64,000 bases of DNA from Hyalangium ruber (lineage in GTDB: Bacteria; Myxococcota; Myxococcia; Myxococcales; Myxococcaceae), in the NCBI RefSeq assembly GCF_034259325.1, contig NZ_JAXIVS010000011.1, positions 310,001 through 374,000 of the forward strand. Reading direction: 5' to 3'. Shown piece by piece: positions 1-64,000 of this stretch. The position numbers and the translations under genes were made by a program. Under the pieces are notes generated by a model. The model was not told the DNA's origin and ran no database searches. It worked only from the letters and a program-made list of their open reading frames with translations. How positions within the stretch are numbered: the first letter of the stretch is position 1; the number at the start of each line of letters is the position of its first letter.

Positions 1-69
1 ACGGCTTGTAAGAGCTGGGCGTTCATTTGTGGCACCGGAACATACCGAGTAACCTTCCGCTCTGTCCCC

Positions 70-2958
70 ATGCACAGTGCCGCTCGTTTTCCGAAGCATC
101 TTGTTTCGAGCTTCCTGTTTTTGTCCGGGGCCACGGCTCTGGTCTATGAGCTCGTCTGGTCCAAGTACCTGGCCAATGTCCTGGGCAATAGCGGGCAGGC
201 CCACGCCGTGGTGCTGGCTACCTTCATGGGCGGGCTGGCGCTCGGTGCCTACGTCTTCGGGCGCACCGCGGACCGGGTGAAGAACCCCCTGCGCATGTAC
301 GGCCTGCTGGAGCTGGGGGTGGGCCTCTATGTCTTCCTGTTCCCCTCGGTGCTGGAGTTCCTGAGCGCGGCGTACCTGGCCGTGGCGGTGAACATGCCCG
401 AGGGCGTCCGGGTGGTGCCCAAGCTGGTCCTGGCGGCGCTCTCGCTGGTGGTGCCCACCATGCTGATGGGCGGCACCCTGCCGGCGCTGGTGCGGCACTT
501 CTCCTCCAAGCTCTCCCACGTCCAGCGCGAGCTGGCGCGCCTGTACGCCATCAACAGCCTGGGCGCCGCGATGGGCGTCTTCCTGGCGGGCACCACCCTG
601 GTCCCCGCCATGGGCCTGGCCGTGTCGTCGCGGATCGCCGCGGCCCTCAACATCCTGCTGGCGCTGGTGGCCATCGTCGTGGCGCGCCGCTACCCGCCCG
701 CCCAGTCCGCGGAGGCCGCCGCCTCTCAGGAGGCTTCCTCGGAGGAGGGGGACAACGTCTCTTATCCCCGGCTGGCGGTGCGTGCCGCCCTGGTGGGGGT
801 GATGCTCTCCGGCTTCACCTCGATGCTCTACCAGGTGACGTGGATCCGGCTGCTGACCATCGTCCTGGGCGCCTCCACCTATGCCTTCACCCTCATCCTG
901 ACCGCCTTCATCCTCGGCATCGGCCTGGGCAGCTTCTGGCTGATGACCCGGAAGGGGAAGGGTGACCTGCTGCGCCTGTTCGGCCACCTGCAGGTGGGGC
1001 TGGTGCTCAGTGTGTGCGTGGCGCTGCCGCTCTACGTCCGGCTGCCGAACCTCTTCAGCAACGCCCAGTGGTTGATGAACCACACGGCGGATGCCTGGTC
1101 GCTCTACCAGATCATCACCTTTGGCTTCTGCTGCGTGGTGCTGCTGGTGCCTACCTTCTTCATGGGCGCGGCCTTCCCCGCCGCGGCGCGCGTGGCCACC
1201 GCCAAGGTGGAGGAGGTCGGCCGCGAGCTGGGCGGCGTGTACCTGTGGAACACCGTAGGCACCATCCTGGGCTCGGCCCTGGGCGGTCTGGTGCTCATGC
1301 CGTGGTGGGGCATGGAGGGCAACTTCATCGCCGGCGTGGTGGGCAACCTCCTGGCCGCCGGTGCCGCCTTCTACGCCTCGCCCCAGCGCCCCGCGAAGCC
1401 CCTGCGCGCCTTCGGTGGGCTGGGTGTGGGGCTGGCCGCCGGTGTCATCTTCCTAGTGGCCATGAATGGCTGGGCCGTGACGCTGTCGGGCATCGCCCAG
1501 GTCCGCGTGCCGCGCCACAAGCCGCCGGCCTACCAGTCCCAGGTCGACTGGTTCCAGCGCGACGTGAAGGCTCAGTTCTACCAGGACGACACCTTCGCCA
1601 GCGTGCTCGTGGGTCAGCTCAACGAGCACCGCTTCATGCGCATCAACGGGAAGATCGACGCCTCCAATGGCGACGACACCGAGACGATGGTGCTCGCCGG
1701 TCACCTCGGCATGCTGCTGCACCCGCGTGAGCCGGAGAACGCGCTCGTGGTGGGCGCCGGCGCCGCCATCACCACCGGCTCCATGCTCGCCCACCCGGTC
1801 AAGCACCTGGACATGGTGGAGATCTCCCCCGCCGTCATCGAGGCGGCGCGCCTGTTCAAGGACGACAACCGCAACGCCGTCGATGATCCGCGCACGCACG
1901 TCCACGTCGACGACGCGAAGACCTTCATGGCCCTGGCGCCGCGCAAGTACGACCTGATCGTCAGCGTGCCGTCCAACCCCTGGGTGGCCGGCGTCTCCGG
2001 TCTCTTCACGCGCGACTTCTTCCAGACCGTGGACAAGCACCTGGCCGACGATGGCGTGCTGGTGCAGTGGATCCACACCTACGAGAGCAGCCGGGACCTC
2101 ATCCGCCTCGTCGTCCGGACCATGCGTGACACCTTCCCGCACGCCACCACGTGGCTGGGGCCCAGCGACATCATCCTCGTGGCCAGCCGCAAGCCGCTGT
2201 CGCTCGATCAGCAGAAGGTGATCGCCCGCATGGCCCGCCCGGACGTGAAGGAGGACCTCGCCCGGGTGGACATCCACGATCTCTTCACCTTGCTGTCCAA
2301 GCAGATCCACAGCGAGGAGGGGCAGCTCGAGTTCGCCGGGCCCGGCCCCATCAACACCGACGACCACAACATCCTGGAGTACTCCTCGCCCATCGCCTTC
2401 TTCATCGGCCGGCAAGAGGTGCGCGTGCGCGACGAGCGCCGGGGCGCCGACGGCGGCAAGCGGCTCTGGGTCCACCGCTACATGGAGGAGAACCCGCCCA
2501 CCGTCGAGCAGCTCGCCCGTCTCCACCGCAACCTCGAGCGCTTCCACGCGGCCAATGATCCGCTCGTCCGAGGCGCCGCGGACCGCTGGCACGCGCTCGC
2601 GCCGGACAGCCCCGAGGCCGCCCTGGCACTCGCCAAGTCGGCGCTGGCCACCTCGGATCTCGCCCTCTCCCAGTCCCTGCTGGAGCCGCTGATCAACCAG
2701 GGCCAGCGAGAGCCGAAGTTCGTCATCCCGTGGCTGAAGCTGGCGACGGCGCGCTCCTGGGGCGCTCGGACCGTGTGGACTCCCAACCTCGGCGCCTCCG
2801 CGGCCGCCGCCCTGGGACGGCAGGTCGCCGCTGATCATCCTCAGAACGCGGAGCTGGCTCAGGCGCTGCGCGGGCTCTGCGAGGCGCTGCCGGCCTCCGA
2901 TTGCCCTGATCAGAAACCCGCTTCCGGGCCCGCCGTGGCGGCTCCGATGGAACCCTGA
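70..2958 (+). CDS. Fused multi-TM / spermidine synthase-like membrane protein
   Basis: 962 aa. The first ~470 residues are a series of hydrophobic helices, starting with a segment just after the N terminus (residues ~10-30). The second half is a soluble Rossmann methyltransferase-like domain of the polyamine-synthase fold, with a nucleotide loop VVGAGAAITTG near residue 561 and VEIS near 587. The catalytic Asp of true spermidine synthases is replaced in the segment VSVPSNPWVAG, which is typical of the fused MFS/SpeE-like family of unknown substrate. Polyamine synthesis is therefore unlikely. A helical, TPR-like tail follows (~820-930). The gene stands alone, and the pilin gene begins 167 bp downstream. 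Function is unknown beyond an inner-membrane enzyme of this family. Confidence 0.85.
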   Translation: MHSAARFPKHLVSSFLFLSGATALVYELVWSKYLANVLGNSGQAHAVVLATFMGGLALGAYVFGRTADRVKNPLRMYGLLELGVGLYVFLFPSVLEFLSAAYLAVAVNMPEGVRVVPKLVLAALSLVVPTMLMGGTLPALVRHFSSKLSHVQRELARLYAINSLGAAMGVFLAGTTLVPAMGLAVSSRIAAALNILLALVAIVVARRYPPAQSAEAAASQEASSEEGDNVSYPRLAVRAALVGVMLSGFTSMLYQVTWIRLLTIVLGASTYAFTLILTAFILGIGLGSFWLMTRKGKGDLLRLFGHLQVGLVLSVCVALPLYVRLPNLFSNAQWLMNHTADAWSLYQIITFGFCCVVLLVPTFFMGAAFPAAARVATAKVEEVGRELGGVYLWNTVGTILGSALGGLVLMPWWGMEGNFIAGVVGNLLAAGAAFYASPQRPAKPLRAFGGLGVGLAAGVIFLVAMNGWAVTLSGIAQVRVPRHKPPAYQSQVDWFQRDVKAQFYQDDTFASVLVGQLNEHRFMRINGKIDASNGDDTETMVLAGHLGMLLHPREPENALVVGAGAAITTGSMLAHPVKHLDMVEISPAVIEAARLFKDDNRNAVDDPRTHVHVDDAKTFMALAPRKYDLIVSVPSNPWVAGVSGLFTRDFFQTVDKHLADDGVLVQWIHTYESSRDLIRLVVRTMRDTFPHATTWLGPSDIILVASRKPLSLDQQKVIARMARPDVKEDLARVDIHDLFTLLSKQIHSEEGQLEFAGPGPINTDDHNILEYSSPIAFFIGRQEVRVRDERRGADGGKRLWVHRYMEENPPTVEQLARLHRNLERFHAANDPLVRGAADRWHALAPDSPEAALALAKSALATSDLALSQSLLEPLINQGQREPKFVIPWLKLATARSWGARTVWTPNLGASAAAALGRQVAADHPQNAELAQALRGLCEALPASDCPDQKPASGPAVAAPMEP

Positions 2959-3125
2959 AAACCCAAAAGATCCCGTAAAACTGCAGAAATCCGTGAGATC
3001 CCAAGGGCTTACATGTATCCTCCCGTTGACGGATAGTGAGGTTGCCGGGATTCCTTTACTGTCCTTTCACCCTCGAGCAGCAAGGGTGCCGTTCCCCACC
3101 CCAAACCCTCCGCAGGAGTTACCCC

Positions 3126-3386
3126 ATGAAGGCGCTCAACAAGAAGCAGATGCTCCGCAAGGCCCGTGGTCAGGGCATGACCGAGTACATCATCATCGTG
3201 GCCCTGATCGCCATCGCCGCCATCGGCGTCATCACGCTGTTCGGCGACAACATCCGCAAGCTGTTCGGCGCCTCCGCGTCGGCCCTCGCCGGTAACGATG
3301 ACGTGACCAACGATGGTCAGACGGCCGAAGAGGAGCTGAAGAAGAAGACCATGAAGAACTTCGGCATGAACAACACCTACAACTGA
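3126..3386 (+). CDS. Flp/type IVb pilin-like protein
   Basis: 86 aa. The ATG at 3126 is chosen because a strong AGGAG ribosome site lies just upstream; an upstream in-frame start would add 30 unpilin-like residues. A short basic leader ends in RGQGMTEY, followed by a single hydrophobic helix IIIVALIAIAAIGVITLF. This is the prepilin-peptidase (class III) layout of Flp/TadE-like pilins: cleavage before the glycine/glutamine and a Glu at +5. The tail after the helix is short, charged and Lys-rich. It is probably a small exported pilus or pseudopilus subunit. No tad assembly genes are nearby, so its export machinery must be encoded elsewhere. Confidence 0.8.
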   Translation: MKALNKKQMLRKARGQGMTEYIIIVALIAIAAIGVITLFGDNIRKLFGASASALAGNDDVTNDGQTAEEELKKKTMKNFGMNNTYN

Positions 3387-3396
3387 TCGTAGGTGT
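3373..3396 (+). other. 8-bp stem-loop spanning the pilin stop codon
   Basis: ACACCTAC (3373-3380) and GTAGGTGT (3389-3396) are perfect inverted repeats with an 8-nt loop that contains the TGA stop. The hairpin may protect the 3' end of an abundant pilin mRNA. It lacks a following T-run, so it is not itself a classical terminator. Confidence 0.4.
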
Positions 3397-3408
3397 CGTG
3401 AAGCCGCG

Positions 3409-3457
3409 GGGTGGGGTCGCCTGGCTCAAAAGCCGGTGGCTCCACCCTTCGTCTTTT
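3409..3457 (+). terminator. Intrinsic terminator between convergent genes
   Basis: A long imperfect hairpin (left arm 3409-3426 with GGCT at its top, right arm AGCC... CCACCC at 3431-3447, loop CAAA) is followed by TTCGTCTTTT. It lies between the pilin gene and the convergent YfhO-family gene, where a terminator is expected. Confidence 0.55.
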
Positions 3458-3474
3458 GCGGGCTCGGGCGGCGT

Positions 3475-5703
3475 TCAGCCCCTGGGCCGCGAGGCGATTC
3501 GGCGACGGTAGAGGATGAGCGCCGCGAGCCCCCCACAGGTCAGCAGGGAGACGGCGAGCCCCAGCCGGAAGCTCCACGGGTGGTACTCGAACCGGATCCG
3601 GTGCGTCCCCGTCGGAGTACGCACGGCCCGCAGGGCGTAGTTGGCGCGGTGGATGGGCACCGGCGCCCCGTCGAGCGTGGCCTTCCAACCGGGGTAGTGG
3701 GTGTCGCTGAGCACGAGGTAGCTCTCGTCACAGGCCTCGGCTTCCACCTCCAGGTGCTGGGCGCCTGAGTCCACGATTCGCGCTTGGCCGTCGCATGCGG
3801 GACGATCCAGTGGCTCGCCCGTGGCAAGGAACGCCGTGCGCCGGAAGGGTTGGGAGGGCGCACGCACCGCCGCGAGCGCTTCTTCGTCGTGTACTACCCT
3901 GGCCTGCTGCACCAGGAAGGCGCGCGGCAGGGCCGTGCGGGAGCGGGAGAGGGTGACGCCATCCTCGAGCTGGTGGAGCAGCTCCAGGTCCGCGAACGGA
4001 GGAGGGCCCCGGCGTATATATAAGGTGACGCCGGTCAGGTCGTACACGCTCCGCTCCCGCGCGTACTGGAGCAGCTCGCTGTAGGCGGGCTCGGGCGCGC
4101 CGTAGCCCTCGAGCGCGGGCAGGTGCTCCTCCACGAAGCGGTTGGGGACGAGCCAGTCGATGCTCCGCTCGATGATGACGCCCACCTGGGCCGTTGCCTC
4201 GGGCTCCATGATGCCGGCGCTCACTCGGCCCTCGAAGGGCTGGGGCAGGTACGGCCGGAGCGCCGAGGCGTGGTCGAGGCTCCGGAAGGGAGCGTGCTTC
4301 GGCAGGCCCAGGAACTGGTGCGCTGCCACCAGCTCCAGGACGGTGAGCACCGCGACCGCGTGACGTACCCGGCGCGGGCGTCCGAAGGTGGAGGGCAGCA
4401 GGAGGAAGATGACCGCCGCGAGCCCCCAGAAGAGCAGGGGCCAGATGACGCCGTTCTGGGCCATCTCGCGCAGGGGCAGGCGCCGCACCACGGGGCCGCT
4501 GATGGCCAGCGCCACGCCCATCCCCACGAAGGCCAGGGCGGCCTTGAGGCGGGAGGCCCCCACGCGCCGGGCGAACCGTCCCAAGGCATCCAGCCCGAAG
4601 CCGGACAGCACCGAGAGGCAGAAGGCGGCGCCCACGAAGTATTTGGACGGATAGCGGAACAGCGAGAAGGGCGGGATTTGCAGCGCCCAGGTCGCGGGTG
4701 GGAAGTGGCGCCCGAGGCTCAGCAGCGCCAGCAGCAAGGCTCCTACCGCCAGCGGCCGGGCCCGCCGGGGACCCCAGACGGCGCCCACGAACCCGAGGGC
4801 ACAGGGCAGCGCCCCAAGGAACTGGTTGAGGATGAACCACTGATCCTGGCCCCAATAGGTGTCACGCGGCCAGTCCGCCAGTGGCCACACCGCGGAGAGG
4901 AGCTGCGGCCACGAGGTGGACCAGGTCAGCCGCTGCTTCGCGAAGGCCTCCGCATCCATGCGCAGCGAGTTCATCGCGAACTCCGCGGCCGGCAGCAGCG
5001 CCACCGCCGCCACGGCCCCCGCCAGCGCCAGCCCGAGCGCCACGGGGACCGCCCGCGCCACATATCGCCCCGGAAGCCTTGGCCTCGGCAGCGACAGCAG
5101 GCACAGCAGCCCCTGCCAGAGCGTCGTCTCCGGTGAGCCGGCCAGCACCGAGAGTGCCGTGAGCGCGGTGAGCCGGGCCACGTTCGCGGCGCTCGGGGCC
5201 AGCGCCGTGGTGCGCGCCGCATGGAGGATGAAGCCGCTCCAGGCCGCCGCGTCGACGACGTTCTGCTGGATGCTCAGCGTCGTCATCATCGGGCACAGGC
5301 CGAACGTGGCGCCGGCCACCATCGCCGCGGGCCAGGACACCCGAAGCTGGCGCGCCAGGAGGAACACCCCCACGGCCGCCAGCGCGACGTGGAACAGGTG
5401 CAGCACCGTCATCCCCGCGATGGGCCCGGCGAGCAGCACCGCCAACCATCGGGGCGGATAGAAGACCTGGGAGTAGAGCGTGGCCGCGAAGGGCTGGCCC
5501 AGGCGCAGGTAGGGCGTCCACAGCGGCAGCTCGCCCGCGCGCAGCGACTCCAGGAGGAAGGCCGAGTCCGGGAAGAAGATGCGGAACACCTCCCGCCCCG
5601 CCAGCAACTGGCCGGCGAGCACCGGGTGGTAGACCAGGGCCATCACGGCCAGCAGTCCGCAGGCGCTCAGGACGACGCGGCGAGGAGGTGTCAGAAGGGC
5701 CAC
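3475..5703 (-). CDS. YfhO-family multi-pass membrane protein
   Basis: About 742 aa with a GTG start at 5703 (weak GAGGG site upstream). The reading frame stays open for a further 700 bp upstream, but that part runs antisense to the amidohydrolase and looks non-coding. About 12 or more hydrophobic helices run from the N terminus to ~residue 480. A soluble domain follows, ending in the YfhO hallmark YPGWKATLDG...ANYALRAV...G-H-R-I-R-F-EYHPWS, then a last membrane helix and a basic tail. YfhO-type proteins are GT-C-like membrane proteins linked to glycosylation of lipid or teichoic polymers in Firmicutes. The substrate here is unknown. Confidence 0.8.
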   Translation of the reverse strand: MALLTPPRRVVLSACGLLAVMALVYHPVLAGQLLAGREVFRIFFPDSAFLLESLRAGELPLWTPYLRLGQPFAATLYSQVFYPPRWLAVLLAGPIAGMTVLHLFHVALAAVGVFLLARQLRVSWPAAMVAGATFGLCPMMTTLSIQQNVVDAAAWSGFILHAARTTALAPSAANVARLTALTALSVLAGSPETTLWQGLLCLLSLPRPRLPGRYVARAVPVALGLALAGAVAAVALLPAAEFAMNSLRMDAEAFAKQRLTWSTSWPQLLSAVWPLADWPRDTYWGQDQWFILNQFLGALPCALGFVGAVWGPRRARPLAVGALLLALLSLGRHFPPATWALQIPPFSLFRYPSKYFVGAAFCLSVLSGFGLDALGRFARRVGASRLKAALAFVGMGVALAISGPVVRRLPLREMAQNGVIWPLLFWGLAAVIFLLLPSTFGRPRRVRHAVAVLTVLELVAAHQFLGLPKHAPFRSLDHASALRPYLPQPFEGRVSAGIMEPEATAQVGVIIERSIDWLVPNRFVEEHLPALEGYGAPEPAYSELLQYARERSVYDLTGVTLYIRRGPPPFADLELLHQLEDGVTLSRSRTALPRAFLVQQARVVHDEEALAAVRAPSQPFRRTAFLATGEPLDRPACDGQARIVDSGAQHLEVEAEACDESYLVLSDTHYPGWKATLDGAPVPIHRANYALRAVRTPTGTHRIRFEYHPWSFRLGLAVSLLTCGGLAALILYRRRIASRPRG

Positions 5704-5766
5704 GGCCCTCGGTATACCCGGTTCTCCGCTTGGGGCGCCCCTCGTCCATGCTAAGACGAGGCGTCC

Positions 5767-7092
5767 ATGGAAGGCCGCCTCCTCCTCAAGAACTGCGCCG
5801 TGTTCCGGGCGGACGGTCGGGTTCGCACCGGCATGGCCCTGGTGGTGCAGGAGGGCCTCATCCGCCGCGTGGCTCCGGACGCCGAGGTGCCCGTCCTCCC
5901 CGGCGACTGGGAGGTGGCGTGCCGGGGCCGGCTGGTGTCTCCGGGGCTCGTGGACTGCCACACGCACATGGTTGGCGGCCAGCTCCTGCCCCCCACGGGC
6001 AACTTCCTGCTGCGCGCGCCGAACAACCGCCTGGAGCGGCGCAAGCACGTGGCCTCGCTCCTGACGGTGGGAGAGGTGGAGGCGCTCACCCGCTTCGCCA
6101 TCGCCCGGGCGCTTCGGGACGGCATCACCCTGGCGGTGGAGCACCTGGAGGCGCCCGCGGATGTCGCGGGAGCGCTCACGGTCCAGGCGCGCGCGGCCGA
6201 GCAGCTCGGCATTCGGTTGGTGACGGGCCACCTCACCCACAGCCTCTCCGGAGAGGCCTCCGCCCGGGAGTGCCTCGAGGGGAATACGGACTTCGCGCGG
6301 CGCTACCGCGCCCACCCGCTGGTGCGGGGCGCCCTGGGCTTCCAATCGTCCCATACCTGCGAGGAAGACCTCCTGCGCCGGATCGCCACCCTGTCCGAGG
6401 AGCTCGACGCGCCCGTCCTGTTCCACCTCGCCGACGGGCAGGACGATCTCACCGCCACCTATGAGCTGTACGGCAAGCGCGTGGTGCCACGGCTGGACGA
6501 GCTGGGGCTGCTGAGCTCGCGCTCCATCGCCGCGCGGGCGCGCACCGTCGATGCTGGGGAGGCCCGGCGGCTGTCGGACACGGGCACCTTCGTCGCGATC
6601 AGCCCCCGCGCGCAGCTCACCGCCGAGCGCATCGGCGACTCGCTGGAGGCGCTGCTCACGCTGCCGCCCCTGATCGGGTTGGGCACCAGTGGCCAGGGCA
6701 CTCTCTGGGAGGAGGCGCTGGCGGCCCTCGTGGGCTTGATGCGGATCTCCCGCGCCGGCCGCCTGCCGGATCCGGACGGGATGCTGGCGCAGTTGCTGGT
6801 GAGCGGCCCCGCGGAGCTGTGTACCCGCTTGTACCGGCTGCCCTCGGGCGGAGTGGAGGAGGGCTCCATCGCCGATCTGGTGGTGTACGACAGCGTGCCC
6901 ACCTCGGACCCGGAGACGGGCTACTCACCGCACCTGCTCGGCCAGCTAGCCCAGGCGCGGGTGGCCTGGACGATCGTCAACGGCCGCGTCACCGTGCGCG
7001 AGGGGCAGTTGCTCGGCGCGGACTTCGTGGAGCTGGCCCACGCCGCCGCCGCCGCGCTCGCCAGCGTGTGGAACCGCGCCAGCCTCTCTTGA
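5767..7092 (+). CDS. Amidohydrolase-superfamily protein (probably catalytically altered)
   Basis: 441 aa, TIM-barrel amidohydrolase of the SsnA/chlorohydrolase type. The N-terminal composite beta domain leads into SPGLVDCHTHM (HxH, residues ~65-67). A third metal-ligand candidate is the His of VLFHLADG (~220). The strand-6 His expected near residue 258 is absent (IAARARTVDAGE), and the strand-8 Asp of the usual GTDG is Ser (GTSG, ~308). Between His220 and the C-terminal part no His is available. Either the enzyme uses a reduced metal site or it has lost hydrolase activity. The stop is 1 nt from the ATG of the next gene, so the two are probably co-translated. Confidence 0.8.
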   Translation: MEGRLLLKNCAVFRADGRVRTGMALVVQEGLIRRVAPDAEVPVLPGDWEVACRGRLVSPGLVDCHTHMVGGQLLPPTGNFLLRAPNNRLERRKHVASLLTVGEVEALTRFAIARALRDGITLAVEHLEAPADVAGALTVQARAAEQLGIRLVTGHLTHSLSGEASARECLEGNTDFARRYRAHPLVRGALGFQSSHTCEEDLLRRIATLSEELDAPVLFHLADGQDDLTATYELYGKRVVPRLDELGLLSSRSIAARARTVDAGEARRLSDTGTFVAISPRAQLTAERIGDSLEALLTLPPLIGLGTSGQGTLWEEALAALVGLMRISRAGRLPDPDGMLAQLLVSGPAELCTRLYRLPSGGVEEGSIADLVVYDSVPTSDPETGYSPHLLGQLAQARVAWTIVNGRVTVREGQLLGADFVELAHAAAAALASVWNRASLS

Positions 7093-7093
7093 G

Positions 7094-8080
7094 ATGAGCC
7101 CCGCCCGCGTCCCACTCGCCCAAAGCTTCCGTGCGGCCCGCGAGCGGCGGGGACCGCTGCTCACGGAGCCGCGCACCACCGCGCTGCGCTGGGTGAACGG
7201 CGCTCCGGATGGCGTGCCCGACGTGACGGTGGATGCCTTCGCGGACGTGCTGGTGATGAGCCTCTACCGGGACTTCGCTCCCTCCGAGGAGCAGGCCCTG
7301 CTCGACGCGGCCGTGGAGGCCTGGGCTCCGCGCAGCCTCTACCTCAAGCGTCGCCCCCGCGAGGCCCGGGTGCTGGCCAACACCTCCCGAGAGGCGCTCG
7401 CCCCCGAGGTGCCCGCCCGAGGAGCGCCCGTCGAAGCCCTGGAGGCGCTGGAGAACGGCGTGCGCTTCCTCATCCGCCCCGCGCAGGGCCTCTCGGTGGG
7501 CCTGTACCTGGACATGCGCGAGACGCGCGCGTGGCTGATGGGGCAGGTGAAGGGCCTCACCGTGCTCAACCTCTTCTCCTACACCTGCGCCTTCGGTGTG
7601 GTGGCCACGGCGGGCGGCGCTCGGCGCGCGCTCAACATCGACACCAGCCGGCGCGTGCTGGACTGGGGCGAGGAGAACGCCCGCCTCAACGGCCAGCCGG
7701 TGGACCGCTACGACTATGTCGCGGGGGATGTGTTCGACTGGCTCGGGCGCCTGGCGAAGAAGGGGCAGGCGTTCGATGTGGTGATTTCGGATCCGCCCTC
7801 CTTCTCCACTACGCGCACCACCCGCTTCTCCGCGGCTCGGGACTACCCCCAGCTGGCCGAGGCCGCCGCGCGCTTGGTGACCCCCGGAGGCCGGCTGGTG
7901 GCCTGTTGCAACCTGTCCACCCTCACGGGCCGCCGCTTCGAGGCGATGGTGGCCGAAGGAGTGGCTCGTGCGGGGCGCCAGGGACGGCCGGTACACTCGC
8001 TCGGCCCCTCGCCGGTCGACTTCCCGGCCTCCCCGGAGGCCCCCCCCGGGCTCAAGGTGAACGTCCTTCAGCTGCGCTAG
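7094..8080 (+). CDS. Class I SAM-dependent methyltransferase, RlmI-like (COG1092)
   Basis: 328 aa. A short N-terminal RNA-binding-like region precedes GLSVGLYLDMRETR, the COG1092 signature. Next come SAM motif I in LNLFSYTCAFG (~157-167) and the catalytic-loop motif DPPSF (~232-236). This layout is that of 23S rRNA cytosine-5 methyltransferases (RlmI/RlmK type). The protein is shorter than E. coli RlmI (about 400 aa) because the N-terminal PUA domain is missing or reduced, so the exact target nucleotide is not certain. It starts 1 nt after the amidohydrolase stop. Confidence 0.8.
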   Translation: MSPARVPLAQSFRAARERRGPLLTEPRTTALRWVNGAPDGVPDVTVDAFADVLVMSLYRDFAPSEEQALLDAAVEAWAPRSLYLKRRPREARVLANTSREALAPEVPARGAPVEALEALENGVRFLIRPAQGLSVGLYLDMRETRAWLMGQVKGLTVLNLFSYTCAFGVVATAGGARRALNIDTSRRVLDWGEENARLNGQPVDRYDYVAGDVFDWLGRLAKKGQAFDVVISDPPSFSTTRTTRFSAARDYPQLAEAAARLVTPGGRLVACCNLSTLTGRRFEAMVAEGVARAGRQGRPVHSLGPSPVDFPASPEAPPGLKVNVLQLR

Positions 8081-8122
8081 ATCGCGGTTTTGTCACGGTG
8101 ATCGGCTATCGTCTCCGCCGCG

Positions 8123-9310
8123 ATGTCCACCGCTGCGTCACGAGACACCAGTCGCTTTGGCAAGTACCGGCTCATCGATCGCATCGCGGTCGGAGGAATG
8201 GCGGAGATCTTCCTCGCGCACCAGGTGGACGGAGAGGGGCTGGAGACGCCCGTCGTCATCAAGCGCATCCGCCCGCACCTGTCCAAGCACGCCACCTTCG
8301 TGAAGATGTTCCTGAACGAGGCCCGGCTGGCCGCGCAGCTCAACCACCCCAACATCGTGCAGATCCACGACCTGGGGAAGATCGGCGAGAACTACTTCAT
8401 CGCCATGGAGTACATCTTCGGCCGGGACATGCGGCGCGTCATCCCCAAGGCCGAGGAGGTGGGGATCCAGTTCCCGCTGGTGTACGCGCTGCGCATCGCC
8501 TCGGACGTGTGCGCGGGGTTGCACTACGCGCACCAGAAGGTGGACCTGTACGGCAACCCGCTGAACATCGTTCACCGGGACGTGACGCCGGAGAACATCT
8601 TCGTGGCCTTCGACGGTACGGTGAAGGTGCTGGACTTCGGCATCGCCAAGGCGACCAACCAGGTGGAGCAGACGCGCGCGGGCGAGCTCAAGGGCAAGCT
8701 CAGCTACATGAGCCCCGAGCAGTGCCTGGGCAAGCCGGTGGATCGGCGCAGCGACATCTTCTCGGTGGGCGTGGCGCTCTACGAGTGGCTCACCGGCTTC
8801 AAGCTCTTCACGGGTGAGTCCGAGGTGGTGGTGATGCGCAGCATCACCGAGGGGAAGATCTACGCGCCCTCGTACTTCAAGGCGGACATCCCCGAGCCGG
8901 TGGAAGCCATCCTGATGAAGGCGTTGGAGAAGGATCGGGACAAGCGCTACCAGACGGCGGCGGAGATGCGCTCGGCGATCGACGCGTTCCTCAACACGTA
9001 CGAGTTCACGCCCACGCCGCTGCACCTCTCGAACTTCCTGCGGCAGATCTTCCACGATGAGCTGAAGGAGGAGCAGGGGCGGCTGGTGAAGCAGACCTCC
9101 AGCGCGGAGGAGATCGTCGCGTTGGAGGAGGAGCTGACGCCCGAGGCGGCCAGCCCTGTGCGGGAAGGCCGCAGCCCCTCCGAGCGCCTGCTGAGCATTC
9201 CCCTGTCCGGTGAGCAGCTCGCCGCGCTGGAGGCCATGGCACAGCGCAACGGCGTCACCGTGAGCAAGATGGTGGGAGAGCTGCTCTCCACCTGGCTCAA
9301 GTACCGCTGA
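8123..9310 (+). CDS. Soluble Ser/Thr protein kinase with C-terminal RHH-like tail
   Basis: 395 aa. A PknB-type kinase domain covers residues ~11-290: glycine loop around IAVGGMAEIF, catalytic HRDVTPENIF (~151), DFG in LDFGIAKA (~171), and SPE in place of APE. There is no membrane helix, so it is cytoplasmic, as for many myxobacterial kinases. The last ~40 residues (LSGEQLAALEAMAQRNGVTVSKMV...) resemble a ribbon-helix-helix DNA-binding unit and could link the kinase to DNA or to dimerisation. The 3' end overlaps the convergent MNIO gene by 14 bp. Confidence 0.85.
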   Translation: MSTAASRDTSRFGKYRLIDRIAVGGMAEIFLAHQVDGEGLETPVVIKRIRPHLSKHATFVKMFLNEARLAAQLNHPNIVQIHDLGKIGENYFIAMEYIFGRDMRRVIPKAEEVGIQFPLVYALRIASDVCAGLHYAHQKVDLYGNPLNIVHRDVTPENIFVAFDGTVKVLDFGIAKATNQVEQTRAGELKGKLSYMSPEQCLGKPVDRRSDIFSVGVALYEWLTGFKLFTGESEVVVMRSITEGKIYAPSYFKADIPEPVEAILMKALEKDRDKRYQTAAEMRSAIDAFLNTYEFTPTPLHLSNFLRQIFHDELKEEQGRLVKQTSSAEEIVALEEELTPEAASPVREGRSPSERLLSIPLSGEQLAALEAMAQRNGVTVSKMVGELLSTWLKYR

Positions 9311-10490
9311 GCACGCGGGAGCGGCCGGGACGACTCACCCGGCTGTATTCCGTGTCCTGGGCCGGATCGAAGGCGGCCCACTGCGAGGCCAGGACGGCCA
9401 GCAGCTCGAGCATGCGTCGATCAAACGTCTCCAGGTACGGCGCCAGTCGTGTGCCCGCGATGCCCTGCCGCAGCCGAGAGAGGATTGCCCGGTCATCGGA
9501 CTCCTCGACGAGGGCGGTGATCAGCTCTCGCTGGTACTGGGCAAGCTCGTGCATGTCGAGCAGGGCCGGTGGAGGGGCGGCGATGACGCCACGCACGGGG
9601 TTTACGGGCGCTGCGCTGGCCTCGGTCACCAGCTCGACCACGGCGCGGTAGTGGGCTTGCCACTCGGCGCGGGTCTCCTCGGACTCGAAGGTCTCGCCTC
9701 GACGCTCGACGATGACGACCTCGCACCGTGAGCACAGGCTCAGGGCCCGGCGGAGCAGGGCCAGCACCGGAGGCAGGAGGGGACCATCATGGCTGTCCAG
9801 TCGGACCGGCCGGAAGTCCCCAGCTCGGAGCGCGCGGCCCCAGCTTCCGCCCGAGACGTGGAGTTCGCGAACCCGCTCCAGCGGATAGCTCTCGAGCAGG
9901 ACTTCCGGCGGCAGCCCCGTGTTGAGCGCCTGGGTCCACACGTTGTGGACATCGAGCACCAGGAAGCCGTCGCCAGGTTCCAGCACGGCATCGAGGAACG
10001 CGCCCTGATCGGCTGCATCGGCAGGAGAAAGCGTGTTGGCCAGCACCTCGAGCCCCACCGGTCCGCCCGTGGCCGCACGGAGCCGCTCGAGCCGGTCACG
10101 GCCGATGTCCACCGCGGCGCCACAGTACGGCAGTGGCAGCATCGCACTGCGCGTGAACGGGCCCGCTGCGGTGAAGCCAAAGTGCTCGGAGATGTGGCGG
10201 TAGGGCCGCCGGTGGCACTCGCGGGCGAGGTGCTCAAGCCATGCTTCCTGGCGGGGCTGCCAGGCAGCCGTGAGCACCGACAGCCACACCCCGTGGCCGT
10301 ACAGCGCCTCTTGCTCGCCATAGAGATCGAGCATGCGCCCGGCCCAGTCCGGCAGCTCCCGCGCTGCGAATCCCCACTCGAAGTCGATGTCCCACTCGAG
10401 CGCGGTGACCAGCCCCTCGGCGAAGAGCGGTCGCGCCGCCTCGCGGAAGGCGTCGTCGGTGACGAGGTTCAGCCCTACGCGAGGCGGCAT
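9297..10490 (-). CDS. MNIO family (DUF692) iron-dependent peptide-modifying enzyme
   Basis: 397 aa. The first ~280 residues have the DUF692 TIM-barrel motifs: HISEHFGF, GLEVLANTL, LDVHNVWTQALNTG, ELHVSGGSWG and VIVERRGE. These supply the His/Asp/Glu/Asn ligands of the multinuclear iron site of MbnB/TglH-type oxidases, which modify Cys or other residues in precursor peptides. A further ~100-residue helical domain (PALLDMHELAQYQRELI... to the C terminus) is extra relative to the minimal enzyme. It may be a fused partner domain analogous to the separate MNIO partner proteins (weak call). A Cys-containing small ORF ends 18 nt upstream on the same strand and is the natural substrate candidate. Confidence 0.85.
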   Translation of the reverse strand: MPPRVGLNLVTDDAFREAARPLFAEGLVTALEWDIDFEWGFAARELPDWAGRMLDLYGEQEALYGHGVWLSVLTAAWQPRQEAWLEHLARECHRRPYRHISEHFGFTAAGPFTRSAMLPLPYCGAAVDIGRDRLERLRAATGGPVGLEVLANTLSPADAADQGAFLDAVLEPGDGFLVLDVHNVWTQALNTGLPPEVLLESYPLERVRELHVSGGSWGRALRAGDFRPVRLDSHDGPLLPPVLALLRRALSLCSRCEVVIVERRGETFESEETRAEWQAHYRAVVELVTEASAAPVNPVRGVIAAPPPALLDMHELAQYQRELITALVEESDDRAILSRLRQGIAGTRLAPYLETFDRRMLELLAVLASQWAAFDPAQDTEYSRVSRPGRSRVLSGT

Positions 10491-10508
10491 GGCAGCACCG
10501 ACTCCGGG

Positions 10509-10658
10509 CTAGCGGGCCGACGCGGTGACGAGGTAGGCGCTGGACGCGGGCAGGGCTTGCAGCCGACCACAGGCCAGACATATGGGAGGCGGTCTCAGCT
10601 GCCGGGTAACTGCCGTGTCGAGGATCGCGGTGGCCTTTACGCGGAGTTCTTGGTTCAT
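10509..10658 (-). CDS. Small peptide, candidate MNIO substrate
   Basis: 49 aa from the ATG at 10658, which has GAGAG about 5 nt upstream; an in-frame ATG at 10694 would add 12 residues. The peptide has a polar N-terminal half (MNQELRVKATAILDTAVTRQ) and a C-terminal half with RPPPICLACGRLQALP, i.e. a CxxC pair next to a Pro run. It has no hydrophobic signal peptide. It lies immediately upstream of, and in line with, the DUF692 gene, the usual position of precursor peptides of this enzyme class. It matches no precursor family that I recognise. A real gene is likely because the spacing and ribosome site fit; the substrate role is inferred. Confidence 0.5.
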   Translation of the reverse strand: MNQELRVKATAILDTAVTRQLRPPPICLACGRLQALPASSAYLVTASAR

Positions 10659-10686
10659 GGCGCTCTCTCGGGTGAGTGGGGACGCT

Positions 10687-10709
10687 GACTTCATCCCGGA
10701 GGGAGTTCC
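10687..10709 (-). promoter_or_regulatory. Possible ECF-sigma-type promoter of the peptide/MNIO operon
   Basis: On the minus strand GGAAC (10709-10705) is followed after 16 nt, counting the T of GGAACT, by GTC (10689-10687). This resembles the GGAAC-N16-GTC layout of many extracytoplasmic-function sigma promoters. It lies ~30-50 bp before the peptide ATG. It is a short motif in GC-rich DNA and may be chance. Confidence 0.25.
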
Positions 10710-10918
10710 GCTGCACCGGATGTGACTCGGGTCAAGATTTCGCCCCGGGGGCCGGAGCGGCGGCCAGTTTCGAGCCTGATCCGCCGGTGCGCGGTATACG
10801 GAAGGGCATCGCGTCGCTCGGTCGGCCGGCCGAGTATCTTCGTTTTCTTCATTTCTGACATTCTGGGAAGCGGCCGGGGAACTTTCAGCCCCGCAGTCAC
10901 TCTCTTCCGAAGAAGCCC

Positions 10919-12610
10919 ATGTCCTGGTTCCAGAACCTCAAGATCGCCTCGAAGCTCTTCTGTGCCTTTTTCGTCGTGCTGTTGATCACCACCGCGCTTG
11001 GCCTCTTCGCCATCGATCAGCTGGGGGCGCTCAACCGTGCGACGGAAGTGGTCACCACCAACGCGATCGGGAGCATCGACCACCTCTCGGACATGAGCAC
11101 CCACCTCTCCAACTTCCGGGTGGCGGAGCTGCAGCACATCACCGCGTCCTCCCCTCAGGAGATGGCGGAGTTCGAGAGTGACATGGACCTGGCCCTGAAG
11201 GAGATCCGGCGAAACCGGCAGGACTTCGAGCCGCTCATCGTCCTGGAGGTCGAGCGCCGATCGATCAACGAGTTCGACGCCTTGTTCAAGGACTTCCTCA
11301 TCGAGCACGACAAGCTGCTGCCGATCTCGCGAGAGAACAAGAACGACGAGGCCCATGTGTTCATCCGCGGGCGCTCCCGGCAGTTGTTCGAGGGCGCCGC
11401 CGCCACGCTGGAGTCGCTGAGGGATGTCAACGAGAAGGAGAGCTTCGACGCGGAGGTGGCCGCCCGCGCTACCTATGAGGAGGGCCGCGCGTGGATCCTC
11501 TCCGCGCTGGGAGCCAGCGTGGGGGTGGGCTTCCTGCTGTGCCTCTTCCTCGCGCGGCTCATCTCCCGGCCGCTGGTGGAGGCCGTGAAGGTGGCCGATC
11601 GCATCGCGGAAGGGGACCTCACCATGCGCATCGAAGCGACGGGCCAGGACGAGACGGGCCGGCTGCTGAACGCCATGCGCGAGATGATCCGGCGGCTGGC
11701 GCAGGTCATCGGAGAGGTGCGAGAGGGGGCCGGGACGCTGACAGGAGCCGCGGCGCAGGTGTCGGTCTCCTCGCAGAGCCTGTCTCAGGGCACCAGCGAG
11801 CAGGCCAGCAGCGTGGAGGAGACGACGGCGAGCCTGGAGCAGATGAGCGCCACGATCGACCAGACGAGTCAGCACAGCCGGCAGATGGAGCAGATGGCCC
11901 TCAAGGGCGCCAAGGAGGCGCGCGAGAGCGGCGAGGCGGTAGCGCAGACGGTGGAGGCGATGGGAGAGATCGCCGAGAAGATCACCATCATCGAGGAGAT
12001 CGCCTACCAGACGAACCTGCTGGCGCTGAACGCGGCCATCGAGGCGGCGCGGGGCGGCGAGCACGGCAAGGGCTTCGCGGTGGTGGCCACGGAGGTGCGC
12101 AAGCTGGCCGAGCGCAGCCAGACGGCGGCCAAGGAGATCAGCGGGCTGGCCGGGCGCAGCGTGCGGGTGGCGCAGCGCTCCGGGGAGTTGCTGATGGAGC
12201 TGGTGCCGTCGATCCAGAAGACGACGCAGCTGGTGCAGGAGGTGGTGGCGGCCAGCGGGGAGCAGGCCTCGGGGGTGCGGCAGATGAGCCGGGCGATGGT
12301 GCAGGTGGATCAGGTGACGCAGCGAAACGCGTCGGCTTCCGAGGAGCTGGCCTCCACGGCCGAGGAGCTGTCGGCCCAGGCGGAGACGCTGCAGCACCTG
12401 GTGTCCTTCTTCCGCGTGGGCCAGGGAGACGGGAGGACGCCGCGGCCGGTGCCACCTCGAACTCCTGGGACGCAGCCCCCCAGTGGCGGTGGGGGGGGCC
12501 CGCAGCAGGCCTTGCTCTCCGTCACGCAGGCTTTGAAGAACGCCACCCAGGGCTCCCTGTCCGTGGCGCGCGAGCTGGCGGCCGAGGACCGTGAGTTCAA
12601 GCGCTTCTAG
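10919..12610 (+). CDS. Methyl-accepting chemotaxis protein
   Basis: 563 aa. TM1 is at ~13-33, followed by a four-helix-bundle (4HB_MCP-like) sensor region to ~195, TM2 at ~197-217, HAMP at ~218-270 and the cytoplasmic coiled-coil signalling domain. The hairpin tip carries the highly conserved [20 protein letters not shown] and [18 protein letters not shown], which contact CheA/CheW. A Pro/Gly-rich linker and a basic tail close the protein. No che genes are adjacent, so it presumably feeds one of the chemosensory clusters elsewhere. Its 3' end overlaps the convergent lipoprotein gene by 4 bp. Confidence 0.92.
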
Positions 12611-13227
12611 TAGGCCACCACCGTAGGCGGGGTCGTGGTGCTGAAGAAGTCGTTGAAGGACGCGTGATAGGAGGAGCCGCTACCCATCTCGCTCAGGCCA
12701 TAGAGCTTGCACCCCTTGCTGCCATCGACCTGGACCGTGTTCAGGTCCGGCATGAACAGGTCACTGAACGAGACGCTGTAGATCGAAGGTCCGCACGTCA
12801 GCATCGAGCTGCGGACGGTGCTCAGGGTGCTGGGGTCGATCTGCTTGACGTACACGGAGACGGGCGATGAGCCGCTCGGCGTGTTCTTGCTGGTGTAGGC
12901 GATAGCGAGGCCCAGGGAGTTGCCCGTGATGGCCGCGCTTGAGGTGTAGGACGAGCCCACCGTGGTGGAGGCGGCGGCGTAAGGACAGCCCACGGAGGCT
13001 TGCCGGGTGACGACGTAGTTGTAGAACGGCGGAAGCTGGCCCGGCTGCGCCACCGCGGCGATGGTGAAGGTACACCCCTGCGACGTCGCGCTCGTCGTCA
13101 GCGCTTGGGCCGAGGCCTCGACGGAGGAGTCGGTGGGGTTCAGGCGCGATTCCTCGCCCCCACAGCCCGCGCCCAGCAGCCCGACGAACAGCAGCGCTAC
13201 CCGCTTCGACGACAACCGACGGTGCAT
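12607..13227 (-). CDS. Secreted lipoprotein of unknown function
   Basis: 206 aa. The N terminus has a basic start, a hydrophobic stretch ([12 protein letters not shown]) and Cys at ~22 followed by GGEES, i.e. a lipoprotein signal peptide with an imperfect lipobox. The mature part is Ser/Thr/Gly-rich with four further Cys (GCTF, GCPY, TCGPS, GCKLY) that could form two disulphides. No catalytic motif is visible. It is probably outer-membrane or periplasmic, and I do not recognise its family. Confidence 0.7.
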
Positions 13228-13293
13228 GAGACCTCCTTCGAAAGGAACGGTCTCGACCTTAGTTCAGGGCCTTTGGGACGGAGAAGCGCCGCG

Positions 13294-15456
13294 CTACGGG
13301 CCGGGCCTTGGGCTGTCGGCCACTTCGGAATCGGGCAGCGCCTCGATGTTCGCTCCGGATTCCACCGCCGCGCGAGGCACGGTCACCGACAGCGTGCGGG
13401 TTCCGAGGCTGAGCGCATAGCTTCCACCCACGTCGTGCGGAGCCACCCAGGGAGTGCCTTCGGTGGGGTAGGCCACGCGCAGCTCGAAGCGGCCCGAGGG
13501 GTCCACCCGCGCCTTGCGCACGTACTCGAAGGTGCGGCCGTGGTGGTTGCGCAGGCGCAGGGAGGCGGTGACGGTCTCTCCAGGAGGGCCGTGGCCCGTG
13601 AGGACGGCGCCCGGCACCACCTGGAAGACGCGCGCGGCGCTGACGGGTGTCTTGCGGCGCTGCTCGAGCGAGTCATAGACGAGCTGGAAGTGGGCGCTGG
13701 CGGGCCGATCATCGACGGCCATTCCCGTCTCATCGAGCAGCCACCCCACCAGTCCGGAGGTCGCGGCATCGGGCGGATGGCCCACGAGCCGCACCGAGGG
13801 CGTGGCGAGCACGTAGCGGGCGCCCGTCTCCTGGGCCAGGCGGAAGGCCTGCGCGTCGTCGCGCTCGGCCAACACCTGGGCAGCGCGCGCGTTGCCCGCC
13901 ACGTGGGCGGACGCTTGGAAGAAGGTGCTGGCCACCTCGGGGCGCTCGGCCCACAGCGTGACGAAGTGGCCTAGCTCGTGGTCCGCCACGACGGCGTAGC
14001 GCGTCTCGGAGGGCCGGTAGGGATCGTCCGCGGCGGGCGGGGTGTGCTCCTTCATCCAGCGCAGTGTCGGGCGCACGAGGCGCACCTGATCCGGGGGCGG
14101 TCGCGCGGGTTGGGGGAAGAGGGGCCCGAGCAGCAGGAGGCAGACCATGGCGCCCGCCACCTTCGCGACGCGTTGCCACACAGCCGGCAGCCCGGCCATC
14201 AGGGCCGGGAAGGTGAGGACGACCAGGCACGTGGCGGCGCCGCTCAGCCCCTGGGCGAAGCGGGCCTGCACGGCGGAGGCGGCGGTGAGCAGTCCCGCGG
14301 TGGCGAGCGCGGGCCAGGCCACCGGAGAGCCCGAGGCGGCCAGCCGCCACGCCCCCCAGGCCGCGAAGGGCAGGGCGAGCAGCAGTGGGCCGAGGAGCTC
14401 CAGCGCCCACTTCGGGTCCTTCAGCAGGGGCTCGGTCTCCACGACGGTGGCCATCATCGGGTCCCCGCGACCGAGGTGTCCCATGGCGCGGAGGAACTCC
14501 CCGCTCAACGCGAGGCCCGCGAGCAGGGCCACGGCCAGCCACACGGCGCCGCGCTTGTCTCGGGCCCGGAGCGCCACCAGCCCCACGGCGCCGCAGAAGA
14601 GCGCGAGCGCCAGGATCGGGTGGAAGGCGGTCAGCGACTCGTAGTCGAGCCGCGTCGGGTGGCCGAAGAGGAGCACGCCCAGCGCGAGGGAGCCGACCGC
14701 GCCCGCTCCCGCGGCCTTCAGGGCGGAGGCGGCGCGCTCCGGAGTCTCTCGCCGCGAGGCGATGAGGGCGGCCGCCAGTCCACCCACCGCCAGGCAGGGC
14801 AGCAGCGTGAAGGCCGTGGTCGTCAGCAGGCGCCCGAAGCCCACCACCAGCCCCGCGGCGAGCGCGGGCCCTCGGCGCCCGGAGGCCAGTGCGTACCCGA
14901 AGAGCGCCGGCGCCAGGAGTGCCAGGAAGGGTTCATGGACATGGTGGTCCGCGTTGCCCAGCGCCCCGCTCTCCACCGCCGTGGGCGTCAGCGCGAGCAG
15001 GGCGAGCGCCGCGAGCGCCGGGCCTCTCCCATGGAAGCGCGCCACCGTGAGCCCCACCGCCGCGAGCAGCAGCGCCGAGAGCCCGGGCCCCACCCACGCC
15101 GCCCCGAGCTCGGCGGACCCGGGGCCAGCGATCGCCAGCGCCACGAAGAGCGTGTGGAGCGGCGGCCAGAGGATGGAGGCGCCCTCCGGGAAGTTCACGA
15201 AGGGATCGAACGTGACGAAGCGCGGGAAGGCGGCCAGCTGCAGGCGCGCGAAGCGGACGTAATAGTGCGAGTCCGCCGGGACGAGCTCCACCTCGTCGCC
15301 GACGAACACGCTCCTCCACCCGGAGCAGCGCGCCCACACCCCCAGCAGTACCAGGGCGAGTCCCAGCACCCAGGCGGCGCGGTGCAGCCACGGGGAAGCC
15401 GGCACCGGAGCCTGCTCTGCGGCGGGGAGGGGAGCGGACAAGAGTTCGAGCGGCAT
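13294..15456 (-). CDS. STT3/PglB-like oligosaccharyltransferase (GT-C membrane protein)
   Basis: About 720 aa from the ATG at 15456; a longer frame would overlap truA. The first external loop has VPADSHYYVRF with the D-S-xYY signature of STT3/AglB/PglB, then FPEGASILWPPLHTL. The second loop has GNADHHVHEPFLALL, the DHH/DHH-like element of the family. About 11-13 membrane helices are followed by a C-terminal globular domain of ~250 residues (from ~PDQVRLVRPTLRWMKEHTPP). WMKEHTPP resembles the WxxxxTP sequences just before the WWD motif, but a clear WWD is missing. It probably transfers a lipid-linked glycan to protein. The gene diverges from truA. Confidence 0.75.
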   Translation of the reverse strand: MPLELLSAPLPAAEQAPVPASPWLHRAAWVLGLALVLLGVWARCSGWRSVFVGDEVELVPADSHYYVRFARLQLAAFPRFVTFDPFVNFPEGASILWPPLHTLFVALAIAGPGSAELGAAWVGPGLSALLLAAVGLTVARFHGRGPALAALALLALTPTAVESGALGNADHHVHEPFLALLAPALFGYALASGRRGPALAAGLVVGFGRLLTTTAFTLLPCLAVGGLAAALIASRRETPERAASALKAAGAGAVGSLALGVLLFGHPTRLDYESLTAFHPILALALFCGAVGLVALRARDKRGAVWLAVALLAGLALSGEFLRAMGHLGRGDPMMATVVETEPLLKDPKWALELLGPLLLALPFAAWGAWRLAASGSPVAWPALATAGLLTAASAVQARFAQGLSGAATCLVVLTFPALMAGLPAVWQRVAKVAGAMVCLLLLGPLFPQPARPPPDQVRLVRPTLRWMKEHTPPAADDPYRPSETRYAVVADHELGHFVTLWAERPEVASTFFQASAHVAGNARAAQVLAERDDAQAFRLAQETGARYVLATPSVRLVGHPPDAATSGLVGWLLDETGMAVDDRPASAHFQLVYDSLEQRRKTPVSAARVFQVVPGAVLTGHGPPGETVTASLRLRNHHGRTFEYVRKARVDPSGRFELRVAYPTEGTPWVAPHDVGGSYALSLGTRTLSVTVPRAAVESGANIEALPDSEVADSPRPGP

Positions 15457-15517
15457 CGACGGGCGAGGGAGAGCGGTGCATCCTATCCCAGCGCGACTCC
15501 TCGCGGCCCTCTCTCCC

Positions 15518-16315
15518 ATGCCCCGCCTGAAACTGACCCTCGAATATGACGGCACCCGCTACGTGGGCTGGCAGCTCCAGCCGAACGGGCGCTCCATCCA
15601 GGCGGAGCTCCTCGATGCGCTGGGCCGGCTGCTCGGCGGCCCTGTGGACGTGACGGCCGCGGGCCGGACCGACTCCGGCGTTCACGCCACGGGGCAGGTG
15701 GTGTGCTTCGACACGGAGCGTCAACTCCCGCTCAAGGCCTACTGGAGGGGGCTCAATGGCCTGCTGCCCGAGGACATCGCGGTGGTGCGCGCCGAGGAGG
15801 TGCCCGCCGAGTTCGATCCGCGCCGCTGGTCCCAGGGCAAGCGCTACCGCTACCGGGTGAGCAACCGGCCCTCGCGCTCGCCGCTCCGGCGCTCCACACA
15901 CTGGGAGATCTTCGCCCCGCTCCAGGTGGAGGCCATGGCCCGCGCCGCCACCCACCTGCTGGGCCGACATGACTTCTCCGCGTTCCGGGCCTCGGACTGC
16001 CAGGCCGCGCACGCCCTGCGAGAGGTGCGCCGGCTGGAGGTGGAGGGGCGCTCGGGAGATGCCGTCTCCATCGTGGTGGAGGGCACCGCGTTCCTCAAGC
16101 ACATGGTGCGCAACCTCGCGGGCACCCTGGTGGAGGTGGGCAAGGGCCGCCGGAGCGAGGCGTGGGTGGCCGAGGTGCTCGCCTCGCGGGACCGGACCCG
16201 GGCCGGCCCCACCGCTCCTCCCCAGGGGTTGGTGCTGGAGGAGGTCTTCTATGGAGAAGGGCCGCCTCCTCGTACGGCAGGGGGCTCGGCGGACGTGTTC
16301 GACGACGAGCCGTGA
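15518..16315 (+). CDS. truA: tRNA pseudouridine synthase A
   Basis: 265 aa, normal TruA length. The N terminus LKLTLEYDGTRYVGWQLQ and GRTDSGVHATGQV, which holds the catalytic Asp, are diagnostic. RRWSQGKRYRYRV, HDFSAFRA and FLKHMVRNLAGTLVEVGKG complete the family pattern. It converts U38-40 of the tRNA anticodon stem to pseudouridine. The ATG at 15518 (MPRLKL) fits the family start; an upstream in-frame ATG at 15476 would add 14 unlikely residues. Confidence 0.95.
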   Translation: MPRLKLTLEYDGTRYVGWQLQPNGRSIQAELLDALGRLLGGPVDVTAAGRTDSGVHATGQVVCFDTERQLPLKAYWRGLNGLLPEDIAVVRAEEVPAEFDPRRWSQGKRYRYRVSNRPSRSPLRRSTHWEIFAPLQVEAMARAATHLLGRHDFSAFRASDCQAAHALREVRRLEVEGRSGDAVSIVVEGTAFLKHMVRNLAGTLVEVGKGRRSEAWVAEVLASRDRTRAGPTAPPQGLVLEEVFYGEGPPPRTAGGSADVFDDEP

Positions 16316-16352
16316 AGCTTCCGGGCCCGGCTTTGGGCTAGGCTCCCGCCGC

Positions 16353-17084
16353 GTGAGCCCCAAGTCGCCCGGAATCCTTGATCCGCTGCGGGTCCGCGTC
16401 CGCCGCTTCCAGTTCATCGTCGGACTCGGCTTCATCTCGCTGGTCGTCGGAGCCATGTTCACCGGCTCCCTCACGCTCCGGATGGCGGAGCGTGTCCAGG
16501 AACTGCCGGATGTGCTCCAGGTCCTCGTCGCCGTCTCGCTGGAGAACCTGTGGCTGCTCGGGGTGCTGCCCGCCCTGTGCTACGGCTCGGCGCGCATCCT
16601 CGAGCTGAAGCCCCTGTCCACCGCCCTGGGCGCCGCGTTCGCGGGCCAGTTCTTCTATTTCGCGCTCCAGTTCGTGAGCAACGGCCTGGAGGGGATGTGG
16701 GCCGGGTGGCTGCCCAGCGTGCTGCGCGCCGTGGCGTTCTCCTCGGGCGTCTTCTTCAGCTACCGCGCCGTGGTGAACGGCCGCGCCGCCTCGGCTCGGA
16801 TTGCTGCTCAAGCCCAGGCCCAGGCCCAGGCCAAGAAGTCGGAGTACATGGACTTCCTGCGCGAGGCCGAGCGCGGCGGGGAGAAGAGCGCCCAGCGCGA
16901 AGCGGAGCGGACCGCCGCCCCGGCCGCCTTGGCTGCTCCGGTGGAGGGAACTCCGGCCGCCGCCACGAGCCCCGCGCTGACGGAGGCTCCCGCCGCGCCC
17001 GTGGCTCCCACCACGCCGACGGACGCGCCGGTGACGACGGCCGAGGCCCCCGCGGAGGCCGCCAAGCCCCCCACGGGGAGCTGA
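16353..17084 (+). CDS. Small multi-pass membrane protein with Ala/Pro/Thr-rich tail
   Basis: About 243 aa from the GTG at 16353 (start uncertain; the frame is open far upstream over truA). Four hydrophobic segments occupy residues ~15-145 (FIVGLGFISLVVGAMF; LENLWLLGVLPALCYG; LGAAFAGQFFYFALQF; VLRAVAFSSGVFFSY). A charged Gln/Ala/Lys coiled stretch follows, then an Ala/Pro/Thr low-complexity tail. No family is recognised. It follows truA by 37 bp and ends convergently with argC. Confidence 0.65.
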   Translation: MSPKSPGILDPLRVRVRRFQFIVGLGFISLVVGAMFTGSLTLRMAERVQELPDVLQVLVAVSLENLWLLGVLPALCYGSARILELKPLSTALGAAFAGQFFYFALQFVSNGLEGMWAGWLPSVLRAVAFSSGVFFSYRAVVNGRAASARIAAQAQAQAQAKKSEYMDFLREAERGGEKSAQREAERTAAPAALAAPVEGTPAAATSPALTEAPAAPVAPTTPTDAPVTTAEAPAEAAKPPTGS

Positions 17085-17106
17085 GCGGCCCTTCCGCGTT
17101 ACGCGC

Positions 17107-18177
17107 TCAGCAGGGGTAGCAGGCCGCCTGCCGCAGCGCGGTGTCCTCGGGCAGCCCGAGCGCCAGGTTGAGGTTCTGCACGGCCTGGCCGGACATGCCC
17201 TTCACGAGGTTGTCCAGCGCCACCATCACCGCCACGGTGCGGCCACGGGTGGCCACGGCGACGTCGACGAAGTTGCTGCCCACCACCGAGGCCAGGCGCG
17301 GCGTGCCCTCCACCACGCGCACGAACGGCGAGGTCTCGTAGTAGCGGCGGTAGATGGCGCTGAGCGACTCGACGCTCACGCCGCCCGCGTTCTCCGGCCA
17401 CTCGAACTGCACCGTGGCGAAGATGCCGCGCACCAGCGGCGCCGAGTGCGGAACGAAGGTGAGCCGGTGCCGCGAGGCCTTGTGCGCCACCAGCATCACG
17501 TCCATCTCCGACTCCTGCGGGTGCTGCAGCGCCCGGTAGGCTCGGAAGTCATGCGCGCGGGTGGGGTGGTGGGTGACTTCCCCCGGCAGCGCGCCCGAGC
17601 CCGAGGAGCCCGTCACCGCCGTCGCGGCGATCATGCCCAGGCCCGGCGTGGAGGCCACGGGCAGCAGCGCGAGCTGCACGGCGGTGGCGAAGCAGCCCGG
17701 GTTGGCGATGCGCTTGGCGCCCTGGAGCTTGTCGCGGCGCCACTCGGGCAGCCCGTAGACGAAGCGCTCCAGCATGTCGGGCACGGGGTGGGAGCGGCCG
17801 TGGGTCGCGGCGTAGCGCCCCGGGTGGTCCAACCGGAAGTCCGGGGAGAGGTCCACCAGCACGAGCCGCTCGGAGAGCCCCAGCTCCGCCCAGCGCTTCT
17901 CCAGCGCGGGCAGCTGACGGGCCAGCTCCTGGTCGTCCAGCACGGAGAAGACCACCGGCTGCTGCGAGTCGGTGAGCCAGTGCCAGTCTGGCTCGGAGTC
18001 GAAGCGGCCCTCCACCAGCCCGCGCAGGTGCGGATGCACCTTCCAGAAGGGGACGTCCGCGTTCTCCTTGGATGTAGCGCGGATGGCGGCCACGGCCGGG
18101 TGACCGGCGAGCAGTCGCAGCAGCTCGCCGCCGCCGAAACCCGAAGCCCCCAGAATGTAGGCGTGAACCCGTGTCAT
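17107..18177 (-). CDS. argC: N-acetyl-gamma-glutamyl-phosphate reductase
   Basis: 356 aa. It has the NADP-binding GASGFGGGELLRLL at the N terminus and the active-site Cys in ANPGCFATAVQLALLP (~160). GSSGSGALPGEVTHH and FVPHSAPLVRGIF match ArgC. It reduces N-acylglutamyl phosphate to the semialdehyde, step 3 of arginine synthesis. It is the last gene of the seven-gene arg operon. Its ATG overlaps the stop of the DUF1611 gene (ATGA), so translation is coupled. Confidence 0.95.
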   Translation of the reverse strand: MTRVHAYILGASGFGGGELLRLLAGHPAVAAIRATSKENADVPFWKVHPHLRGLVEGRFDSEPDWHWLTDSQQPVVFSVLDDQELARQLPALEKRWAELGLSERLVLVDLSPDFRLDHPGRYAATHGRSHPVPDMLERFVYGLPEWRRDKLQGAKRIANPGCFATAVQLALLPVASTPGLGMIAATAVTGSSGSGALPGEVTHHPTRAHDFRAYRALQHPQESEMDVMLVAHKASRHRLTFVPHSAPLVRGIFATVQFEWPENAGGVSVESLSAIYRRYYETSPFVRVVEGTPRLASVVGSNFVDVAVATRGRTVAVMVALDNLVKGMSGQAVQNLNLALGLPEDTALRQAACYPC

Positions 18178-19235
18178 GCGCTCCTCCTGCCCGCGATCCG
18201 CGGGGCGATCTTCTCGAGAATGAGTCCACCCAGCCCGGCCGCATCCGCCCGGGCGTTGTGCGCCGGCAGCCCCACCTCGCGCTCCACGAAGCGGATGCCC
18301 ACCCGGTTGTCGGTGGCGGGCCCGGCCACCACGTCCACCGAGATGCCGTAGGCCTCCTTCATGTGGCGCACGCCACCCGAGGCACCCACGGGATCATTGG
18401 CGCACAGCACCCAGGCGCCGCCCAGCCCGCGCAGCTCCGGGTCGGCGAGGATGGCCTGCACGCCGTACTCGCCCATGATGCCGTCGCCCGTCTCCGCGAC
18501 GATGACGTCCACGTCGGCGGCGGACAGCTCGGACAGGATGATGCGCGACACCTCGGCCGCCGTCTTCGGGCTGGTACACACGGTGCCCGCGTCGGTGAAG
18601 TCCATGGCCACCGCCGCGCCCGAGTCACGCATGCTCAGCGTGTCGCGCATCAGCGACACGCCCGTGAGCTTGGCGCCACCCACCCGGTAGCCGGCCTTCA
18701 TCAGGTGGCGCACCAGCGCGCTCGCGGCGTACGTCTTGCCCGCGTTCATGCAGGTGCCCACCACGTACACCACCGGGCAGTTCACCGGCCGCTCCGAGCC
18801 CTTGAGCGCTCCGGCGCGCACGTGGGCTGGCTGGCCGAAGCGGGACTGGAACTCGGGGAACATCAGCACCTGGCCGAGCACCTCGGCCTCGAACGGGGTG
18901 CCCACGCCCGGGTTGTGCGAGGTGCATTGGCCGATCACCCCGCCCATGTTGAGCACGTGCAGCCGCTGGCCGGGCACCACCGACTCGGGCACCACGCCCT
19001 CGTAGCCGTGCAGCGCGTTGCGGTGGCCCAGGGCGCCCACGACGATGTCTCCGCCGTGCAGCGTCACCATGCGCCCGTGTACGTCCTCGAGCTGGTTGTA
19101 GACGGACTTCTCTCCGTGGATGCGCACGGCGATGACGGCGCCCTCCACCGCGTGGATCTCCGAGGAGAGGTGGACGGTGCGCCCCAGCCGCAGGTTGCGG
19201 GTGACGCTGCCGATCTTGTCGATGTGTACCTTCAT
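18174..19235 (-). CDS. DUF1611-family P-loop protein
   Basis: 353 aa from the ATG at 19235, which overlaps the argG stop as ATGA. The N-terminal ~150 residues are a beta-rich domain. A P-loop GTCMNAGKT (~155) then opens a dethiobiotin-synthetase-like NTPase fold (VGGAKLTGVSLMRD, DVIVAETGDGIMG). DUF1611 proteins occur next to dipeptide epimerases and amino-acid genes; their reaction is not established to my knowledge. Its position between argG and argC, coupled on both sides, points to a role in arginine or N-acyl-amino-acid metabolism, perhaps ATP-dependent ligation or salvage. That is inference only. Confidence 0.8.
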   Translation of the reverse strand: MKVHIDKIGSVTRNLRLGRTVHLSSEIHAVEGAVIAVRIHGEKSVYNQLEDVHGRMVTLHGGDIVVGALGHRNALHGYEGVVPESVVPGQRLHVLNMGGVIGQCTSHNPGVGTPFEAEVLGQVLMFPEFQSRFGQPAHVRAGALKGSERPVNCPVVYVVGTCMNAGKTYAASALVRHLMKAGYRVGGAKLTGVSLMRDTLSMRDSGAAVAMDFTDAGTVCTSPKTAAEVSRIILSELSAADVDVIVAETGDGIMGEYGVQAILADPELRGLGGAWVLCANDPVGASGGVRHMKEAYGISVDVVAGPATDNRVGIRFVEREVGLPAHNARADAAGLGGLILEKIAPRIAGRRSA

Positions 19236-20422
19236 GACTTCACCTTGAGGGCCAGGGTCTGCGCCACGCCGTACACCTTCGCGAAGCCAGCGGCCTCCGC
19301 TCCCGTCCACATGTGATTGGCCTCGCCGTAGCTGGCCACCTTCGCGTCCATCAGCGAGTGCTGCGAGCGCACGCCCTCCACCACCACGGCGCGCGGGTGC
19401 AGCGTCAGGCGCACCTCACCGGTCACCCGCGTCTGCGAGGACTCCAGGAAGCCCTCCAGGTCACGTGCCAGCGGATCGAAGAAGTGGCCCTCGTGCAGCA
19501 GCGTCCCGTAGAGGTTGCCCAGGTTCTCCTTCCAGAAGAGCTGCTTGCCGGAGAGCACCAGCTTCTCCAGCTCGCGGTGCGCGGTGATGAGCATCACCGC
19601 CGCCGGCGCGTCGAAGCCCACCCGGCCCTTGATGCCGAGGATGGTATCACCCAGGTGGACGCCCCGGCCCACGCCGTAGGGCTGGCCCAGCGCGTTCAGC
19701 TCGGCGATGAGGGCCACGGGCGAGAGCGCCTGGCCGTCCAGCGCCACGGGGCGGCCCTGCTCGAATTTCACCACCAGGGTGCGGGGCTTCAGGTCCGAGG
19801 GCACCACGCCGGCGGGGTAGGCCGCCTCCGGCAGGGTGCTCCAGGAGTCATGCGTCTCCTTGCCGCCGACGCTGGTGCCCCACATGCCCTCGTTGATGGA
19901 GTAGGCGCCCGTCTTCGCGGGCATGTGGAAGCCCCGCTCGGCCAGGAAGGACATCTCCTGGGCGCGGCTGAGGCTCAGCTCGCGGATGGGGGTGAGCAGC
20001 TCCAGGTCCGGGGCCAGCGCGCGGAAGGCCACGTCGAAGCGCACCTGGTCATTGCCGGCGCCGGTGGAGCCGTGCGCCAGGGCCTGGGCGCCCACCTCGC
20101 GGGCCACTCGCACCACCTCGGTGGCCTGGCAGACGCGCTCGGCGGAGACGCTCAGGGGGTAGGCCTGGCCGCGCAGCACGTTGCCGGCGAGCAGGTGGCG
20201 CAGGTAGCTCTCGAAGAGCAGGCCCTTGGCGTCCACGGTGTGGTGGGCCACCGCGCCCAGCTTGGCGGCGTGCTCGGGCATGCGCGCCAGGGCCTCGGCG
20301 GTGAAGCCGCCAGTGTCCACGGTGACGGTGGTGACGGCGTGGCCCTGCTCGCGCAGGTAGACCACGCAGAAGGAGGTGTCCAGACCACCGGAGAAGGCCA
20401 GTACCACGTGTTTCTTGCTCAT
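19232..20422 (-). CDS. argG: Argininosuccinate synthase
   Basis: 396 aa from the ATG at 20422 (MSKKHVVLAFSGGLDTS); an upstream in-frame ATG adds 9 residues. The PP-loop AFSGGLDTS binds ATP. HGSTGAGNDQVRFD and YSINEGMWGTSVGGKE fit the ATP-pyrophosphatase family. It couples citrulline to aspartate. It is somewhat divergent from the E. coli-type enzyme and closer in look to the Xanthomonas/Bacteroides form (from memory). It is the fifth gene of the operon. Confidence 0.93.
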   Translation of the reverse strand: MSKKHVVLAFSGGLDTSFCVVYLREQGHAVTTVTVDTGGFTAEALARMPEHAAKLGAVAHHTVDAKGLLFESYLRHLLAGNVLRGQAYPLSVSAERVCQATEVVRVAREVGAQALAHGSTGAGNDQVRFDVAFRALAPDLELLTPIRELSLSRAQEMSFLAERGFHMPAKTGAYSINEGMWGTSVGGKETHDSWSTLPEAAYPAGVVPSDLKPRTLVVKFEQGRPVALDGQALSPVALIAELNALGQPYGVGRGVHLGDTILGIKGRVGFDAPAAVMLITAHRELEKLVLSGKQLFWKENLGNLYGTLLHEGHFFDPLARDLEGFLESSQTRVTGEVRLTLHPRAVVVEGVRSQHSLMDAKVASYGEANHMWTGAEAAGFAKVYGVAQTLALKVKS

Positions 20423-20445
20423 GGGTGCTTGGTGTCCTCGCTGCG

Positions 20446-21798
20446 TCAAGGGGTCCAGACGCGCTCGGCGCAGACAGCGAGCGCGCGGTGGGTTTCGGTG
20501 AGCCAGGAGCGGGCGGCTGCCAGCTCCGAGCGGGCCTGCTCCAGGCCCAGGTTGCCGGCGCCGCCCAGGTGGGTGGCCGTGAGGGCGGTGCGGTCCGGCT
20601 TGAAGGTTCCGTCGGCGAGCTGGTGGGCCACCTGGCGGTAGGCGTCGCGGAAGGGCAGGCCCTGTCCGGCGAGCACGTAGGCCTGGTGGGCCGCGTACAG
20701 CGTGTCATCCGAGGCCCGGGCGGCGGTCTCGGCGCGGACCTGGACGACGGGGACCAGGCGCGTGAGCACCTCCAGCACCTCGCGGAGCGAGCCCAGCGCC
20801 GCGAGGGTGGGGCGCTTGAGGAGCTGGAAGTCGCGGTGGTAGCTGGAGGGCAGGCCGCTGGCGACCTCCTCCACCTGCCGGGCCAGGCCGCGCAGCTCGC
20901 GGCAGCGCCCGCGCGCCAGCTCCACCACGTCCGGGTTCTTCTTCTGCGGCATGATGGACGAGCCGGTGGTGAAGGCGTCCGGCAGCGCGAGGAAGCCGAA
21001 CTCCTCGGTGCTGAAGAGGGCCACATCCCACAGCCACTTCTCCAGGCCGCCCGCGACGGAGCAGGCCCAGGAGACCGCCGCCGTCTCGTGCCGGCCGCGG
21101 CTGTTCTGCACGTCGATGGGGCTGCGCTGCACGCGCGAGAAGCCGAGCAGGGTGGCCACGTACTGCCGATCGATGGGCAGCGGCACGCCGAAACCGGCCG
21201 CGGAGCCCAGGGGGCAGCGGTCCAGCCGGGCCCACAGGCCACGGAGTGACTCCAGCTCCTCGAGCAGTCCCTCGGCGAAGGCGGCGCCCCACATGCCGAA
21301 GGTGCTCGGCATGGCGCGCCGCATGTGCGTGTAGCCGGGCATCGGCGTGTTCACGTGTGCCTGGGCGAAGTCCAGGAAGGCCTCGGTCAGCTCCACCGCG
21401 CGCGCGCCGAGCCCCAGCACCTGCTCGCGCATCAGGAGCCGCAGGGCGAGCTGCACCTGGTCATTGCGAGAGCGCGCCAGGTGGATGCGGCGACCGGCCT
21501 CACCCACGAGCCCCACCAGCGCGGCCTCCAGCGCGGTGTGTCCGTCCTCCTGCTCCGGGCGGATGGTGAAAGTCCCCGCGCGGGCCTCGTCATGGAGCGT
21601 GCGCAGGGCGAGCACCAGCGCGCGCATGTCCGACTCGGGCAGCAGGCCCACGCGCGCGAGCATCCGCGCATGCGCCGCGCTGCCGAGCGCGTCATGTGGC
21701 ACGAGCGCCAGGTCCACCACCGGATCCTCCCCGACGGTGAAGCGATGGATGGCCGCGTCCAGCGGCAGCCCCTTGGCCCAAAGCCTGTCCTCAGCCAC
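20446..21798 (-). CDS. argH: Argininosuccinate lyase
   Basis: 450 aa from the GTG at 21798, chosen because a GGAGG site lies 6 nt upstream; the 8-bp overlap with the end of the deacylase gene indicates coupling. The fumarase/aspartase-superfamily signature GSSIMPQKKNPD (~285) holds the flexible catalytic Ser loop. Other conserved parts are SRNDQVQLALRL and TPMPGYTHMRRAMP. It releases arginine and fumarate. Confidence 0.94.
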   Translation of the reverse strand: MAEDRLWAKGLPLDAAIHRFTVGEDPVVDLALVPHDALGSAAHARMLARVGLLPESDMRALVLALRTLHDEARAGTFTIRPEQEDGHTALEAALVGLVGEAGRRIHLARSRNDQVQLALRLLMREQVLGLGARAVELTEAFLDFAQAHVNTPMPGYTHMRRAMPSTFGMWGAAFAEGLLEELESLRGLWARLDRCPLGSAAGFGVPLPIDRQYVATLLGFSRVQRSPIDVQNSRGRHETAAVSWACSVAGGLEKWLWDVALFSTEEFGFLALPDAFTTGSSIMPQKKNPDVVELARGRCRELRGLARQVEEVASGLPSSYHRDFQLLKRPTLAALGSLREVLEVLTRLVPVVQVRAETAARASDDTLYAAHQAYVLAGQGLPFRDAYRQVAHQLADGTFKPDRTALTATHLGGAGNLGLEQARSELAAARSWLTETHRALAVCAERVWTP

Positions 21799-22861
21799 GT
21801 GCCACCTCCGCGAAGTAGCCGTGGATGAGGCGCTGGTAGAAGGCCATGCCGGCCTCCAACTCCACCAGGGCGAGGTACTCATCAGGCCTGTGCGAGCGCA
21901 GGGTGTCGCCAGGGCCCACCTTCACCGCGGGCAGGTTGCCCAGGAAGGCCCAGTCGGACGTGGTGCTCGAGCCCACGGTCGAGGCTCCGCCCGCGGCCGC
22001 CACCGCCGCCCGGACGATGGGCTCGCCGTCACCGGTGGCCTTGGGCAGGTAGCGCGCCGAATGCACCTTCACCTCGCTGCGCAGCGCCCCGGAGATCTGG
22101 TTCGCCACCGCCGAGTGGTCCATGGCCGGAGTGGTCCGCAGGTCCACGAAGAACTCGCACCGGTCCGGCACCTGGTTGCGCGCCAGCCCGCCCTGGATCT
22201 GCGTCACCTGCGCGCGAGCCTCTCCCAGCAGCGGGTGCGCGGGGAAGCGCAGCTCGGCCAGGGTCGAGATGTCCCGCGCCGCCACGTGGATGGCGTTCTC
22301 GGCCTCGGCGGCATGCGCATGCGCCACGTGCGCCGAGCGACCGTGGGCCACGCAGCGCAACAGCAGCATGCCCCGCTGAGCGGTGCAGGGCTTCAGGCTG
22401 GTGGGCTCACCCACCACGGCCGCGTCCAGAGGCCCCAGCGTGGACAGCACCGTGCCCAGCCCCGCGCCGCCCGTCTCCTCCTCGGCGGTGAAGGCGAAGA
22501 CGATCTCTCCCTTGCCCTCCAGCGCTCCCCGGTTCTCCAGCAGGGCACGAGCCGTCAGCAGCATGGAGGCCACGCAGCCCTTGGCGTCGTTGCTGCCCAG
22601 GCCATACAGCCGGCCCTCACGCCACACCGGCGCATGCGGCTCGAGCGTCCACCCGGCGCACGGAGGCACGGTGTCCAGGTGCGAGTTGACGAGCAGGCGC
22701 CGAGGCCCGCTGCCCACCGAGAACCACACGTTGTGGCCCTGGCGCTGGACGCGCGCACCCCAGCCCTCGACCCAGGTGGAGACCTGATCGGCGATGCGCG
22801 CCTCCTGCCCGGAGACGCTGGGGGTGGCCACGAGGGCCTCGAGAAGCGCGGCCGGAGTCAT
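21791..22861 (-). CDS. M20 deacylase: N-acylcitrulline / N-acylornithine deacetylase
   Basis: 356 aa M20 metallopeptidase. NSHLDTVP carries the first His and Asp ligands, GLGSNDAKGCVA the bridging Asp, TAEEETGGAG the catalytic Glu pair, and VVGEPTS the next ligand. It is shorter than E. coli ArgE (383 aa). The operon has an N-acylornithine-type carbamoyltransferase and no standard argF or argJ, so the likely substrate is N-acyl-citrulline (acetyl or succinyl), as in Xanthomonas and Bacteroides. Straight acetylornithine cannot be excluded. It overlaps argB by 4 bp. Confidence 0.85.
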   Translation of the reverse strand: MTPAALLEALVATPSVSGQEARIADQVSTWVEGWGARVQRQGHNVWFSVGSGPRRLLVNSHLDTVPPCAGWTLEPHAPVWREGRLYGLGSNDAKGCVASMLLTARALLENRGALEGKGEIVFAFTAEEETGGAGLGTVLSTLGPLDAAVVGEPTSLKPCTAQRGMLLLRCVAHGRSAHVAHAHAAEAENAIHVAARDISTLAELRFPAHPLLGEARAQVTQIQGGLARNQVPDRCEFFVDLRTTPAMDHSAVANQISGALRSEVKVHSARYLPKATGDGEPIVRAAVAAAGGASTVGSSTTSDWAFLGNLPAVKVGPGDTLRSHRPDEYLALVELEAGMAFYQRLIHGYFAEVARG

Positions 22862-23697
22862 CCCTGCGCCCCGGCGCCCCGGTTGGACTCGCGCACCACC
22901 ATCGTGCCGCTGCCCTCGTTGGTGAAGACCTCCTCCAGCAGGGCGTTGGGCTGCATGCCGCTCACCAGGTGGACGCTGCCGACACCGCCCACCAGGGCGT
23001 GGCGGATGGCGTGGGCCTTGGACACCAGGGGGCCGGATAGACGTCCCTCCTGCTCCAGCGTCGCCAGCTCCGTGAGCGTGGCCTGGGGGATGAGCGAGAC
23101 GGGGCTGCTCGGGTCTCGCAGCAGGCCCGGGGTGGGCAGCAGGAAGAAGAGCTTCTCGGCGGCGAGCGCCACGGCGACCGTGGCGGCCACCGTGTCGGCG
23201 CTGGCGCTGAAGACGCTGCCCGACGGATCACCCGCCAGCGGCGCCACCACCGGTACGTAGTCCCCGCCGCGCAGGTGCTGCAGAAGGCGCGCGTCCACCG
23301 ACTCGATGTCGCCGAGCGGGCCATAGTCCGTCGAGCGCGCGAAGTCCGAGCCCTGCTCGCCCACGGGACGGCGACGGGCCTTGAGCAGGCCCGCGTCCAC
23401 GCCGCTCAGGCCCACGCAGGGCACGCCCGCGGCCTGCAGGTCCGCCAGCAGGTCCATGCGCAGGCGACCCGAGGAGGCATCGAAGGGCGAGTCAATCTCC
23501 GGGCCGGAGCCATGCACCACCACGGGCTGGATGGAGAACGTCCACAGGAGGGCGAGCTGCTCACAGGCCGCGCGCCGCAGCTTCACGTCCCCGAGCACGG
23601 GGCCGTCGAGCAGGACCACGAAGGTCTTTCGGCGGAACTGCCGGACGTAGCGGGCCGCCGAGCGCAACGCAGCATAAGGATCGGGAGACAGGGGCAC
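22858..23697 (-). CDS. argB: N-acylglutamate kinase, ArgB-like, atypical active site
   Basis: 279 aa of the amino-acid-kinase fold. Recognisable parts are FVVLLDGPVLGD, VVVHGSGPEID, VDAGLLKARR, YVPVVAPLA and FTNEGSGTMVV. Several residues that are invariant in E. coli-type ArgB are changed. The Lys of the N-terminal KxGG (Lys8 in E. coli) is Leu, the HGGGP loop is HGSGP, and the NVNAD segment is SASAD. It keeps the operon position and overall length, so it is probably the pathway kinase with a divergent site, but a regulatory pseudo-kinase is possible. It lies between the carbamoyltransferase and deacylase genes. Confidence 0.75.
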   Translation of the reverse strand: MPLSPDPYAALRSAARYVRQFRRKTFVVLLDGPVLGDVKLRRAACEQLALLWTFSIQPVVVHGSGPEIDSPFDASSGRLRMDLLADLQAAGVPCVGLSGVDAGLLKARRRPVGEQGSDFARSTDYGPLGDIESVDARLLQHLRGGDYVPVVAPLAGDPSGSVFSASADTVAATVAVALAAEKLFFLLPTPGLLRDPSSPVSLIPQATLTELATLEQEGRLSGPLVSKAHAIRHALVGGVGSVHLVSGMQPNALLEEVFTNEGSGTMVVRESNRGAGAQG

Positions 23698-23716
23698 GGG
23701 AAACCTCGGCGGAAGG

Positions 23717-24721
23717 TCAGGTGGACTGGAGCCAGTGGAGGAGCGAACGCTGGACGTGGAAGCGGTTCTCCGCCTCGTCGATGACGCGGCTGGAGGGGTG
23801 ATCCAGCACCTCGTCGGAGACCTCGACGTTGCGGCGGACCGGCAGGCAGTGGAGGAAGATGGCGTCCTTGGCGGCGCGCGACATGGCCTTCCGGGTGGGC
23901 ATCCAGCCCGCGTACGAGGCCATCAGCGCGGCCACGTCGCCAGGCGCGTGCCCGGCGCGGGTGGCCGGACCCCAGGACTTGGCGTACACGGCCCGGCTGC
24001 CCGCCAGGGCCTCGTCCTGATCATGGGTATAGGTGACGCTGCCACCGGTGGCCTTGGCGTAGGCCTCGGCCTCGGCGCGAACCTGCGGGTGCAGCTCGAA
24101 GCCGGGAGGGTGCGCCACCCGCACCTCGCAGCCGGCGGCGGCGGCGCTGAGCAGGAACGAGTTGGGCACCGCCTTGGGCAGGGGCTTGATGTGCGGCGCC
24201 CAGGTGAGCGTCACCGGCAGCTTCTTCGTCGTCCCGAACGTCTCGCGCAGCGTGAGCACGTCGGCCAGCCCCTGGCAGGGGTGCTCGCGGGCCGACTCCA
24301 TGCTCACCAGCGGCACGGTGACGTGGCGCCGGAAGGCGTTGATGACAGGATCGAGCTCATCCTCCTCGTCTCCGCCACCGGCCGAGAAGGTGCGCACTCC
24401 GAGCATGTCCACCAGGCGGGAGAGCACCGGCGCCGCCTCCTTGATGTGCTCGGCCCGGTCCGCGTTCATCACCGCGCCGGGGCGGTCCTCGAGCTTCCAG
24501 ACGCCATTGCCCACGTCCAGCACGATGGCGTGCCCGCCCGAGCGCAGCATCACCGCCTCGAACGAGGTGCGCGTGCGCAGCGACGGGTTGAAGAACACCA
24601 TGCCGAGGATGCGGCTCTGGAAGATCGCGCCGGGCTTCTGGCTCTTCCACGCGGCGGCTTGCGCGAGGATCGTCTCCACGCCCTCGGGGCCAACGTCCTG
24701 GATGCGGGTGAAGTGCCTCAT
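23717..24721 (-). CDS. N-acylornithine carbamoyltransferase (AOTCase/SOTCase type)
   Basis: 334 aa. It differs from ordinary OTCase and matches the Xanthomonas N-acetylornithine enzyme closely (from memory): FFNPSLRTRTSFE (carbamoyl-phosphate loop), GGHAIVL, ADRAEHIKEAAPVLSRLVD, HPCQGLAD, VYAKSWGPA, HCLPVRRNV and DEAENRFHVQ. It would make N-acylcitrulline, which the downstream M20 enzyme deacylates. At the position that sets acyl preference (Glu92 in the Xanthomonas enzyme) this protein has Ala in RAEH, a change reported to favour N-succinylornithine. First gene of the operon; a GAGG site precedes the ATG. Confidence 0.9.
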   Translation of the reverse strand: MRHFTRIQDVGPEGVETILAQAAAWKSQKPGAIFQSRILGMVFFNPSLRTRTSFEAVMLRSGGHAIVLDVGNGVWKLEDRPGAVMNADRAEHIKEAAPVLSRLVDMLGVRTFSAGGGDEEDELDPVINAFRRHVTVPLVSMESAREHPCQGLADVLTLRETFGTTKKLPVTLTWAPHIKPLPKAVPNSFLLSAAAAGCEVRVAHPPGFELHPQVRAEAEAYAKATGGSVTYTHDQDEALAGSRAVYAKSWGPATRAGHAPGDVAALMASYAGWMPTRKAMSRAAKDAIFLHCLPVRRNVEVSDEVLDHPSSRVIDEAENRFHVQRSLLHWLQST

Positions 24722-24761
24722 GGGGGGGTCCTCACGCTGCTACGGGGGGCCCCGGAGAGGC

Positions 24762-24787
24762 ATGCATATTCATGCATAAGCATGCAT
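24762..24787. promoter_or_regulatory. Triple ATGCAT array, probable ArgR operator of the arg operon
   Basis: The self-palindrome ATGCAT occurs at 24762, 24772 and 24782, exactly one helical turn apart, separated by ATTC and AAGC. It lies 41-66 bp upstream of the carbamoyltransferase ATG, where the promoter must be. The ATTCATGCAT part resembles half of an ARG box. Binding by the divergently encoded ArgR is inferred. Confidence 0.6.
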
Positions 24788-24883
24788 GCCGCCGGAGAGA
24801 ACGCGCATATTATTCATTTCGACGCGCGGCGCAATACCCACTTTTTCCCGAGCATTTTTCACCCGTATTCAGGAGGCTCTTGC

Positions 24884-24905
24884 ATGCATATGCACGTGCA
24901 TGCAT
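24884..24905. promoter_or_regulatory. ATGCAT pair overlapping the argR start codon
   Basis: ATGCAT at 24884-24889 and 24900-24905 flank the palindrome TGCACGTGCA. The first copy contains the argR start codon. Together with the 24762-24787 array it makes the divergent control region unusually rich in TGCA palindromes. Probably an autoregulatory operator. Confidence 0.5.
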
Positions 24906-25336
24906 CGTCCCGGCGCATGGGCAAGGACCTGGATGAGGCCATCCTCCGGCTGCTGGAGGCGAACGAGATCGCCGATCAGGCGGTGCTGCAGCGGTTGCTG
25001 GAGTCGGAAGGCCACGCGCCGAGCCAGTCGACGCTCTCGCGGCACCTCAAGCGCCTGGCGATCCAGAAGGTGGGCGGGCGCTATCAGCGCGTGGAGACGG
25101 TGGCGCCCGGCTCGTCTCGGGCGACGGTAATCGAAGCGCCGCCCAACCTGCTGGTGCTCAAGACAGCGCCGGGCTACGCGCAGGTGATCGGCGTGATGGT
25201 GGATCGCGCGCCGGACATCCCGGGCGTGGCGGGCACCGTGGCGGGCGACGACACGGTGCTCATCGCGGTGAGAGCCCCGGAGCTGCTCGTCGAGGTCCGG
25301 GAGCAGGTGGAGCGCCTGCTGCGGCTCGTGCCCTGA
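24884..25336 (+). CDS. argR: Arginine repressor ArgR
   Basis: 150 aa from the ATG at 24884, with AGGAGG 7 nt upstream. The N-terminal winged-helix part contains the family pattern SQSTLSRHLKRLAIQKVGGRY. The C-terminal hexamerisation/arginine-binding domain has the GTVAGDDTVLIAV pattern with the DD pair for arginine. It begins with an unusual MHMHVH run because the start codon lies inside the ATGCAT operator repeats; a second Met at residue 12 (MGKDLDEA) would give a normal ArgR N terminus. It is divergent from the arg operon, so it very likely represses that operon and itself. Confidence 0.92.
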   Translation: MHMHVHASSRRMGKDLDEAILRLLEANEIADQAVLQRLLESEGHAPSQSTLSRHLKRLAIQKVGGRYQRVETVAPGSSRATVIEAPPNLLVLKTAPGYAQVIGVMVDRAPDIPGVAGTVAGDDTVLIAVRAPELLVEVREQVERLLRLVP

Positions 25337-25423
25337 GCGCGCTGGAAACACGAACGCCCAGGATCACGGGAGCCGTACTGCCTCCCGAGACCTGAGCGCT
25401 CTTCTCCCCGAGGGAGAGGGACC

Positions 25424-28054
<2,631 letters not shown>

Positions 28055-28159
28055 GTCACTCAACGTAAGGGTCGAAGACCCCTTGGCAAGCATGGCCCGT
28101 ACAAGGGGAGCAGAATAGTTCCAGGTCCTAGGAATTTCGGCTTTGTCAGGGTTAAGGAG

Positions 28160-28188
28160 TTGCCACGGCGAGGGCAGCCCGCTATACG
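28160..28188 (+). promoter_or_regulatory. Sigma70-like promoter
   Basis: TTGCCA (28160-28165) and TATACG (28183-28188) are separated by 17 bp, a good match to a housekeeping promoter. It sits ~70 bp before the start of the conserved hypothetical gene at 28258 in an otherwise empty 200-bp gap. Confidence 0.5.
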
Positions 28189-28257
28189 CCGCGCGCCTTT
28201 CTCGGGGGGCTTACTCTGGAAGCGCACGGCGGATATCTCGTTAGGCTCGAATCCTTC

Positions 28258-28803
28258 TTGGGGCTAAGTCTCGTCCGGCTGGCGCGTGAGGCGCTGGCGA
28301 GCGACGGGGTGCTCGGCAGCCTGCCGTCCCTGCGCGTCTCGGTGCATCGCCGGCGCAAGGTGGTGCGGCTGGCCTACGAGGGCCTGCCCTCCGCGGGGGC
28401 GAGGGGCGCTCACTGGTATGGCGAGCACCACGCGCTTGCACGCCTGCTGTCCCGGGTCTCCAACGCCACCGTCCACGCCTACTGCATCGATCCGGATGAC
28501 GGTGAAGAGGTCATCGCCTACGGCAACGGTCGCCGCGTGGGGGGCGACCGGGTGGTCTACGAGAACGTGGAGCTGCCCGAGCAGGCCGAGGAGCTGGACG
28601 ACGCGGCCTTCAAGCTGATGCGCTCGCGCTGGCCGATGGGACACCTGGCCTACGTCTTCGGCCTCACGCGCGAGGAGCTGCTGCGCTTGCCGCGCGCGGC
28701 CTCGAACGTGCTGTTGACGCTGGATGCTGTGAACGCGGAGGAGCTGCTGGAGGAACTGCTGCCCAGCCCCCAGCTGCCCCACGCTACGCCGGACGCGGCC
28801 TGA
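28258..28803 (+). CDS. Conserved hypothetical protein
   Basis: 181 aa from a TTG at 28258; an internal GTG (28300 region) is an alternative, as no good ribosome site is visible. The protein is compact, mostly alpha/beta and acidic at the C terminus, with no membrane helix or signal. Recognisable stretches are VVYENVELPEQAEELDDAAF and GHLAYVFGLTREELLRLPRAAS, but I can name no family. It lies between clpB and the TROVE locus, and its stop is ~50 bp before the structured element. Confidence 0.65.
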   Translation: MGLSLVRLAREALASDGVLGSLPSLRVSVHRRRKVVRLAYEGLPSAGARGAHWYGEHHALARLLSRVSNATVHAYCIDPDDGEEVIAYGNGRRVGGDRVVYENVELPEQAEELDDAAFKLMRSRWPMGHLAYVFGLTREELLRLPRAASNVLLTLDAVNAEELLEELLPSPQLPHATPDAA

Positions 28804-28853
28804 TCCTCCGAGCGGGCCTGTCAGCTTTGTCAGGCCTGTCCGTGGTACTCTGG

Positions 28854-28944
28854 GAGCGCCGCTCGCGGGACTGTGATGCGACTTCCGAAACGAGCTTTTG
28901 TAGCTTGACTAGCTGGTCGTGTCCTCACACCCCGAGCGGCGCTC
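28854..28944 (+). ncRNA. Structured RNA candidate, possibly Y-RNA-like
   Basis: A single extended hairpin can be drawn. A 12-bp perfect stem GAGCGCCGCTCG (28854-28865) pairs with 28933-28944 and continues with GGG/CCC past a bulged C. Next come TGTGA/TCACA (28872-28876 with 28925-28929), GCGACT/GGTCGT (28878-28883 with 28915-28920) and an apical CGAGCT/AGCTTG stem (28891-28896 with 28902-28907). The upper part contains TTCCGAA and CTTGACTAGC, which resemble the two strands of the Ro-binding helix of Y RNAs. It lies directly upstream of a TROVE gene, where bacterial Y RNAs are usually encoded. The Y-RNA lower helix is not reproduced exactly and no tRNA-like module is present. The structure could alternatively be a leader element of the TROVE mRNA. 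Confidence 0.45.
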
Positions 28945-28980
28945 GTGCCACCCGAAACCTCGGGCACCCGGGAGGTGGAC

Positions 28981-30516
28981 GTGAAGGACATGGCAATCGC
29001 GCTGCCGGCCGAGCAGGTCGCGCGCGAGGACCTCGTGATGTTCGTGAACGCGTGCTTCTCCTGCACGGGGCAGCGTGAGTTCTATAACGACGCGCGCGGG
29101 CAGGCGGTCTCCATCGAGTTCCTGCACGAGTACATCCTGGGCAACTACCGCCGGCTCTACGCGCGCACGCTGGCGGCGGGCATCAACCACTTCAACCGGG
29201 CGCAGATCGTCCTCAACCTGCTGGCCACCGGTCGCGACACTCCGTCGGCGGACCGAGCGGAGGAGGGCGCGCTGATCGCCGCGACGCTTCGGGCACTGCC
29301 GCCGCCCCGGGCTTATCGTGTGCTGGAGCTGCTGCGCTCGCGCCGCATCAACAACCGCCGTTCGCGCGCCATCGCCCGTGAGTACCTGGCGGGGCGGCCG
29401 GACCTGGACTTCGACGCGGTGAAGTACCGCTCCAAGCTGCGCTCGGCGGTGGTGCATGGGCACCTGAAGCTGGGAGATGAGCGGGGCCCCTTCCTGTTCC
29501 ACGGCTGGCGCAAGCGTGTGTACACCCGCCCGCTGCTGGAGAAGTTCCGCCAGGCCCATTACACCCAGGAGGCCCTCTTCGAGCTGCCCTTCACCATCGC
29601 CGAGGGGCTGGCCTACAAGCACGGCATTCCCCGCGCGGTTTTCCTCGAGCGCATCGAGCCACGCCTGACCCAGGCCGAGCGGATGCGCCTGCAGGGGAGC
29701 GCCGCGCGCACGAAGGGGGTGGAGCTCTCCGTGGACCTCTCGCGGGTGCCGCTCACGAAGCTGGCGCTGTACGCGCTGTCCCTGGCACCGGCGGCTCGGC
29801 TGGAGCGGCGCGAGGAGCTGCACGCCGCGCTCTCGCAGGCCACGGCCCGGACGCTGGGGCGGGCGCCGCTGGCCCTGGGCCGGGTGGCTGCGGTGCTGGA
29901 CAACAGCTATTCCAGCTCGGGCTCCAACGAGAAGCGCCGTCGCCCGTTGGGGGTGGCGCTCGCGGCGCACTACCTGCTGTCCGCCGCGGCGCGCGAGTAC
30001 CGCGCCTTCTGGACGTCGCGGGTCGAAGATCCGCTCCTGGTGGGAGCACGGGGGCAGACGGATCTCTCCGCCCCGCTGCTCGACGCGTTGGAGTGGGCGC
30101 CGGACCTGGTGGTGGTCGTGTCCGACGGCTACGACAACGGGCCTCCCAACGCGGTGGCGGAGCTCACGCGCATCTTCCGGACGAAGCTGGATCCGGGGCG
30201 CCGCACCTCCATCATCCACGCCAACCCGGTGTTCGACTCGGAGCTGTTCACCCCCCGGGCGCTCGGGGCCTGCGTGCCCACGGTGGGTGTGCGCGACGCG
30301 GAGGATCTGCCGACGGTGCTGGGCTTCGCGCGGTTCGCGGAAGGCGCGGCCCCGCTGTCGGAGCTGGAGCACTACCTGGCGGCACGCGTGCGACAGATGA
30401 TCGAGCGCGATGCACGCAAGCGGGGCGTGACGGCTCCGCTGAGCCTCGTGGGGGCATCAGCATCCGAAGTGCCCCCCGAGGATGAAGAACTCCCCGCGGT
30501 GGAAGAGGAGGCGTGA
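28981..30516 (+). CDS. TROVE-domain protein (Ro60/Rsr-like)
   Basis: 511 aa from the GTG at 28981 (GGAGG 5 nt upstream); the ATG at 28990 is equally possible. The N-terminal ~290 residues are helical TROVE/HEAT-like repeats. A von Willebrand A-like domain follows with an intact MIDAS: DNSYSSS (~307), TDL (~360) and SDG (~382). This is the architecture of Ro60/Rsr, a ring-shaped RNA-binding protein that holds Y RNAs and misfolded RNAs and helps nucleases such as PNPase. An acidic tail ends the protein. Its stop is 1 nt from the ATG of the next gene. Confidence 0.82.
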   Translation: MKDMAIALPAEQVAREDLVMFVNACFSCTGQREFYNDARGQAVSIEFLHEYILGNYRRLYARTLAAGINHFNRAQIVLNLLATGRDTPSADRAEEGALIAATLRALPPPRAYRVLELLRSRRINNRRSRAIAREYLAGRPDLDFDAVKYRSKLRSAVVHGHLKLGDERGPFLFHGWRKRVYTRPLLEKFRQAHYTQEALFELPFTIAEGLAYKHGIPRAVFLERIEPRLTQAERMRLQGSAARTKGVELSVDLSRVPLTKLALYALSLAPAARLERREELHAALSQATARTLGRAPLALGRVAAVLDNSYSSSGSNEKRRRPLGVALAAHYLLSAAAREYRAFWTSRVEDPLLVGARGQTDLSAPLLDALEWAPDLVVVVSDGYDNGPPNAVAELTRIFRTKLDPGRRTSIIHANPVFDSELFTPRALGACVPTVGVRDAEDLPTVLGFARFAEGAAPLSELEHYLAARVRQMIERDARKRGVTAPLSLVGASASEVPPEDEELPAVEEEA

Positions 30517-30517
30517 G

Positions 30518-31699
30518 ATGGGACGTGGCAGCGCGGTGACGAAGCGGATCGGCCTCCAGGGCCTGCGGCTGGCGCCGGCACAGGTGTACGGCAACTTCCG
30601 CCTGGTGCCCGTCCTGCGGGACACGGTGCGGGGAGACCTGCGCTTTGCCCGGCGGACGTACCCGGATGACCTGGCGGTCGTCGCGCTCGAAGGCGAGCCG
30701 ATGGCACCGGGGCTCAAGTACGTCTCGTACATCCCGCACGGGATGGTGATGTCCTGGGACAAGCAGCAGGTGGAGGCGGTCGTCGAGACGCGGCTCGTCA
30801 AGCCCGACGGGAAGCAGCTGAAGGTGGGGCCGTTCTCGCTCCGGGTGCTGCACCGGATGGTGCGCCGGGAGGACCGCCATCAGCTGCGACTGCTCCCGCT
30901 GCACCTGGCGATGGAAGGCTTCCTCGCTCTGCAGTTCGGTGGGCCGGAGATCGCCTGGCAGGAGTACTCGCGGGAGGCGTTGTCCACGGGGCTGAGCCCT
31001 CGTGTCGAGCAGTCGGTGCCGGGCTGGGCCAACGCGGCGTTCGCGGAGGCGCTGCGTGTGTTCGAGATCCACGAGCAGCAGGTGGGGGTGCTCATCTTCC
31101 GGGCGGACCTGCTGATGTCGGCCTTCATCCTGGCGCACCCGGACGACTACCGGGCGCTGCACCGGCCCATGCTGGAGGACTTCTACGGCGAGCTGCTGCT
31201 GCAGTACGGCTTCCTGGAGGAGGTCTCCCCGCTGGGAAGCTCCATCGAGCCGGGGCGGGTCTCTTCCCTGGGAGACCTCCGGGCCGAGGTGGCGCGTCTG
31301 CATCAGGACTGGGCGGCCTTCGTCCAGTCCTGCATGGCGGGAGGGCTGATGGGCGTCGAGGTCTCCGCGTCCCGCGTGTACGAGGCCGGCCCGTTCACGC
31401 TGGAGCGCTTCGTGACGGGCCTGCAGCCGTCGGAGGAGAACCACCTCGGCGAGATGATCCTCCGCGAGGAGGACGGAACGATCGAGTACCTCAAGACGTA
31501 CCGGCTGTCGGCGGCGCAGACGCGGCGGGCCTACCTGCTCAAGCAGGTGTCGGCGGCGGGGTGGAACCTGGAGGACGCGGCGCGCAATCTGCGGACCAGT
31601 CGGGACGAGCTGATGGTCCGCATGAGGAACGCCGGCTTTGGCTACCTGCTCAAGCCAGAGGTCCTGAGCCAGGCCGTGAGCCGGCATACCCGCCGCTGA
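30518..31699 (+). CDS. TROVE-partner protein with C-terminal FIS-type HTH (ARPP-1-like?)
   Basis: 393 aa with AGGAGG upstream and a 1-nt gap from the TROVE gene. Residues ~1-130 begin GLQGLRLAPAQVYGNFRLVPVL..., reminiscent of the ARPP-1 domain (weak). A helical middle region is followed by a C-terminal helix-turn-helix (AYLLKQVSAAGWNLEDAARNLRTSRDELMVRMRNAG...) of the FIS/NtrC-tail type. It could be a regulator of, or RNA/DNA adaptor for, the TROVE ribonucleoprotein. No catalytic motif is seen. Confidence 0.6.
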   Translation: MGRGSAVTKRIGLQGLRLAPAQVYGNFRLVPVLRDTVRGDLRFARRTYPDDLAVVALEGEPMAPGLKYVSYIPHGMVMSWDKQQVEAVVETRLVKPDGKQLKVGPFSLRVLHRMVRREDRHQLRLLPLHLAMEGFLALQFGGPEIAWQEYSREALSTGLSPRVEQSVPGWANAAFAEALRVFEIHEQQVGVLIFRADLLMSAFILAHPDDYRALHRPMLEDFYGELLLQYGFLEEVSPLGSSIEPGRVSSLGDLRAEVARLHQDWAAFVQSCMAGGLMGVEVSASRVYEAGPFTLERFVTGLQPSEENHLGEMILREEDGTIEYLKTYRLSAAQTRRAYLLKQVSAAGWNLEDAARNLRTSRDELMVRMRNAGFGYLLKPEVLSQAVSRHTRR

Positions 31700-31717
31700 A
31701 GGGGCGGGCAGTCCCTG

Positions 31718-32359
31718 CTACTCGGCGGGGCCGTCCTGGGCGGTGATGGCCTCGCGCACGCGCGCGCTGTGGAAGTACTGGCCGATCAGCACGAACGCCC
31801 CAGCGATGACCGCGGTCTGCGCCAGGGTGATCGCCGACATGAGGATGGGCACGGTGCTCTTGAGCTGCTGGGCGAACGTGGGGTCCTGGAACTGGGGCAG
31901 CGTGCTCATGGCCTCGGCCATGGCGGTGCTCGAGCGCTTGACGACGACCATCCACTGGGCCCCGTCGATGGTGCGCAGGATGGCGGCGATGATGGCCACC
32001 CCGCCCAGCATGCGTCGCATGCCCTCGCGCGGCAGGCCCGCCGGCCGCAGCATCCGGCCCGCGGCAACGAAGGTGAAGGCGCACGCGATCGCCAGCGCGC
32101 CCAGGGTGAGGATGCGGGAGTCTCGCATGGGCTCCAGCGCGGAGAGCTGGGCCAGGATGAAGCGCTCTTCGACGGCGGGGTCTCCGAGCAGGTTCAGCCG
32201 CTCGGTGGAGGCCCTCTCCCGAAGCTCGGAGAAGTTCGTGAGGCTGCTGGCCTCGCTGGCGGCGAACATCCCCGTCACCCCCGACAGGATGAGGCACAGC
32301 ACCGCGGCGATGTGGATGCCGCGGGGCAAGCCGGAAGGCTTTGGGGCGGGGCTACTCAC
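31718..32359 (-). CDS. Four-TM membrane protein of unknown function
   Basis: 213 aa from a GTG at 32359 that overlaps the DUF1844 stop (GTGA). Hydrophobic segments are IAAVLCLILSGVTGMFAA, ILTLGALAIACAFTFVAAG, MLGGVAIIAAILRTI and ILMSAITLAQTAVIAGAFVLIG. A soluble loop between TM1 and TM2 is rich in Leu/Glu. No family is recognised. Last gene of a coupled three-gene operon. Confidence 0.7.
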   Translation of the reverse strand: MSSPAPKPSGLPRGIHIAAVLCLILSGVTGMFAASEASSLTNFSELRERASTERLNLLGDPAVEERFILAQLSALEPMRDSRILTLGALAIACAFTFVAAGRMLRPAGLPREGMRRMLGGVAIIAAILRTIDGAQWMVVVKRSSTAMAEAMSTLPQFQDPTFAQQLKSTVPILMSAITLAQTAVIAGAFVLIGQYFHSARVREAITAQDGPAE

Positions 32360-32667
32360 CGCTTGCTTGCCTCTACGAAGCGCAGGCGCAGGTCGGTGAG
32401 CAGGTGGTTGAAGAGCTTCTCCTCCTCATCGGTGAGGTTGCCGCGCGTCTTCTCCCGCAGCATCGACAGCAGGTCGAGGCTCTCACGGGCCAGCTCCAGG
32501 TTCCGCTCAGTGCGGCCCGTCTCCGGGTTGACCGTCTCCCCCAGGTGGATGAGGGTGGTGGAGGCCAACCCGATGATGAAGGTGGTGAAGGCGATGGGCC
32601 CATCGCTACGTGCGGAGCCTGTCTCGCCCCGCATCACGAAGGTCTCGCCGCGCTTCTCGTCCGTCAT
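32356..32667 (-). CDS. DUF1844 family protein
   Basis: 103 aa. It has the conserved FTTFIIGLASTTLIHLGE helix and LDLLSMLREKTRGNLTDEEEKLF pattern of DUF1844, a small family common in delta-proteobacteria and relatives with no assigned role. It overlaps both neighbours by 4 nt (ATGA with the upstream gene, GTGA with the downstream one). Confidence 0.85.
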   Translation of the reverse strand: MTDEKRGETFVMRGETGSARSDGPIAFTTFIIGLASTTLIHLGETVNPETGRTERNLELARESLDLLSMLREKTRGNLTDEEEKLFNHLLTDLRLRFVEASKR

Positions 32668-32903
32668 GGGGCCTGCGTGTCCTCGGCGGTGTCCTCGTCC
32701 GCCTCGTCCTCATCGTCGTCCAGGTCCTCGTCGTTGTCGAAGTCCTCGGCCTCGATGGCCGTCTCGACGGTGGCCGCCTTGTCGGCGACGTCCGGCAGGC
32801 CCTTGATGTGGCGCTCGTAGGCCTTCTCGTCCAGCAAGCCGCTGCGCAGGTAACGCTCCGCGGTGCGCTTGTCGAGGTGCTTCGGGTCCAGCGTGTCCGC
32901 CAT
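32664..32903 (-). CDS. Small acidic protein
   Basis: 79 aa from the ATG at 32903 (GGAG in the leader). The N-terminal half, DPKHLDKRTAERYLRSGLLDEKAYERHIKGLPD, looks folded and helical. The C-terminal 30 residues are almost pure Asp/Glu. First gene of the operon with DUF1844. Function unknown; the acidic tail suggests a protein-binding or nucleic-acid-mimic role (inference). Confidence 0.75.
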   Translation of the reverse strand: MADTLDPKHLDKRTAERYLRSGLLDEKAYERHIKGLPDVADKAATVETAIEAEDFDNDEDLDDDEDEADEDTAEDTQAP

Positions 32904-32995
32904 GGTCAACTCCTCGGAATCTCTTGGAAAAGGGCGCGCCACCTTATAGCAGAGGTGCTGCCTGTCAACGCCGCGCGTCCCACCCCTGGAAGCCG

Positions 32996-33670
32996 ATGAA
33001 CGCCTCCGCCCGCCCCTTGCTTCCCAAAGGCCCCTATCTCCTCTGTGACGACACCCTCCGGCCGGAGCTATCGCTGGGGGAGAAGGCGGCGCGCCTGCTG
33101 GCTGGGGGAGCACGCATCCTCCAACTGCGCATGAAGCGAACGCCGCCCCGAGAGGCGCTGGCCGCCGCGCGAGAGGTGGTCGCTGCCTGCCACCGCGCGG
33201 GAGCGCTCTGTCTGCTCAATGACCGGGTGGACCTCGCGCTGCTCTCGGGCGCGGACGGGGTGCATGTGGGAGACGAGGACCTGCCCCCGGAGGCGGCGCG
33301 CGAGCTGCTGGGCCCCGCCCGGCTGGTGGGCGTCACGGTGCGCAACGCCGAGGGGGCGCGGGCGGCGCAGGCGGCGGGGGCGGACTACGTGGGGGTCGGG
33401 CCTGTCTTCGGCACCACGACGAAGCAGGTACCCGCGCCGGTGCTGGGGGTGGAGGGCTTCGCGGCGGTGGTGCGCGCCAGCCCGCTGCCGGTGGTGGGCA
33501 TTGGCGGCGTGGCCCTGACCAACATCGCCCAGGTGGCGGCGGCGGGAGCCTGGTGCGCGGCGGTGGCCTCGGACGCGTTGCTCGCCCCGGACATCGCCGA
33601 GCAGGTGCGTCGCCTGTCGGCCGCCTTTGACTCTGGCTTGCGGGGGGCTAGCCTCGCGGGTTCCCCATGA
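32996..33670 (+). CDS. thiE: Thiamine-phosphate synthase
   Basis: 224 aa TIM barrel. ILQLRMKRTP, CLLNDRVDLALLSGADGVHVGDEDLP (pyrophosphate/Mg site), GVTVRNAEGA, YVGVGPVFGTTTK and VVGIGGVAL are all family motifs. It joins HMP-PP and thiazole phosphate. The start at 32996 (MNASARP) was chosen over an upstream in-frame ATG. No TPP riboswitch is visible in the 92-bp leader. It overlaps the next gene as ATGA. Confidence 0.92.
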   Translation: MNASARPLLPKGPYLLCDDTLRPELSLGEKAARLLAGGARILQLRMKRTPPREALAAAREVVAACHRAGALCLLNDRVDLALLSGADGVHVGDEDLPPEAARELLGPARLVGVTVRNAEGARAAQAAGADYVGVGPVFGTTTKQVPAPVLGVEGFAAVVRASPLPVVGIGGVALTNIAQVAAAGAWCAAVASDALLAPDIAEQVRRLSAAFDSGLRGASLAGSP

Positions 33671-34434
33671 CTCATCCCATGCGACATCACGGCCAGCCGC
33701 CGCGTCGGCCCAACATTGGCATTACTCCGGACTGGAGCGAGGCGGCTCCCGGCACGTCCTTCGCCCGCTACGAGCTGAAGGTGAGCTACGCGGAGGCGGT
33801 GCTGCGGGCGGGCGGGCTGCCCTTCGTGCTGCCGTATACGGACGACCCGACGTGCGTGGAGGCCTACCTGGATCGCGTGTCCGGGGTGCTCATCACCGGC
33901 GGGGCGTTCGACATTCCTCCCGAGGCCTATGGCGAGACGGCGCGCGAGGGCATGGGGGCGATGAAGGAAGGGCGCACCACCTTCGAGACGGCGCTGATGC
34001 GCGCGGCGCTCAAGCGCAACATGCCGGTGCTGGGCATCTGCGGCGGCATGCAGCTGCTCAACGTGGTGCTGGGCGGCACGCTGTACCAGGACATTGGCCG
34101 CGAGATGCAGGAGGTGCGCGAGCACGAGCAGAAGCACGACCGGACCCAGCCGCAGCACCCGGTGGACGTGCGCGACAACTCGCTGTTGGCGGAGGCGGTA
34201 GGGCGCGGCCAGTTGATGGTGAACTCCACGCACCACCAGGCGGTGAAGAAGCTGGGCAACCAGGTGGTGTCGAGCGCCGTCTCGCCGGACGGCGTGGTGG
34301 AGGCCATCGAGTCCACGGCCCACGCCTTCGCACTGGGGGTGCAGTGGCATCCGGAGTACATGCTGAACAACCTTCCGGTACACGCGGGCATCTACAAGGT
34401 CTTCATCCACAAGGCGCGCGACTACCGACGGTGA
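33667..34434 (+). CDS. Class I glutamine amidotransferase, peptidase C26 (PuuD-like)
   Basis: 255 aa. VLITGGAFDIPPEAYGE, the nucleophile Cys in LGICGGMQLLN, and VQWHPEY with the catalytic His/Glu match gamma-glutamyl-GABA hydrolase-type enzymes. It presumably hydrolyses gamma-glutamyl amides. Its place between thiE and thiD, with 4-nt overlaps on both sides, is unusual and may mean a role in cofactor salvage rather than putrescine use. Confidence 0.85.
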   Translation: MTHPMRHHGQPPRRPNIGITPDWSEAAPGTSFARYELKVSYAEAVLRAGGLPFVLPYTDDPTCVEAYLDRVSGVLITGGAFDIPPEAYGETAREGMGAMKEGRTTFETALMRAALKRNMPVLGICGGMQLLNVVLGGTLYQDIGREMQEVREHEQKHDRTQPQHPVDVRDNSLLAEAVGRGQLMVNSTHHQAVKKLGNQVVSSAVSPDGVVEAIESTAHAFALGVQWHPEYMLNNLPVHAGIYKVFIHKARDYRR

Positions 34435-35171
34435 GCACGTCCCCTCGCGTCCTCTTGCTCGCGGGCCATGAGCCCACGGGCCGCGCGGGGCTGCTCGCGG
34501 ACGCGGCCACGGTCCGGGCGCTGGGCGGCGCTCCCGTGGCCGTGCCCACGGCGCAGACGGCGCAGGGCACGGCCACCTTTCTCACGGAGGCCACGCCGCC
34601 ACGGCTGCTGCGCGCGCAGATCGCCGCGGCGCGAGAGCTGGGCGACCTGCACGCGGTGAAGCTGGGCGTGGTGCCGGACGCGACCCGCCTCGAGGCGCTG
34701 CGTGAGGCCCTGGAGGGTGTGGAGGCCTGGTGGGTGGTGGATCCGGTCGTGCGGACCTCGAAGGGCCAGCCCCTGTCACGCCTGACGGCTCGGCACTACC
34801 TGGGGCTAGCGGGGCCTCGGGTGGTGCTCACACCCAACCTGGACGAGGCGGCGTGGCTGCTCGGGTGGCCGGCGGTGCGCACCGTGGACGAGGCGGCGGA
34901 GGCGGGCCGGGAGCTGGTGGCTCGGGGGTTCGGGGCGGTACTGGTGAAGGGCGGCCATCGCGAGAGTGGAGCCGTGGACGTGCTGTGCGTGCCGGGGCGG
35001 GTGCGGCTGCTCACGGGCCGGCGCCTGGCCCGGTCTCCGGAGCGGCGGGGCACGGGCTGCCGGTTCGCTTCGGCGCTCGCGGTGGAATTGGGGCGGGGGA
35101 GGGCGGTTGAGCTTGCCGCGCGCAGGGCCAAGACGTACGTGGCCCGGTATCTGCGGACGGGAACCTCATGA
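34431..35171 (+). CDS. thiD: Hydroxymethylpyrimidine (phosphate) kinase-like
   Basis: 246 aa from a GTG at 34431 overlapping the previous stop (GTGA). Ribokinase fold: LLAGHEPTGRAGLLADAATVRALG, WWVVDPVVRTSKGQPL, LTPNLDEAAWLLGW, VLVKGGH and GTGCRFASALAVELGRG. The last motif carries the anion hole (GTGC). It phosphorylates HMP in thiamine synthesis. The usual GGSDPSGGAG start of ThiD is altered to GHEPTGRAG, so it is a divergent member, but the thiE operon context supports the call. Confidence 0.82.
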   Translation: MSTSPRVLLLAGHEPTGRAGLLADAATVRALGGAPVAVPTAQTAQGTATFLTEATPPRLLRAQIAAARELGDLHAVKLGVVPDATRLEALREALEGVEAWWVVDPVVRTSKGQPLSRLTARHYLGLAGPRVVLTPNLDEAAWLLGWPAVRTVDEAAEAGRELVARGFGAVLVKGGHRESGAVDVLCVPGRVRLLTGRRLARSPERRGTGCRFASALAVELGRGRAVELAARRAKTYVARYLRTGTS

Positions 35172-35827
35172 TTTCCAATGTCGTGTTCGACTTCGACGGG
35201 ACCATCGCCAACTCGCTGCGCGTGATGGTGTCGCTCTACAACCAGATCGCCGAGAAGTACGGCTACACGCCGATGCTCGACTCGGACCTGGCGCACCTGC
35301 GCAAGCTCTCGATCATGGATCGGTGCCGGAAGCTGGGGGTCCCCGTGCTCCGCCTGCCCTCGTTGGTGTTGGAGGCCAAGCGCCGGTACCGGGAGGTGGG
35401 GGGCACGGTCGAGGCCTACGAAGGGATGATCCCCGTCCTGCAAGAGCTGCGTCGCCAAGGTGTCAGCGTGGGGATCATCTCGTCCAACTCCCAGGAGACC
35501 ATCGAGAAGTTCCTGGAGCGGAACAGTGCTCGGTCGCTGGTGCATAGCATCTCCTGCTCCAGCAACCTCTTCGGGAAGGACAAGATGATCAGCCGGTACC
35601 TGAAGACGTTCAGCTTGTCCCCGGAGCAGGTGCTCTACGTGGGCGACGAGCACCGGGATGTGGAGGCCTGCAAGAAGACGAAGCTGCGCATCGTGGCCGT
35701 CACGTGGGGCGCCGACTCGGTGGAGCTGCTTGGCCAGGCGGGCCCTGATTTCCTGGCCCACCAGCCCGCGGACATCGTCGAGCGGGTGAAGCAGCTCAAT
35801 GGTGGAGAGGGCCAGCACCCGAGCTAG
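35168..35827 (+). CDS. HAD-family phosphatase
   Basis: 219 aa. HAD motif I is FDFDGTIANS, motif II the Ser of GIISSNSQE, motif III the Lys of FGKDK, and motif IV YVGDEHRDVEA. The helical cap between motifs I and II is of the phosphoglycolate-phosphatase type. The substrate is unknown. It overlaps thiD by 4 nt, so dephosphorylation of a thiamine-pathway intermediate is possible. Confidence 0.88.
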   Translation: MISNVVFDFDGTIANSLRVMVSLYNQIAEKYGYTPMLDSDLAHLRKLSIMDRCRKLGVPVLRLPSLVLEAKRRYREVGGTVEAYEGMIPVLQELRRQGVSVGIISSNSQETIEKFLERNSARSLVHSISCSSNLFGKDKMISRYLKTFSLSPEQVLYVGDEHRDVEACKKTKLRIVAVTWGADSVELLGQAGPDFLAHQPADIVERVKQLNGGEGQHPS

Positions 35828-35847
35828 GCCCTGCTACGCTGAGGGAA

Positions 35848-37749
35848 GTGACTGGCCCCACCGAAAAGCCCGCGGGACTGCCGCGGAGCGAGCGCGTCCT
35901 CCGGCTGCTCCTCTTCCTGGGGCTCAGCATCGCGTACGTGCTCCTCACCCCGCGCAAGTTCACCTACGGAGACGGGCCCGAGCTGCTCGCGGCGCTCCTC
36001 AATGGAGGAGTTGCCCACCCCAGTGGCTACCCGCTGTTCTCGCTCCTGGGGCTGCTGCCGGCCCGACTGCCGTGGGCCACGCCGCACTTCAACGCGACCT
36101 TCTTCCTGTGCGCCCTGCCGAGCGCGGCCACGGCGGTGGTCCTCTTTGCCAGTCTGCGTCGGCTCGAGGTCCGGTCGGCCTGGGCTCTCGTTGGCGCGCT
36201 GCTCTATGCCTTCAGCGGGCCCGTCATCGCCCAGTCCATCCGGCTGGAGGTCTACGCGCTGCACTGCCTGTTCATCGCGCTGACGTTCTGGGCGCTGCTT
36301 CGCTACGCGCAAGCGCCGGACTCACCCCGCTGGGCCTATCTGGCCGTGCTCTTCACCAGCCTGGGGCTCACCCACCACCTGACGAGCGTCTTTCTCATCC
36401 CGGTCGTCCTCGCGAGCCTGATAGCGCTCAATCGCCCGTGGTTCTTCCGGCCGCGCACGCTCCTGTCGTTGCTGGGCATCGGCCTGGCCTGTGGCCTGCT
36501 CTACCTCTACCTGCCGCTGCGAGCCCTGGCGAACGATGGCCTGGTGCTCTCGTGGAATGATCCTCGGACGTTCGAGCGCTTCTGGTTCCATGTGACCGGG
36601 CGCGAGTACACCCACCTGAGGACGCTCGAGGGCGCTCTGCCGAGGCTCGCCCGGTTCCACACGGCCCTGAACGGCGGGCTGCTCCCGGGCGCGCTGTTCT
36701 TCGCCGCACCGGGCGTGTTCCTGGCGTGGCGGCGCTACCCGGCGGTGGCGGGACCGGCCCTGTTGTTCCTCCTCCAGTTCGTCGCATACATCGCCACGTA
36801 CGACATCGATGACATTCGCGCGTACGACCCCATGGCCTTTCCGCTCTTGGCGCTCTTCTTCGGGGTGGGAATCGACGGGCTCTTCCGGCTGGGCCTGCGC
36901 ACCCGCCTGCTGTCCAAGCGCCTCTTCCAAGCGCTGGGGCCTGGGGTGCTGCTGCTGGTGCTCGGCATCGGCTTCCTGAGCCGGCTCGGAGAGCGCTACG
37001 AGGCGACGCTGGCCGAGGACATGTCGGAGCAGGTCGTCGCGGCGCTTCCCGAGAAGGCCCTTCTCCTGACCGAGGGGGACAAGTACCTCTTCCCCATGTG
37101 GTACCAGGCCTATGTCCGGCGCCCGGAGCGCGGGCTTGTCGTGGTCGACATGGGGATGTTCAGCTCGACCCAGTCTCGATGGTACCGAGACTTCCTCCGC
37201 CGGCGGCACCCGGACATTCAATGGCCCTCGGAGGAGGAGGTACATGCGCCGGACACGCGCTGGAAGGAACAACTCCTCTCGCGGAACGCAGGCACCTGGG
37301 CACCGTTCGCCCTCTTGAAGGAGCCGTGGGATGTCCCCGGCTCCTGTGCCGTCATCGAAGGATGGCTCCACCGCATCGTGCCGTGCGAGGACGCTCCTGT
37401 CGCCTCCAGGCCCACGCGCTACGCCCGCCACATCTATGTGGCCCGCCACGCGGCCCACGGAGGGAAGAACTACCTCTACGACGCGGCGCGCCGGCATCCG
37501 AGCGGCACGGACCGGCTCGTCTGCGTCGTCGAGTGGTTCCCCGAGCGGGACCGTGTTCTCTCCGTCACGTGGACGTTCGAGGGGCCCAATGGGGAGCGGC
37601 ACACCCTGGGGCCGTTTTCGCTCCCCAAGGAGTCCACGCGGAACTGGGGTGTGCTCCTCGAAGCGCAGCAGGCGCCGGGCTGGTGGACATGCACCGCCCA
37701 CGTGGAGGGCGAGGGCAGCGTCTCCACGGGCTTCGATCTCACCGAGTGA
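35848..37749 (+). CDS. DUF2723 GT-C-type membrane protein
   Basis: 633 aa from a GTG with GAGGGA just upstream. LTPRKFTYGDGPELLAALLNGGVAHPSGYPLFSLLG is the DUF2723 signature, with an acidic first loop as in protein mannosyltransferases. About 10-11 membrane helices run to ~residue 385. A globular domain of ~250 residues follows, which is probably periplasmic. It likely transfers a sugar from a lipid carrier to protein or lipid. Its 3' end overlaps the convergent acyltransferase gene by 11 bp. Confidence 0.82.
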   Translation: MTGPTEKPAGLPRSERVLRLLLFLGLSIAYVLLTPRKFTYGDGPELLAALLNGGVAHPSGYPLFSLLGLLPARLPWATPHFNATFFLCALPSAATAVVLFASLRRLEVRSAWALVGALLYAFSGPVIAQSIRLEVYALHCLFIALTFWALLRYAQAPDSPRWAYLAVLFTSLGLTHHLTSVFLIPVVLASLIALNRPWFFRPRTLLSLLGIGLACGLLYLYLPLRALANDGLVLSWNDPRTFERFWFHVTGREYTHLRTLEGALPRLARFHTALNGGLLPGALFFAAPGVFLAWRRYPAVAGPALLFLLQFVAYIATYDIDDIRAYDPMAFPLLALFFGVGIDGLFRLGLRTRLLSKRLFQALGPGVLLLVLGIGFLSRLGERYEATLAEDMSEQVVAALPEKALLLTEGDKYLFPMWYQAYVRRPERGLVVVDMGMFSSTQSRWYRDFLRRRHPDIQWPSEEEVHAPDTRWKEQLLSRNAGTWAPFALLKEPWDVPGSCAVIEGWLHRIVPCEDAPVASRPTRYARHIYVARHAAHGGKNYLYDAARRHPSGTDRLVCVVEWFPERDRVLSVTWTFEGPNGERHTLGPFSLPKESTRNWGVLLEAQQAPGWWTCTAHVEGEGSVSTGFDLTE

Positions 37750-38839
37750 ACGCCCGCTGCGCCGGCCGAGGTGAGAGCACGGCCCGCAGTGGCACGTCGT
37801 AGAAGCGGTCCAGCAGCCAGCATCCCGCGATGACGAGCACGGAGAAGACCAATCCGCTCCAGGGGCCCAGGTTCCCCGCGTCGAGCCCGAGCGCGAGCAG
37901 GGCGTCCGTGGCTACGAAGATCAGCGGGTAGTGGACGGCGTAGAGCGCATAAGACACCAGGCCACTGAACGCGAACACCGCCTGAGCCCGGGTTCCCGGC
38001 TCGGTGCGGGTGCCGAGCAGCACCAGCAGCGGAAACAGCACGATCGCACAGAGGAGATCGTAGACGCCGAGGAAGGGCGCTGGGGGCTTCACATAGAGGA
38101 GCACCAGCATGAGCGCGATGAGCACGTAGGGGCTCACACGCATGGATGCGGACAGCCGCTGGGCGACGAAGTGGATGAGGACGCCCGCGAAGAAGGAGAA
38201 GCAGACGCGGGACAGCGCGACGCCCACCCCGTTCCAGGTCCAGCCATGGTTCAGCGAACCGTGGTGGAGGCTGTCCCAGCCCAGCCAGATGGCGGACACG
38301 GTGACGAGGGCGACCAGGACGCGCGGCGTCAGCCATCGCCAGAGGAGGGCGTAGACCCCATTGATGACCAGCTCGAAGAGGAGGGACCAGGCGGCGATGT
38401 TCAGCGGGTAGAGCGCCGGAGGGCCCGCACCCAGGGTGGGGGAGGGCAGGAAGAAGATCGAATGGAGCAGGGAGGTTCGGAACTGCTCCCAGGTCCAGCT
38501 CTGCGTCTGCGCGAGGAAGACCTCCCGCTGGAAGAAGAGGTTGAAGGCGATCCAGGCGCCGGAGAAGACGATTCCGAGGAGGTAGAGCGGATAGAGCCGG
38601 ATCAGCCGCATGCGCATGAAGGCGGCAGCGGACATGCCGGCCTCGAAGCGCGCCTGATAGGCGAAGGCCAGGACGAAGCCGCTCAGCACGAAGAACAGAT
38701 CCACCGCCATATAGGCGTGGCGCATGTGGAGCGGCCCGAAGAGCCACCCGGCGTGGTGCGTCATGACCGCGAAGGCCGCAGCGCCGCGCATGCCGTCGAG
38801 CGTGCGAAACGTGCGACGGGGGTGCTCCAACACAGCCAA
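37739..38839 (-). CDS. Acyltransferase-3 family membrane protein (OafA-like)
   Basis: About 366 aa from a TTG at 38839, whose spacing to an AGGAGAG site is good; the GTG at 38833 is an alternative. TLDGMRGAAAFAVMTHHAG carries the active-site His, and VDLFFVLSGFVLAF and RLIRLYPLYLLG are family signatures. There are about ten membrane helices. It probably O-acetylates a surface glycan, which fits the nearby GT-C-type proteins. The frame continues upstream over the start of the DUF4091 gene, but that part looks non-coding. Confidence 0.88.
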   Translation of the reverse strand: MAVLEHPRRTFRTLDGMRGAAAFAVMTHHAGWLFGPLHMRHAYMAVDLFFVLSGFVLAFAYQARFEAGMSAAAFMRMRLIRLYPLYLLGIVFSGAWIAFNLFFQREVFLAQTQSWTWEQFRTSLLHSIFFLPSPTLGAGPPALYPLNIAAWSLLFELVINGVYALLWRWLTPRVLVALVTVSAIWLGWDSLHHGSLNHGWTWNGVGVALSRVCFSFFAGVLIHFVAQRLSASMRVSPYVLIALMLVLLYVKPPAPFLGVYDLLCAIVLFPLLVLLGTRTEPGTRAQAVFAFSGLVSYALYAVHYPLIFVATDALLALGLDAGNLGPWSGLVFSVLVIAGCWLLDRFYDVPLRAVLSPRPAQRAFTR

Positions 38840-38956
38840 CCGCTTCTCTCCTCGCCTGGGTGTGAGGAGTCTAGGACGAAGCGTGAAGGGCGAACAGGGG
38901 AGGGCCCGGGGCCGGGGTACGAGGCCCGCGCTCTTATCGATTCCTAAGGTGGTGGC

Positions 38957-40756
38957 ATGAGGGCTCGTCCGCACCCGTCGCCATGGCCTGTGTTGCTTCT
39001 CTTCGCCGTGGCCATGGCCTGTGCTCCGGCGCCCGCTCCCGAGACGCCTTGGGGGCCCGAGGTGCCGCTGGTCTGGAGTGGCCCTCCCATCTGGGTCGAG
39101 AGTCCAATGGTGAAGATCGGGCCCAGGACGGCGCCGGGCTCCCTGCGGGAGCTGAACCTCTACGCGGCGCGCAACGAGTTCGTCTCCTTCCAGGTGGCGA
39201 TCCACGGGGGAGAGACGGGCGTGACGATCGACAGCGTGAGCCTGTCCGCCTTGAGAGGGCCTGGCGTCATCTCCATTGGCAACGTCACCCTCTACAGACA
39301 GACCTTCCTCGAGATCACCCGGCCCTCCACGCAGAGCTCGCACGCTGGGTCATGGCCAGATGGGTTGATACCGGACTTCGACGAGCTCACCGGAGAGAAG
39401 CGCCGCGCCTTTCCCTTCACCGTCCCCGCCGGCGAGGTCCGCGCCCTCTGGGTGGATGTGCATGTCCCGGAGGGCGCGCGTCCCGGGGCCTACCGGGGCA
39501 GCGCCTGGGTTACGACGAGCGACGGGGCGAGGCTCGAACTGAGGATTGGCCTGACGGTCGTCGACATGCTCATGGAGAGCACGCCCTCGCTGAAGTCGGC
39601 CTTCTTCCTGCGGACGCCGTATGTCTGTCAGGCCTTCGCCGGGAAGCAGGAGTGCGAAGATGAGGAGCTGTTGCGGCTGCTCCCGCTCTTCTACCGACTG
39701 GGGCTCGAGCACCGCATCACCCTGGCCGGAAGCTTTCCGCACCTGCGGGGGCGGGCCGCGTGGCGCGAGGAGGACTGGAACACCCTCGAGCTGCTCTGGG
39801 GCCCGTTCCTCGATGGCACCTCGTCCGCTCGCTTGCTCGGAGCACGCATGACGAGCTGGCAGTACCTGGGACCGTCGAATGCGGAGGGGCTCGCGGAGTT
39901 CTCGCGAGAGAGCTCCACGCGAGGCTGGCTGCCTCGCGCCTTCCACTACGTGGGAGATGAGCCACCCCTGTACTCGACCTTCGATGAGGTGCGGCGGCGT
40001 GCCAGCCTGACGCGGCAGAGCGCACCCGCGCTGCAGACGCTGCTCACCTCCGACATCGATGGGCTCGAGAATGCGGGCCTGGAGGAGGTTGTCGACATCC
40101 TCGCGGTGGTGATCAACTCCCTGACGCCGGCACCTCCGCGACAGGGAGATCAGCGGGAGCGGTACAAGGACTTCCTCTCCCGGCCGGCGCGGGAGCTCTG
40201 GCTGTACCAGAGCTGCGTGAGCCATGGCTGTGGCACGTTCTTGCCGGAGAACGAGCCGGGCCAAGGCTGGCCCTCGTACATGATCGATCGCCCGGCCGCC
40301 AAAGCCCGCGCCATGGAGTGGGTGTCCTTCCTGGAGGGAGCGACCGGCGAGCTCTACTACCATACGGCGGAGGCGCTCGATTCGGCGTGGACCGATCAGT
40401 TCCGGTTCAATGGGAACGGGGACGGCACGCTCTTCTATCCAGGCACTCCGGCGCTCATCGGTGGGAGCACGGCGGTGCCGGTGCCTTCCCTGCGGCTCAA
40501 GCTCATCCGCCTGGGGTTCCAGGACTACGAGTGGCTCAAGGCGGTGAGCGATGCCGGAGACCCGGAGTATGCGCGGAAGGTGGCGCGCCAGGTCATCCCC
40601 GCCACCTGGCGGGTTCCGGATGATGGCACCCTCTTCGAGGTGGCCCGGTTGTGCCTCATGCGCCGGTACCTCGAGCTCACGGTGGCGCGGACTCCTGGCA
40701 CGGACCGTCCCATCGACGTCCCATGTCCCGAGAGCCTCGGAGGCCCACCCCCGTGA
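38957..40756 (+). CDS. DUF4091 lipoprotein (glycoside-hydrolase-like)
   Basis: 599 aa. A lipoprotein signal peptide ends at VAMAC (~22), followed by a Pro-rich linker. An N-terminal beta-sandwich (~40-210) precedes a TIM-barrel-like middle and the DUF4091 C terminus (GDGTLFYPGTPALIGG, SLRLKLIRLGFQDYEWL). Such proteins look like surface glycosidases, but activity is not established. It is probably exported to the outer membrane. Confidence 0.78.
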   Translation: MRARPHPSPWPVLLLFAVAMACAPAPAPETPWGPEVPLVWSGPPIWVESPMVKIGPRTAPGSLRELNLYAARNEFVSFQVAIHGGETGVTIDSVSLSALRGPGVISIGNVTLYRQTFLEITRPSTQSSHAGSWPDGLIPDFDELTGEKRRAFPFTVPAGEVRALWVDVHVPEGARPGAYRGSAWVTTSDGARLELRIGLTVVDMLMESTPSLKSAFFLRTPYVCQAFAGKQECEDEELLRLLPLFYRLGLEHRITLAGSFPHLRGRAAWREEDWNTLELLWGPFLDGTSSARLLGARMTSWQYLGPSNAEGLAEFSRESSTRGWLPRAFHYVGDEPPLYSTFDEVRRRASLTRQSAPALQTLLTSDIDGLENAGLEEVVDILAVVINSLTPAPPRQGDQRERYKDFLSRPARELWLYQSCVSHGCGTFLPENEPGQGWPSYMIDRPAAKARAMEWVSFLEGATGELYYHTAEALDSAWTDQFRFNGNGDGTLFYPGTPALIGGSTAVPVPSLRLKLIRLGFQDYEWLKAVSDAGDPEYARKVARQVIPATWRVPDDGTLFEVARLCLMRRYLELTVARTPGTDRPIDVPCPESLGGPPP

Positions 40757-40890
40757 AGCGGGTGAAGATCGAGAAGGCTCGGCTCTGGCGTCTCGGCGGA
40801 GCGGGGGGGACGATTTCAAGGGGATCGAGGAGATTGGCCGGGAGCTGGCCACGTCGGACCGCTGGCCGGAGTGGAAACCAGGGTCAGAGT

Positions 40891-43800
40891 TCAAAACCGT
40901 GCGGGATCGCTCTGCTGCTGCTCGTCAGTGAGCGGTAGCTCGAGGGTGGCCGTGGCGCCCTTGCCCGGCCCGTCGCTCTCCAGCGTGAGGTCTCCGCCCA
41001 GCATCTTCGCCGCGAGCACGCTCGAGTGAAGTCCCAGGCCATGTCCCCCCTCTCGGGTGGTGAAGCCCTGTGAGAAGAGCAGCTTGCGCACCTCCGGCGC
41101 GATGCCCATGCCGTTGTCCACTACCTGGATGCGGGCCCTGTCGCCGTGTACCGCGAGCCGCACGTGCAGGTAGCGCTCGTTCGGGGGCAGCGGGGCCATG
41201 GCGTCCTTGGCGTTGCTGATGAGGTGGATGAGGATCTGCAGCACCTTGTGCTTGTCCACCCGGAGCTTGCGGTGCGTGGACAGCTCGCGGACGACGGTGA
41301 TGCCGTGGCGCTTGAGCGACGGCGACTGCATGCTCAGGGCATCCTCGACGAGGGCGGAGAGCTCGCACTCCTCGGGCAGGAGCGTGCTGCGGGCATAGGT
41401 CTGCTGGACCTGGACGATGGCGCGGATGTGCTCGATGTTCTTGCTCATCGCCCCCAGTCCCTCTTTCAGCGCCGCCTGCTCGCGGAGCAGCTCGTCGGCG
41501 AGCACGGGGAGGTAATCGGGGAGCCGGAGGCCTCGGGGATCCCGGGTGAAGAAGTCCGCGAGGTGGGGGCGGTGCTCCTCGAGCAGGGTGGAGACCTTCT
41601 TCAGCCCTCCCAGGCGAGAGGTATTCACCGTCTGGCTCATCACCTGGAGGTTGGTGACGGCGCTGGTCAGCACGTTGCCGACGTTGTGGAGCACGTTGGT
41701 GGCCACCTCGGCCATGCCCACCGAGCGCGCGGTGTCCACCAACTGGGCCTGGGCCTGCTGGAGCTCTCGGGTGCGCTCCTCCACGCGCTTCTCCAGCTCG
41801 TCATTGGCGCGGCGCAAGGCCGCCTCGGCGCGCTGGATGTCGGTGTACAGCCGGGCATTCTCGATGGAGATAGCGGCCTGGGTGGCGATGTGCCCGAGCA
41901 GGGCGCTGCGCTCGGGAGTGAAGGCGTTGGTGGCCAGGCTGTTCTCCAGGTAGAGCACCCCGCGAAACTCCTCCTGGCGCAGCAGGGGCAGGCAGAGCAC
42001 GGAGCGGGCCTGTCCGCGCCCCAGCCACGCATCGTCCGAGAAAGGGTGGGGCTGGGAGGCATCGCCGATGAGCACCTGCTCCCGCGTGCGCCGCACATAG
42101 GCGATGAGCGTCCACGGCAGGCGGGCCTCCTCCGCGTCGATGGGGGTGCCTTCCTGGCCGGAGTCCGAGACCGCCACGACCGAGAGCTTCTCGCCACTCG
42201 GGAGCAGCAGGGCGCCGCGCTGGGCGCCGGCGTTCTCGGTGGCCACTTGCAGCAGCGTGGCCGCCAGTTGCTCGAGGACGATCTCCCCGGAGATGGCTTG
42301 CTGGGCCTTCACCACGGTGAGCGCGTCGATGTGCGTCGAGCGGGTGTCCGTGGCGGTCGCCTCGTCGGTCGCCGAGGCGGAGAGGTGTGGCCATTGCGCG
42401 TCCAGGTGCCGAACCTTGCCGTGGGCGCCCCATCGCAGCCAGGCCTCGCGGGACTTGAGCGCGTAGGCGTCGGCGATCGTGGGCATCTGGCGCTCGTGCC
42501 AGAAGCGAGCCGCGAGTTCGCTGGTGAGGGCGCAATGCTGGATGAAGCCATGCTCGCGGGCCGCTTGGAGCGCATCTTCGTACGCTCGCGAGGCTTCGAG
42601 CTCCTGGCCCGTGATGCGCGCCAGCTCTCCGTGGACCATGCGCTCGGGCGCGCGGAAGTTCTCCGGGCAGTAGCTGGCCCACTCCGCGAGCTGCTGGTGA
42701 TGTTGTCGCAAGTCCTCGAGGGCAGGGGGCCGCGCCTCGGGCGAAAGCTCTCCCCAGCTTCCGGCCAGGCTCAGGGCTCGGAAGAGGTGGAAGTCCAGCA
42801 GTTGGATGTGGCTCGTCGAGGACCAGGCCAGCTCGGCCGCCTTGTTCCCCGCCTCGCGCGCCGCCGTGAAGGCGCCGCACATGAAGCGCGCCTGCATCTT
42901 GAGGATCCAGTACCAGCACCGCATGGTGCTCATGCTGTCGGGCGTCAGCCCGGCCTCGAAGGACGCCTCATCGAAGTCGTCCCCGCTCAGGGAGCCGAAG
43001 GCAGGCGAGAGGCCGCGCAGTTGCTGCACGTAGCGCTGGGTGTGTTGGATGACGTGCTGCACGTCGAGGAAGCCCGCTCGGCGGGGGAAGTCCAGCCGCG
43101 CGACCGACTCCTGATAGACCTCCTCCAACTCATGCCCGAGGGCCAGGCGATCCGTGACGATGTGGTTGCAGCAGTAGCAGGCCACCTGGAAGTCCCCGCC
43201 CTGGACCGCGTGCTGAAAGGCCTCGCGGATGAGCTCCAGGGAGGTGGAGAGGGGCCGGGTCCAGTAGTTGATGATCTCCAGGCTGTAGAGCGCCTTTCCG
43301 CGCGAGGCGGAGAAGCCGTGGCGCTCGACGAGCTCGCAGGCCAGCTTCCCGAAGGCGTAGCCCTCCCGATACATCTTGAACGCAGGGCCAAGCACCACGC
43401 CGTACCAGGCATACCCATGCACCGCGGCCCCGGAGTTGCCGTGGCGCAGGCTCAGGGAAACCAGCCGGCACAGGTGGAGCACGAGCAGGTTCCGGTCGGT
43501 GAAGAACGAGGGCGTGAAGAGCGCGGCGAGGACATCGAGCGTCGCCTCCATGTCCGGGTCGGTCAGCCGGGGCAGCTCGATGAGGCTCTCGATGGGACGA
43601 CCCGCCAGCAGCGCTCCCACCTCCTCGTGGGCGGCCACCACCTCTTCCCAGGAGGGGTGGGGTGACATCGGCATTCCGAGCAGGGCCAGACACTTCAGGA
43701 GGCTCTCGATGCACGCCTGGATCTCTCCCATGGCGATGTGCAGGTCGCTCTTCAGGTGGTAGACGGCCCCCGTCTCCGGCCGGTTGCGCGCCCGAGGAAG

Positions 43801-46251
43801 GAGCTGTTCCACCTGCTGGCGTGCTTCGGCGGTGTTGCCGCTCATGAACTCGCAGCGGGCCTGCTCCAACTGGAGCTTGAAGGCCAGCTCGGGGTCCGAC
43901 TCCCACGGGTCTCCGGGGAGGAGCTGGAAGGCTGTCGCCAGGTAGGTGGCGGCCGAGCGGAACGCGGTCGAGGCCTGTGCCCGCTCCGCGGCCTCGGCGT
44001 TCAGGCGTGCCACGCGGTGGCGCTCCTCGGGGTCAATGAGAAGCTCCGCGCCGGCATTGAGCTGGCTCACCACGTCGAAGAGGTGTTCCTGCACCTCCTC
44101 GGGCGTCATGCTGCCCAGCAGCAGCCGGCCGATGCGCAGGTGGACGGCCTTGCGCTCCTCTTCGGGAATGAGGGCATGGGCCGCCTGCTGGATGCGGTCA
44201 TGGAGGAAGCGATATTGGTCCGGGCCGGCGCTCGCCAGCAGCCCCTCCTGGAGCGCCGGATCGAGGCCTTGCTCGACTTCGGCCGCCTCCTTCAGATCGG
44301 AGATCAAGCGCAGGGTGCGCAGGGTGAAGCTGTTGCCCACGCAAGCGGCCAGACGCAGCAGGTGCTGGGTGTTCGAAGGAAGCTGGCGCAGCTTGCCGAC
44401 CATGAAGTCGACGACGTTGTCGGAGTAACCCCGGGCCTGGACCTGCTCGGCATCCCAGCGCCAGGCGCCCTCGGGCGTGCGAGCCAGCAGGCCGTCGTGG
44501 TGGAGCGTGAGCAGGAACTGCAGCAGGAAGAAAGGGTTGCCGCCAGTCTTCTCCCGGGCCAACGCCGCGAGCGGTTCGACGACGTCTCCGGTCGCCCCAG
44601 GCAGCGCGTCTCCCACCAGGCACCGCACGTCCTCGAGGCTCAGCGGCTCGAGCTGGAGATCGGTCAGCCGCGCGCCAGCCTTGCCCAGCTCTCTCAGGGC
44701 CAGCGCCAGGGGGTGCGAGGGACTCACCTCGTTGTCCCGGTAGGCGCCAATGAGGAGCAGCGGGGGTGTCTCCGGGTGGGTGAGCAGGTGCTGGATGAGC
44801 TGGAGGCTCGCCCCATCGGCCCACTGCAGGTCATCCAGGAACAGCACGAGGGGACGTTCGGCGTGGGTCAGCGCGCCGAGGAACTTGCGGAACACGCGGT
44901 GGAAGCGGTGCTGGGCCTCGGCGGGAGGCAGCTCCGGGACAGGCGGCTGCTTGCCGGCGACGAGCTCCAGTTGGGGCACCACGTCCACGAGGAGCTGCCC
45001 GTGGCCTTCCCAGGCCTCGCGCAGGTGTTCCCGCCAGCGCGCCAGCTCCTCGTCGGTGCCCGAGAGCAGTTGCTGCGCCAGCCCGCGGATGGCCTGCGCC
45101 AGGGTGGAGTAGGGGATGGCGCGCTGGAACTGGTCGAACTTGCCGCTGAGGAAGAAGCCGCGCTGGCGTACCACGGGCTTGTGCAGCTCGTGGACCACCG
45201 AGGACTTGCCGATGCCGGAGTAGCCGCGCACCAGGAGGAGCTCGGGTCGCCCGCCCTGGGCCACGCGCTCGAAGCCCTGGAGCAGGGCGGCCGCGTGCGT
45301 GGCGCGCCCATAGAGCCGCTGGGGCAGCTGGAAGCGGACGGGCACATCCTTCAGGCCGGGCTCGAAGTCCTCGCGCACGCCCCGGCGCAGGGCTTCCTGG
45401 CACCGCTCGAGGTCCGCTCGCAGCCCTGCGGCGCTCTGGTAGCGCTCCTCGGCCACCTTGGCCAGCAGCTTGAGCACGATGGCGGACAGCACGGGCGGCA
45501 GTCCTTCCACCTGCTCCAGGAGAGGCGGGGGCACCAGCGCCATGTGGGCATGGAACCATTCGAGCGCGTCACGCCCATGGAAGGGTCGGCGGCCGGTCAA
45601 CAGCTCGTAGAGGGTGACGCCCAGCGAGTAGAGGTCGGTGCGGTAGTCCACCGAGCGGTTCATGCGCCCGGTTTGTTCCGGAGACATGTAAGCCAGCGTG
45701 CCTTCAACCAGCGGGTTCCGCAGGGCATCCACGTGTTCGACGAGCTGGAGGCTGGCGTTGCCGAAGTCGATCAGGCGCGTCTCGCCCGAGGGCGTGAGGA
45801 GGATGTTGGAGGGCTCGAGGTCCTTGTGGATGACGCCGCGGCAGTGGAGCTCCGCCAGCGTGGAAGCCAGGGAGATGCCCAGCGCGAGGACGCGCGGCAC
45901 CTCCAAGGGCTTGCCGGTGAGATCGGCCAGGGACTCACCCGCGATCTCCTCCAGCAGCAGCACGGGGCGGTCGTAGAGCTGCTCGCAGGAATGAACGCGG
46001 GTGACGCCGTGTACTTCGCGAAGGCGCTGCAGGATGCTGAACTCGCGCCGATAGCGCTCGTGCTCGCGCGGGCTGGGAGGCGAGCCCGTGGGTGTCTTGA
46101 GGATGAGCGGCAGGCCATCGGAATCGCGCACCGCATGGAATAGCACGTGGGTGCCAGTGGACTTGATCGCCCCGCGGAGCGTGTAGCCTGGGATCTGGTG
46201 CATGCCTGGAGGTACAGCGATGGGAGCCGCCCTCGCCTCGGCTCGACTCAT
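40891..46251 (-). CDS. Giant Ser/Thr kinase - AAA ATPase - GAF - histidine kinase hybrid
   Basis: About 1786 aa from the ATG at 46251. The order is: Ser/Thr kinase (~20-285; catalytic loop VIHKDLEPSNILL with HKD instead of HRD, then LIDFGNASL); a PknB-associated AAA/STAND ATPase (RGYSGIGKSS P-loop near ~345); a long helical TPR-like region; a GAF domain (~1300-1450); a coiled coil; a HisKA-like helix with the phospho-acceptor in NVLHNVGNVL; and a HATPase with MGIAPEV and GGHGLGLHSS. No membrane segment is seen. It would sense a small ligand through GAF and signal to an unlinked response regulator. Such hybrids are typical of myxobacteria. It diverges from the NACHT gene. Confidence 0.9.
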   Translation of the reverse strand: MSRAEARAAPIAVPPGMHQIPGYTLRGAIKSTGTHVLFHAVRDSDGLPLILKTPTGSPPSPREHERYRREFSILQRLREVHGVTRVHSCEQLYDRPVLLLEEIAGESLADLTGKPLEVPRVLALGISLASTLAELHCRGVIHKDLEPSNILLTPSGETRLIDFGNASLQLVEHVDALRNPLVEGTLAYMSPEQTGRMNRSVDYRTDLYSLGVTLYELLTGRRPFHGRDALEWFHAHMALVPPPLLEQVEGLPPVLSAIVLKLLAKVAEERYQSAAGLRADLERCQEALRRGVREDFEPGLKDVPVRFQLPQRLYGRATHAAALLQGFERVAQGGRPELLLVRGYSGIGKSSVVHELHKPVVRQRGFFLSGKFDQFQRAIPYSTLAQAIRGLAQQLLSGTDEELARWREHLREAWEGHGQLLVDVVPQLELVAGKQPPVPELPPAEAQHRFHRVFRKFLGALTHAERPLVLFLDDLQWADGASLQLIQHLLTHPETPPLLLIGAYRDNEVSPSHPLALALRELGKAGARLTDLQLEPLSLEDVRCLVGDALPGATGDVVEPLAALAREKTGGNPFFLLQFLLTLHHDGLLARTPEGAWRWDAEQVQARGYSDNVVDFMVGKLRQLPSNTQHLLRLAACVGNSFTLRTLRLISDLKEAAEVEQGLDPALQEGLLASAGPDQYRFLHDRIQQAAHALIPEEERKAVHLRIGRLLLGSMTPEEVQEHLFDVVSQLNAGAELLIDPEERHRVARLNAEAAERAQASTAFRSAATYLATAFQLLPGDPWESDPELAFKLQLEQARCEFMSGNTAEARQQVEQLLPRARNRPETGAVYHLKSDLHIAMGEIQACIESLLKCLALLGMPMSPHPSWEEVVAAHEEVGALLAGRPIESLIELPRLTDPDMEATLDVLAALFTPSFFTDRNLLVLHLCRLVSLSLRHGNSGAAVHGYAWYGVVLGPAFKMYREGYAFGKLACELVERHGFSASRGKALYSLEIINYWTRPLSTSLELIREAFQHAVQGGDFQVACYCCNHIVTDRLALGHELEEVYQESVARLDFPRRAGFLDVQHVIQHTQRYVQQLRGLSPAFGSLSGDDFDEASFEAGLTPDSMSTMRCWYWILKMQARFMCGAFTAAREAGNKAAELAWSSTSHIQLLDFHLFRALSLAGSWGELSPEARPPALEDLRQHHQQLAEWASYCPENFRAPERMVHGELARITGQELEASRAYEDALQAAREHGFIQHCALTSELAARFWHERQMPTIADAYALKSREAWLRWGAHGKVRHLDAQWPHLSASATDEATATDTRSTHIDALTVVKAQQAISGEIVLEQLAATLLQVATENAGAQRGALLLPSGEKLSVVAVSDSGQEGTPIDAEEARLPWTLIAYVRRTREQVLIGDASQPHPFSDDAWLGRGQARSVLCLPLLRQEEFRGVLYLENSLATNAFTPERSALLGHIATQAAISIENARLYTDIQRAEAALRRANDELEKRVEERTRELQQAQAQLVDTARSVGMAEVATNVLHNVGNVLTSAVTNLQVMSQTVNTSRLGGLKKVSTLLEEHRPHLADFFTRDPRGLRLPDYLPVLADELLREQAALKEGLGAMSKNIEHIRAIVQVQQTYARSTLLPEECELSALVEDALSMQSPSLKRHGITVVRELSTHRKLRVDKHKVLQILIHLISNAKDAMAPLPPNERYLHVRLAVHGDRARIQVVDNGMGIAPEVRKLLFSQGFTTREGGHGLGLHSSVLAAKMLGGDLTLESDGPGKGATATLELPLTDEQQQSDPARF

Positions 46252-46435
46252 CACGAGTGGGCTCTGGATGGGAACAGACCCGTGAGCGCTCGGCAATCCC
46301 AATCCCTGTTCGCTGGCTCGGCCATGAACCCGACAACCGCGAAGAATTGGCGAGGCTTTCACCGGGTACCCATGAGATCCGGATCCCAGGTTTGAGATAC
46401 CATCCGGTGTGTCCTATCGGGGGGACCGTCCATTC

Positions 46436-49400
46436 ATGAGCGTGCTTCGCTGGCTTCACCTCAGCGACTTCCATCAGGGCATGCCGGGCCACGGCTGGCT
46501 GTGGCCCAACGTGCGCGAGCCGTTTTTCAAGGATCTCGAGCGGCTCCACGCGCGGTGTGGCCCTTGGGACCTGGTGCTCTTCACGGGGGACCTCACCCAG
46601 CGCGGCAGCGCCGAGGAGTTCGCCCAGTTCGAGCAGACGATGCTCGGGCTCTTTGAGCACCTGCGAAAACTCGGCTCACATCCGAAGTTCCTCGCCGTTC
46701 CCGGCAACCACGACCTCTCGCGGCCCGATCCGATGGAGCCGGAGGTGATGGTCCTCCGGCGCTGGCGTGAGGAGCCCCGGCTGCGCGAGAAGTTCTGGAC
46801 CGATGGGGCGGGCGTCCGCTACCGGGACATGCTCCGGGGCGCCTTCGCTCACTACGAGAAGTGGTGGCGGGAGACCCAGCTGCCTCGGCCGGAAATCTTG
46901 GAGCATGGACCGCTTCCCGGAGATTTCTCCGCGACCCTCGAGCTCGAGAAAGGGGGCGTGCGCCTCGGGGTGCTCGGCCTGAACACCGCCTTCCTTCAAC
47001 TCACGGGTGATGACTACCACCGCAAGCTCGCTGTCGAACTGCCCCAGTTCCAGCTGAGCTGTGGCAGGGATGGACCGGCCTGGGCGAGTTCGCACGACGC
47101 ATGCCTGTTGCTGAGCCACCATCCACCCGACTGGCTGGACGACGAGGCGCGGCGGGTGTTGCGTGAGGAGATCGCTCCCCCGAAGCGCTTCGTTGCGCAC
47201 CTGTTCGGCCACATGCACGAGGGCCAGATGCGGACGCTCTCGGAGGGCGGGAGCGAGCCGTGGCGCGACCTTCAGGCTCCATCGCTCTTCGGGCTCGAGA
47301 AGTGGGGGACCGCGGAGGAGACGCGCCAGTATGGCTATGTCGCCGGACGGCTCGAGTTCGCCGAGGACCACGGCCTCCTGCGCCTCTGGCCGCGGACCGC
47401 CGTGCGAGGCGCCCCGCGCATCGTTCCCAACCACGCGGCGTTCGATCTCGACGACGACATGGGAACGAGCCCCGTGCGGGTTGCTCTCCACACGCAGAGG
47501 AAGAAGTCCTCCCCCTCCAACCCCGGTCTCTCCACCCAGGAGTCGCGCCCCTACGAGCTTCAGGGCGGCGCGCAGGCGGGGACCCAAACGGAGGACTTCG
47601 TTCGGGAGTACCGCACCCGTCTCCAGAGCAGCTTCGGGCGGTGGGATCTCGCGGGCATCCGGACGGTCCTGTCCGGGGAGGCTGGTCCCACCACCGCCTC
47701 GCTCGACTCCATGTACCTGCCCCTCCGGCTGGGGGATGGCTTCGACCCCGACACGCTTGATGCCGGTGCGGCGCTGGGGTTGGACGCATTGCTGGAGCGC
47801 AACCGCCCGCTCGTCATCTGTGGCCCGGCTGGCAGCGGGAAGACCACGTGGATGCGGTGGACGTTCCGCCAGCTCGCGCGGCACGAGGACTCGCTGCCAT
47901 TCATGGTCGAGCTCCGGAGGGTGGCGCACCTGTGGAGCAAGGCGCACACGCGAGGCGAGGACCGGACGCTGGATGCCTACCTGCGGGACTGGGTGGCGGA
48001 GTACGGCGTGGCCGGCTGGGGCAAGGCGCTGCCCACGCTCCTCGACAGCCAGACGGGGCCGCGGCCCGTGCTGCTGGTGGATGGCTGGGATGAGCTGGGC
48101 GAGCTGGGCGAGCGGCTGCGTGAGCAGCTCATGGGGTTCCTCGCCGCGCATCCGCGTGTGCTGGCGGTGGTGACGAGCAGGCCCTACGGCGAGAGCCGTC
48201 CGTCCCGGAGTGAGGGGTTCGAGCTGCTCCATATTCAGCCGCTCTCGGATGGGGAGATCGCCCAGATCGCCAACGGCTTCTTCCGCCAGGTGTACAGCGA
48301 GGGCGAGCAGGTGGCGGCGGCCTCGCGAGAGCGGTTCCTGAAGGCGCTCGCGGGCTCTCCCGAGGCCACGAGCCTGGCCCGTACCACCTTGCTCCTCACG
48401 ATGATGCTGCTCATCAGCCGCCACCGGCCGCTGCCGGACAAGCGGCACCGGCTCTATGAGGAGTGCATCCGGAACCTGCTCGCGGCCCTGCCGGATCGCC
48501 GTGAGCAGGAGGGCGCCCTGCTGTCGCGGGAGCAGTGGCGGCCCGAGGACAGCGAGGTTCGCCTGCGGGTGGTCGCCGAGCTGGCCTTCCAGATGCAGAG
48601 CGAGGGCTACCAGGAGTGCCGCACGCAGGTCGTTCGGACGTGGGAGGAGCTGGAGCGCTTCCTTCCAGCGGAGTGGGGGCGTGAGCGCAAGTGGGGGTTC
48701 CTGACCTGGCTGGTGGCATCGGCGGGGGTGATGATCGATCGGACGGATGGAACGCTGGCCTTCGCCCATCTGAGCTTTCAGGAATACCTGGCGGCGCACC
48801 ACCTGAGCACCACGCGGCAGAGCGAGGAGGAGCGCAAGACGCTCTGCCGGGAGCACATGGCGAGGCCGGAGTGGTGGGAGACGCTGCGGCTCTGGGCGGC
48901 GCTGCTGGATGACCGCAACTCCCGGAGCCTCGAGCCCGTGCTGAAGGATCTCCTCCACGGGAACGCGACGGGCTACTGGCTTGCCGGGGCGATCCTCGCC
49001 GATGGGCCGGGCGAAGGCGTCTTCGAGACCTGGGTGGAAGGGCTGGCGGGAAGGTTCCACGCCAACGAGCAGTCCTGGGCGGAGCTGAGCGCGCGCGCCT
49101 GGGCCTCCAGCCGACAGGACGAGCGCCGTGCGGCCCTTGTCTCCCGGTGGCCGAAGCTCGCTCCGTGCTGGAGCTGGCTCTCGGTGTTCCTCGCCCGGCA
49201 CTGGTCGAACCTCGCCCGGCTCGACGTGCCCTCCGAGTGGAGGAACACCCTCTATCCCCTCATCCGTGAAGCTGGCCGGAAACAGGGCGTGGGCCTGGGG
49301 CGGGTGCTGAGCGGTGCGGTCCCTGTCTGGCCTGGGATGCCCATCGAGCTGGTCCTCCTCCAGCTCTGGCCCTCACCTCGCGTGCAGGCGGGGAGTCGCC

Positions 49401-50332
49401 TTCAGACCCTCGTCTCGCTGGGCGCCAGCAGGCAGGAACTGCTCGCCGCTGCCCGGCACATCCTGGCCCAGCCGACGGAGAGCCCGGAGCTGGCGTGGCA
49501 CTGGGCCCAGCTGCTGTCCGCGGAGCTGCTGAAGGAGCTGAGCACCCAGCACGACTTCCTGGCCTGGGATTGGGCCCGGGATTGGGCTCGCCACCTCACC
49601 CGCTTCTGGGGCCAGTATGGCGCTCGCGACACGATGCGGCACCGGGACTTGCCCCAGGGATTGGTGCCGCACCTGGAGCGGGAGCAGTTGCAGGACTGGA
49701 CCCGGGACTGGAAGTGGCGCTGGGCCCTGGACTGGGTCTGGGAGTGGGGCGAGACCTGGGGGCAGAGCTGGTCCCGGGAGTGGGTTCGGCAGTGGGCCCA
49801 GACGCTGGCCAGGTGCTGGTCGCTCTCTCACGACGTGCCCTGGCTCGAGGACTTCGTCCTGGCGGAGCTCCAGTCCTCCCAAGGCCGCTCCGGTACACGC
49901 GCGGTGCTCGCCTACACGGACGACGCCAACGAGCCGAAGCTCGCGCTCTTCCAGGAGGCGTGCCGTGCCTCCCTGAACCCCCGGCGCAGCGCGACGGGCC
50001 TGTCGGAGACGCTGACGCGTTGGGAGGCCGCTCGCGGAGCGCCCCTCTGGCCCGCCCTCGCGCGTCACCTCGCCCGCCTGTCGACGCCGCAGGACCGCGC
50101 GCTGCTCGAACTGCTCGCCCGCCATCCGGAAGGGCAGGGGCGTACCGTGTTCTGGGGACTCAAGTACTACGTCCGGGGCGACCTGGTCCTCGCCGACGGC
50201 GGTGAGCTCACGCTGAACGCGCTCTGCGACGAGCTGGGGCTGCCCCACTTGCCCTACCTGGAGGACATGCCCGACGAGCTCGTCTCCAGTGGAATGGAGC
50301 CCTCCGTGGACCAGGCCTCTTCTCGGAGGTGA
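46436..50332 (+). CDS. Calcineurin-like phosphoesterase - NACHT NTPase (STAND), candidate defence protein
   Basis: About 1298 aa from the ATG at 46436 (an in-frame GTG at 46409 is possible). The N-terminal metallophosphoesterase has all five motifs: LHLSDFH, FTGDLTQRG, VPGNHDLS, LLSHHPPDW and FGHMHEG. The NACHT module carries GPAGSGKTT (~463), LLVDGWDEL (~546) and VTSRPYG, and the winged-helix part ends in LSFQEYLAAHHLS. The C-terminal half is helical and contains a striking Trp-rich segment (~1020-1130, 18 Trp in ~110 residues). By analogy with bacterial NACHT/Avs antiphage proteins, the C terminus may sense a trigger and the phosphoesterase may act as effector on nucleic acid or nucleotides. 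Confidence 0.85.
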   Translation: MSVLRWLHLSDFHQGMPGHGWLWPNVREPFFKDLERLHARCGPWDLVLFTGDLTQRGSAEEFAQFEQTMLGLFEHLRKLGSHPKFLAVPGNHDLSRPDPMEPEVMVLRRWREEPRLREKFWTDGAGVRYRDMLRGAFAHYEKWWRETQLPRPEILEHGPLPGDFSATLELEKGGVRLGVLGLNTAFLQLTGDDYHRKLAVELPQFQLSCGRDGPAWASSHDACLLLSHHPPDWLDDEARRVLREEIAPPKRFVAHLFGHMHEGQMRTLSEGGSEPWRDLQAPSLFGLEKWGTAEETRQYGYVAGRLEFAEDHGLLRLWPRTAVRGAPRIVPNHAAFDLDDDMGTSPVRVALHTQRKKSSPSNPGLSTQESRPYELQGGAQAGTQTEDFVREYRTRLQSSFGRWDLAGIRTVLSGEAGPTTASLDSMYLPLRLGDGFDPDTLDAGAALGLDALLERNRPLVICGPAGSGKTTWMRWTFRQLARHEDSLPFMVELRRVAHLWSKAHTRGEDRTLDAYLRDWVAEYGVAGWGKALPTLLDSQTGPRPVLLVDGWDELGELGERLREQLMGFLAAHPRVLAVVTSRPYGESRPSRSEGFELLHIQPLSDGEIAQIANGFFRQVYSEGEQVAAASRERFLKALAGSPEATSLARTTLLLTMMLLISRHRPLPDKRHRLYEECIRNLLAALPDRREQEGALLSREQWRPEDSEVRLRVVAELAFQMQSEGYQECRTQVVRTWEELERFLPAEWGRERKWGFLTWLVASAGVMIDRTDGTLAFAHLSFQEYLAAHHLSTTRQSEEERKTLCREHMARPEWWETLRLWAALLDDRNSRSLEPVLKDLLHGNATGYWLAGAILADGPGEGVFETWVEGLAGRFHANEQSWAELSARAWASSRQDERRAALVSRWPKLAPCWSWLSVFLARHWSNLARLDVPSEWRNTLYPLIREAGRKQGVGLGRVLSGAVPVWPGMPIELVLLQLWPSPRVQAGSRLQTLVSLGASRQELLAAARHILAQPTESPELAWHWAQLLSAELLKELSTQHDFLAWDWARDWARHLTRFWGQYGARDTMRHRDLPQGLVPHLEREQLQDWTRDWKWRWALDWVWEWGETWGQSWSREWVRQWAQTLARCWSLSHDVPWLEDFVLAELQSSQGRSGTRAVLAYTDDANEPKLALFQEACRASLNPRRSATGLSETLTRWEAARGAPLWPALARHLARLSTPQDRALLELLARHPEGQGRTVFWGLKYYVRGDLVLADGGELTLNALCDELGLPHLPYLEDMPDELVSSGMEPSVDQASSRR

Positions 50333-50340
50333 GGAGGGCC

Positions 50341-52419
50341 TCAGGCGTCGTGGGGGGCAGGCCCACCAGCCCGGGTGATGGCGCGAGCGAGTCGCCTTGC
50401 CGCCACTTCCCGCTCGACATCATGCGCGCAGGCGAAGGCCGAGGTGCCATCCGCCGCGGGCTCCAGCCGCAGATTGCCGAGCGCCGTGGGCTCCAGCCGA
50501 GACAGGAGCGCGGCCAGCGCATGGCCGCTTCGCTTCGGAGGTTCCTCCAGCCGGTCTCCGCGCAGCAGCCTCAGGGCGAGCCGAGGCAGTGACACCCCGG
50601 TGCGGGACTCCACCGCCAGCCCTCCTGGGCCGATCGTGCCGTCCAGCGACTCGAGGCACCACGCTCCGTGGTGCCGAGCCAGCACGACCACCGTGACCCC
50701 GCGCAGCCCCAGCGCGTTCACCCCTCGCCCCGCCAATGCCAGCCGCTCCTCTTCCTGCTCTCCCGCGGGTGACTCCACCACGGTCCTGGACTCCAGGACC
50801 GACTCCTTCCACTCCGCCAGCCCGAAGGTGGTGTGCCCGTCGGAGGCCACCGCCACGTACACACGCTCCGAGCGCACGGGCGCGACCTCCAACACGGGCA
50901 GTGCCTTCGCTCGCAGCAACTCGCGCACCTCCCCGTGTCCTCGGGCAGGGAGGCACAACACCTTCCATGGGCCGCTCGCGTAGAGCCCTTCGGCCAGCGC
51001 GGCCGGTCCCACCACCACCTCGTATTCTCCCGGGCGCAGCCCCTTCACCGTGGGAGGGAAGTCCTCCGGTCGCTCCACCCGGAGGCACTCGATCCCCGTG
51101 TCCTCCAGCGCCCGGCGCATCCACTCCGACTCCGGTCCCGTCCCCAACACCAGCGCTCGTCGGGGGAGGGGAGCCAACGGGTGGGAGGGGGCGGGTTCCA
51201 ATTCCAGCATCAGCGGCCGCCGTCCCACCCGGCCAATGGGTGCCTCCAACTCCAACTCCAACTCTGGGTACTCGGGCAGGATGAAGACCGCCTCTTCGCT
51301 CAGGTTCTCGCGTACCCGCTGCTCCAGCCTCGGTTGCGGAGGTTGCACACTGGGCAGGAGCGGATCCCTCTCCAGCACCAACTCCGCCCCACTCAGCTCC
51401 TCGGGCGTCACCTCGAGTTGGTGCGACTCGGCGGCGGGCAGGGACGCCTCCCCGGGCTGCTCGGGCGCTTGCCCCAGGTCCATCCCAGGGACTTCGACTC
51501 CCATAGGGGAGTTCCCCAGCACGTTCTCCAGGGAGCGCACCGCGGCCTGGGCTTCCTCATCTTTCGGATCATCGCCCAGCACCATCAGCCACTCGGCGCG
51601 TGCCTGCTCCTGCCTCCCTAGCTCCGAGAAGGTCCGCGCGGCCTCGCGGTGTACCAGCAGGGCCCTCGCTCCGTCCCCCAGCTGCCTCAACCCCCGCGCC
51701 GCCAGCGCGTACAGCTCGGGATCCTTCGGCTGCGCGTCCAGGGCCCGGCGTACCAGCGCCAGCAACCGCCGCGTCGCACCCCGCTTCAACGCCAGCCGGG
51801 CCGCCGTAAGCACCACCTCGCGATCCTCGGGCACCAGGGGCTGCAAGCGCTCCAGGACTTCCAGCCGCTCCTTCCACCGCCGCTCTTCGTCCAACCGGGA
51901 CAGCACCTCTCGCAGCCTCGCGGCGGCCTCCTCCCGCCGTCCCTCCTGGAGCAGCACGTCCGCGAGCACCAGCACCGCCGCCGAGCGGGAAGCGTCCAGC
52001 GTGAGCAGCTCCTCCAGCAGCAGGCGCCGTGTCCCCCCATCTCCCCGTGCCGCCGCCACCCTCGCGGCGGTCTCCAGCACCTGGACCGCCTCCTCCGTGG
52101 GGCCCGCGGTCTTCAGCAGCCTCACCAGCGTGAGGCACACCTCCGCGTCTCCGGGCACCAGCCGGTGCGCCTGCCTCAGCATCTCGATGGCGAGAGGCTG
52201 GAAGCCCCGCTGCTCATCCAACTGCCCCAGCAACTCATAGGCCTTGGCGGCCTTTCGCGCCTCGCCCAGTCGCTCGTACAGCTCCGCCAGCACCAGCAGC
52301 GTCTGCTCCTCGGCCGGGTGGGTTCGCAGGTGCTGCTCATACTCCTCAGCCGCCTGGGCCAGCCGGCCCTCGGCCTCGTGGCCCCGAGCCACCTCCAGCG
52401 GCGACAGGTCGTTCGCCAT
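50341..52419 (-). CDS. TPR-repeat protein
   Basis: 692 aa, cytoplasmic. About seven or eight tetratricopeptide repeats occupy residues ~1-290 (e.g. AAEEYEQHLRTHPAEEQTLLVLAELYERLG). An acidic linker follows, then two compact C-terminal regions: a Rossmann-like RALVLGTGPESEWMRRALEDTG... segment and an alpha/beta tail. The gene is divergent from pilT with 70 bp between starts, so a scaffold role in motility or pilus control is possible (inference). Confidence 0.75.
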   Translation of the reverse strand: MANDLSPLEVARGHEAEGRLAQAAEEYEQHLRTHPAEEQTLLVLAELYERLGEARKAAKAYELLGQLDEQRGFQPLAIEMLRQAHRLVPGDAEVCLTLVRLLKTAGPTEEAVQVLETAARVAAARGDGGTRRLLLEELLTLDASRSAAVLVLADVLLQEGRREEAAARLREVLSRLDEERRWKERLEVLERLQPLVPEDREVVLTAARLALKRGATRRLLALVRRALDAQPKDPELYALAARGLRQLGDGARALLVHREAARTFSELGRQEQARAEWLMVLGDDPKDEEAQAAVRSLENVLGNSPMGVEVPGMDLGQAPEQPGEASLPAAESHQLEVTPEELSGAELVLERDPLLPSVQPPQPRLEQRVRENLSEEAVFILPEYPELELELEAPIGRVGRRPLMLELEPAPSHPLAPLPRRALVLGTGPESEWMRRALEDTGIECLRVERPEDFPPTVKGLRPGEYEVVVGPAALAEGLYASGPWKVLCLPARGHGEVRELLRAKALPVLEVAPVRSERVYVAVASDGHTTFGLAEWKESVLESRTVVESPAGEQEEERLALAGRGVNALGLRGVTVVVLARHHGAWCLESLDGTIGPGGLAVESRTGVSLPRLALRLLRGDRLEEPPKRSGHALAALLSRLEPTALGNLRLEPAADGTSAFACAHDVEREVAARRLARAITRAGGPAPHDA

Positions 52420-52489
52420 GCTCCACAGCCTACCCCATTGCGGCTAAGCTGCCCGTCATCGGCAAGCCGTGTGTCTGGTCGGAGGGGGC

Positions 52490-53566
52490 ATGACTCTCGA
52501 GCAACTGCTGGGGCTGATCGCGCTCGGCGTCAAGAAGGGCACCAGCGATCTCCATTTCGAGGTGGGGTGTCCCCCCGCGTTCCGGTTGCACGGTGAGCTG
52601 CTCTCGGCCCGTATGGAGAAGCTGACGGCCAGCGACACCCTGCTTCTGGCCAAGCACATCCTTGGTGCCGAGGACCCCTTCTTCGCGGGAGCGCGCCATG
52701 ACGTCGATCGCGGCTTCAGCATCCAGGGCGTCTCTCGCTTCCGAGCCAGCATCCTCCGACAGCGTGGCTCGGTGGGGTTGGTGCTGCGCATCATCCCCTT
52801 CGAGGTCCCCACCCTGGCGGATCTCCACCTCCCGGCCATCCTGGAGTCCGTGGCCGGCGCGCGGAGCGGCCTCATCCTCGTCACGGGGGCCACCGGCAAT
52901 GGCAAGTCCACCACCATGGCGGCCATGTTGAACCACGTGAACCGCACCCAGCGCTCACACATCATCACCATCGAGGAGCCCATCGAGTTCATCTTCGCGA
53001 TGGACCAGTCCATCATCATCCAGCGCGAGGTGGGGGTGGACACGAGCTCCTTCGGGAGTGCGTTGAAGGCGGCGCTGCGGCAGGACCCGGACGTGCTGAT
53101 GGTGGGGGAGATGCGGGACGCGGAGACGGCGGATACCTGCTTGAAGGCCGCCGAGACGGGCCATCTGGTCATCTCCACCCTGCATACGCAGGACGTGCAG
53201 CGCACCATCGGCCGCTTCGTGGGCATGTTCCCGGCGGAGGAGCAGGTGTCGGTGCGGCACCGGCTGGCGGAGAACATCCTGGCGGTCGTCTCGCTGCGGC
53301 TGGTGCCGCGCAGGGACGGAGGAGGGCTGATCCCCGCGGTGGAGGTGCTGCTGTCCACCCGCTCGGTGCAGGAGGCCATCCGGGACCCCGCGCGTTCCGA
53401 CACCCTGGTGACCCTGATGGAGAAGGGGCGGACGGACGTGGGGATGCAGACGTTCGATCAGCACGTGCTGCAGCTCGTGCAGACGGGCGTCATCAGCTCG
53501 GACACCGCCCGCAGCGCGGCCACTCGGCCGAAGGAGCTGGAGCGTGCTCTGGCCGGAGTGCAATAG
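52490..53566 (+). CDS. PilT-family retraction ATPase
   Basis: 358 aa from the ATG at 52490 (GGAGGGGGC upstream). KKGTSDLHFEVG, the P-loop GATGNGKST (~135; usually GPTGSGKST), the Asp box IIIEEPIEF-like ITIEEPIEFI, the Walker B-like PDVLMVGEMRDAETA and the His-box STLHTQD match PilT. The AIRNLIRE retraction motif of canonical PilT is not recognisable in the C terminus. It is probably an accessory paralogue that powers pilus dynamics or regulates PilT. The REC/PilZ gene starts 4 bp after its stop. Confidence 0.9.
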   Translation: MTLEQLLGLIALGVKKGTSDLHFEVGCPPAFRLHGELLSARMEKLTASDTLLLAKHILGAEDPFFAGARHDVDRGFSIQGVSRFRASILRQRGSVGLVLRIIPFEVPTLADLHLPAILESVAGARSGLILVTGATGNGKSTTMAAMLNHVNRTQRSHIITIEEPIEFIFAMDQSIIIQREVGVDTSSFGSALKAALRQDPDVLMVGEMRDAETADTCLKAAETGHLVISTLHTQDVQRTIGRFVGMFPAEEQVSVRHRLAENILAVVSLRLVPRRDGGGLIPAVEVLLSTRSVQEAIRDPARSDTLVTLMEKGRTDVGMQTFDQHVLQLVQTGVISSDTARSAATRPKELERALAGVQ

Positions 53567-53569
53567 CCC

Positions 53570-54328
53570 ATGGGCCTGCGCCGGGCCGTCGTCGTCGATC
53601 GCGAGCCAGGGCTGCTGGCGCGATTGACCACCGAGCTGGGACGCGGCGGCTACCTCGTCGAGGGGCTGGACTCGACGCAGGGGTTGTCATCGGACTTGTT
53701 GTTGCGGGTGAAGCCGGACCTGGTGGTGCTGGACGTGGAGCTGCCGGGGTTGGGAGCGACCGAACTGCTGAGGCTGGTGGATGCGCTGAAGGTCCGGACG
53801 GAGGCCTCGGTGGTGCTGACCACTGGGGGAACACTCGAGAAGCGGCTGTGGTGGCGACTGGCGGTGGATCAGGTGGTGGAGCGCCAGCGGCTGAGGGAGG
53901 AGGGTGTACGCGCGCTGGGCCTGGCGACGAGCAGTCTGGTGCGGGTGGACGTGCGAGCCGTGCTGGACGAGGTGCTGGGGCAAGAGCCCGTGTGCGTCGG
54001 TTCCCGACTGCTGCGAGTGAAGCTGGACCTCTTCAGCGACTCGCAGCTCTTCGAGGACCGCGAGGGGCGCCAGGGCGTCTTCGTGGCCCTCTCGCCGCTC
54101 CCGGAGGTGGGCCAGTCGATGGAGCTGGAATTGGAGGTCCTCAACCGTCCCTGCTTCTGGGTTCGCGGCAAGGTGGTGTGGCAACGCCCGCGCAGTGCCC
54201 TGAGCGGGCGGCCTCCTGGCGTAGGCGTTTCCCTGGAGGAACTCTCCCCCGAAGGGGAAGAGGCGATAGAGCGCATGTTGGAGCAGCGTGCGCCGCTGGC
54301 CCTGGATTGGCCGGGTGAGAAGGCCTGA
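53570..54328 (+). CDS. Receiver-like / PilZ domain protein
   Basis: 252 aa. The N-terminal ~115 residues are a receiver fold (AVVVDREPGLLARL, DLVVLDVELPG) that keeps the phosphorylatable Asp, but the distal Lys region is degenerate. The C-terminal half has the myxobacterial PilZ pattern (LFSDSQLFEDREGRQGVFV, GKVVWQRP, PPGVGVSLEELSPEG). The N-terminal RxxxR of c-di-GMP-binding PilZ is not clear. It is co-transcribed with pilT and probably tunes that ATPase. Confidence 0.8.
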   Translation: MGLRRAVVVDREPGLLARLTTELGRGGYLVEGLDSTQGLSSDLLLRVKPDLVVLDVELPGLGATELLRLVDALKVRTEASVVLTTGGTLEKRLWWRLAVDQVVERQRLREEGVRALGLATSSLVRVDVRAVLDEVLGQEPVCVGSRLLRVKLDLFSDSQLFEDREGRQGVFVALSPLPEVGQSMELELEVLNRPCFWVRGKVVWQRPRSALSGRPPGVGVSLEELSPEGEEAIERMLEQRAPLALDWPGEKA

Positions 54329-55300
54329 TCAGGAGCGCTCGGCCTGTGCCACCAGCAGGCAGGCCGGGGCCCACCAGTAGGAGTACAGCAGCCTGCGCTC
54401 GACGCGCACGAAGCCCGCATCGCGCAGCAACTGCTCCCACTCGGGGATCGGATGCTCGAAGGTGGTGCGTGTGGCCCCGCGATCCACGTAGCCGAACATC
54501 ACGGGCATCAGGAAGCCCTGGGCCACCGTCTCGAAGTCCGCCCCCACGTACTCGGCCAGCCCCACGCGGTAGCGGGAGAGCACGTGCCGCACGAGTTCGG
54601 GCCTCAGAGGTTCATCCATGCGCGGAGCGTCGAACTCAGCTACCAGCAGCGCATCGCAGTGCGAGCGCAGCCACTCCAGCAGCACGGGCCTGGCAGGTGG
54701 GGAGATCGAATGGAGGCAGAAGGTGGCCTGCGCCAACTCCCAGCGGCGCGACTGCATGCGAGGCTCAGCGACGAACTCCTGCAGTGTCCCGGCAAAGGTG
54801 TCGAAGCCCACGTTCCGGTTGGCGAGCGCCCCGGTGGTGCGCTCGAGCAGGGGCGCTGCGGGCTCTACCAGGGTCACCCGTCGCACCGCGGGCGTGAGCG
54901 CGGGCAGCAAGGCCAGCCCATCTCCGACGCCAATGTCGAGCAGCTCGAAGGGATTGTCCGGGTAGCAGCGGGCGAGCGCCGCGCTCGTCTCCTGGTACAG
55001 CGACACGTTGCCACCGCCTCGGATGAAGGCACCGAAGCCCTCCGCCGACACATAGACGTTGCGCTTGCCCTCTCGGGCCACCCGAGCGAGGTAGGCCGCA
55101 GCGGCACGGGGCAGCAGATCCTCCGGAGCAGCGCGCGCCGCGTCTTCGGCGAAGGCCGTGGCCTCGGCGTAGCGCTCATCGGCGAAGGCCAGCATCGCAA
55201 GATACAGGAGGCTCTCAGGAGAGGACGTCGGCACGCGAGTAGCGGCATCGAGGCCCTGTTCGCGGTAGTGGTTCCAGACCTGAAGAAAGTCATCGCTCAT
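54329..55300 (-). CDS. Class I SAM-dependent methyltransferase-like protein
   Basis: 323 aa. A helical, TPR-like N terminus (~1-100) precedes a Rossmann domain with motif I LLDIGVGDGLALLPAL (~120-135) and VTLVEPAAPLLER. A C-terminal element PIPEWEQLLRDAGFVRVERR is typical of small-molecule methyltransferases. The substrate is unknown. It is convergent with the PilZ gene. Confidence 0.75.
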   Translation of the reverse strand: MSDDFLQVWNHYREQGLDAATRVPTSSPESLLYLAMLAFADERYAEATAFAEDAARAAPEDLLPRAAAAYLARVAREGKRNVYVSAEGFGAFIRGGGNVSLYQETSAALARCYPDNPFELLDIGVGDGLALLPALTPAVRRVTLVEPAAPLLERTTGALANRNVGFDTFAGTLQEFVAEPRMQSRRWELAQATFCLHSISPPARPVLLEWLRSHCDALLVAEFDAPRMDEPLRPELVRHVLSRYRVGLAEYVGADFETVAQGFLMPVMFGYVDRGATRTTFEHPIPEWEQLLRDAGFVRVERRLLYSYWWAPACLLVAQAERS

Positions 55301-55398
55301 GTGCCCGGGCCCTCATGAACTCGAATGACGGAGCCTACTCGACGCCCGCGCCGAGGACTCCGCCCATGACGTAGCGGAGTCTCTGGAAGGGCCCTCGC

Positions 55399-56142
55399 TC
55401 ACTCGGGGGACGGCACTACCGCGAGCATGGCGGCGAGGTGTGTGCGTGCCCGCGTGACGTCTCCGCCGGGCCGCATCCAGGCCCCCAGGTCACCGCCGGT
55501 GCGCCTCTGAGGATCCCAGAACCAGCGGAGTTGGATACGAAGGTCGTCGCCTTCCCACCAGGATTCAAAGTGATGATACGCCCCGGGCAGGGGCTGGAAG
55601 GTGCCGTCCAGCCATCGTGCGAGCGCCTCGCCCGGTGCCGGGCCAAGCCAGGACTTTCCCTTGAGGTACTGCCAGGTGCCGCGCGTCTCGGAATCCAGCG
55701 CACGCGTTTCCAGCCAATGCTCCACGGAAGGCGCAACCTCGAATGGTTCGTCTAGGGAGTAGCCAACGCAGAGCGCGCCCGCTTGTGACAGCTCGACGAA
55801 GAAGGGCGAGCTGCGGCTCATCTCTCCGCACTCGAAGAACCACGTACCATTGAGTTCCTGCGCGTGGATGGCACTCTCAACGGGTTCCTTGCCGAAGCGC
55901 TCCAGGAGTCTGGAGCGCGGGTCGAGAACCCTGTCGGGCGTGTACAGAAGCAGGTCGAAGTATCGGAACTGCTGGTGCTCGGGCAGCATGCACCCGCCGA
56001 ACTCCTCCTGGAATTGCACGACGGGCTCGAAGACAGGCAACTCCACTCGTTCCAGGGCGTCGATGATGTCCTGTCGACGCATCCGGGGCCGGGTGTGCTC
56101 GCCTCTAGTGAGCCACCGCAGGGCTCGTGGAGAGAGTGTCAT
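55399..56142 (-). CDS. SUKH-like hypothetical protein
   Basis: 247 aa. The first ~70 residues (DIIDALERVELPVFEPVVQFQEEFGGCMLPEHQ...) resemble the SMI1/KNR4 (SUKH) helix-GG-P pattern found in many toxin-immunity proteins; this is a weak match. The remainder is Trp-rich and acidic. No toxin gene is adjacent. It borders the accessory region. Confidence 0.6.
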   Translation of the reverse strand: MTLSPRALRWLTRGEHTRPRMRRQDIIDALERVELPVFEPVVQFQEEFGGCMLPEHQQFRYFDLLLYTPDRVLDPRSRLLERFGKEPVESAIHAQELNGTWFFECGEMSRSSPFFVELSQAGALCVGYSLDEPFEVAPSVEHWLETRALDSETRGTWQYLKGKSWLGPAPGEALARWLDGTFQPLPGAYHHFESWWEGDDLRIQLRWFWDPQRRTGGDLGAWMRPGGDVTRARTHLAAMLAVVPSPE

Positions 56143-56645
56143 AAGGAGGCACCCCTCCAGAGCCTCTGCAGAGATTGCAAACTCAAGAAGGGCGACAAGG
56201 AACTCTAAAGGGAGATGCTGCGGTGATGGGTGACGAGTCCAAGCATCATGTCAAAATCATCGTTCCTCTGAGTAGGGATAGACAATATACCTTTCCTGGC
56301 GCGGGACCTTGCATGGGGAATGTCGTGTCTGCCGCCCCCGAGGAATGGGCTGCGGAGGGGGTACTGCGGGTAATACCAGCGGTCTGCTGAGAAGAAGATC
56401 CCATAGAACTCCGCCAAGCCCGCTCTGTCAGCGCCTTGCTGGGCAGCCCTGCGGAACTATGCACGATCAGTGTGAGCACGCTCACCAGAAGCTCCGAGCG
56501 ACGGGTTCGATTGCCGCCGCTCCCAAGCAGAGCAACCCGCCGCTTTCAATCCGCCGCCCTCCGAAAACGGGAGCGGCGCTTGCATTTAGGGACCAAATCC
56601 GGTTCTTTGGGACCAAAAAAGGACCAAATTGGAGGCGGAAACGGC
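56143..56645. other. 503-bp gap before the integrase gene
   Basis: No convincing gene. Short minus-strand frames between 56205 and 56485 have no recognisable product. The base composition becomes less GC-rich here. The last 60 bp hold three GGACCAAA copies (separate entry). This is a plausible left boundary of an integrated element, but no tRNA gene or duplicated attachment site was found. Confidence 0.4.
56589..56629 (+). repeat. Three GGACCAAA direct repeats before the integrase
   Basis: GGGACCAAAT (56589), GGGACCAAAA (56609) and AGGACCAAAT (56620) lie 17-57 bp upstream of the integrase ATG, in the same orientation. They could be arm-type binding sites for the recombinase or its excisionase, or an autoregulatory operator. 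Confidence 0.5.
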
Positions 56646-57839
56646 ATGGGCAAGGAGTGGATCGGCAAGTGGAAGGGTGGGCGGATGTTCGCGGGCAAGG
56701 ACGGGCGCCCCGTCTACGTGCTGCGCAAGATGATCAACGGGCGGACCTACACGATCCACCTGGACGCCCGCAGCGAGGCAGAAGCAGAGGCCGAGCTTGC
56801 CCTGTTCGTGCGTGACCCCGAGGGCTACCGCACGCGAGGCGAGGCGCAGAAGATCAAGAACGAGTCGGCGGTCTACATGGACGCGCCAGCGGTGGCCCGC
56901 TACCTGGAGCACATGAGAAGCAAGGGAACGACCGAGCGCTACGCCAAGAACGTCGGTTTCTACTTGGCCGCGTGGGCGGACGACTTCGCGGGGCGCGACC
57001 TGCGCACCGTCACGCTTCAAGACCTACTGCGGGAACTGAAGAAGCACAAGACGGCGCGCAAGAACCGCATAACGGCGCTCAAGTCGTTCTGTGCGTGGCT
57101 GCGGGAAGTAGAGGGCGCAATGACTGCGGGCGAGGACGCGTCGATCTCGCTGAAAATCCCTGTGGCCCGTCCCGAGAAGTCCGTGCGGGAGAAGGGTTAC
57201 AGCATCGAGACAATCGAACGGCTGTACCGGGCGATCAGCGGGTGGGAATTCGCCAACTTCAACCGCGAGGAGACGCGGCGCCGCACGGACGTTCAATGCG
57301 TGCGGGACGTGCTGTGCATCCACGCCAAGACGGGGATGCACGGCACGGAGATCGAACGGCTGGCGCGCAGAGAGGGCAAGGTGTCCCTCGTGGAAGAGCC
57401 GGGCGAGATCGCCGCAACCGTCACGTTCATTCACAAGAGCGGACAGGTCCACCGCCAGAGCATCGACCGTCAGACGTTGGGAGCGGTGCATCGTCTCCAA
57501 GCGCGCGGCGCGGCTCCCGTGGACAGCCATATCCGCCGCGTGGTGCGTCGCGCATGCAAGGCGGCGCGGCTACCGCTGGTGCGCTTCGGAGAACTGCGGC
57601 ATAGCTTCGTAACGTGGGCTTCCGAGTGCGGACAGGAAGTGCGGCCTAAGTCGGGAGGGCTCCCCTTGGCGGCTGTTGCCGCCGTGGTGGGCCACCACTC
57701 CGCGCACACCACGAAACGGTTCTACGAGAACGTAAAGGTACCCCCGATGATCAAGATCCCAATCAACCTGGAGCATCCCGAGGATCCTGCGCAGCTGGCC
57801 GTGCGCCGCAACTCGGTTAGGCTGGTCAAGTCAGCCTGA
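56646..57839 (+). CDS. Tyrosine recombinase/phage-type integrase with altered catalytic residues
   Basis: 397 aa from the ATG at 56646 (GGAGG upstream). It has an N-terminal arm-binding-like region, a SAM-like core-binding domain (~85-160) and a catalytic domain. The tyrosine nucleophile is in TTKRFYENV (~359), the second Arg is in GELRHSF (~316), and VVGHHS supplies the distal His. The first Arg of the triad is His here (TGMHGTEIERL, ~231), and the His of HxxR is replaced by Gly. It may be a diverged active family or an inactive remnant. It marks the start of the accessory segment. Confidence 0.85.
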   Translation: MGKEWIGKWKGGRMFAGKDGRPVYVLRKMINGRTYTIHLDARSEAEAEAELALFVRDPEGYRTRGEAQKIKNESAVYMDAPAVARYLEHMRSKGTTERYAKNVGFYLAAWADDFAGRDLRTVTLQDLLRELKKHKTARKNRITALKSFCAWLREVEGAMTAGEDASISLKIPVARPEKSVREKGYSIETIERLYRAISGWEFANFNREETRRRTDVQCVRDVLCIHAKTGMHGTEIERLARREGKVSLVEEPGEIAATVTFIHKSGQVHRQSIDRQTLGAVHRLQARGAAPVDSHIRRVVRRACKAARLPLVRFGELRHSFVTWASECGQEVRPKSGGLPLAAVAAVVGHHSAHTTKRFYENVKVPPMIKIPINLEHPEDPAQLAVRRNSVRLVKSA

Positions 57840-57891
57840 GCATCGCACTCTCTTGTTGCCTGCCCAGCATTAAGCTGCCCGAATACGAACG

Positions 57892-57978
57892 GCTTAACAC
57901 TACTGCGTCACTCCCCTCGGAAGCCAATAGGCTCGCTCCGAGGGGAGCAGCGCTGATTCTGACGCAGTAGTGTTAAGC
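57892..57978. repeat. Perfect 18-bp inverted repeat with nested hairpins, attC-like ends
   Basis: GCTTAACACTACTGCGTC (57892-57909) and its exact complement (57961-57978) enclose a second perfect 11-bp repeat, CTCCCCTCGGA/TCCGAGGGGAG (57911-57921, 57937-57947), and an inner AGCC/GGCT. The outer ends read RYYYAAC and GTTRRRY, as in integron attC sites, and the total length (87 bp) is in the attC range. It lies between the integrase and the KAP NTPase gene, which are convergent. A bidirectional terminator or a small mobile-element end are alternatives. Confidence 0.7.
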
Positions 57979-58031
57979 TTCTCGTTCTTTGCATGGCCAA
58001 GAGGCATAAAACTAGCGCCGCTGCTGCGACC

Positions 58032-59852
58032 TTACTCATTAATGCCAAACTCCCTAAGGATGTGTTTGGCACGCCATGCGTGCATTCTGCCAGTCACCTC
58101 GGGATGCGCACGCATGTCCTTGAGTGCTTGTAGAAGTTCGTTCAGGTGGTGTTCTGCTTCAGGCCAAATGCCTGTGAGGGCTCTAAGGCCATTCCCAAAG
58201 CCAACAACCGCTCGGATCGCGTGGGGGTTTGTTCGCATTATTGAGATGAACTTCGCCATTCCTCCCTGTTCAACAAACAGTCTTGTCGTGTTCGGACTAT
58301 TACGCAACTCTGCGGCGAGCCCCACAAGGTCACCAGCATCGAGTAACGCAACAAGGCGCACCATCTCCTTGCTTGCGTCATGCTGGCGACGTTTGTCTAT
58401 GTAGCATTGAATCTCACCATTGACGTGCCGGACTGCGTCCCCATACCGCATGTGCAGGAACGGATCATCGATTGAAAGAGACTCATCACCTTTAGTCGCC
58501 AGTTCGGCAATCCGCTGTTTGATGCTTGATGCAACTCCTGAATCAAGCTCTACCGCCAACATCTCTGCAATCAATCGTGCATACATCAAGCATTCGATAA
58601 TTTCAGCAGCGCTAAGGTTCTTATCATGCGCGGCGGCTGCATATACCCTGTCCATGAGGTCGCGCACCTGTTCATCGGACCAATAACGCCACTCTCCCTT
58701 ACTCAACTGACTGAGTATCGCGCCTGTTACACTGAGTTGCGGTTCCTCTTGCTCAGGAGGGTTAAGTGCTAACTTCAGAGCGGCATCCTCGATATCGCCA
58801 AAGCGCACCAGCGCGTACAGGGATGGAGCAAAAGAGTAGTCGTCTTCAAGATTGAAGCGCTTTAGAAATGTCCTTCGCTTTTGCAGGACTTCGTCCTCAT
58901 TCTCGCGTTTGCTGAGGCGACCCGACAATTCCATCACCATTGCGTTGAAGTCGTAGAACGCGGCATCCTCAAGCTGTCCCTCTGAAAATTCAAGAGTGAG
59001 CGCACTAAGCACGTTCACATGGGCGCCAGAAATGTTTTGGATGCCGAGTCCATAGAGAGTTGCGAGATGATCAATTATTCTCCTCAGTGATCGAATATTT
59101 CGTGACCCGCAATGACGCATCAGGCTCAGGATTTGCTCTTTGTGCCGCTGTGCATTCTCTTTCAGAGAGTCGCCGAAGCCTTGAATCAAATTGGCGAATA
59201 CAGCATCAAGATCTGGCTCAATCCTGTGCTGCATAGATACAATCTTCTCTTTGTACCGCAGGTATGCCTGAGCCCCTGGAGTTGCAGTGCTCGTCAGATG
59301 CTCCTCATTGCAAACAAGCACTACGTCAAACCCCTTGTGCTCGGAAAGGATGTTTACAATTCCGAGAAGTTCATCGATCGGATATTTACTCGAGAGCCGT
59401 TCGATGTCGTCAATACAAATGATGGTGGTTGCATCAAACAACCCCAACACCTCAATCAAATCGAACGCTGGCTTTGAGAGGAGTTCAGTGACGAGTGCAT
59501 TGCTGGCGGATCGAGCGACCTGCAGTGATTTGTCCAGGGCGCGCTCCGGCAATATGCGCTTGAGAAAGTGGTGTGCCTTGGTGCGTACGGATTCGGAACC
59601 GGGGGCGTCATTGGCTGCCATGATAGCAAACTGCGTGACGAGCCTAGCCCGGAACTGGGCTGAGGTTTCTACGCCAAAAGCAGAGACGTATACGTGTGTA
59701 CGCCGAAGATCCGGGCGTACCATGTTTTTCCAAAAATAGGTCTTTCCTGCCCCCCATGGCCCAGTGAGAAGAATCACGCGCCCCGTCTGCGCGTCACTTC
59801 TAGAGTTGAGGTGATTGACGATGTGTGTCTTGACGCTTGAGGGTGATGGCAT
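58032..59852 (-). CDS. KAP-type P-loop NTPase
   Basis: 606 aa from the ATG at 59852 (a GTG at 59873, directly after the upstream stop, would add 7). Walker A GPWGAGKT is near residue 31 and Walker B TTIICIDDIER near 142; these features and the DIERL Asp/Glu/Arg fit KAP NTPases. The rest is helical with no membrane segment, unlike many KAP proteins. It follows the kinase gene with essentially no gap, so the two form one transcription unit. AT-rich codon use differs from the flanking genome, a sign of transfer. It is probably the effector or signal ATPase of a kinase-controlled system (inference). Confidence 0.75.
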   Translation of the reverse strand: MPSPSSVKTHIVNHLNSRSDAQTGRVILLTGPWGAGKTYFWKNMVRPDLRRTHVYVSAFGVETSAQFRARLVTQFAIMAANDAPGSESVRTKAHHFLKRILPERALDKSLQVARSASNALVTELLSKPAFDLIEVLGLFDATTIICIDDIERLSSKYPIDELLGIVNILSEHKGFDVVLVCNEEHLTSTATPGAQAYLRYKEKIVSMQHRIEPDLDAVFANLIQGFGDSLKENAQRHKEQILSLMRHCGSRNIRSLRRIIDHLATLYGLGIQNISGAHVNVLSALTLEFSEGQLEDAAFYDFNAMVMELSGRLSKRENEDEVLQKRRTFLKRFNLEDDYSFAPSLYALVRFGDIEDAALKLALNPPEQEEPQLSVTGAILSQLSKGEWRYWSDEQVRDLMDRVYAAAAHDKNLSAAEIIECLMYARLIAEMLAVELDSGVASSIKQRIAELATKGDESLSIDDPFLHMRYGDAVRHVNGEIQCYIDKRRQHDASKEMVRLVALLDAGDLVGLAAELRNSPNTTRLFVEQGGMAKFISIMRTNPHAIRAVVGFGNGLRALTGIWPEAEHHLNELLQALKDMRAHPEVTGRMHAWRAKHILREFGINE

Positions 59853-59873
59853 AGCTATAAACCCTACGGGCAC

Positions 59874-61220
59874 TCAAGGCAGTGCTTGTCGATGAATGCC
59901 GCGCAGTCCTGGGTGTAGATTGGTGCCGGAAATCCTGTCTGCCAGTTGTCGATAGAGATCTAGATTGTCTGCAAGGGTCTCTGCAATAGCCGCAGCATCT
60001 GCATCAGAAGCTGCAGATAGCAGCATTCTGTCAAACACATCCATCGCCGCGTATCGCCAACGCTTGACTGATGCGGCAAGCACAGCCCGAACAGCTAGTT
60101 TTTTGATCTCCGGAGACTTTGTGCTGTCAAACACCAGCTTCATCTTTCGCGCAACGGTCTCGGCATATTCGAAAGGCCATCGCTCGACATGCTCGTCAAT
60201 CACGTCCGAATATAGACTCAGGACAGGCTCAAATTCTGAACTCATAGCGCTTGCTAGGGCATGCAATAGCCCATTAGGAATCTTATCGAACCAGAAAGTA
60301 AAATCCTCAGGACGGTCCTGCAACAGAGGGAGTGTCGCCAATATCTGCTGAACAACTGGACGTTCGTATCTGTTTGATTGCAACAGGGACTCTGCCTGCT
60401 GCATAAGCACTTCGATAGTCCTTGCAGGATCAGCCCCAGGGCCATTGGCAAATTGATATGCCGCAACCGCATCAAGCAAATGTGGAACCGACGGATAGCG
60501 ATCCCCGGGCGAATCACGCGTTGCCTTTCTAATGATGTATGCCAATCCGGCTGAAATAGCCTTCAGGTCCATTGCAATAGGCACTTGGTCCGTCAGCAGT
60601 TCATAAAGTACCTTGCCCAGTTGGTAGACGTCGGTCCGAGCATCGGCTTCTCGCGTGCCGCGTAGCACTCTTTGTTCCGGTGCGATGTATGCGTCTGTCC
60701 CCATGATGACGTTGCTTTTCGTCAGAATGGTCGAATCTCTGGGATCAAGCTTGGCTAACCCGAGATCGGAAACAACAACGCTTCCAGAAGGCATGCGCAT
60801 CGCGTTCTGAGGCTTAATGTCGCGATGTGTTCCACCTGCGGTGTGAATCGCTTGAATCCCTAGGCAAATCTGCTTGAAGACCTCCAAGGCCTTCGCTTCA
60901 TCTTTTGAAAGAGTATCCAATTCCTCTGCGATGGAGTTTTTCCCGAGTGGCATAACAAAGTACGGCGGGTCATGATCAACCGCACTAGACAGCACCGGCA
61001 TGACGTTGGGATTCTGTATGCCCGCCATTATGCGTACTTCGCGCGCAAACCGGCGGGTCGTTTCCTGGTCTCCTGGAAGACAATACTTCAACGCCACTGG
61101 CAGGCTTGCTGTAAAAAGGTCTTCAACAAGCATGACTCGTCCCATCCCTCCCCCTCCGATACCCCTTACGACCTTGAAGCGTTTATCAATCACCTCGCCT
61201 GGCTGAAAAAGATAGTCCAC
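59874..61220 (-). CDS. Ser/Thr protein kinase paired with KAP NTPase
   Basis: 448 aa from the GTG at 61220, which sits 8 nt after AGGAGG. The kinase domain (~10-265) has IGGGGMGRVMLVE, the catalytic THRDIKPQN (~132), DLG in place of DFG (VVSDLGLAKLD), and YIAPEQ. A helical ~180-residue C-terminal domain has no recognised family. It lacks the transmembrane and PASTA parts of housekeeping kinases. Cytoplasmic kinases beside ATPases occur in antiphage systems. Codon use is AT-richer than that of neighbours outside the element. Confidence 0.82.
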   Translation of the reverse strand: MDYLFQPGEVIDKRFKVVRGIGGGGMGRVMLVEDLFTASLPVALKYCLPGDQETTRRFAREVRIMAGIQNPNVMPVLSSAVDHDPPYFVMPLGKNSIAEELDTLSKDEAKALEVFKQICLGIQAIHTAGGTHRDIKPQNAMRMPSGSVVVSDLGLAKLDPRDSTILTKSNVIMGTDAYIAPEQRVLRGTREADARTDVYQLGKVLYELLTDQVPIAMDLKAISAGLAYIIRKATRDSPGDRYPSVPHLLDAVAAYQFANGPGADPARTIEVLMQQAESLLQSNRYERPVVQQILATLPLLQDRPEDFTFWFDKIPNGLLHALASAMSSEFEPVLSLYSDVIDEHVERWPFEYAETVARKMKLVFDSTKSPEIKKLAVRAVLAASVKRWRYAAMDVFDRMLLSAASDADAAAIAETLADNLDLYRQLADRISGTNLHPGLRGIHRQALP

Positions 61221-61260
61221 AGGTGTCACCTCCTCGGAATGGCAAATAAATTAGATGCGC

Positions 61261-61270
61261 TAACACTACT
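61261..61270. repeat. Copy of the TAACACTACT repeat core upstream of the kinase gene
   Basis: The same 10 bases occur in the left arm of the 57892 inverted repeat (57895-57904), in direct orientation. The copies thus bracket the kinase/NTPase pair. This copy is in the probable promoter region of the kinase gene, so it could also be an operator. Confidence 0.45.
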
Positions 61271-61419
61271 CTATCAGGAACGGAGGCGGTTTCCTCTCTG
61301 AAATGGCCGCTCGTGCAGGGGGGGCACGCGCCCGCGAAGAGCTCTTCAATGCTCAAGAGCCCGAATCAAGCTGGGGCGCCCCGAAAATCCCGCGCTGCTA
61401 CCTGTGTGCCGTGCTGCGC

Positions 61420-61815
61420 TCAGGCAGGCCGAATCAGTTTGAGGATCGCCGCTCTCTCACTTCCTCCCCGCCCGGTGTCGCGTCGGGCCGGCCGCCGCTT
61501 GAGCCTGGGGGCTTCTGGCTTGCGGTCCACGCGCTCTAGGAGTGCTTCCAGACTCTTCGCACAGATCATCGCGGCCCTTCCCACCTTCGGCCCACGTCGT
61601 AGCGCTCCGCTCCTCAACAACTCGAAGATCCGCGAGCGCCCGCAGCCAAGCAGGATTTGCGCTTCCTCTACGGGGATAGCCCGCGCCCGCGCCGCTTGAG
61701 CGGGCGCCGCGTTGCTGATCTTCGTGCGGATCTCGTTGACCGACTCCCGCAGGCCCCGCAACTCCTCGTAGATGGATCGCAGGATGTCGTCCCGCTCTTC
61801 GCCTTGCCCCTTCAC
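61420..61815 (-). CDS. Excisionase-like helix-turn-helix protein
   Basis: 131 aa from a GTG at 61815 (GGGAGAG 8 nt upstream). A short N-terminal coiled coil (ILRSIYEELRGLRESVNEIRTKI) precedes an HTH of the excisionase/MerR type (IPVEEAQILLGCGRSRIFELLRSGALRRGPKVGR). The tail is basic. It could control excision with the integrase or regulate the kinase unit, although it lies 4 kb from the integrase. Confidence 0.75.
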   Translation of the reverse strand: MKGQGEERDDILRSIYEELRGLRESVNEIRTKISNAAPAQAARARAIPVEEAQILLGCGRSRIFELLRSGALRRGPKVGRAAMICAKSLEALLERVDRKPEAPRLKRRPARRDTGRGGSERAAILKLIRPA

Positions 61816-62207
61816 GGCTGAAACTCTCCCGACTGCTCAGGGTGGGGCGCCGAGCGTCTGTCTCCAGGACGCGCGACGCCATGCTGTGAGAGGCCAGAGC
61901 CCGCGAGGGCTTGGAGGCGAGCCGCGCGCACTCCGGGGGCACGGAGAGACGATGCGCTGCGGGTGCCGTTCACAACGGGCCGCCTCCAGCTTCGGGGGCC
62001 GCCGTCGTGTCTCACTGCACGGGCCGCGTTGTCTCGCGTCCCTCCTCGTACGGTCAACGCGACTGTCCGCGTTGGGCACTGCTGGCCAGGCTTGGCCACC
62101 GCTGGACAGGTGCGGGCGTGTGCTTCCCACCTGGGGAGCGCGGGCGCCCGTCGCGTCCGACGCGGAGCGTTCTGTGTGGCATGAATCATGGCTCCCACGG
62201 TGCCCAA
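61812..62207 (-). CDS. Doubtful ORF overlapping the HTH gene start
   Basis: 131 aa. The only support is a GTGA overlap of its stop with the HTH start. The composition is Arg/Ala/Pro-rich without recognisable motifs, and another frame of equal length overlaps it. Possibly a fragment or non-coding. Confidence 0.2.
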   Translation of the reverse strand: MGTVGAMIHATQNAPRRTRRAPALPRWEAHARTCPAVAKPGQQCPTRTVALTVRGGTRDNAARAVRHDGGPRSWRRPVVNGTRSASSLRAPGVRAARLQALAGSGLSQHGVARPGDRRSAPHPEQSGEFQP

Positions 62208-62556
62208 ACCCGACGCGCTCGGACATTGGGCAAGATCAGGCGAATTCCGGCGGATCCAGGCGGATCCCTACAATCTCCGCGTTTCACACTGGAGCCCGCA
62301 CGGACACCAGACAAGCGCGGCGCGGTGGAGCGCGCGAGGACTGCGGGCATGGTCGCGGCGGAAGTGATCAGCCCGTGGAGCGCGCCCGCGTCGGACAGGG
62401 CCCGCTCGGGTGCGTTGATCAGGCCAGGACGGCGGGCAGCGGTGACGCTCGCTAGCCCTGCACACAGGCAAAGGAGAAGAGAGATAGCGAAAGCGCCAGA
62501 ACGCGCGGCGCGCCCTGGCGTGACTACCGGAGCCGCCCGGAGTGACCAGCGGCGCG

Positions 62557-62632
62557 CCCTGGCGTTTCCGCTGGCGTTCTTGCTGGCGTTTCTCCTGGCG
62601 TTGTCACCGGCATTGCTCCCGGCGTTGTCACC
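62557..62632. repeat. 12-bp tandem repeat (GGCGTT core, 6 copies)
   Basis: GGCGTT occurs at 62561, 62573, 62585, 62597 and 62621, with GGCATT at 62609: an exact 12-bp period with variable flanks. Confidence 0.8.
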
Positions 62633-62942
62633 CAGCAGCCACCAACGGCGCACGAATGCGCCGCACATGGAGGGTTGCCCCTCCTGGGAGTCGATCCCGA
62701 CCATCACCTAACCCGCCCTTTCCCGACCCTACCGAACAGCCCACAACGACCCGGGCAGAAGTGACACAGGGCAACGGCGGGTGTCCAGGCCACGGACGCA
62801 ACGTGACAGGAGATCGGCAAGCGTGCAGACGGGCAAGCAAGGGCCAATGCGCGCGGGCGGACCAACCGCCGTGCGGCGTGGCGGAATCGCTGGCCGTTTC
62901 GCGGGCACGGCGCTGATGCGGGGCTGACAGCGGGACTTTCTC

Positions 62943-63009
62943 CGGCGCCACGGCTGGCGCCACGCCCGGCGCCACCCCGGCGCCACCCCGGCGCCACGCC
63001 CGGCGCCAC
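62943..63009. repeat. 11-12-bp GGCGCCAC repeat block (6 copies)
   Basis: GGCGCC starts at 62944, 62956, 62968, 62979, 62990 and 63002, most copies followed by AC and CCC. The self-complementary core makes the block prone to hairpins. Not in a credible gene. Confidence 0.8.
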
Positions 63010-63299
63010 CGGAACCTATGACGGCACCACCCCGGCACAATGGGAGCCCATGACGCCCCCCTACGGCGCTCACCACGCCACCACCGGGGCCGCCACGGCG
63101 CCAATTCGGGATCGTCACCAGCGGTGCCACCGGGGCGCCCGGTGAAGCCTGCCCGCGTCCCGGCTTGCCTGCTGGCGCAGACGGAACCCGCCTGCATCCC
63201 CGCTCGCCTGCCAGGTCGGTGGAGTGCTCCAACGCAGTAAGGCGGAGCAGCGCGATAGATGCAGCCCGGCTCCAAGTCACCGCGCCCAGTTCGGGCAGC

Positions 63300-63740
63300 G
63301 CGGCGCCCTTTCGGAGCGGCGGCGGAATGGGCTGCGCGGCGCCAATCGTCTCCGCGCCCAGCTCGTCCCGTGGTGCGCGCCAGGACGGCAGCCATCGCGC
63401 CCAGCTCGGGCAGCGCGGCGCCTTTCAGAACGGCGGCGCGAATGGCAGCGCGGCGCCTTTCAGAACGGCGGCGGAATGGGCTGCGCGCGTCCATGGTGCG
63501 CCGGTCCAGCTCGGTCCCGTGGTGCGCGCCAGGACGGCGACCATCGCCGCGCCAAGCTTGAGCATCGCGGCGCCCTTCCGGAACGGCAGCGGAATTGGCT
63601 ATGCGGCGCCCCTTCAGAATGGCGGCGCGAATGGCAGCGCGGATCCATCGTCGCGGCCCCAGCTCGGGCCGGTGGTGCGTGCGTCGAACAGCTCGAGCTT
63701 GGCCCCATGGCGCGCGCGCCAGGACGGCAGCCATCGTCGC
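63300..63740. repeat. ~150-bp super-repeat built of two unit families
   Basis: Family B (~35 bp, GCGGCGCCTTTCAGAACGGC type) starts at 63300, 63415, 63450, 63567 and 63603. Family A (~41 bp, CAGCTCG...GTGGTGCGCGCCAGGACG) starts near 63356, 63506 and 63656. A and paired B units recur with a period close to 150 bp. The reading frame is not kept between copies, so a repeat protein is unlikely. Confidence 0.7.
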
Positions 63741-63823
63741 CGCGTCGGCCGGACACGTCGACGCGCGTCTCGCGGTGCTGGGGGCTCGTGGCGCGTGTCC
63801 AGGCCGCCCGCGTCGACGCGGGC

Positions 63824-63913
63824 CTCGTAGTGCTGGGGCTCGCGGTGCTGAGGCTCGCGGTGCTGAGGCTCGCGGTGCTGAGGCTCGCGGTGCCGGGGCT
63901 CGCGGTGCTGGGG
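63824..63913. repeat. 15-bp tandem repeat, six copies
   Basis: CTCGCGGTGCTGAGG repeats head to tail at 63824, 63839, 63854, 63869, 63884 and 63899 with few changes. The minus strand could encode a His-Arg-Glu-Pro-Gln repeat, but no credible gene carries it. Confidence 0.85.
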
Positions 63914-64000
63914 CTCGTCGTGGCGCCCGTCCACGCCGGACGCGTCGGACGTGGGGCTCGTGGCGCTGGGCCCGTGGTGAGCGTCCAGGGCGCCCCCGTC

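Follow-up and report, generated by a model that had tools for sequence, protein, structure and literature searches.

A conserved structured RNA encoded upstream of a diverged, predicted Ro60-type protein in Hyalangium ruber and other bacteria

A 91-nt element on the plus strand of the 64-kb window of Hyalangium ruber DNA (by "window" we mean the whole 64,000-nt stretch that was analysed) is a real conserved structured RNA that folds as one long interrupted hairpin and extends far beyond the genome of this species. There is strong support both for the structure of this RNA family and for its linkage to the downstream gene, which encodes a Ro-like protein. The family, which accompanies a diverged Ro60-type protein, is new and unlisted in Rfam, and an incomplete check of the open-access literature, covering titles and the beginnings of abstracts, returned no recognised description of the RNA or of the pairing of Ro-like and ARPP genes; the portions consulted of two articles (PMC7159879, PMC7824862) have no bearing on the new RNA family. 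We think it probable, with moderate confidence, that this RNA of about 88 nt is the dedicated noncoding partner of the Ro60-type protein, resembling Y RNAs in function.

Fold and covariation of the RNA element

The plus strand of the element folds with a computed energy of -52.1 kcal/mol (z = -6.99), and none of 200 shuffled sequences folded as low. Since 6 of 600 random 91-nt stretches of the G+C-rich window fold as low, the energy alone is not decisive, and the decisive evidence is covariation. The minus strand of the same interval folds less well (z = -3.89), and an antisense reading was set aside on this comparison and on the scores of model R1, which gave three minus-strand matches of 14-27 bits in 37 loci, against 63-95 bits on the plus strand.

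From 5' to 3', the hairpin comprises P1, a bulged pyrimidine, P2 (GGG/CCC), an internal loop containing ACU, P3, an inner loop and P4 (Table 1). A sequence-only reading of the window had described a perfect 12-bp terminal stem, three inner stems and the sequences TTCCGAA and CTTGACTAGC, all of which are present; the computed fold places the inner stems at 28867-28869/28930-28932, 28875-28883/28915-28923 and 28891-28895/28903-28907, and the drawn structure adds one pair. The portion of P1 common to the species is about 10 bp, not the full 12, the R1 match at contig positions 338856-338943 corresponding to window positions 28856-28943. Perfect 12-bp inverted repeats with arms within about 110 nt occur at four distinct places in the window, P1 being one of them.

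Table 1. Coordinates of the RNA element, its parts, the accompanying signals and genes, and tandem RNA copies. Positions are those of the window unless a genome and contig are given.
Feature	Position	Strand	Remarks
GTCAG element upstream of -10-like element	28820-28824	+	-36 to -41 from conserved RNA start, 29/30 same-family loci
Extended -10-like element TGnTAnnnT, here TGGTACTCT	28843-28851	+	Putative function; predicted start at foot of P1
Structured RNA element, R1 family, 88 nt conserved	28854-28944	+	R1 match 94 bits, E 5e-20
P1, 5' strand	28854-28865	+	Pairs with 28933-28944
Bulged pyrimidine and GGGACU	28866-28872	+	GGG forms P2 with 28930-28932
P3, 5' strand	28875-28882	+	Pairs with 28916-28923
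TTCCGAA, inner loop, 5' side	28883-28889	+	UUCCG in 40/42 copies
P4, apical hairpin	28891-28907	+	28891-28895 with 28903-28907
CTTGACTAGC, proposed Y RNA 3' strand	28904-28913	+	6/42 copies only
P1, 3' strand	28933-28944	+	Pairs with 28854-28865
Diverged Ro60-type protein, HEAT-like ring and vWA domain, 511 aa	28981-30516	+	Predicted model
ARPP-2 protein (PF22549)	30518-31699	+	E 2e-105; start ATG 30518; next after Ro-like gene
Tandem RNA copies, G236 (L127)	C81:43866-43953 and 43984-44071		
Tandem RNA copies, G402 (L125)	C1:3385713-3385800 and 3385517-3385605		

Covariation in relatives, which the sequence-only reading had put forward as a check, was found: across 29 aligned sequences, 22 of 26 base pairs have both partners changed (shuffles: 0 of 500), and 90.8% of cells are paired, as against 73.1% in shuffled alignments and 41-47% with slid partners. 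RNAalifold reports compensated changes in 19 of 23 pairs. Both-sided changes affect 9 of the 10 shared outer pairs of P1, 7 of 8 pairs of P3 and all five of P4, yet just 70.3% of P4 cells are paired. In 13 additional copies of the RNA from cyanobacteria, which are not rows of R1 but were found with it and hence lean towards its structure, both-sided changes occur in 17 of 25 pairs and 91.7% of cells are paired; the outermost drawn pair is formed in one of the 13.

The motif [C/U]GG[G/A]ACU is kept in all 42 RNA copies, UUCCG in 40 and UUCCGA in 30. Among 30 loci of the window's bacterial family, mean ungapped identity is 0.87 over 60 nt within the RNA, 0.33 in the 60 nt upstream of it and 0.36 in the 20 nt after P1. 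The conserved loops largely refute the notion that the element is just an intrinsic terminator or an intergenic inverted repeat due to chance, to which the G+C-rich perfect repeat of P1 and the U-runs directly following P1 in two loci (L089, L081) could otherwise be assigned. A terminator scan of the window stretch found none, the inner stems covary and the RNA has stayed ahead of this gene in different phyla; we therefore regard this explanation as very improbable.

The adjoining Ro-like and ARPP-2 genes

The sequence-only reading had taken the neighbouring gene to be of the Ro60/TROVE type, and the predicted structure bears this out at the level of the fold, while sequence libraries miss the label. 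The protein matched nothing in Pfam, NCBIfam, PADLOC or PHROGs and nothing of note among PDB sequences (best E 0.24), and the Pfam models TROVE (PF05731) and vWA_Ro60 matched 0 of 25 family members at E up to 1 and nothing in the H. ruber genome. A defence-system label was set aside, none of three window proteins having a PADLOC match. Plasmid records annotate the Ro-like proteins as hypothetical or not at all.

By prediction, the protein adjoining the RNA has the Ro60 fold. For the structure model derived from a 25-member cross-phyla alignment (pLDDT 82.3, pTM 0.77), the six best PDB entries returned by Foldseek are all Ro60/TROVE proteins (2nvo, E 2e-7), and the ten best VIA-align rows against the PDB are again all Ro60/TROVE, with Z scores of 13.4-17.7 over 400-409 residues spanning both domains; the rows below these ten are chiefly single vWA domains. 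An earlier model from a narrow alignment (pLDDT 59.6) already placed Ro60/Rsr in the first three PDB positions. When profiles were compared with five TROVE-type proteins from within the phylum, the probability was 95% (E 2.6e-8). The MIDAS motif of vWA domains consists of DxSxS and a later D, and the corresponding D307, S309, S311 and D382 are invariant in the 25 Ro-like sequences.

The list of open reading frames begins the frame of the Ro-like gene at GTG 28945, but GTG 28981, preceded by GGGAGG at 28970-28975, is the likelier start, so that the gap between RNA and gene is about 36 nt. The 181-aa ORF upstream of the RNA (28258-28803, plus strand) has no match in Pfam, NCBIfam or PADLOC, and a homologue was seen in one of 40 loci searched (L066).

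An ARPP-2 homologue adjoins the Ro-like gene in 33 of the 37 loci compared, with only 44 residues matching in L093; none was found in L092, L094 or L096, and L081 ends early. A PHROG match of ARPP-2 (E 0.36) was disregarded. In L093 (803-2058), from Myxococcus xanthus AM003, the Ro-like match ends at residue 380 and the last 44 ARPP-2 residues match 15 nt further on, an arrangement that looks like a deletion between the genes. In two Nostoc plasmids that were typed as conjugative, XisH/XisI genes separate the Ro-like gene from ARPP-2 (L158 5481-6220, L159 5502-6241). Two far relatives of the Ro-like protein that have no RNA are followed by an ARPP-1 gene, one on an Alkaliphilus plasmid (L160, 3623-6195) and the other in another myxobacterium (L062, 2107-4568), and the pairing of Ro-like and ARPP genes thus reaches further than the RNA.

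Other genes, found within a few kb in individual loci, encode a KptA/Tpt1 RNA 2'-phosphotransferase (L089 533-1102, minus strand), a NADAR protein (L092 5366-5815, minus strand) and an RNase_T exonuclease (L099). KptA/Tpt1 and NADAR are both linked to ADP-ribose chemistry. These neighbours, each a single case, hint at RNA ends and ADP-ribose. ARPP proteins themselves have been proposed, in the part of PMC9503650 consulted, to act on the ribose of ADP-ribose.

Distribution and co-occurrence with the Ro-like gene

A pattern-based scan of one genome per species, covering 84,980 species, yielded 37 loci encoding the Ro-like protein in myxobacteria (Sorangium among them), cyanobacteria, a few Gammaproteobacteria, one Sericytochromatia bin and others; Parabeggiatoa, Thiomargarita, Pleionea and Aliikangiella are among the genera represented. 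The RNA lies upstream of the Ro-like gene and on its strand in 37 of 37, at R1 scores of 63-95 bits, 18 of these loci being themselves rows of R1. One contig titled Comamonas sp. KCTC 72670 (L079) carries a myxobacterial-type copy with 73% identity and is possibly mislabelled or from a mixed assembly.

Within individual taxa, the RNA and the protein gene occur together. All 30 loci of the window's bacterial family, including that of H. ruber itself, carry the RNA. Across the order, the Ro-like protein is encoded in 47 of 145 genomes and the RNA is found in 47 of 142 at E 1e-15 or better, and a comparison of the two lists by eye indicates that these are the same 47 genomes; one further match (G018, E 0.06) was taken as chance, as were, in another search, weak R1 matches in G200 (E 0.07) and G199 (E 0.55). 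In the cyanobacterial phylum, where 13 of 292 genomes carry the RNA, the Ro-like protein is encoded just downstream of it in all 11 RNA-bearing genomes searched, the remaining two (G203, G204) being the source genomes of L090 and L091, known carriers of the protein. The RNA also precedes the Ro-like gene, on its strand, on three of three Nostoc plasmids, which with the Alkaliphilus plasmid make up the four plasmid records that matched the protein, and among 369 genomes of Gammaproteobacteria it was detected, at E up to 0.001, only in the centre genome.

In the genomes searched with R1, every copy of the RNA detected lies by a Ro-like gene or a remnant of one. Two additional copies stand beside truncated genes, one in G075 (L063 2323-2410, minus strand), where the gene match covers 36 model positions, and one in G201 (L121, from about 4086, plus strand), where it covers residues 5-146; with too few changes in them, these extra copies were set aside as proof of independence. 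Tandem diverged copies precede a single Ro-like gene in two of the 13 RNA-bearing genomes of the cyanobacterial phylum (Table 1). No RNA match accompanies several far relatives of the protein, namely those of L062 (protein E 2e-12), of the Alkaliphilus plasmid (L160, 24% identity) and of L156 and L161. The last two are weak relatives, on a viral contig (L156 3001-4059, 34% identity) and on an uncultured phage genome (L161 3001-3927, 22% identity), and both have tRNA matches upstream.

Possible roles of the RNA and its relation to known Ro systems

The sequence-only reading had suggested a possible minimal Y RNA devoid of the tRNA-like module. The latter part agrees with our results, with no tRNA in the window, no YrlA match and no such module in the 88-nt hairpin, whereas the former found no support. 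Neither RF00019 and RF01053, which we take to be the Rfam Y RNA models, nor RF02553, the YrlA-type Y RNA that was the third Rfam model tested, matched the window at gathering score or positions 28800-29000 at E up to 10, and none was matched in five relatives' loci at gathering score or in nine at E up to 1, two sets that share four loci and thus cover ten different ones. The element matches no Rfam family; hits to miRNA-type and similar families that fell short of the gathering score were disregarded as chance.

The 3' strand of the Ro-binding stem of Y RNAs reads close to UUGACUAG and is complementary to the 5' strand, GGUCCGA with a bulged C. The proposed counterpart of this strand, CTTGACTAG, occurs in 6 of the 42 RNA copies, each of them from the bacterial family to which H. 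ruber belongs, and TTGA in 11; in the window, its UUG belongs to the covarying stem P4. The conserved UUCCG is not matched by a conserved 3' strand. A genuine Y RNA in shortened form, homologous with Y RNAs and YrlA but with the tRNA-like module lost, would account for the Ro60-type gene beside the RNA in 37 of 37 loci, for the few copies with CTTGACTAGC and for the resemblance of UUCCGAA to the Y RNA strand GGUCCGA, which Ro60 recognises according to part of PMC11277228. Ordinary TROVE loci of the phylum present a different picture: R1 matched none of five loci with Pfam TROVE matches at E up to 10, and four of the five have YrlA-like matches (E 5e-13 to 1e-6, in each case under the Rfam gathering score), located after the gene in L150, L152 and L153 and at the gene start in L151, which also has tRNA-Sec-like matches nearby. 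Judged by its sequence, the element thus fails as a Y RNA, and we hold homology with Y RNAs to be improbable.

The signals around the RNA bear on whether it is a free transcript. The extended -10-like element ends 5 nt ahead of the conserved RNA start, and each of its fixed bases recurs at this spacing in the majority of 30 same-family loci (T 23/30, G 24/30, T 26/30, A 23/30, T 22/30), so that a transcript should begin at P1. The GTCAG element stands at the wrong spacing from it for a sigma-70 -35 box, and a sigma-70 consensus scan of the window stretch found no promoter. Sigma-54-like boxes (TTGGCA...TTGC-type) were seen by eye upstream of the RNA in Pleionea and Aliikangiella (L097, L099); control by sigma-54 and RtcR as in Salmonella was set aside, no RtcR-like activator being apparent by eye among the ORFs of these two loci.

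The main rival is that the element serves purely as a cis-regulatory 5' leader for the operon of the Ro-like and ARPP-2 genes, where the Ro-like protein would autoregulate, or as an attenuator or ligand sensor, with no separate RNA; we judge this rather unlikely, yet several observations favour it. In all loci that have it, the RNA precedes the gene on its strand, mostly near the start codon (4-58 nt away in 18 of 20 loci measured), it is tied to the gene or its remnant, and the YrlA-like RNAs of the phylum lie mostly after the gene; in four Sorangium-type loci the start codon comes 4 nt past the end of the R1 match, where P1 could cover the ribosome-binding site. The lack of a terminator and of a sigma-70 consensus promoter in the window stretch counts against a free RNA, but the missing terminator counts against a leader as well, and in the window the likely ribosome-binding site falls outside P1. 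Known Ro60-family members bind structured noncoding RNAs, commonly with a free RNA partner. This kind of neighbour, the tandem diverged RNA copies and the long spacers of 249 nt (L081) and 422 nt (L096) between RNA and start codon argue for a free RNA partner, as do the conserved -10-like element just ahead of P1 and the U-runs that follow P1 in L089 and L081. Partner and leader roles can coexist.

As a dedicated partner, the RNA would have a transcription start of its own at the base of P1 and fold into one long interrupted hairpin, which the ring of the Ro-like protein may bind via two conserved loops, GGGACU/UUCCCC and UUCCG. Once bound, the RNA could gate or tether the protein in the way that Y RNAs act on Ro60/Rsr, and it may regulate its own operon too. 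The ARPP-2 gene product would also be part of the system, with RNA ends or ADP-ribose-linked products as possible targets. More tentatively, and at somewhat less than even confidence, we suggest a second class of Ro RNP, composed of a diverged Ro60 ring, a non-Y RNA and ARPP-2, that is spread over several phyla and Nostoc plasmids and may act in RNA repair or in ADP-ribose-linked stress or conflict.

Ro60 is a major autoantigen, and the roles of Ro RNPs are only partly known. Were a dedicated RNA to have been kept while RNA and protein sequences diverged, the RNA partnership, and not the Y RNA sequence, would be the core of Ro biology. The compact three-part arrangement of RNA, Ro-like protein and ARPP-2 in myxobacteria and Nostoc offers a system for testing Ro biology, and the analysis yields an RNA family ready for Rfam together with a class of Ro proteins that is poorly annotated on plasmids.

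Compared with known systems, the protein resembles Ro60/Rsr (PDB 2nvo, 1yvp, 2i91, 9nen, 9kop) in the predicted ring and vWA fold over about 400 residues, but differs in sequence, with only 11-16% identity. Like YrlA with Rsr/TROVE, the RNA is small, structured and encoded beside a Ro60-type gene; unlike YrlA, it has no tRNA-like module and no sequence or model match, and it is always upstream, whereas the YrlA-like RNAs of the phylum follow the gene in three of four loci. Bacterial precedents described in part of PMC7790460 include the Deinococcus Rsr, tethered by a Y RNA to PNPase, and the rsr-yrlBA-rtcBA operon of Salmonella. With vertebrate Y RNAs, the new RNA shares a long terminal stem, an inner loop whose 5' side contains UCCGA and a probable partner of predicted Ro60 fold, but GGUCCGA as such, in the form given in the part of PMC11277228 consulted, is absent from it and the 3' strand is not kept. 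The gene pair, finally, is akin to the ARPP gene pairs of PMC9503650, the second gene here being ARPP-2 and that of far relatives ARPP-1; the partners named in the portion consulted differ (ARG systems, HIRAN, WYL, deacetylase), and the terms Ro60, TROVE and Y RNA have 0 occurrences in the main text of that article.
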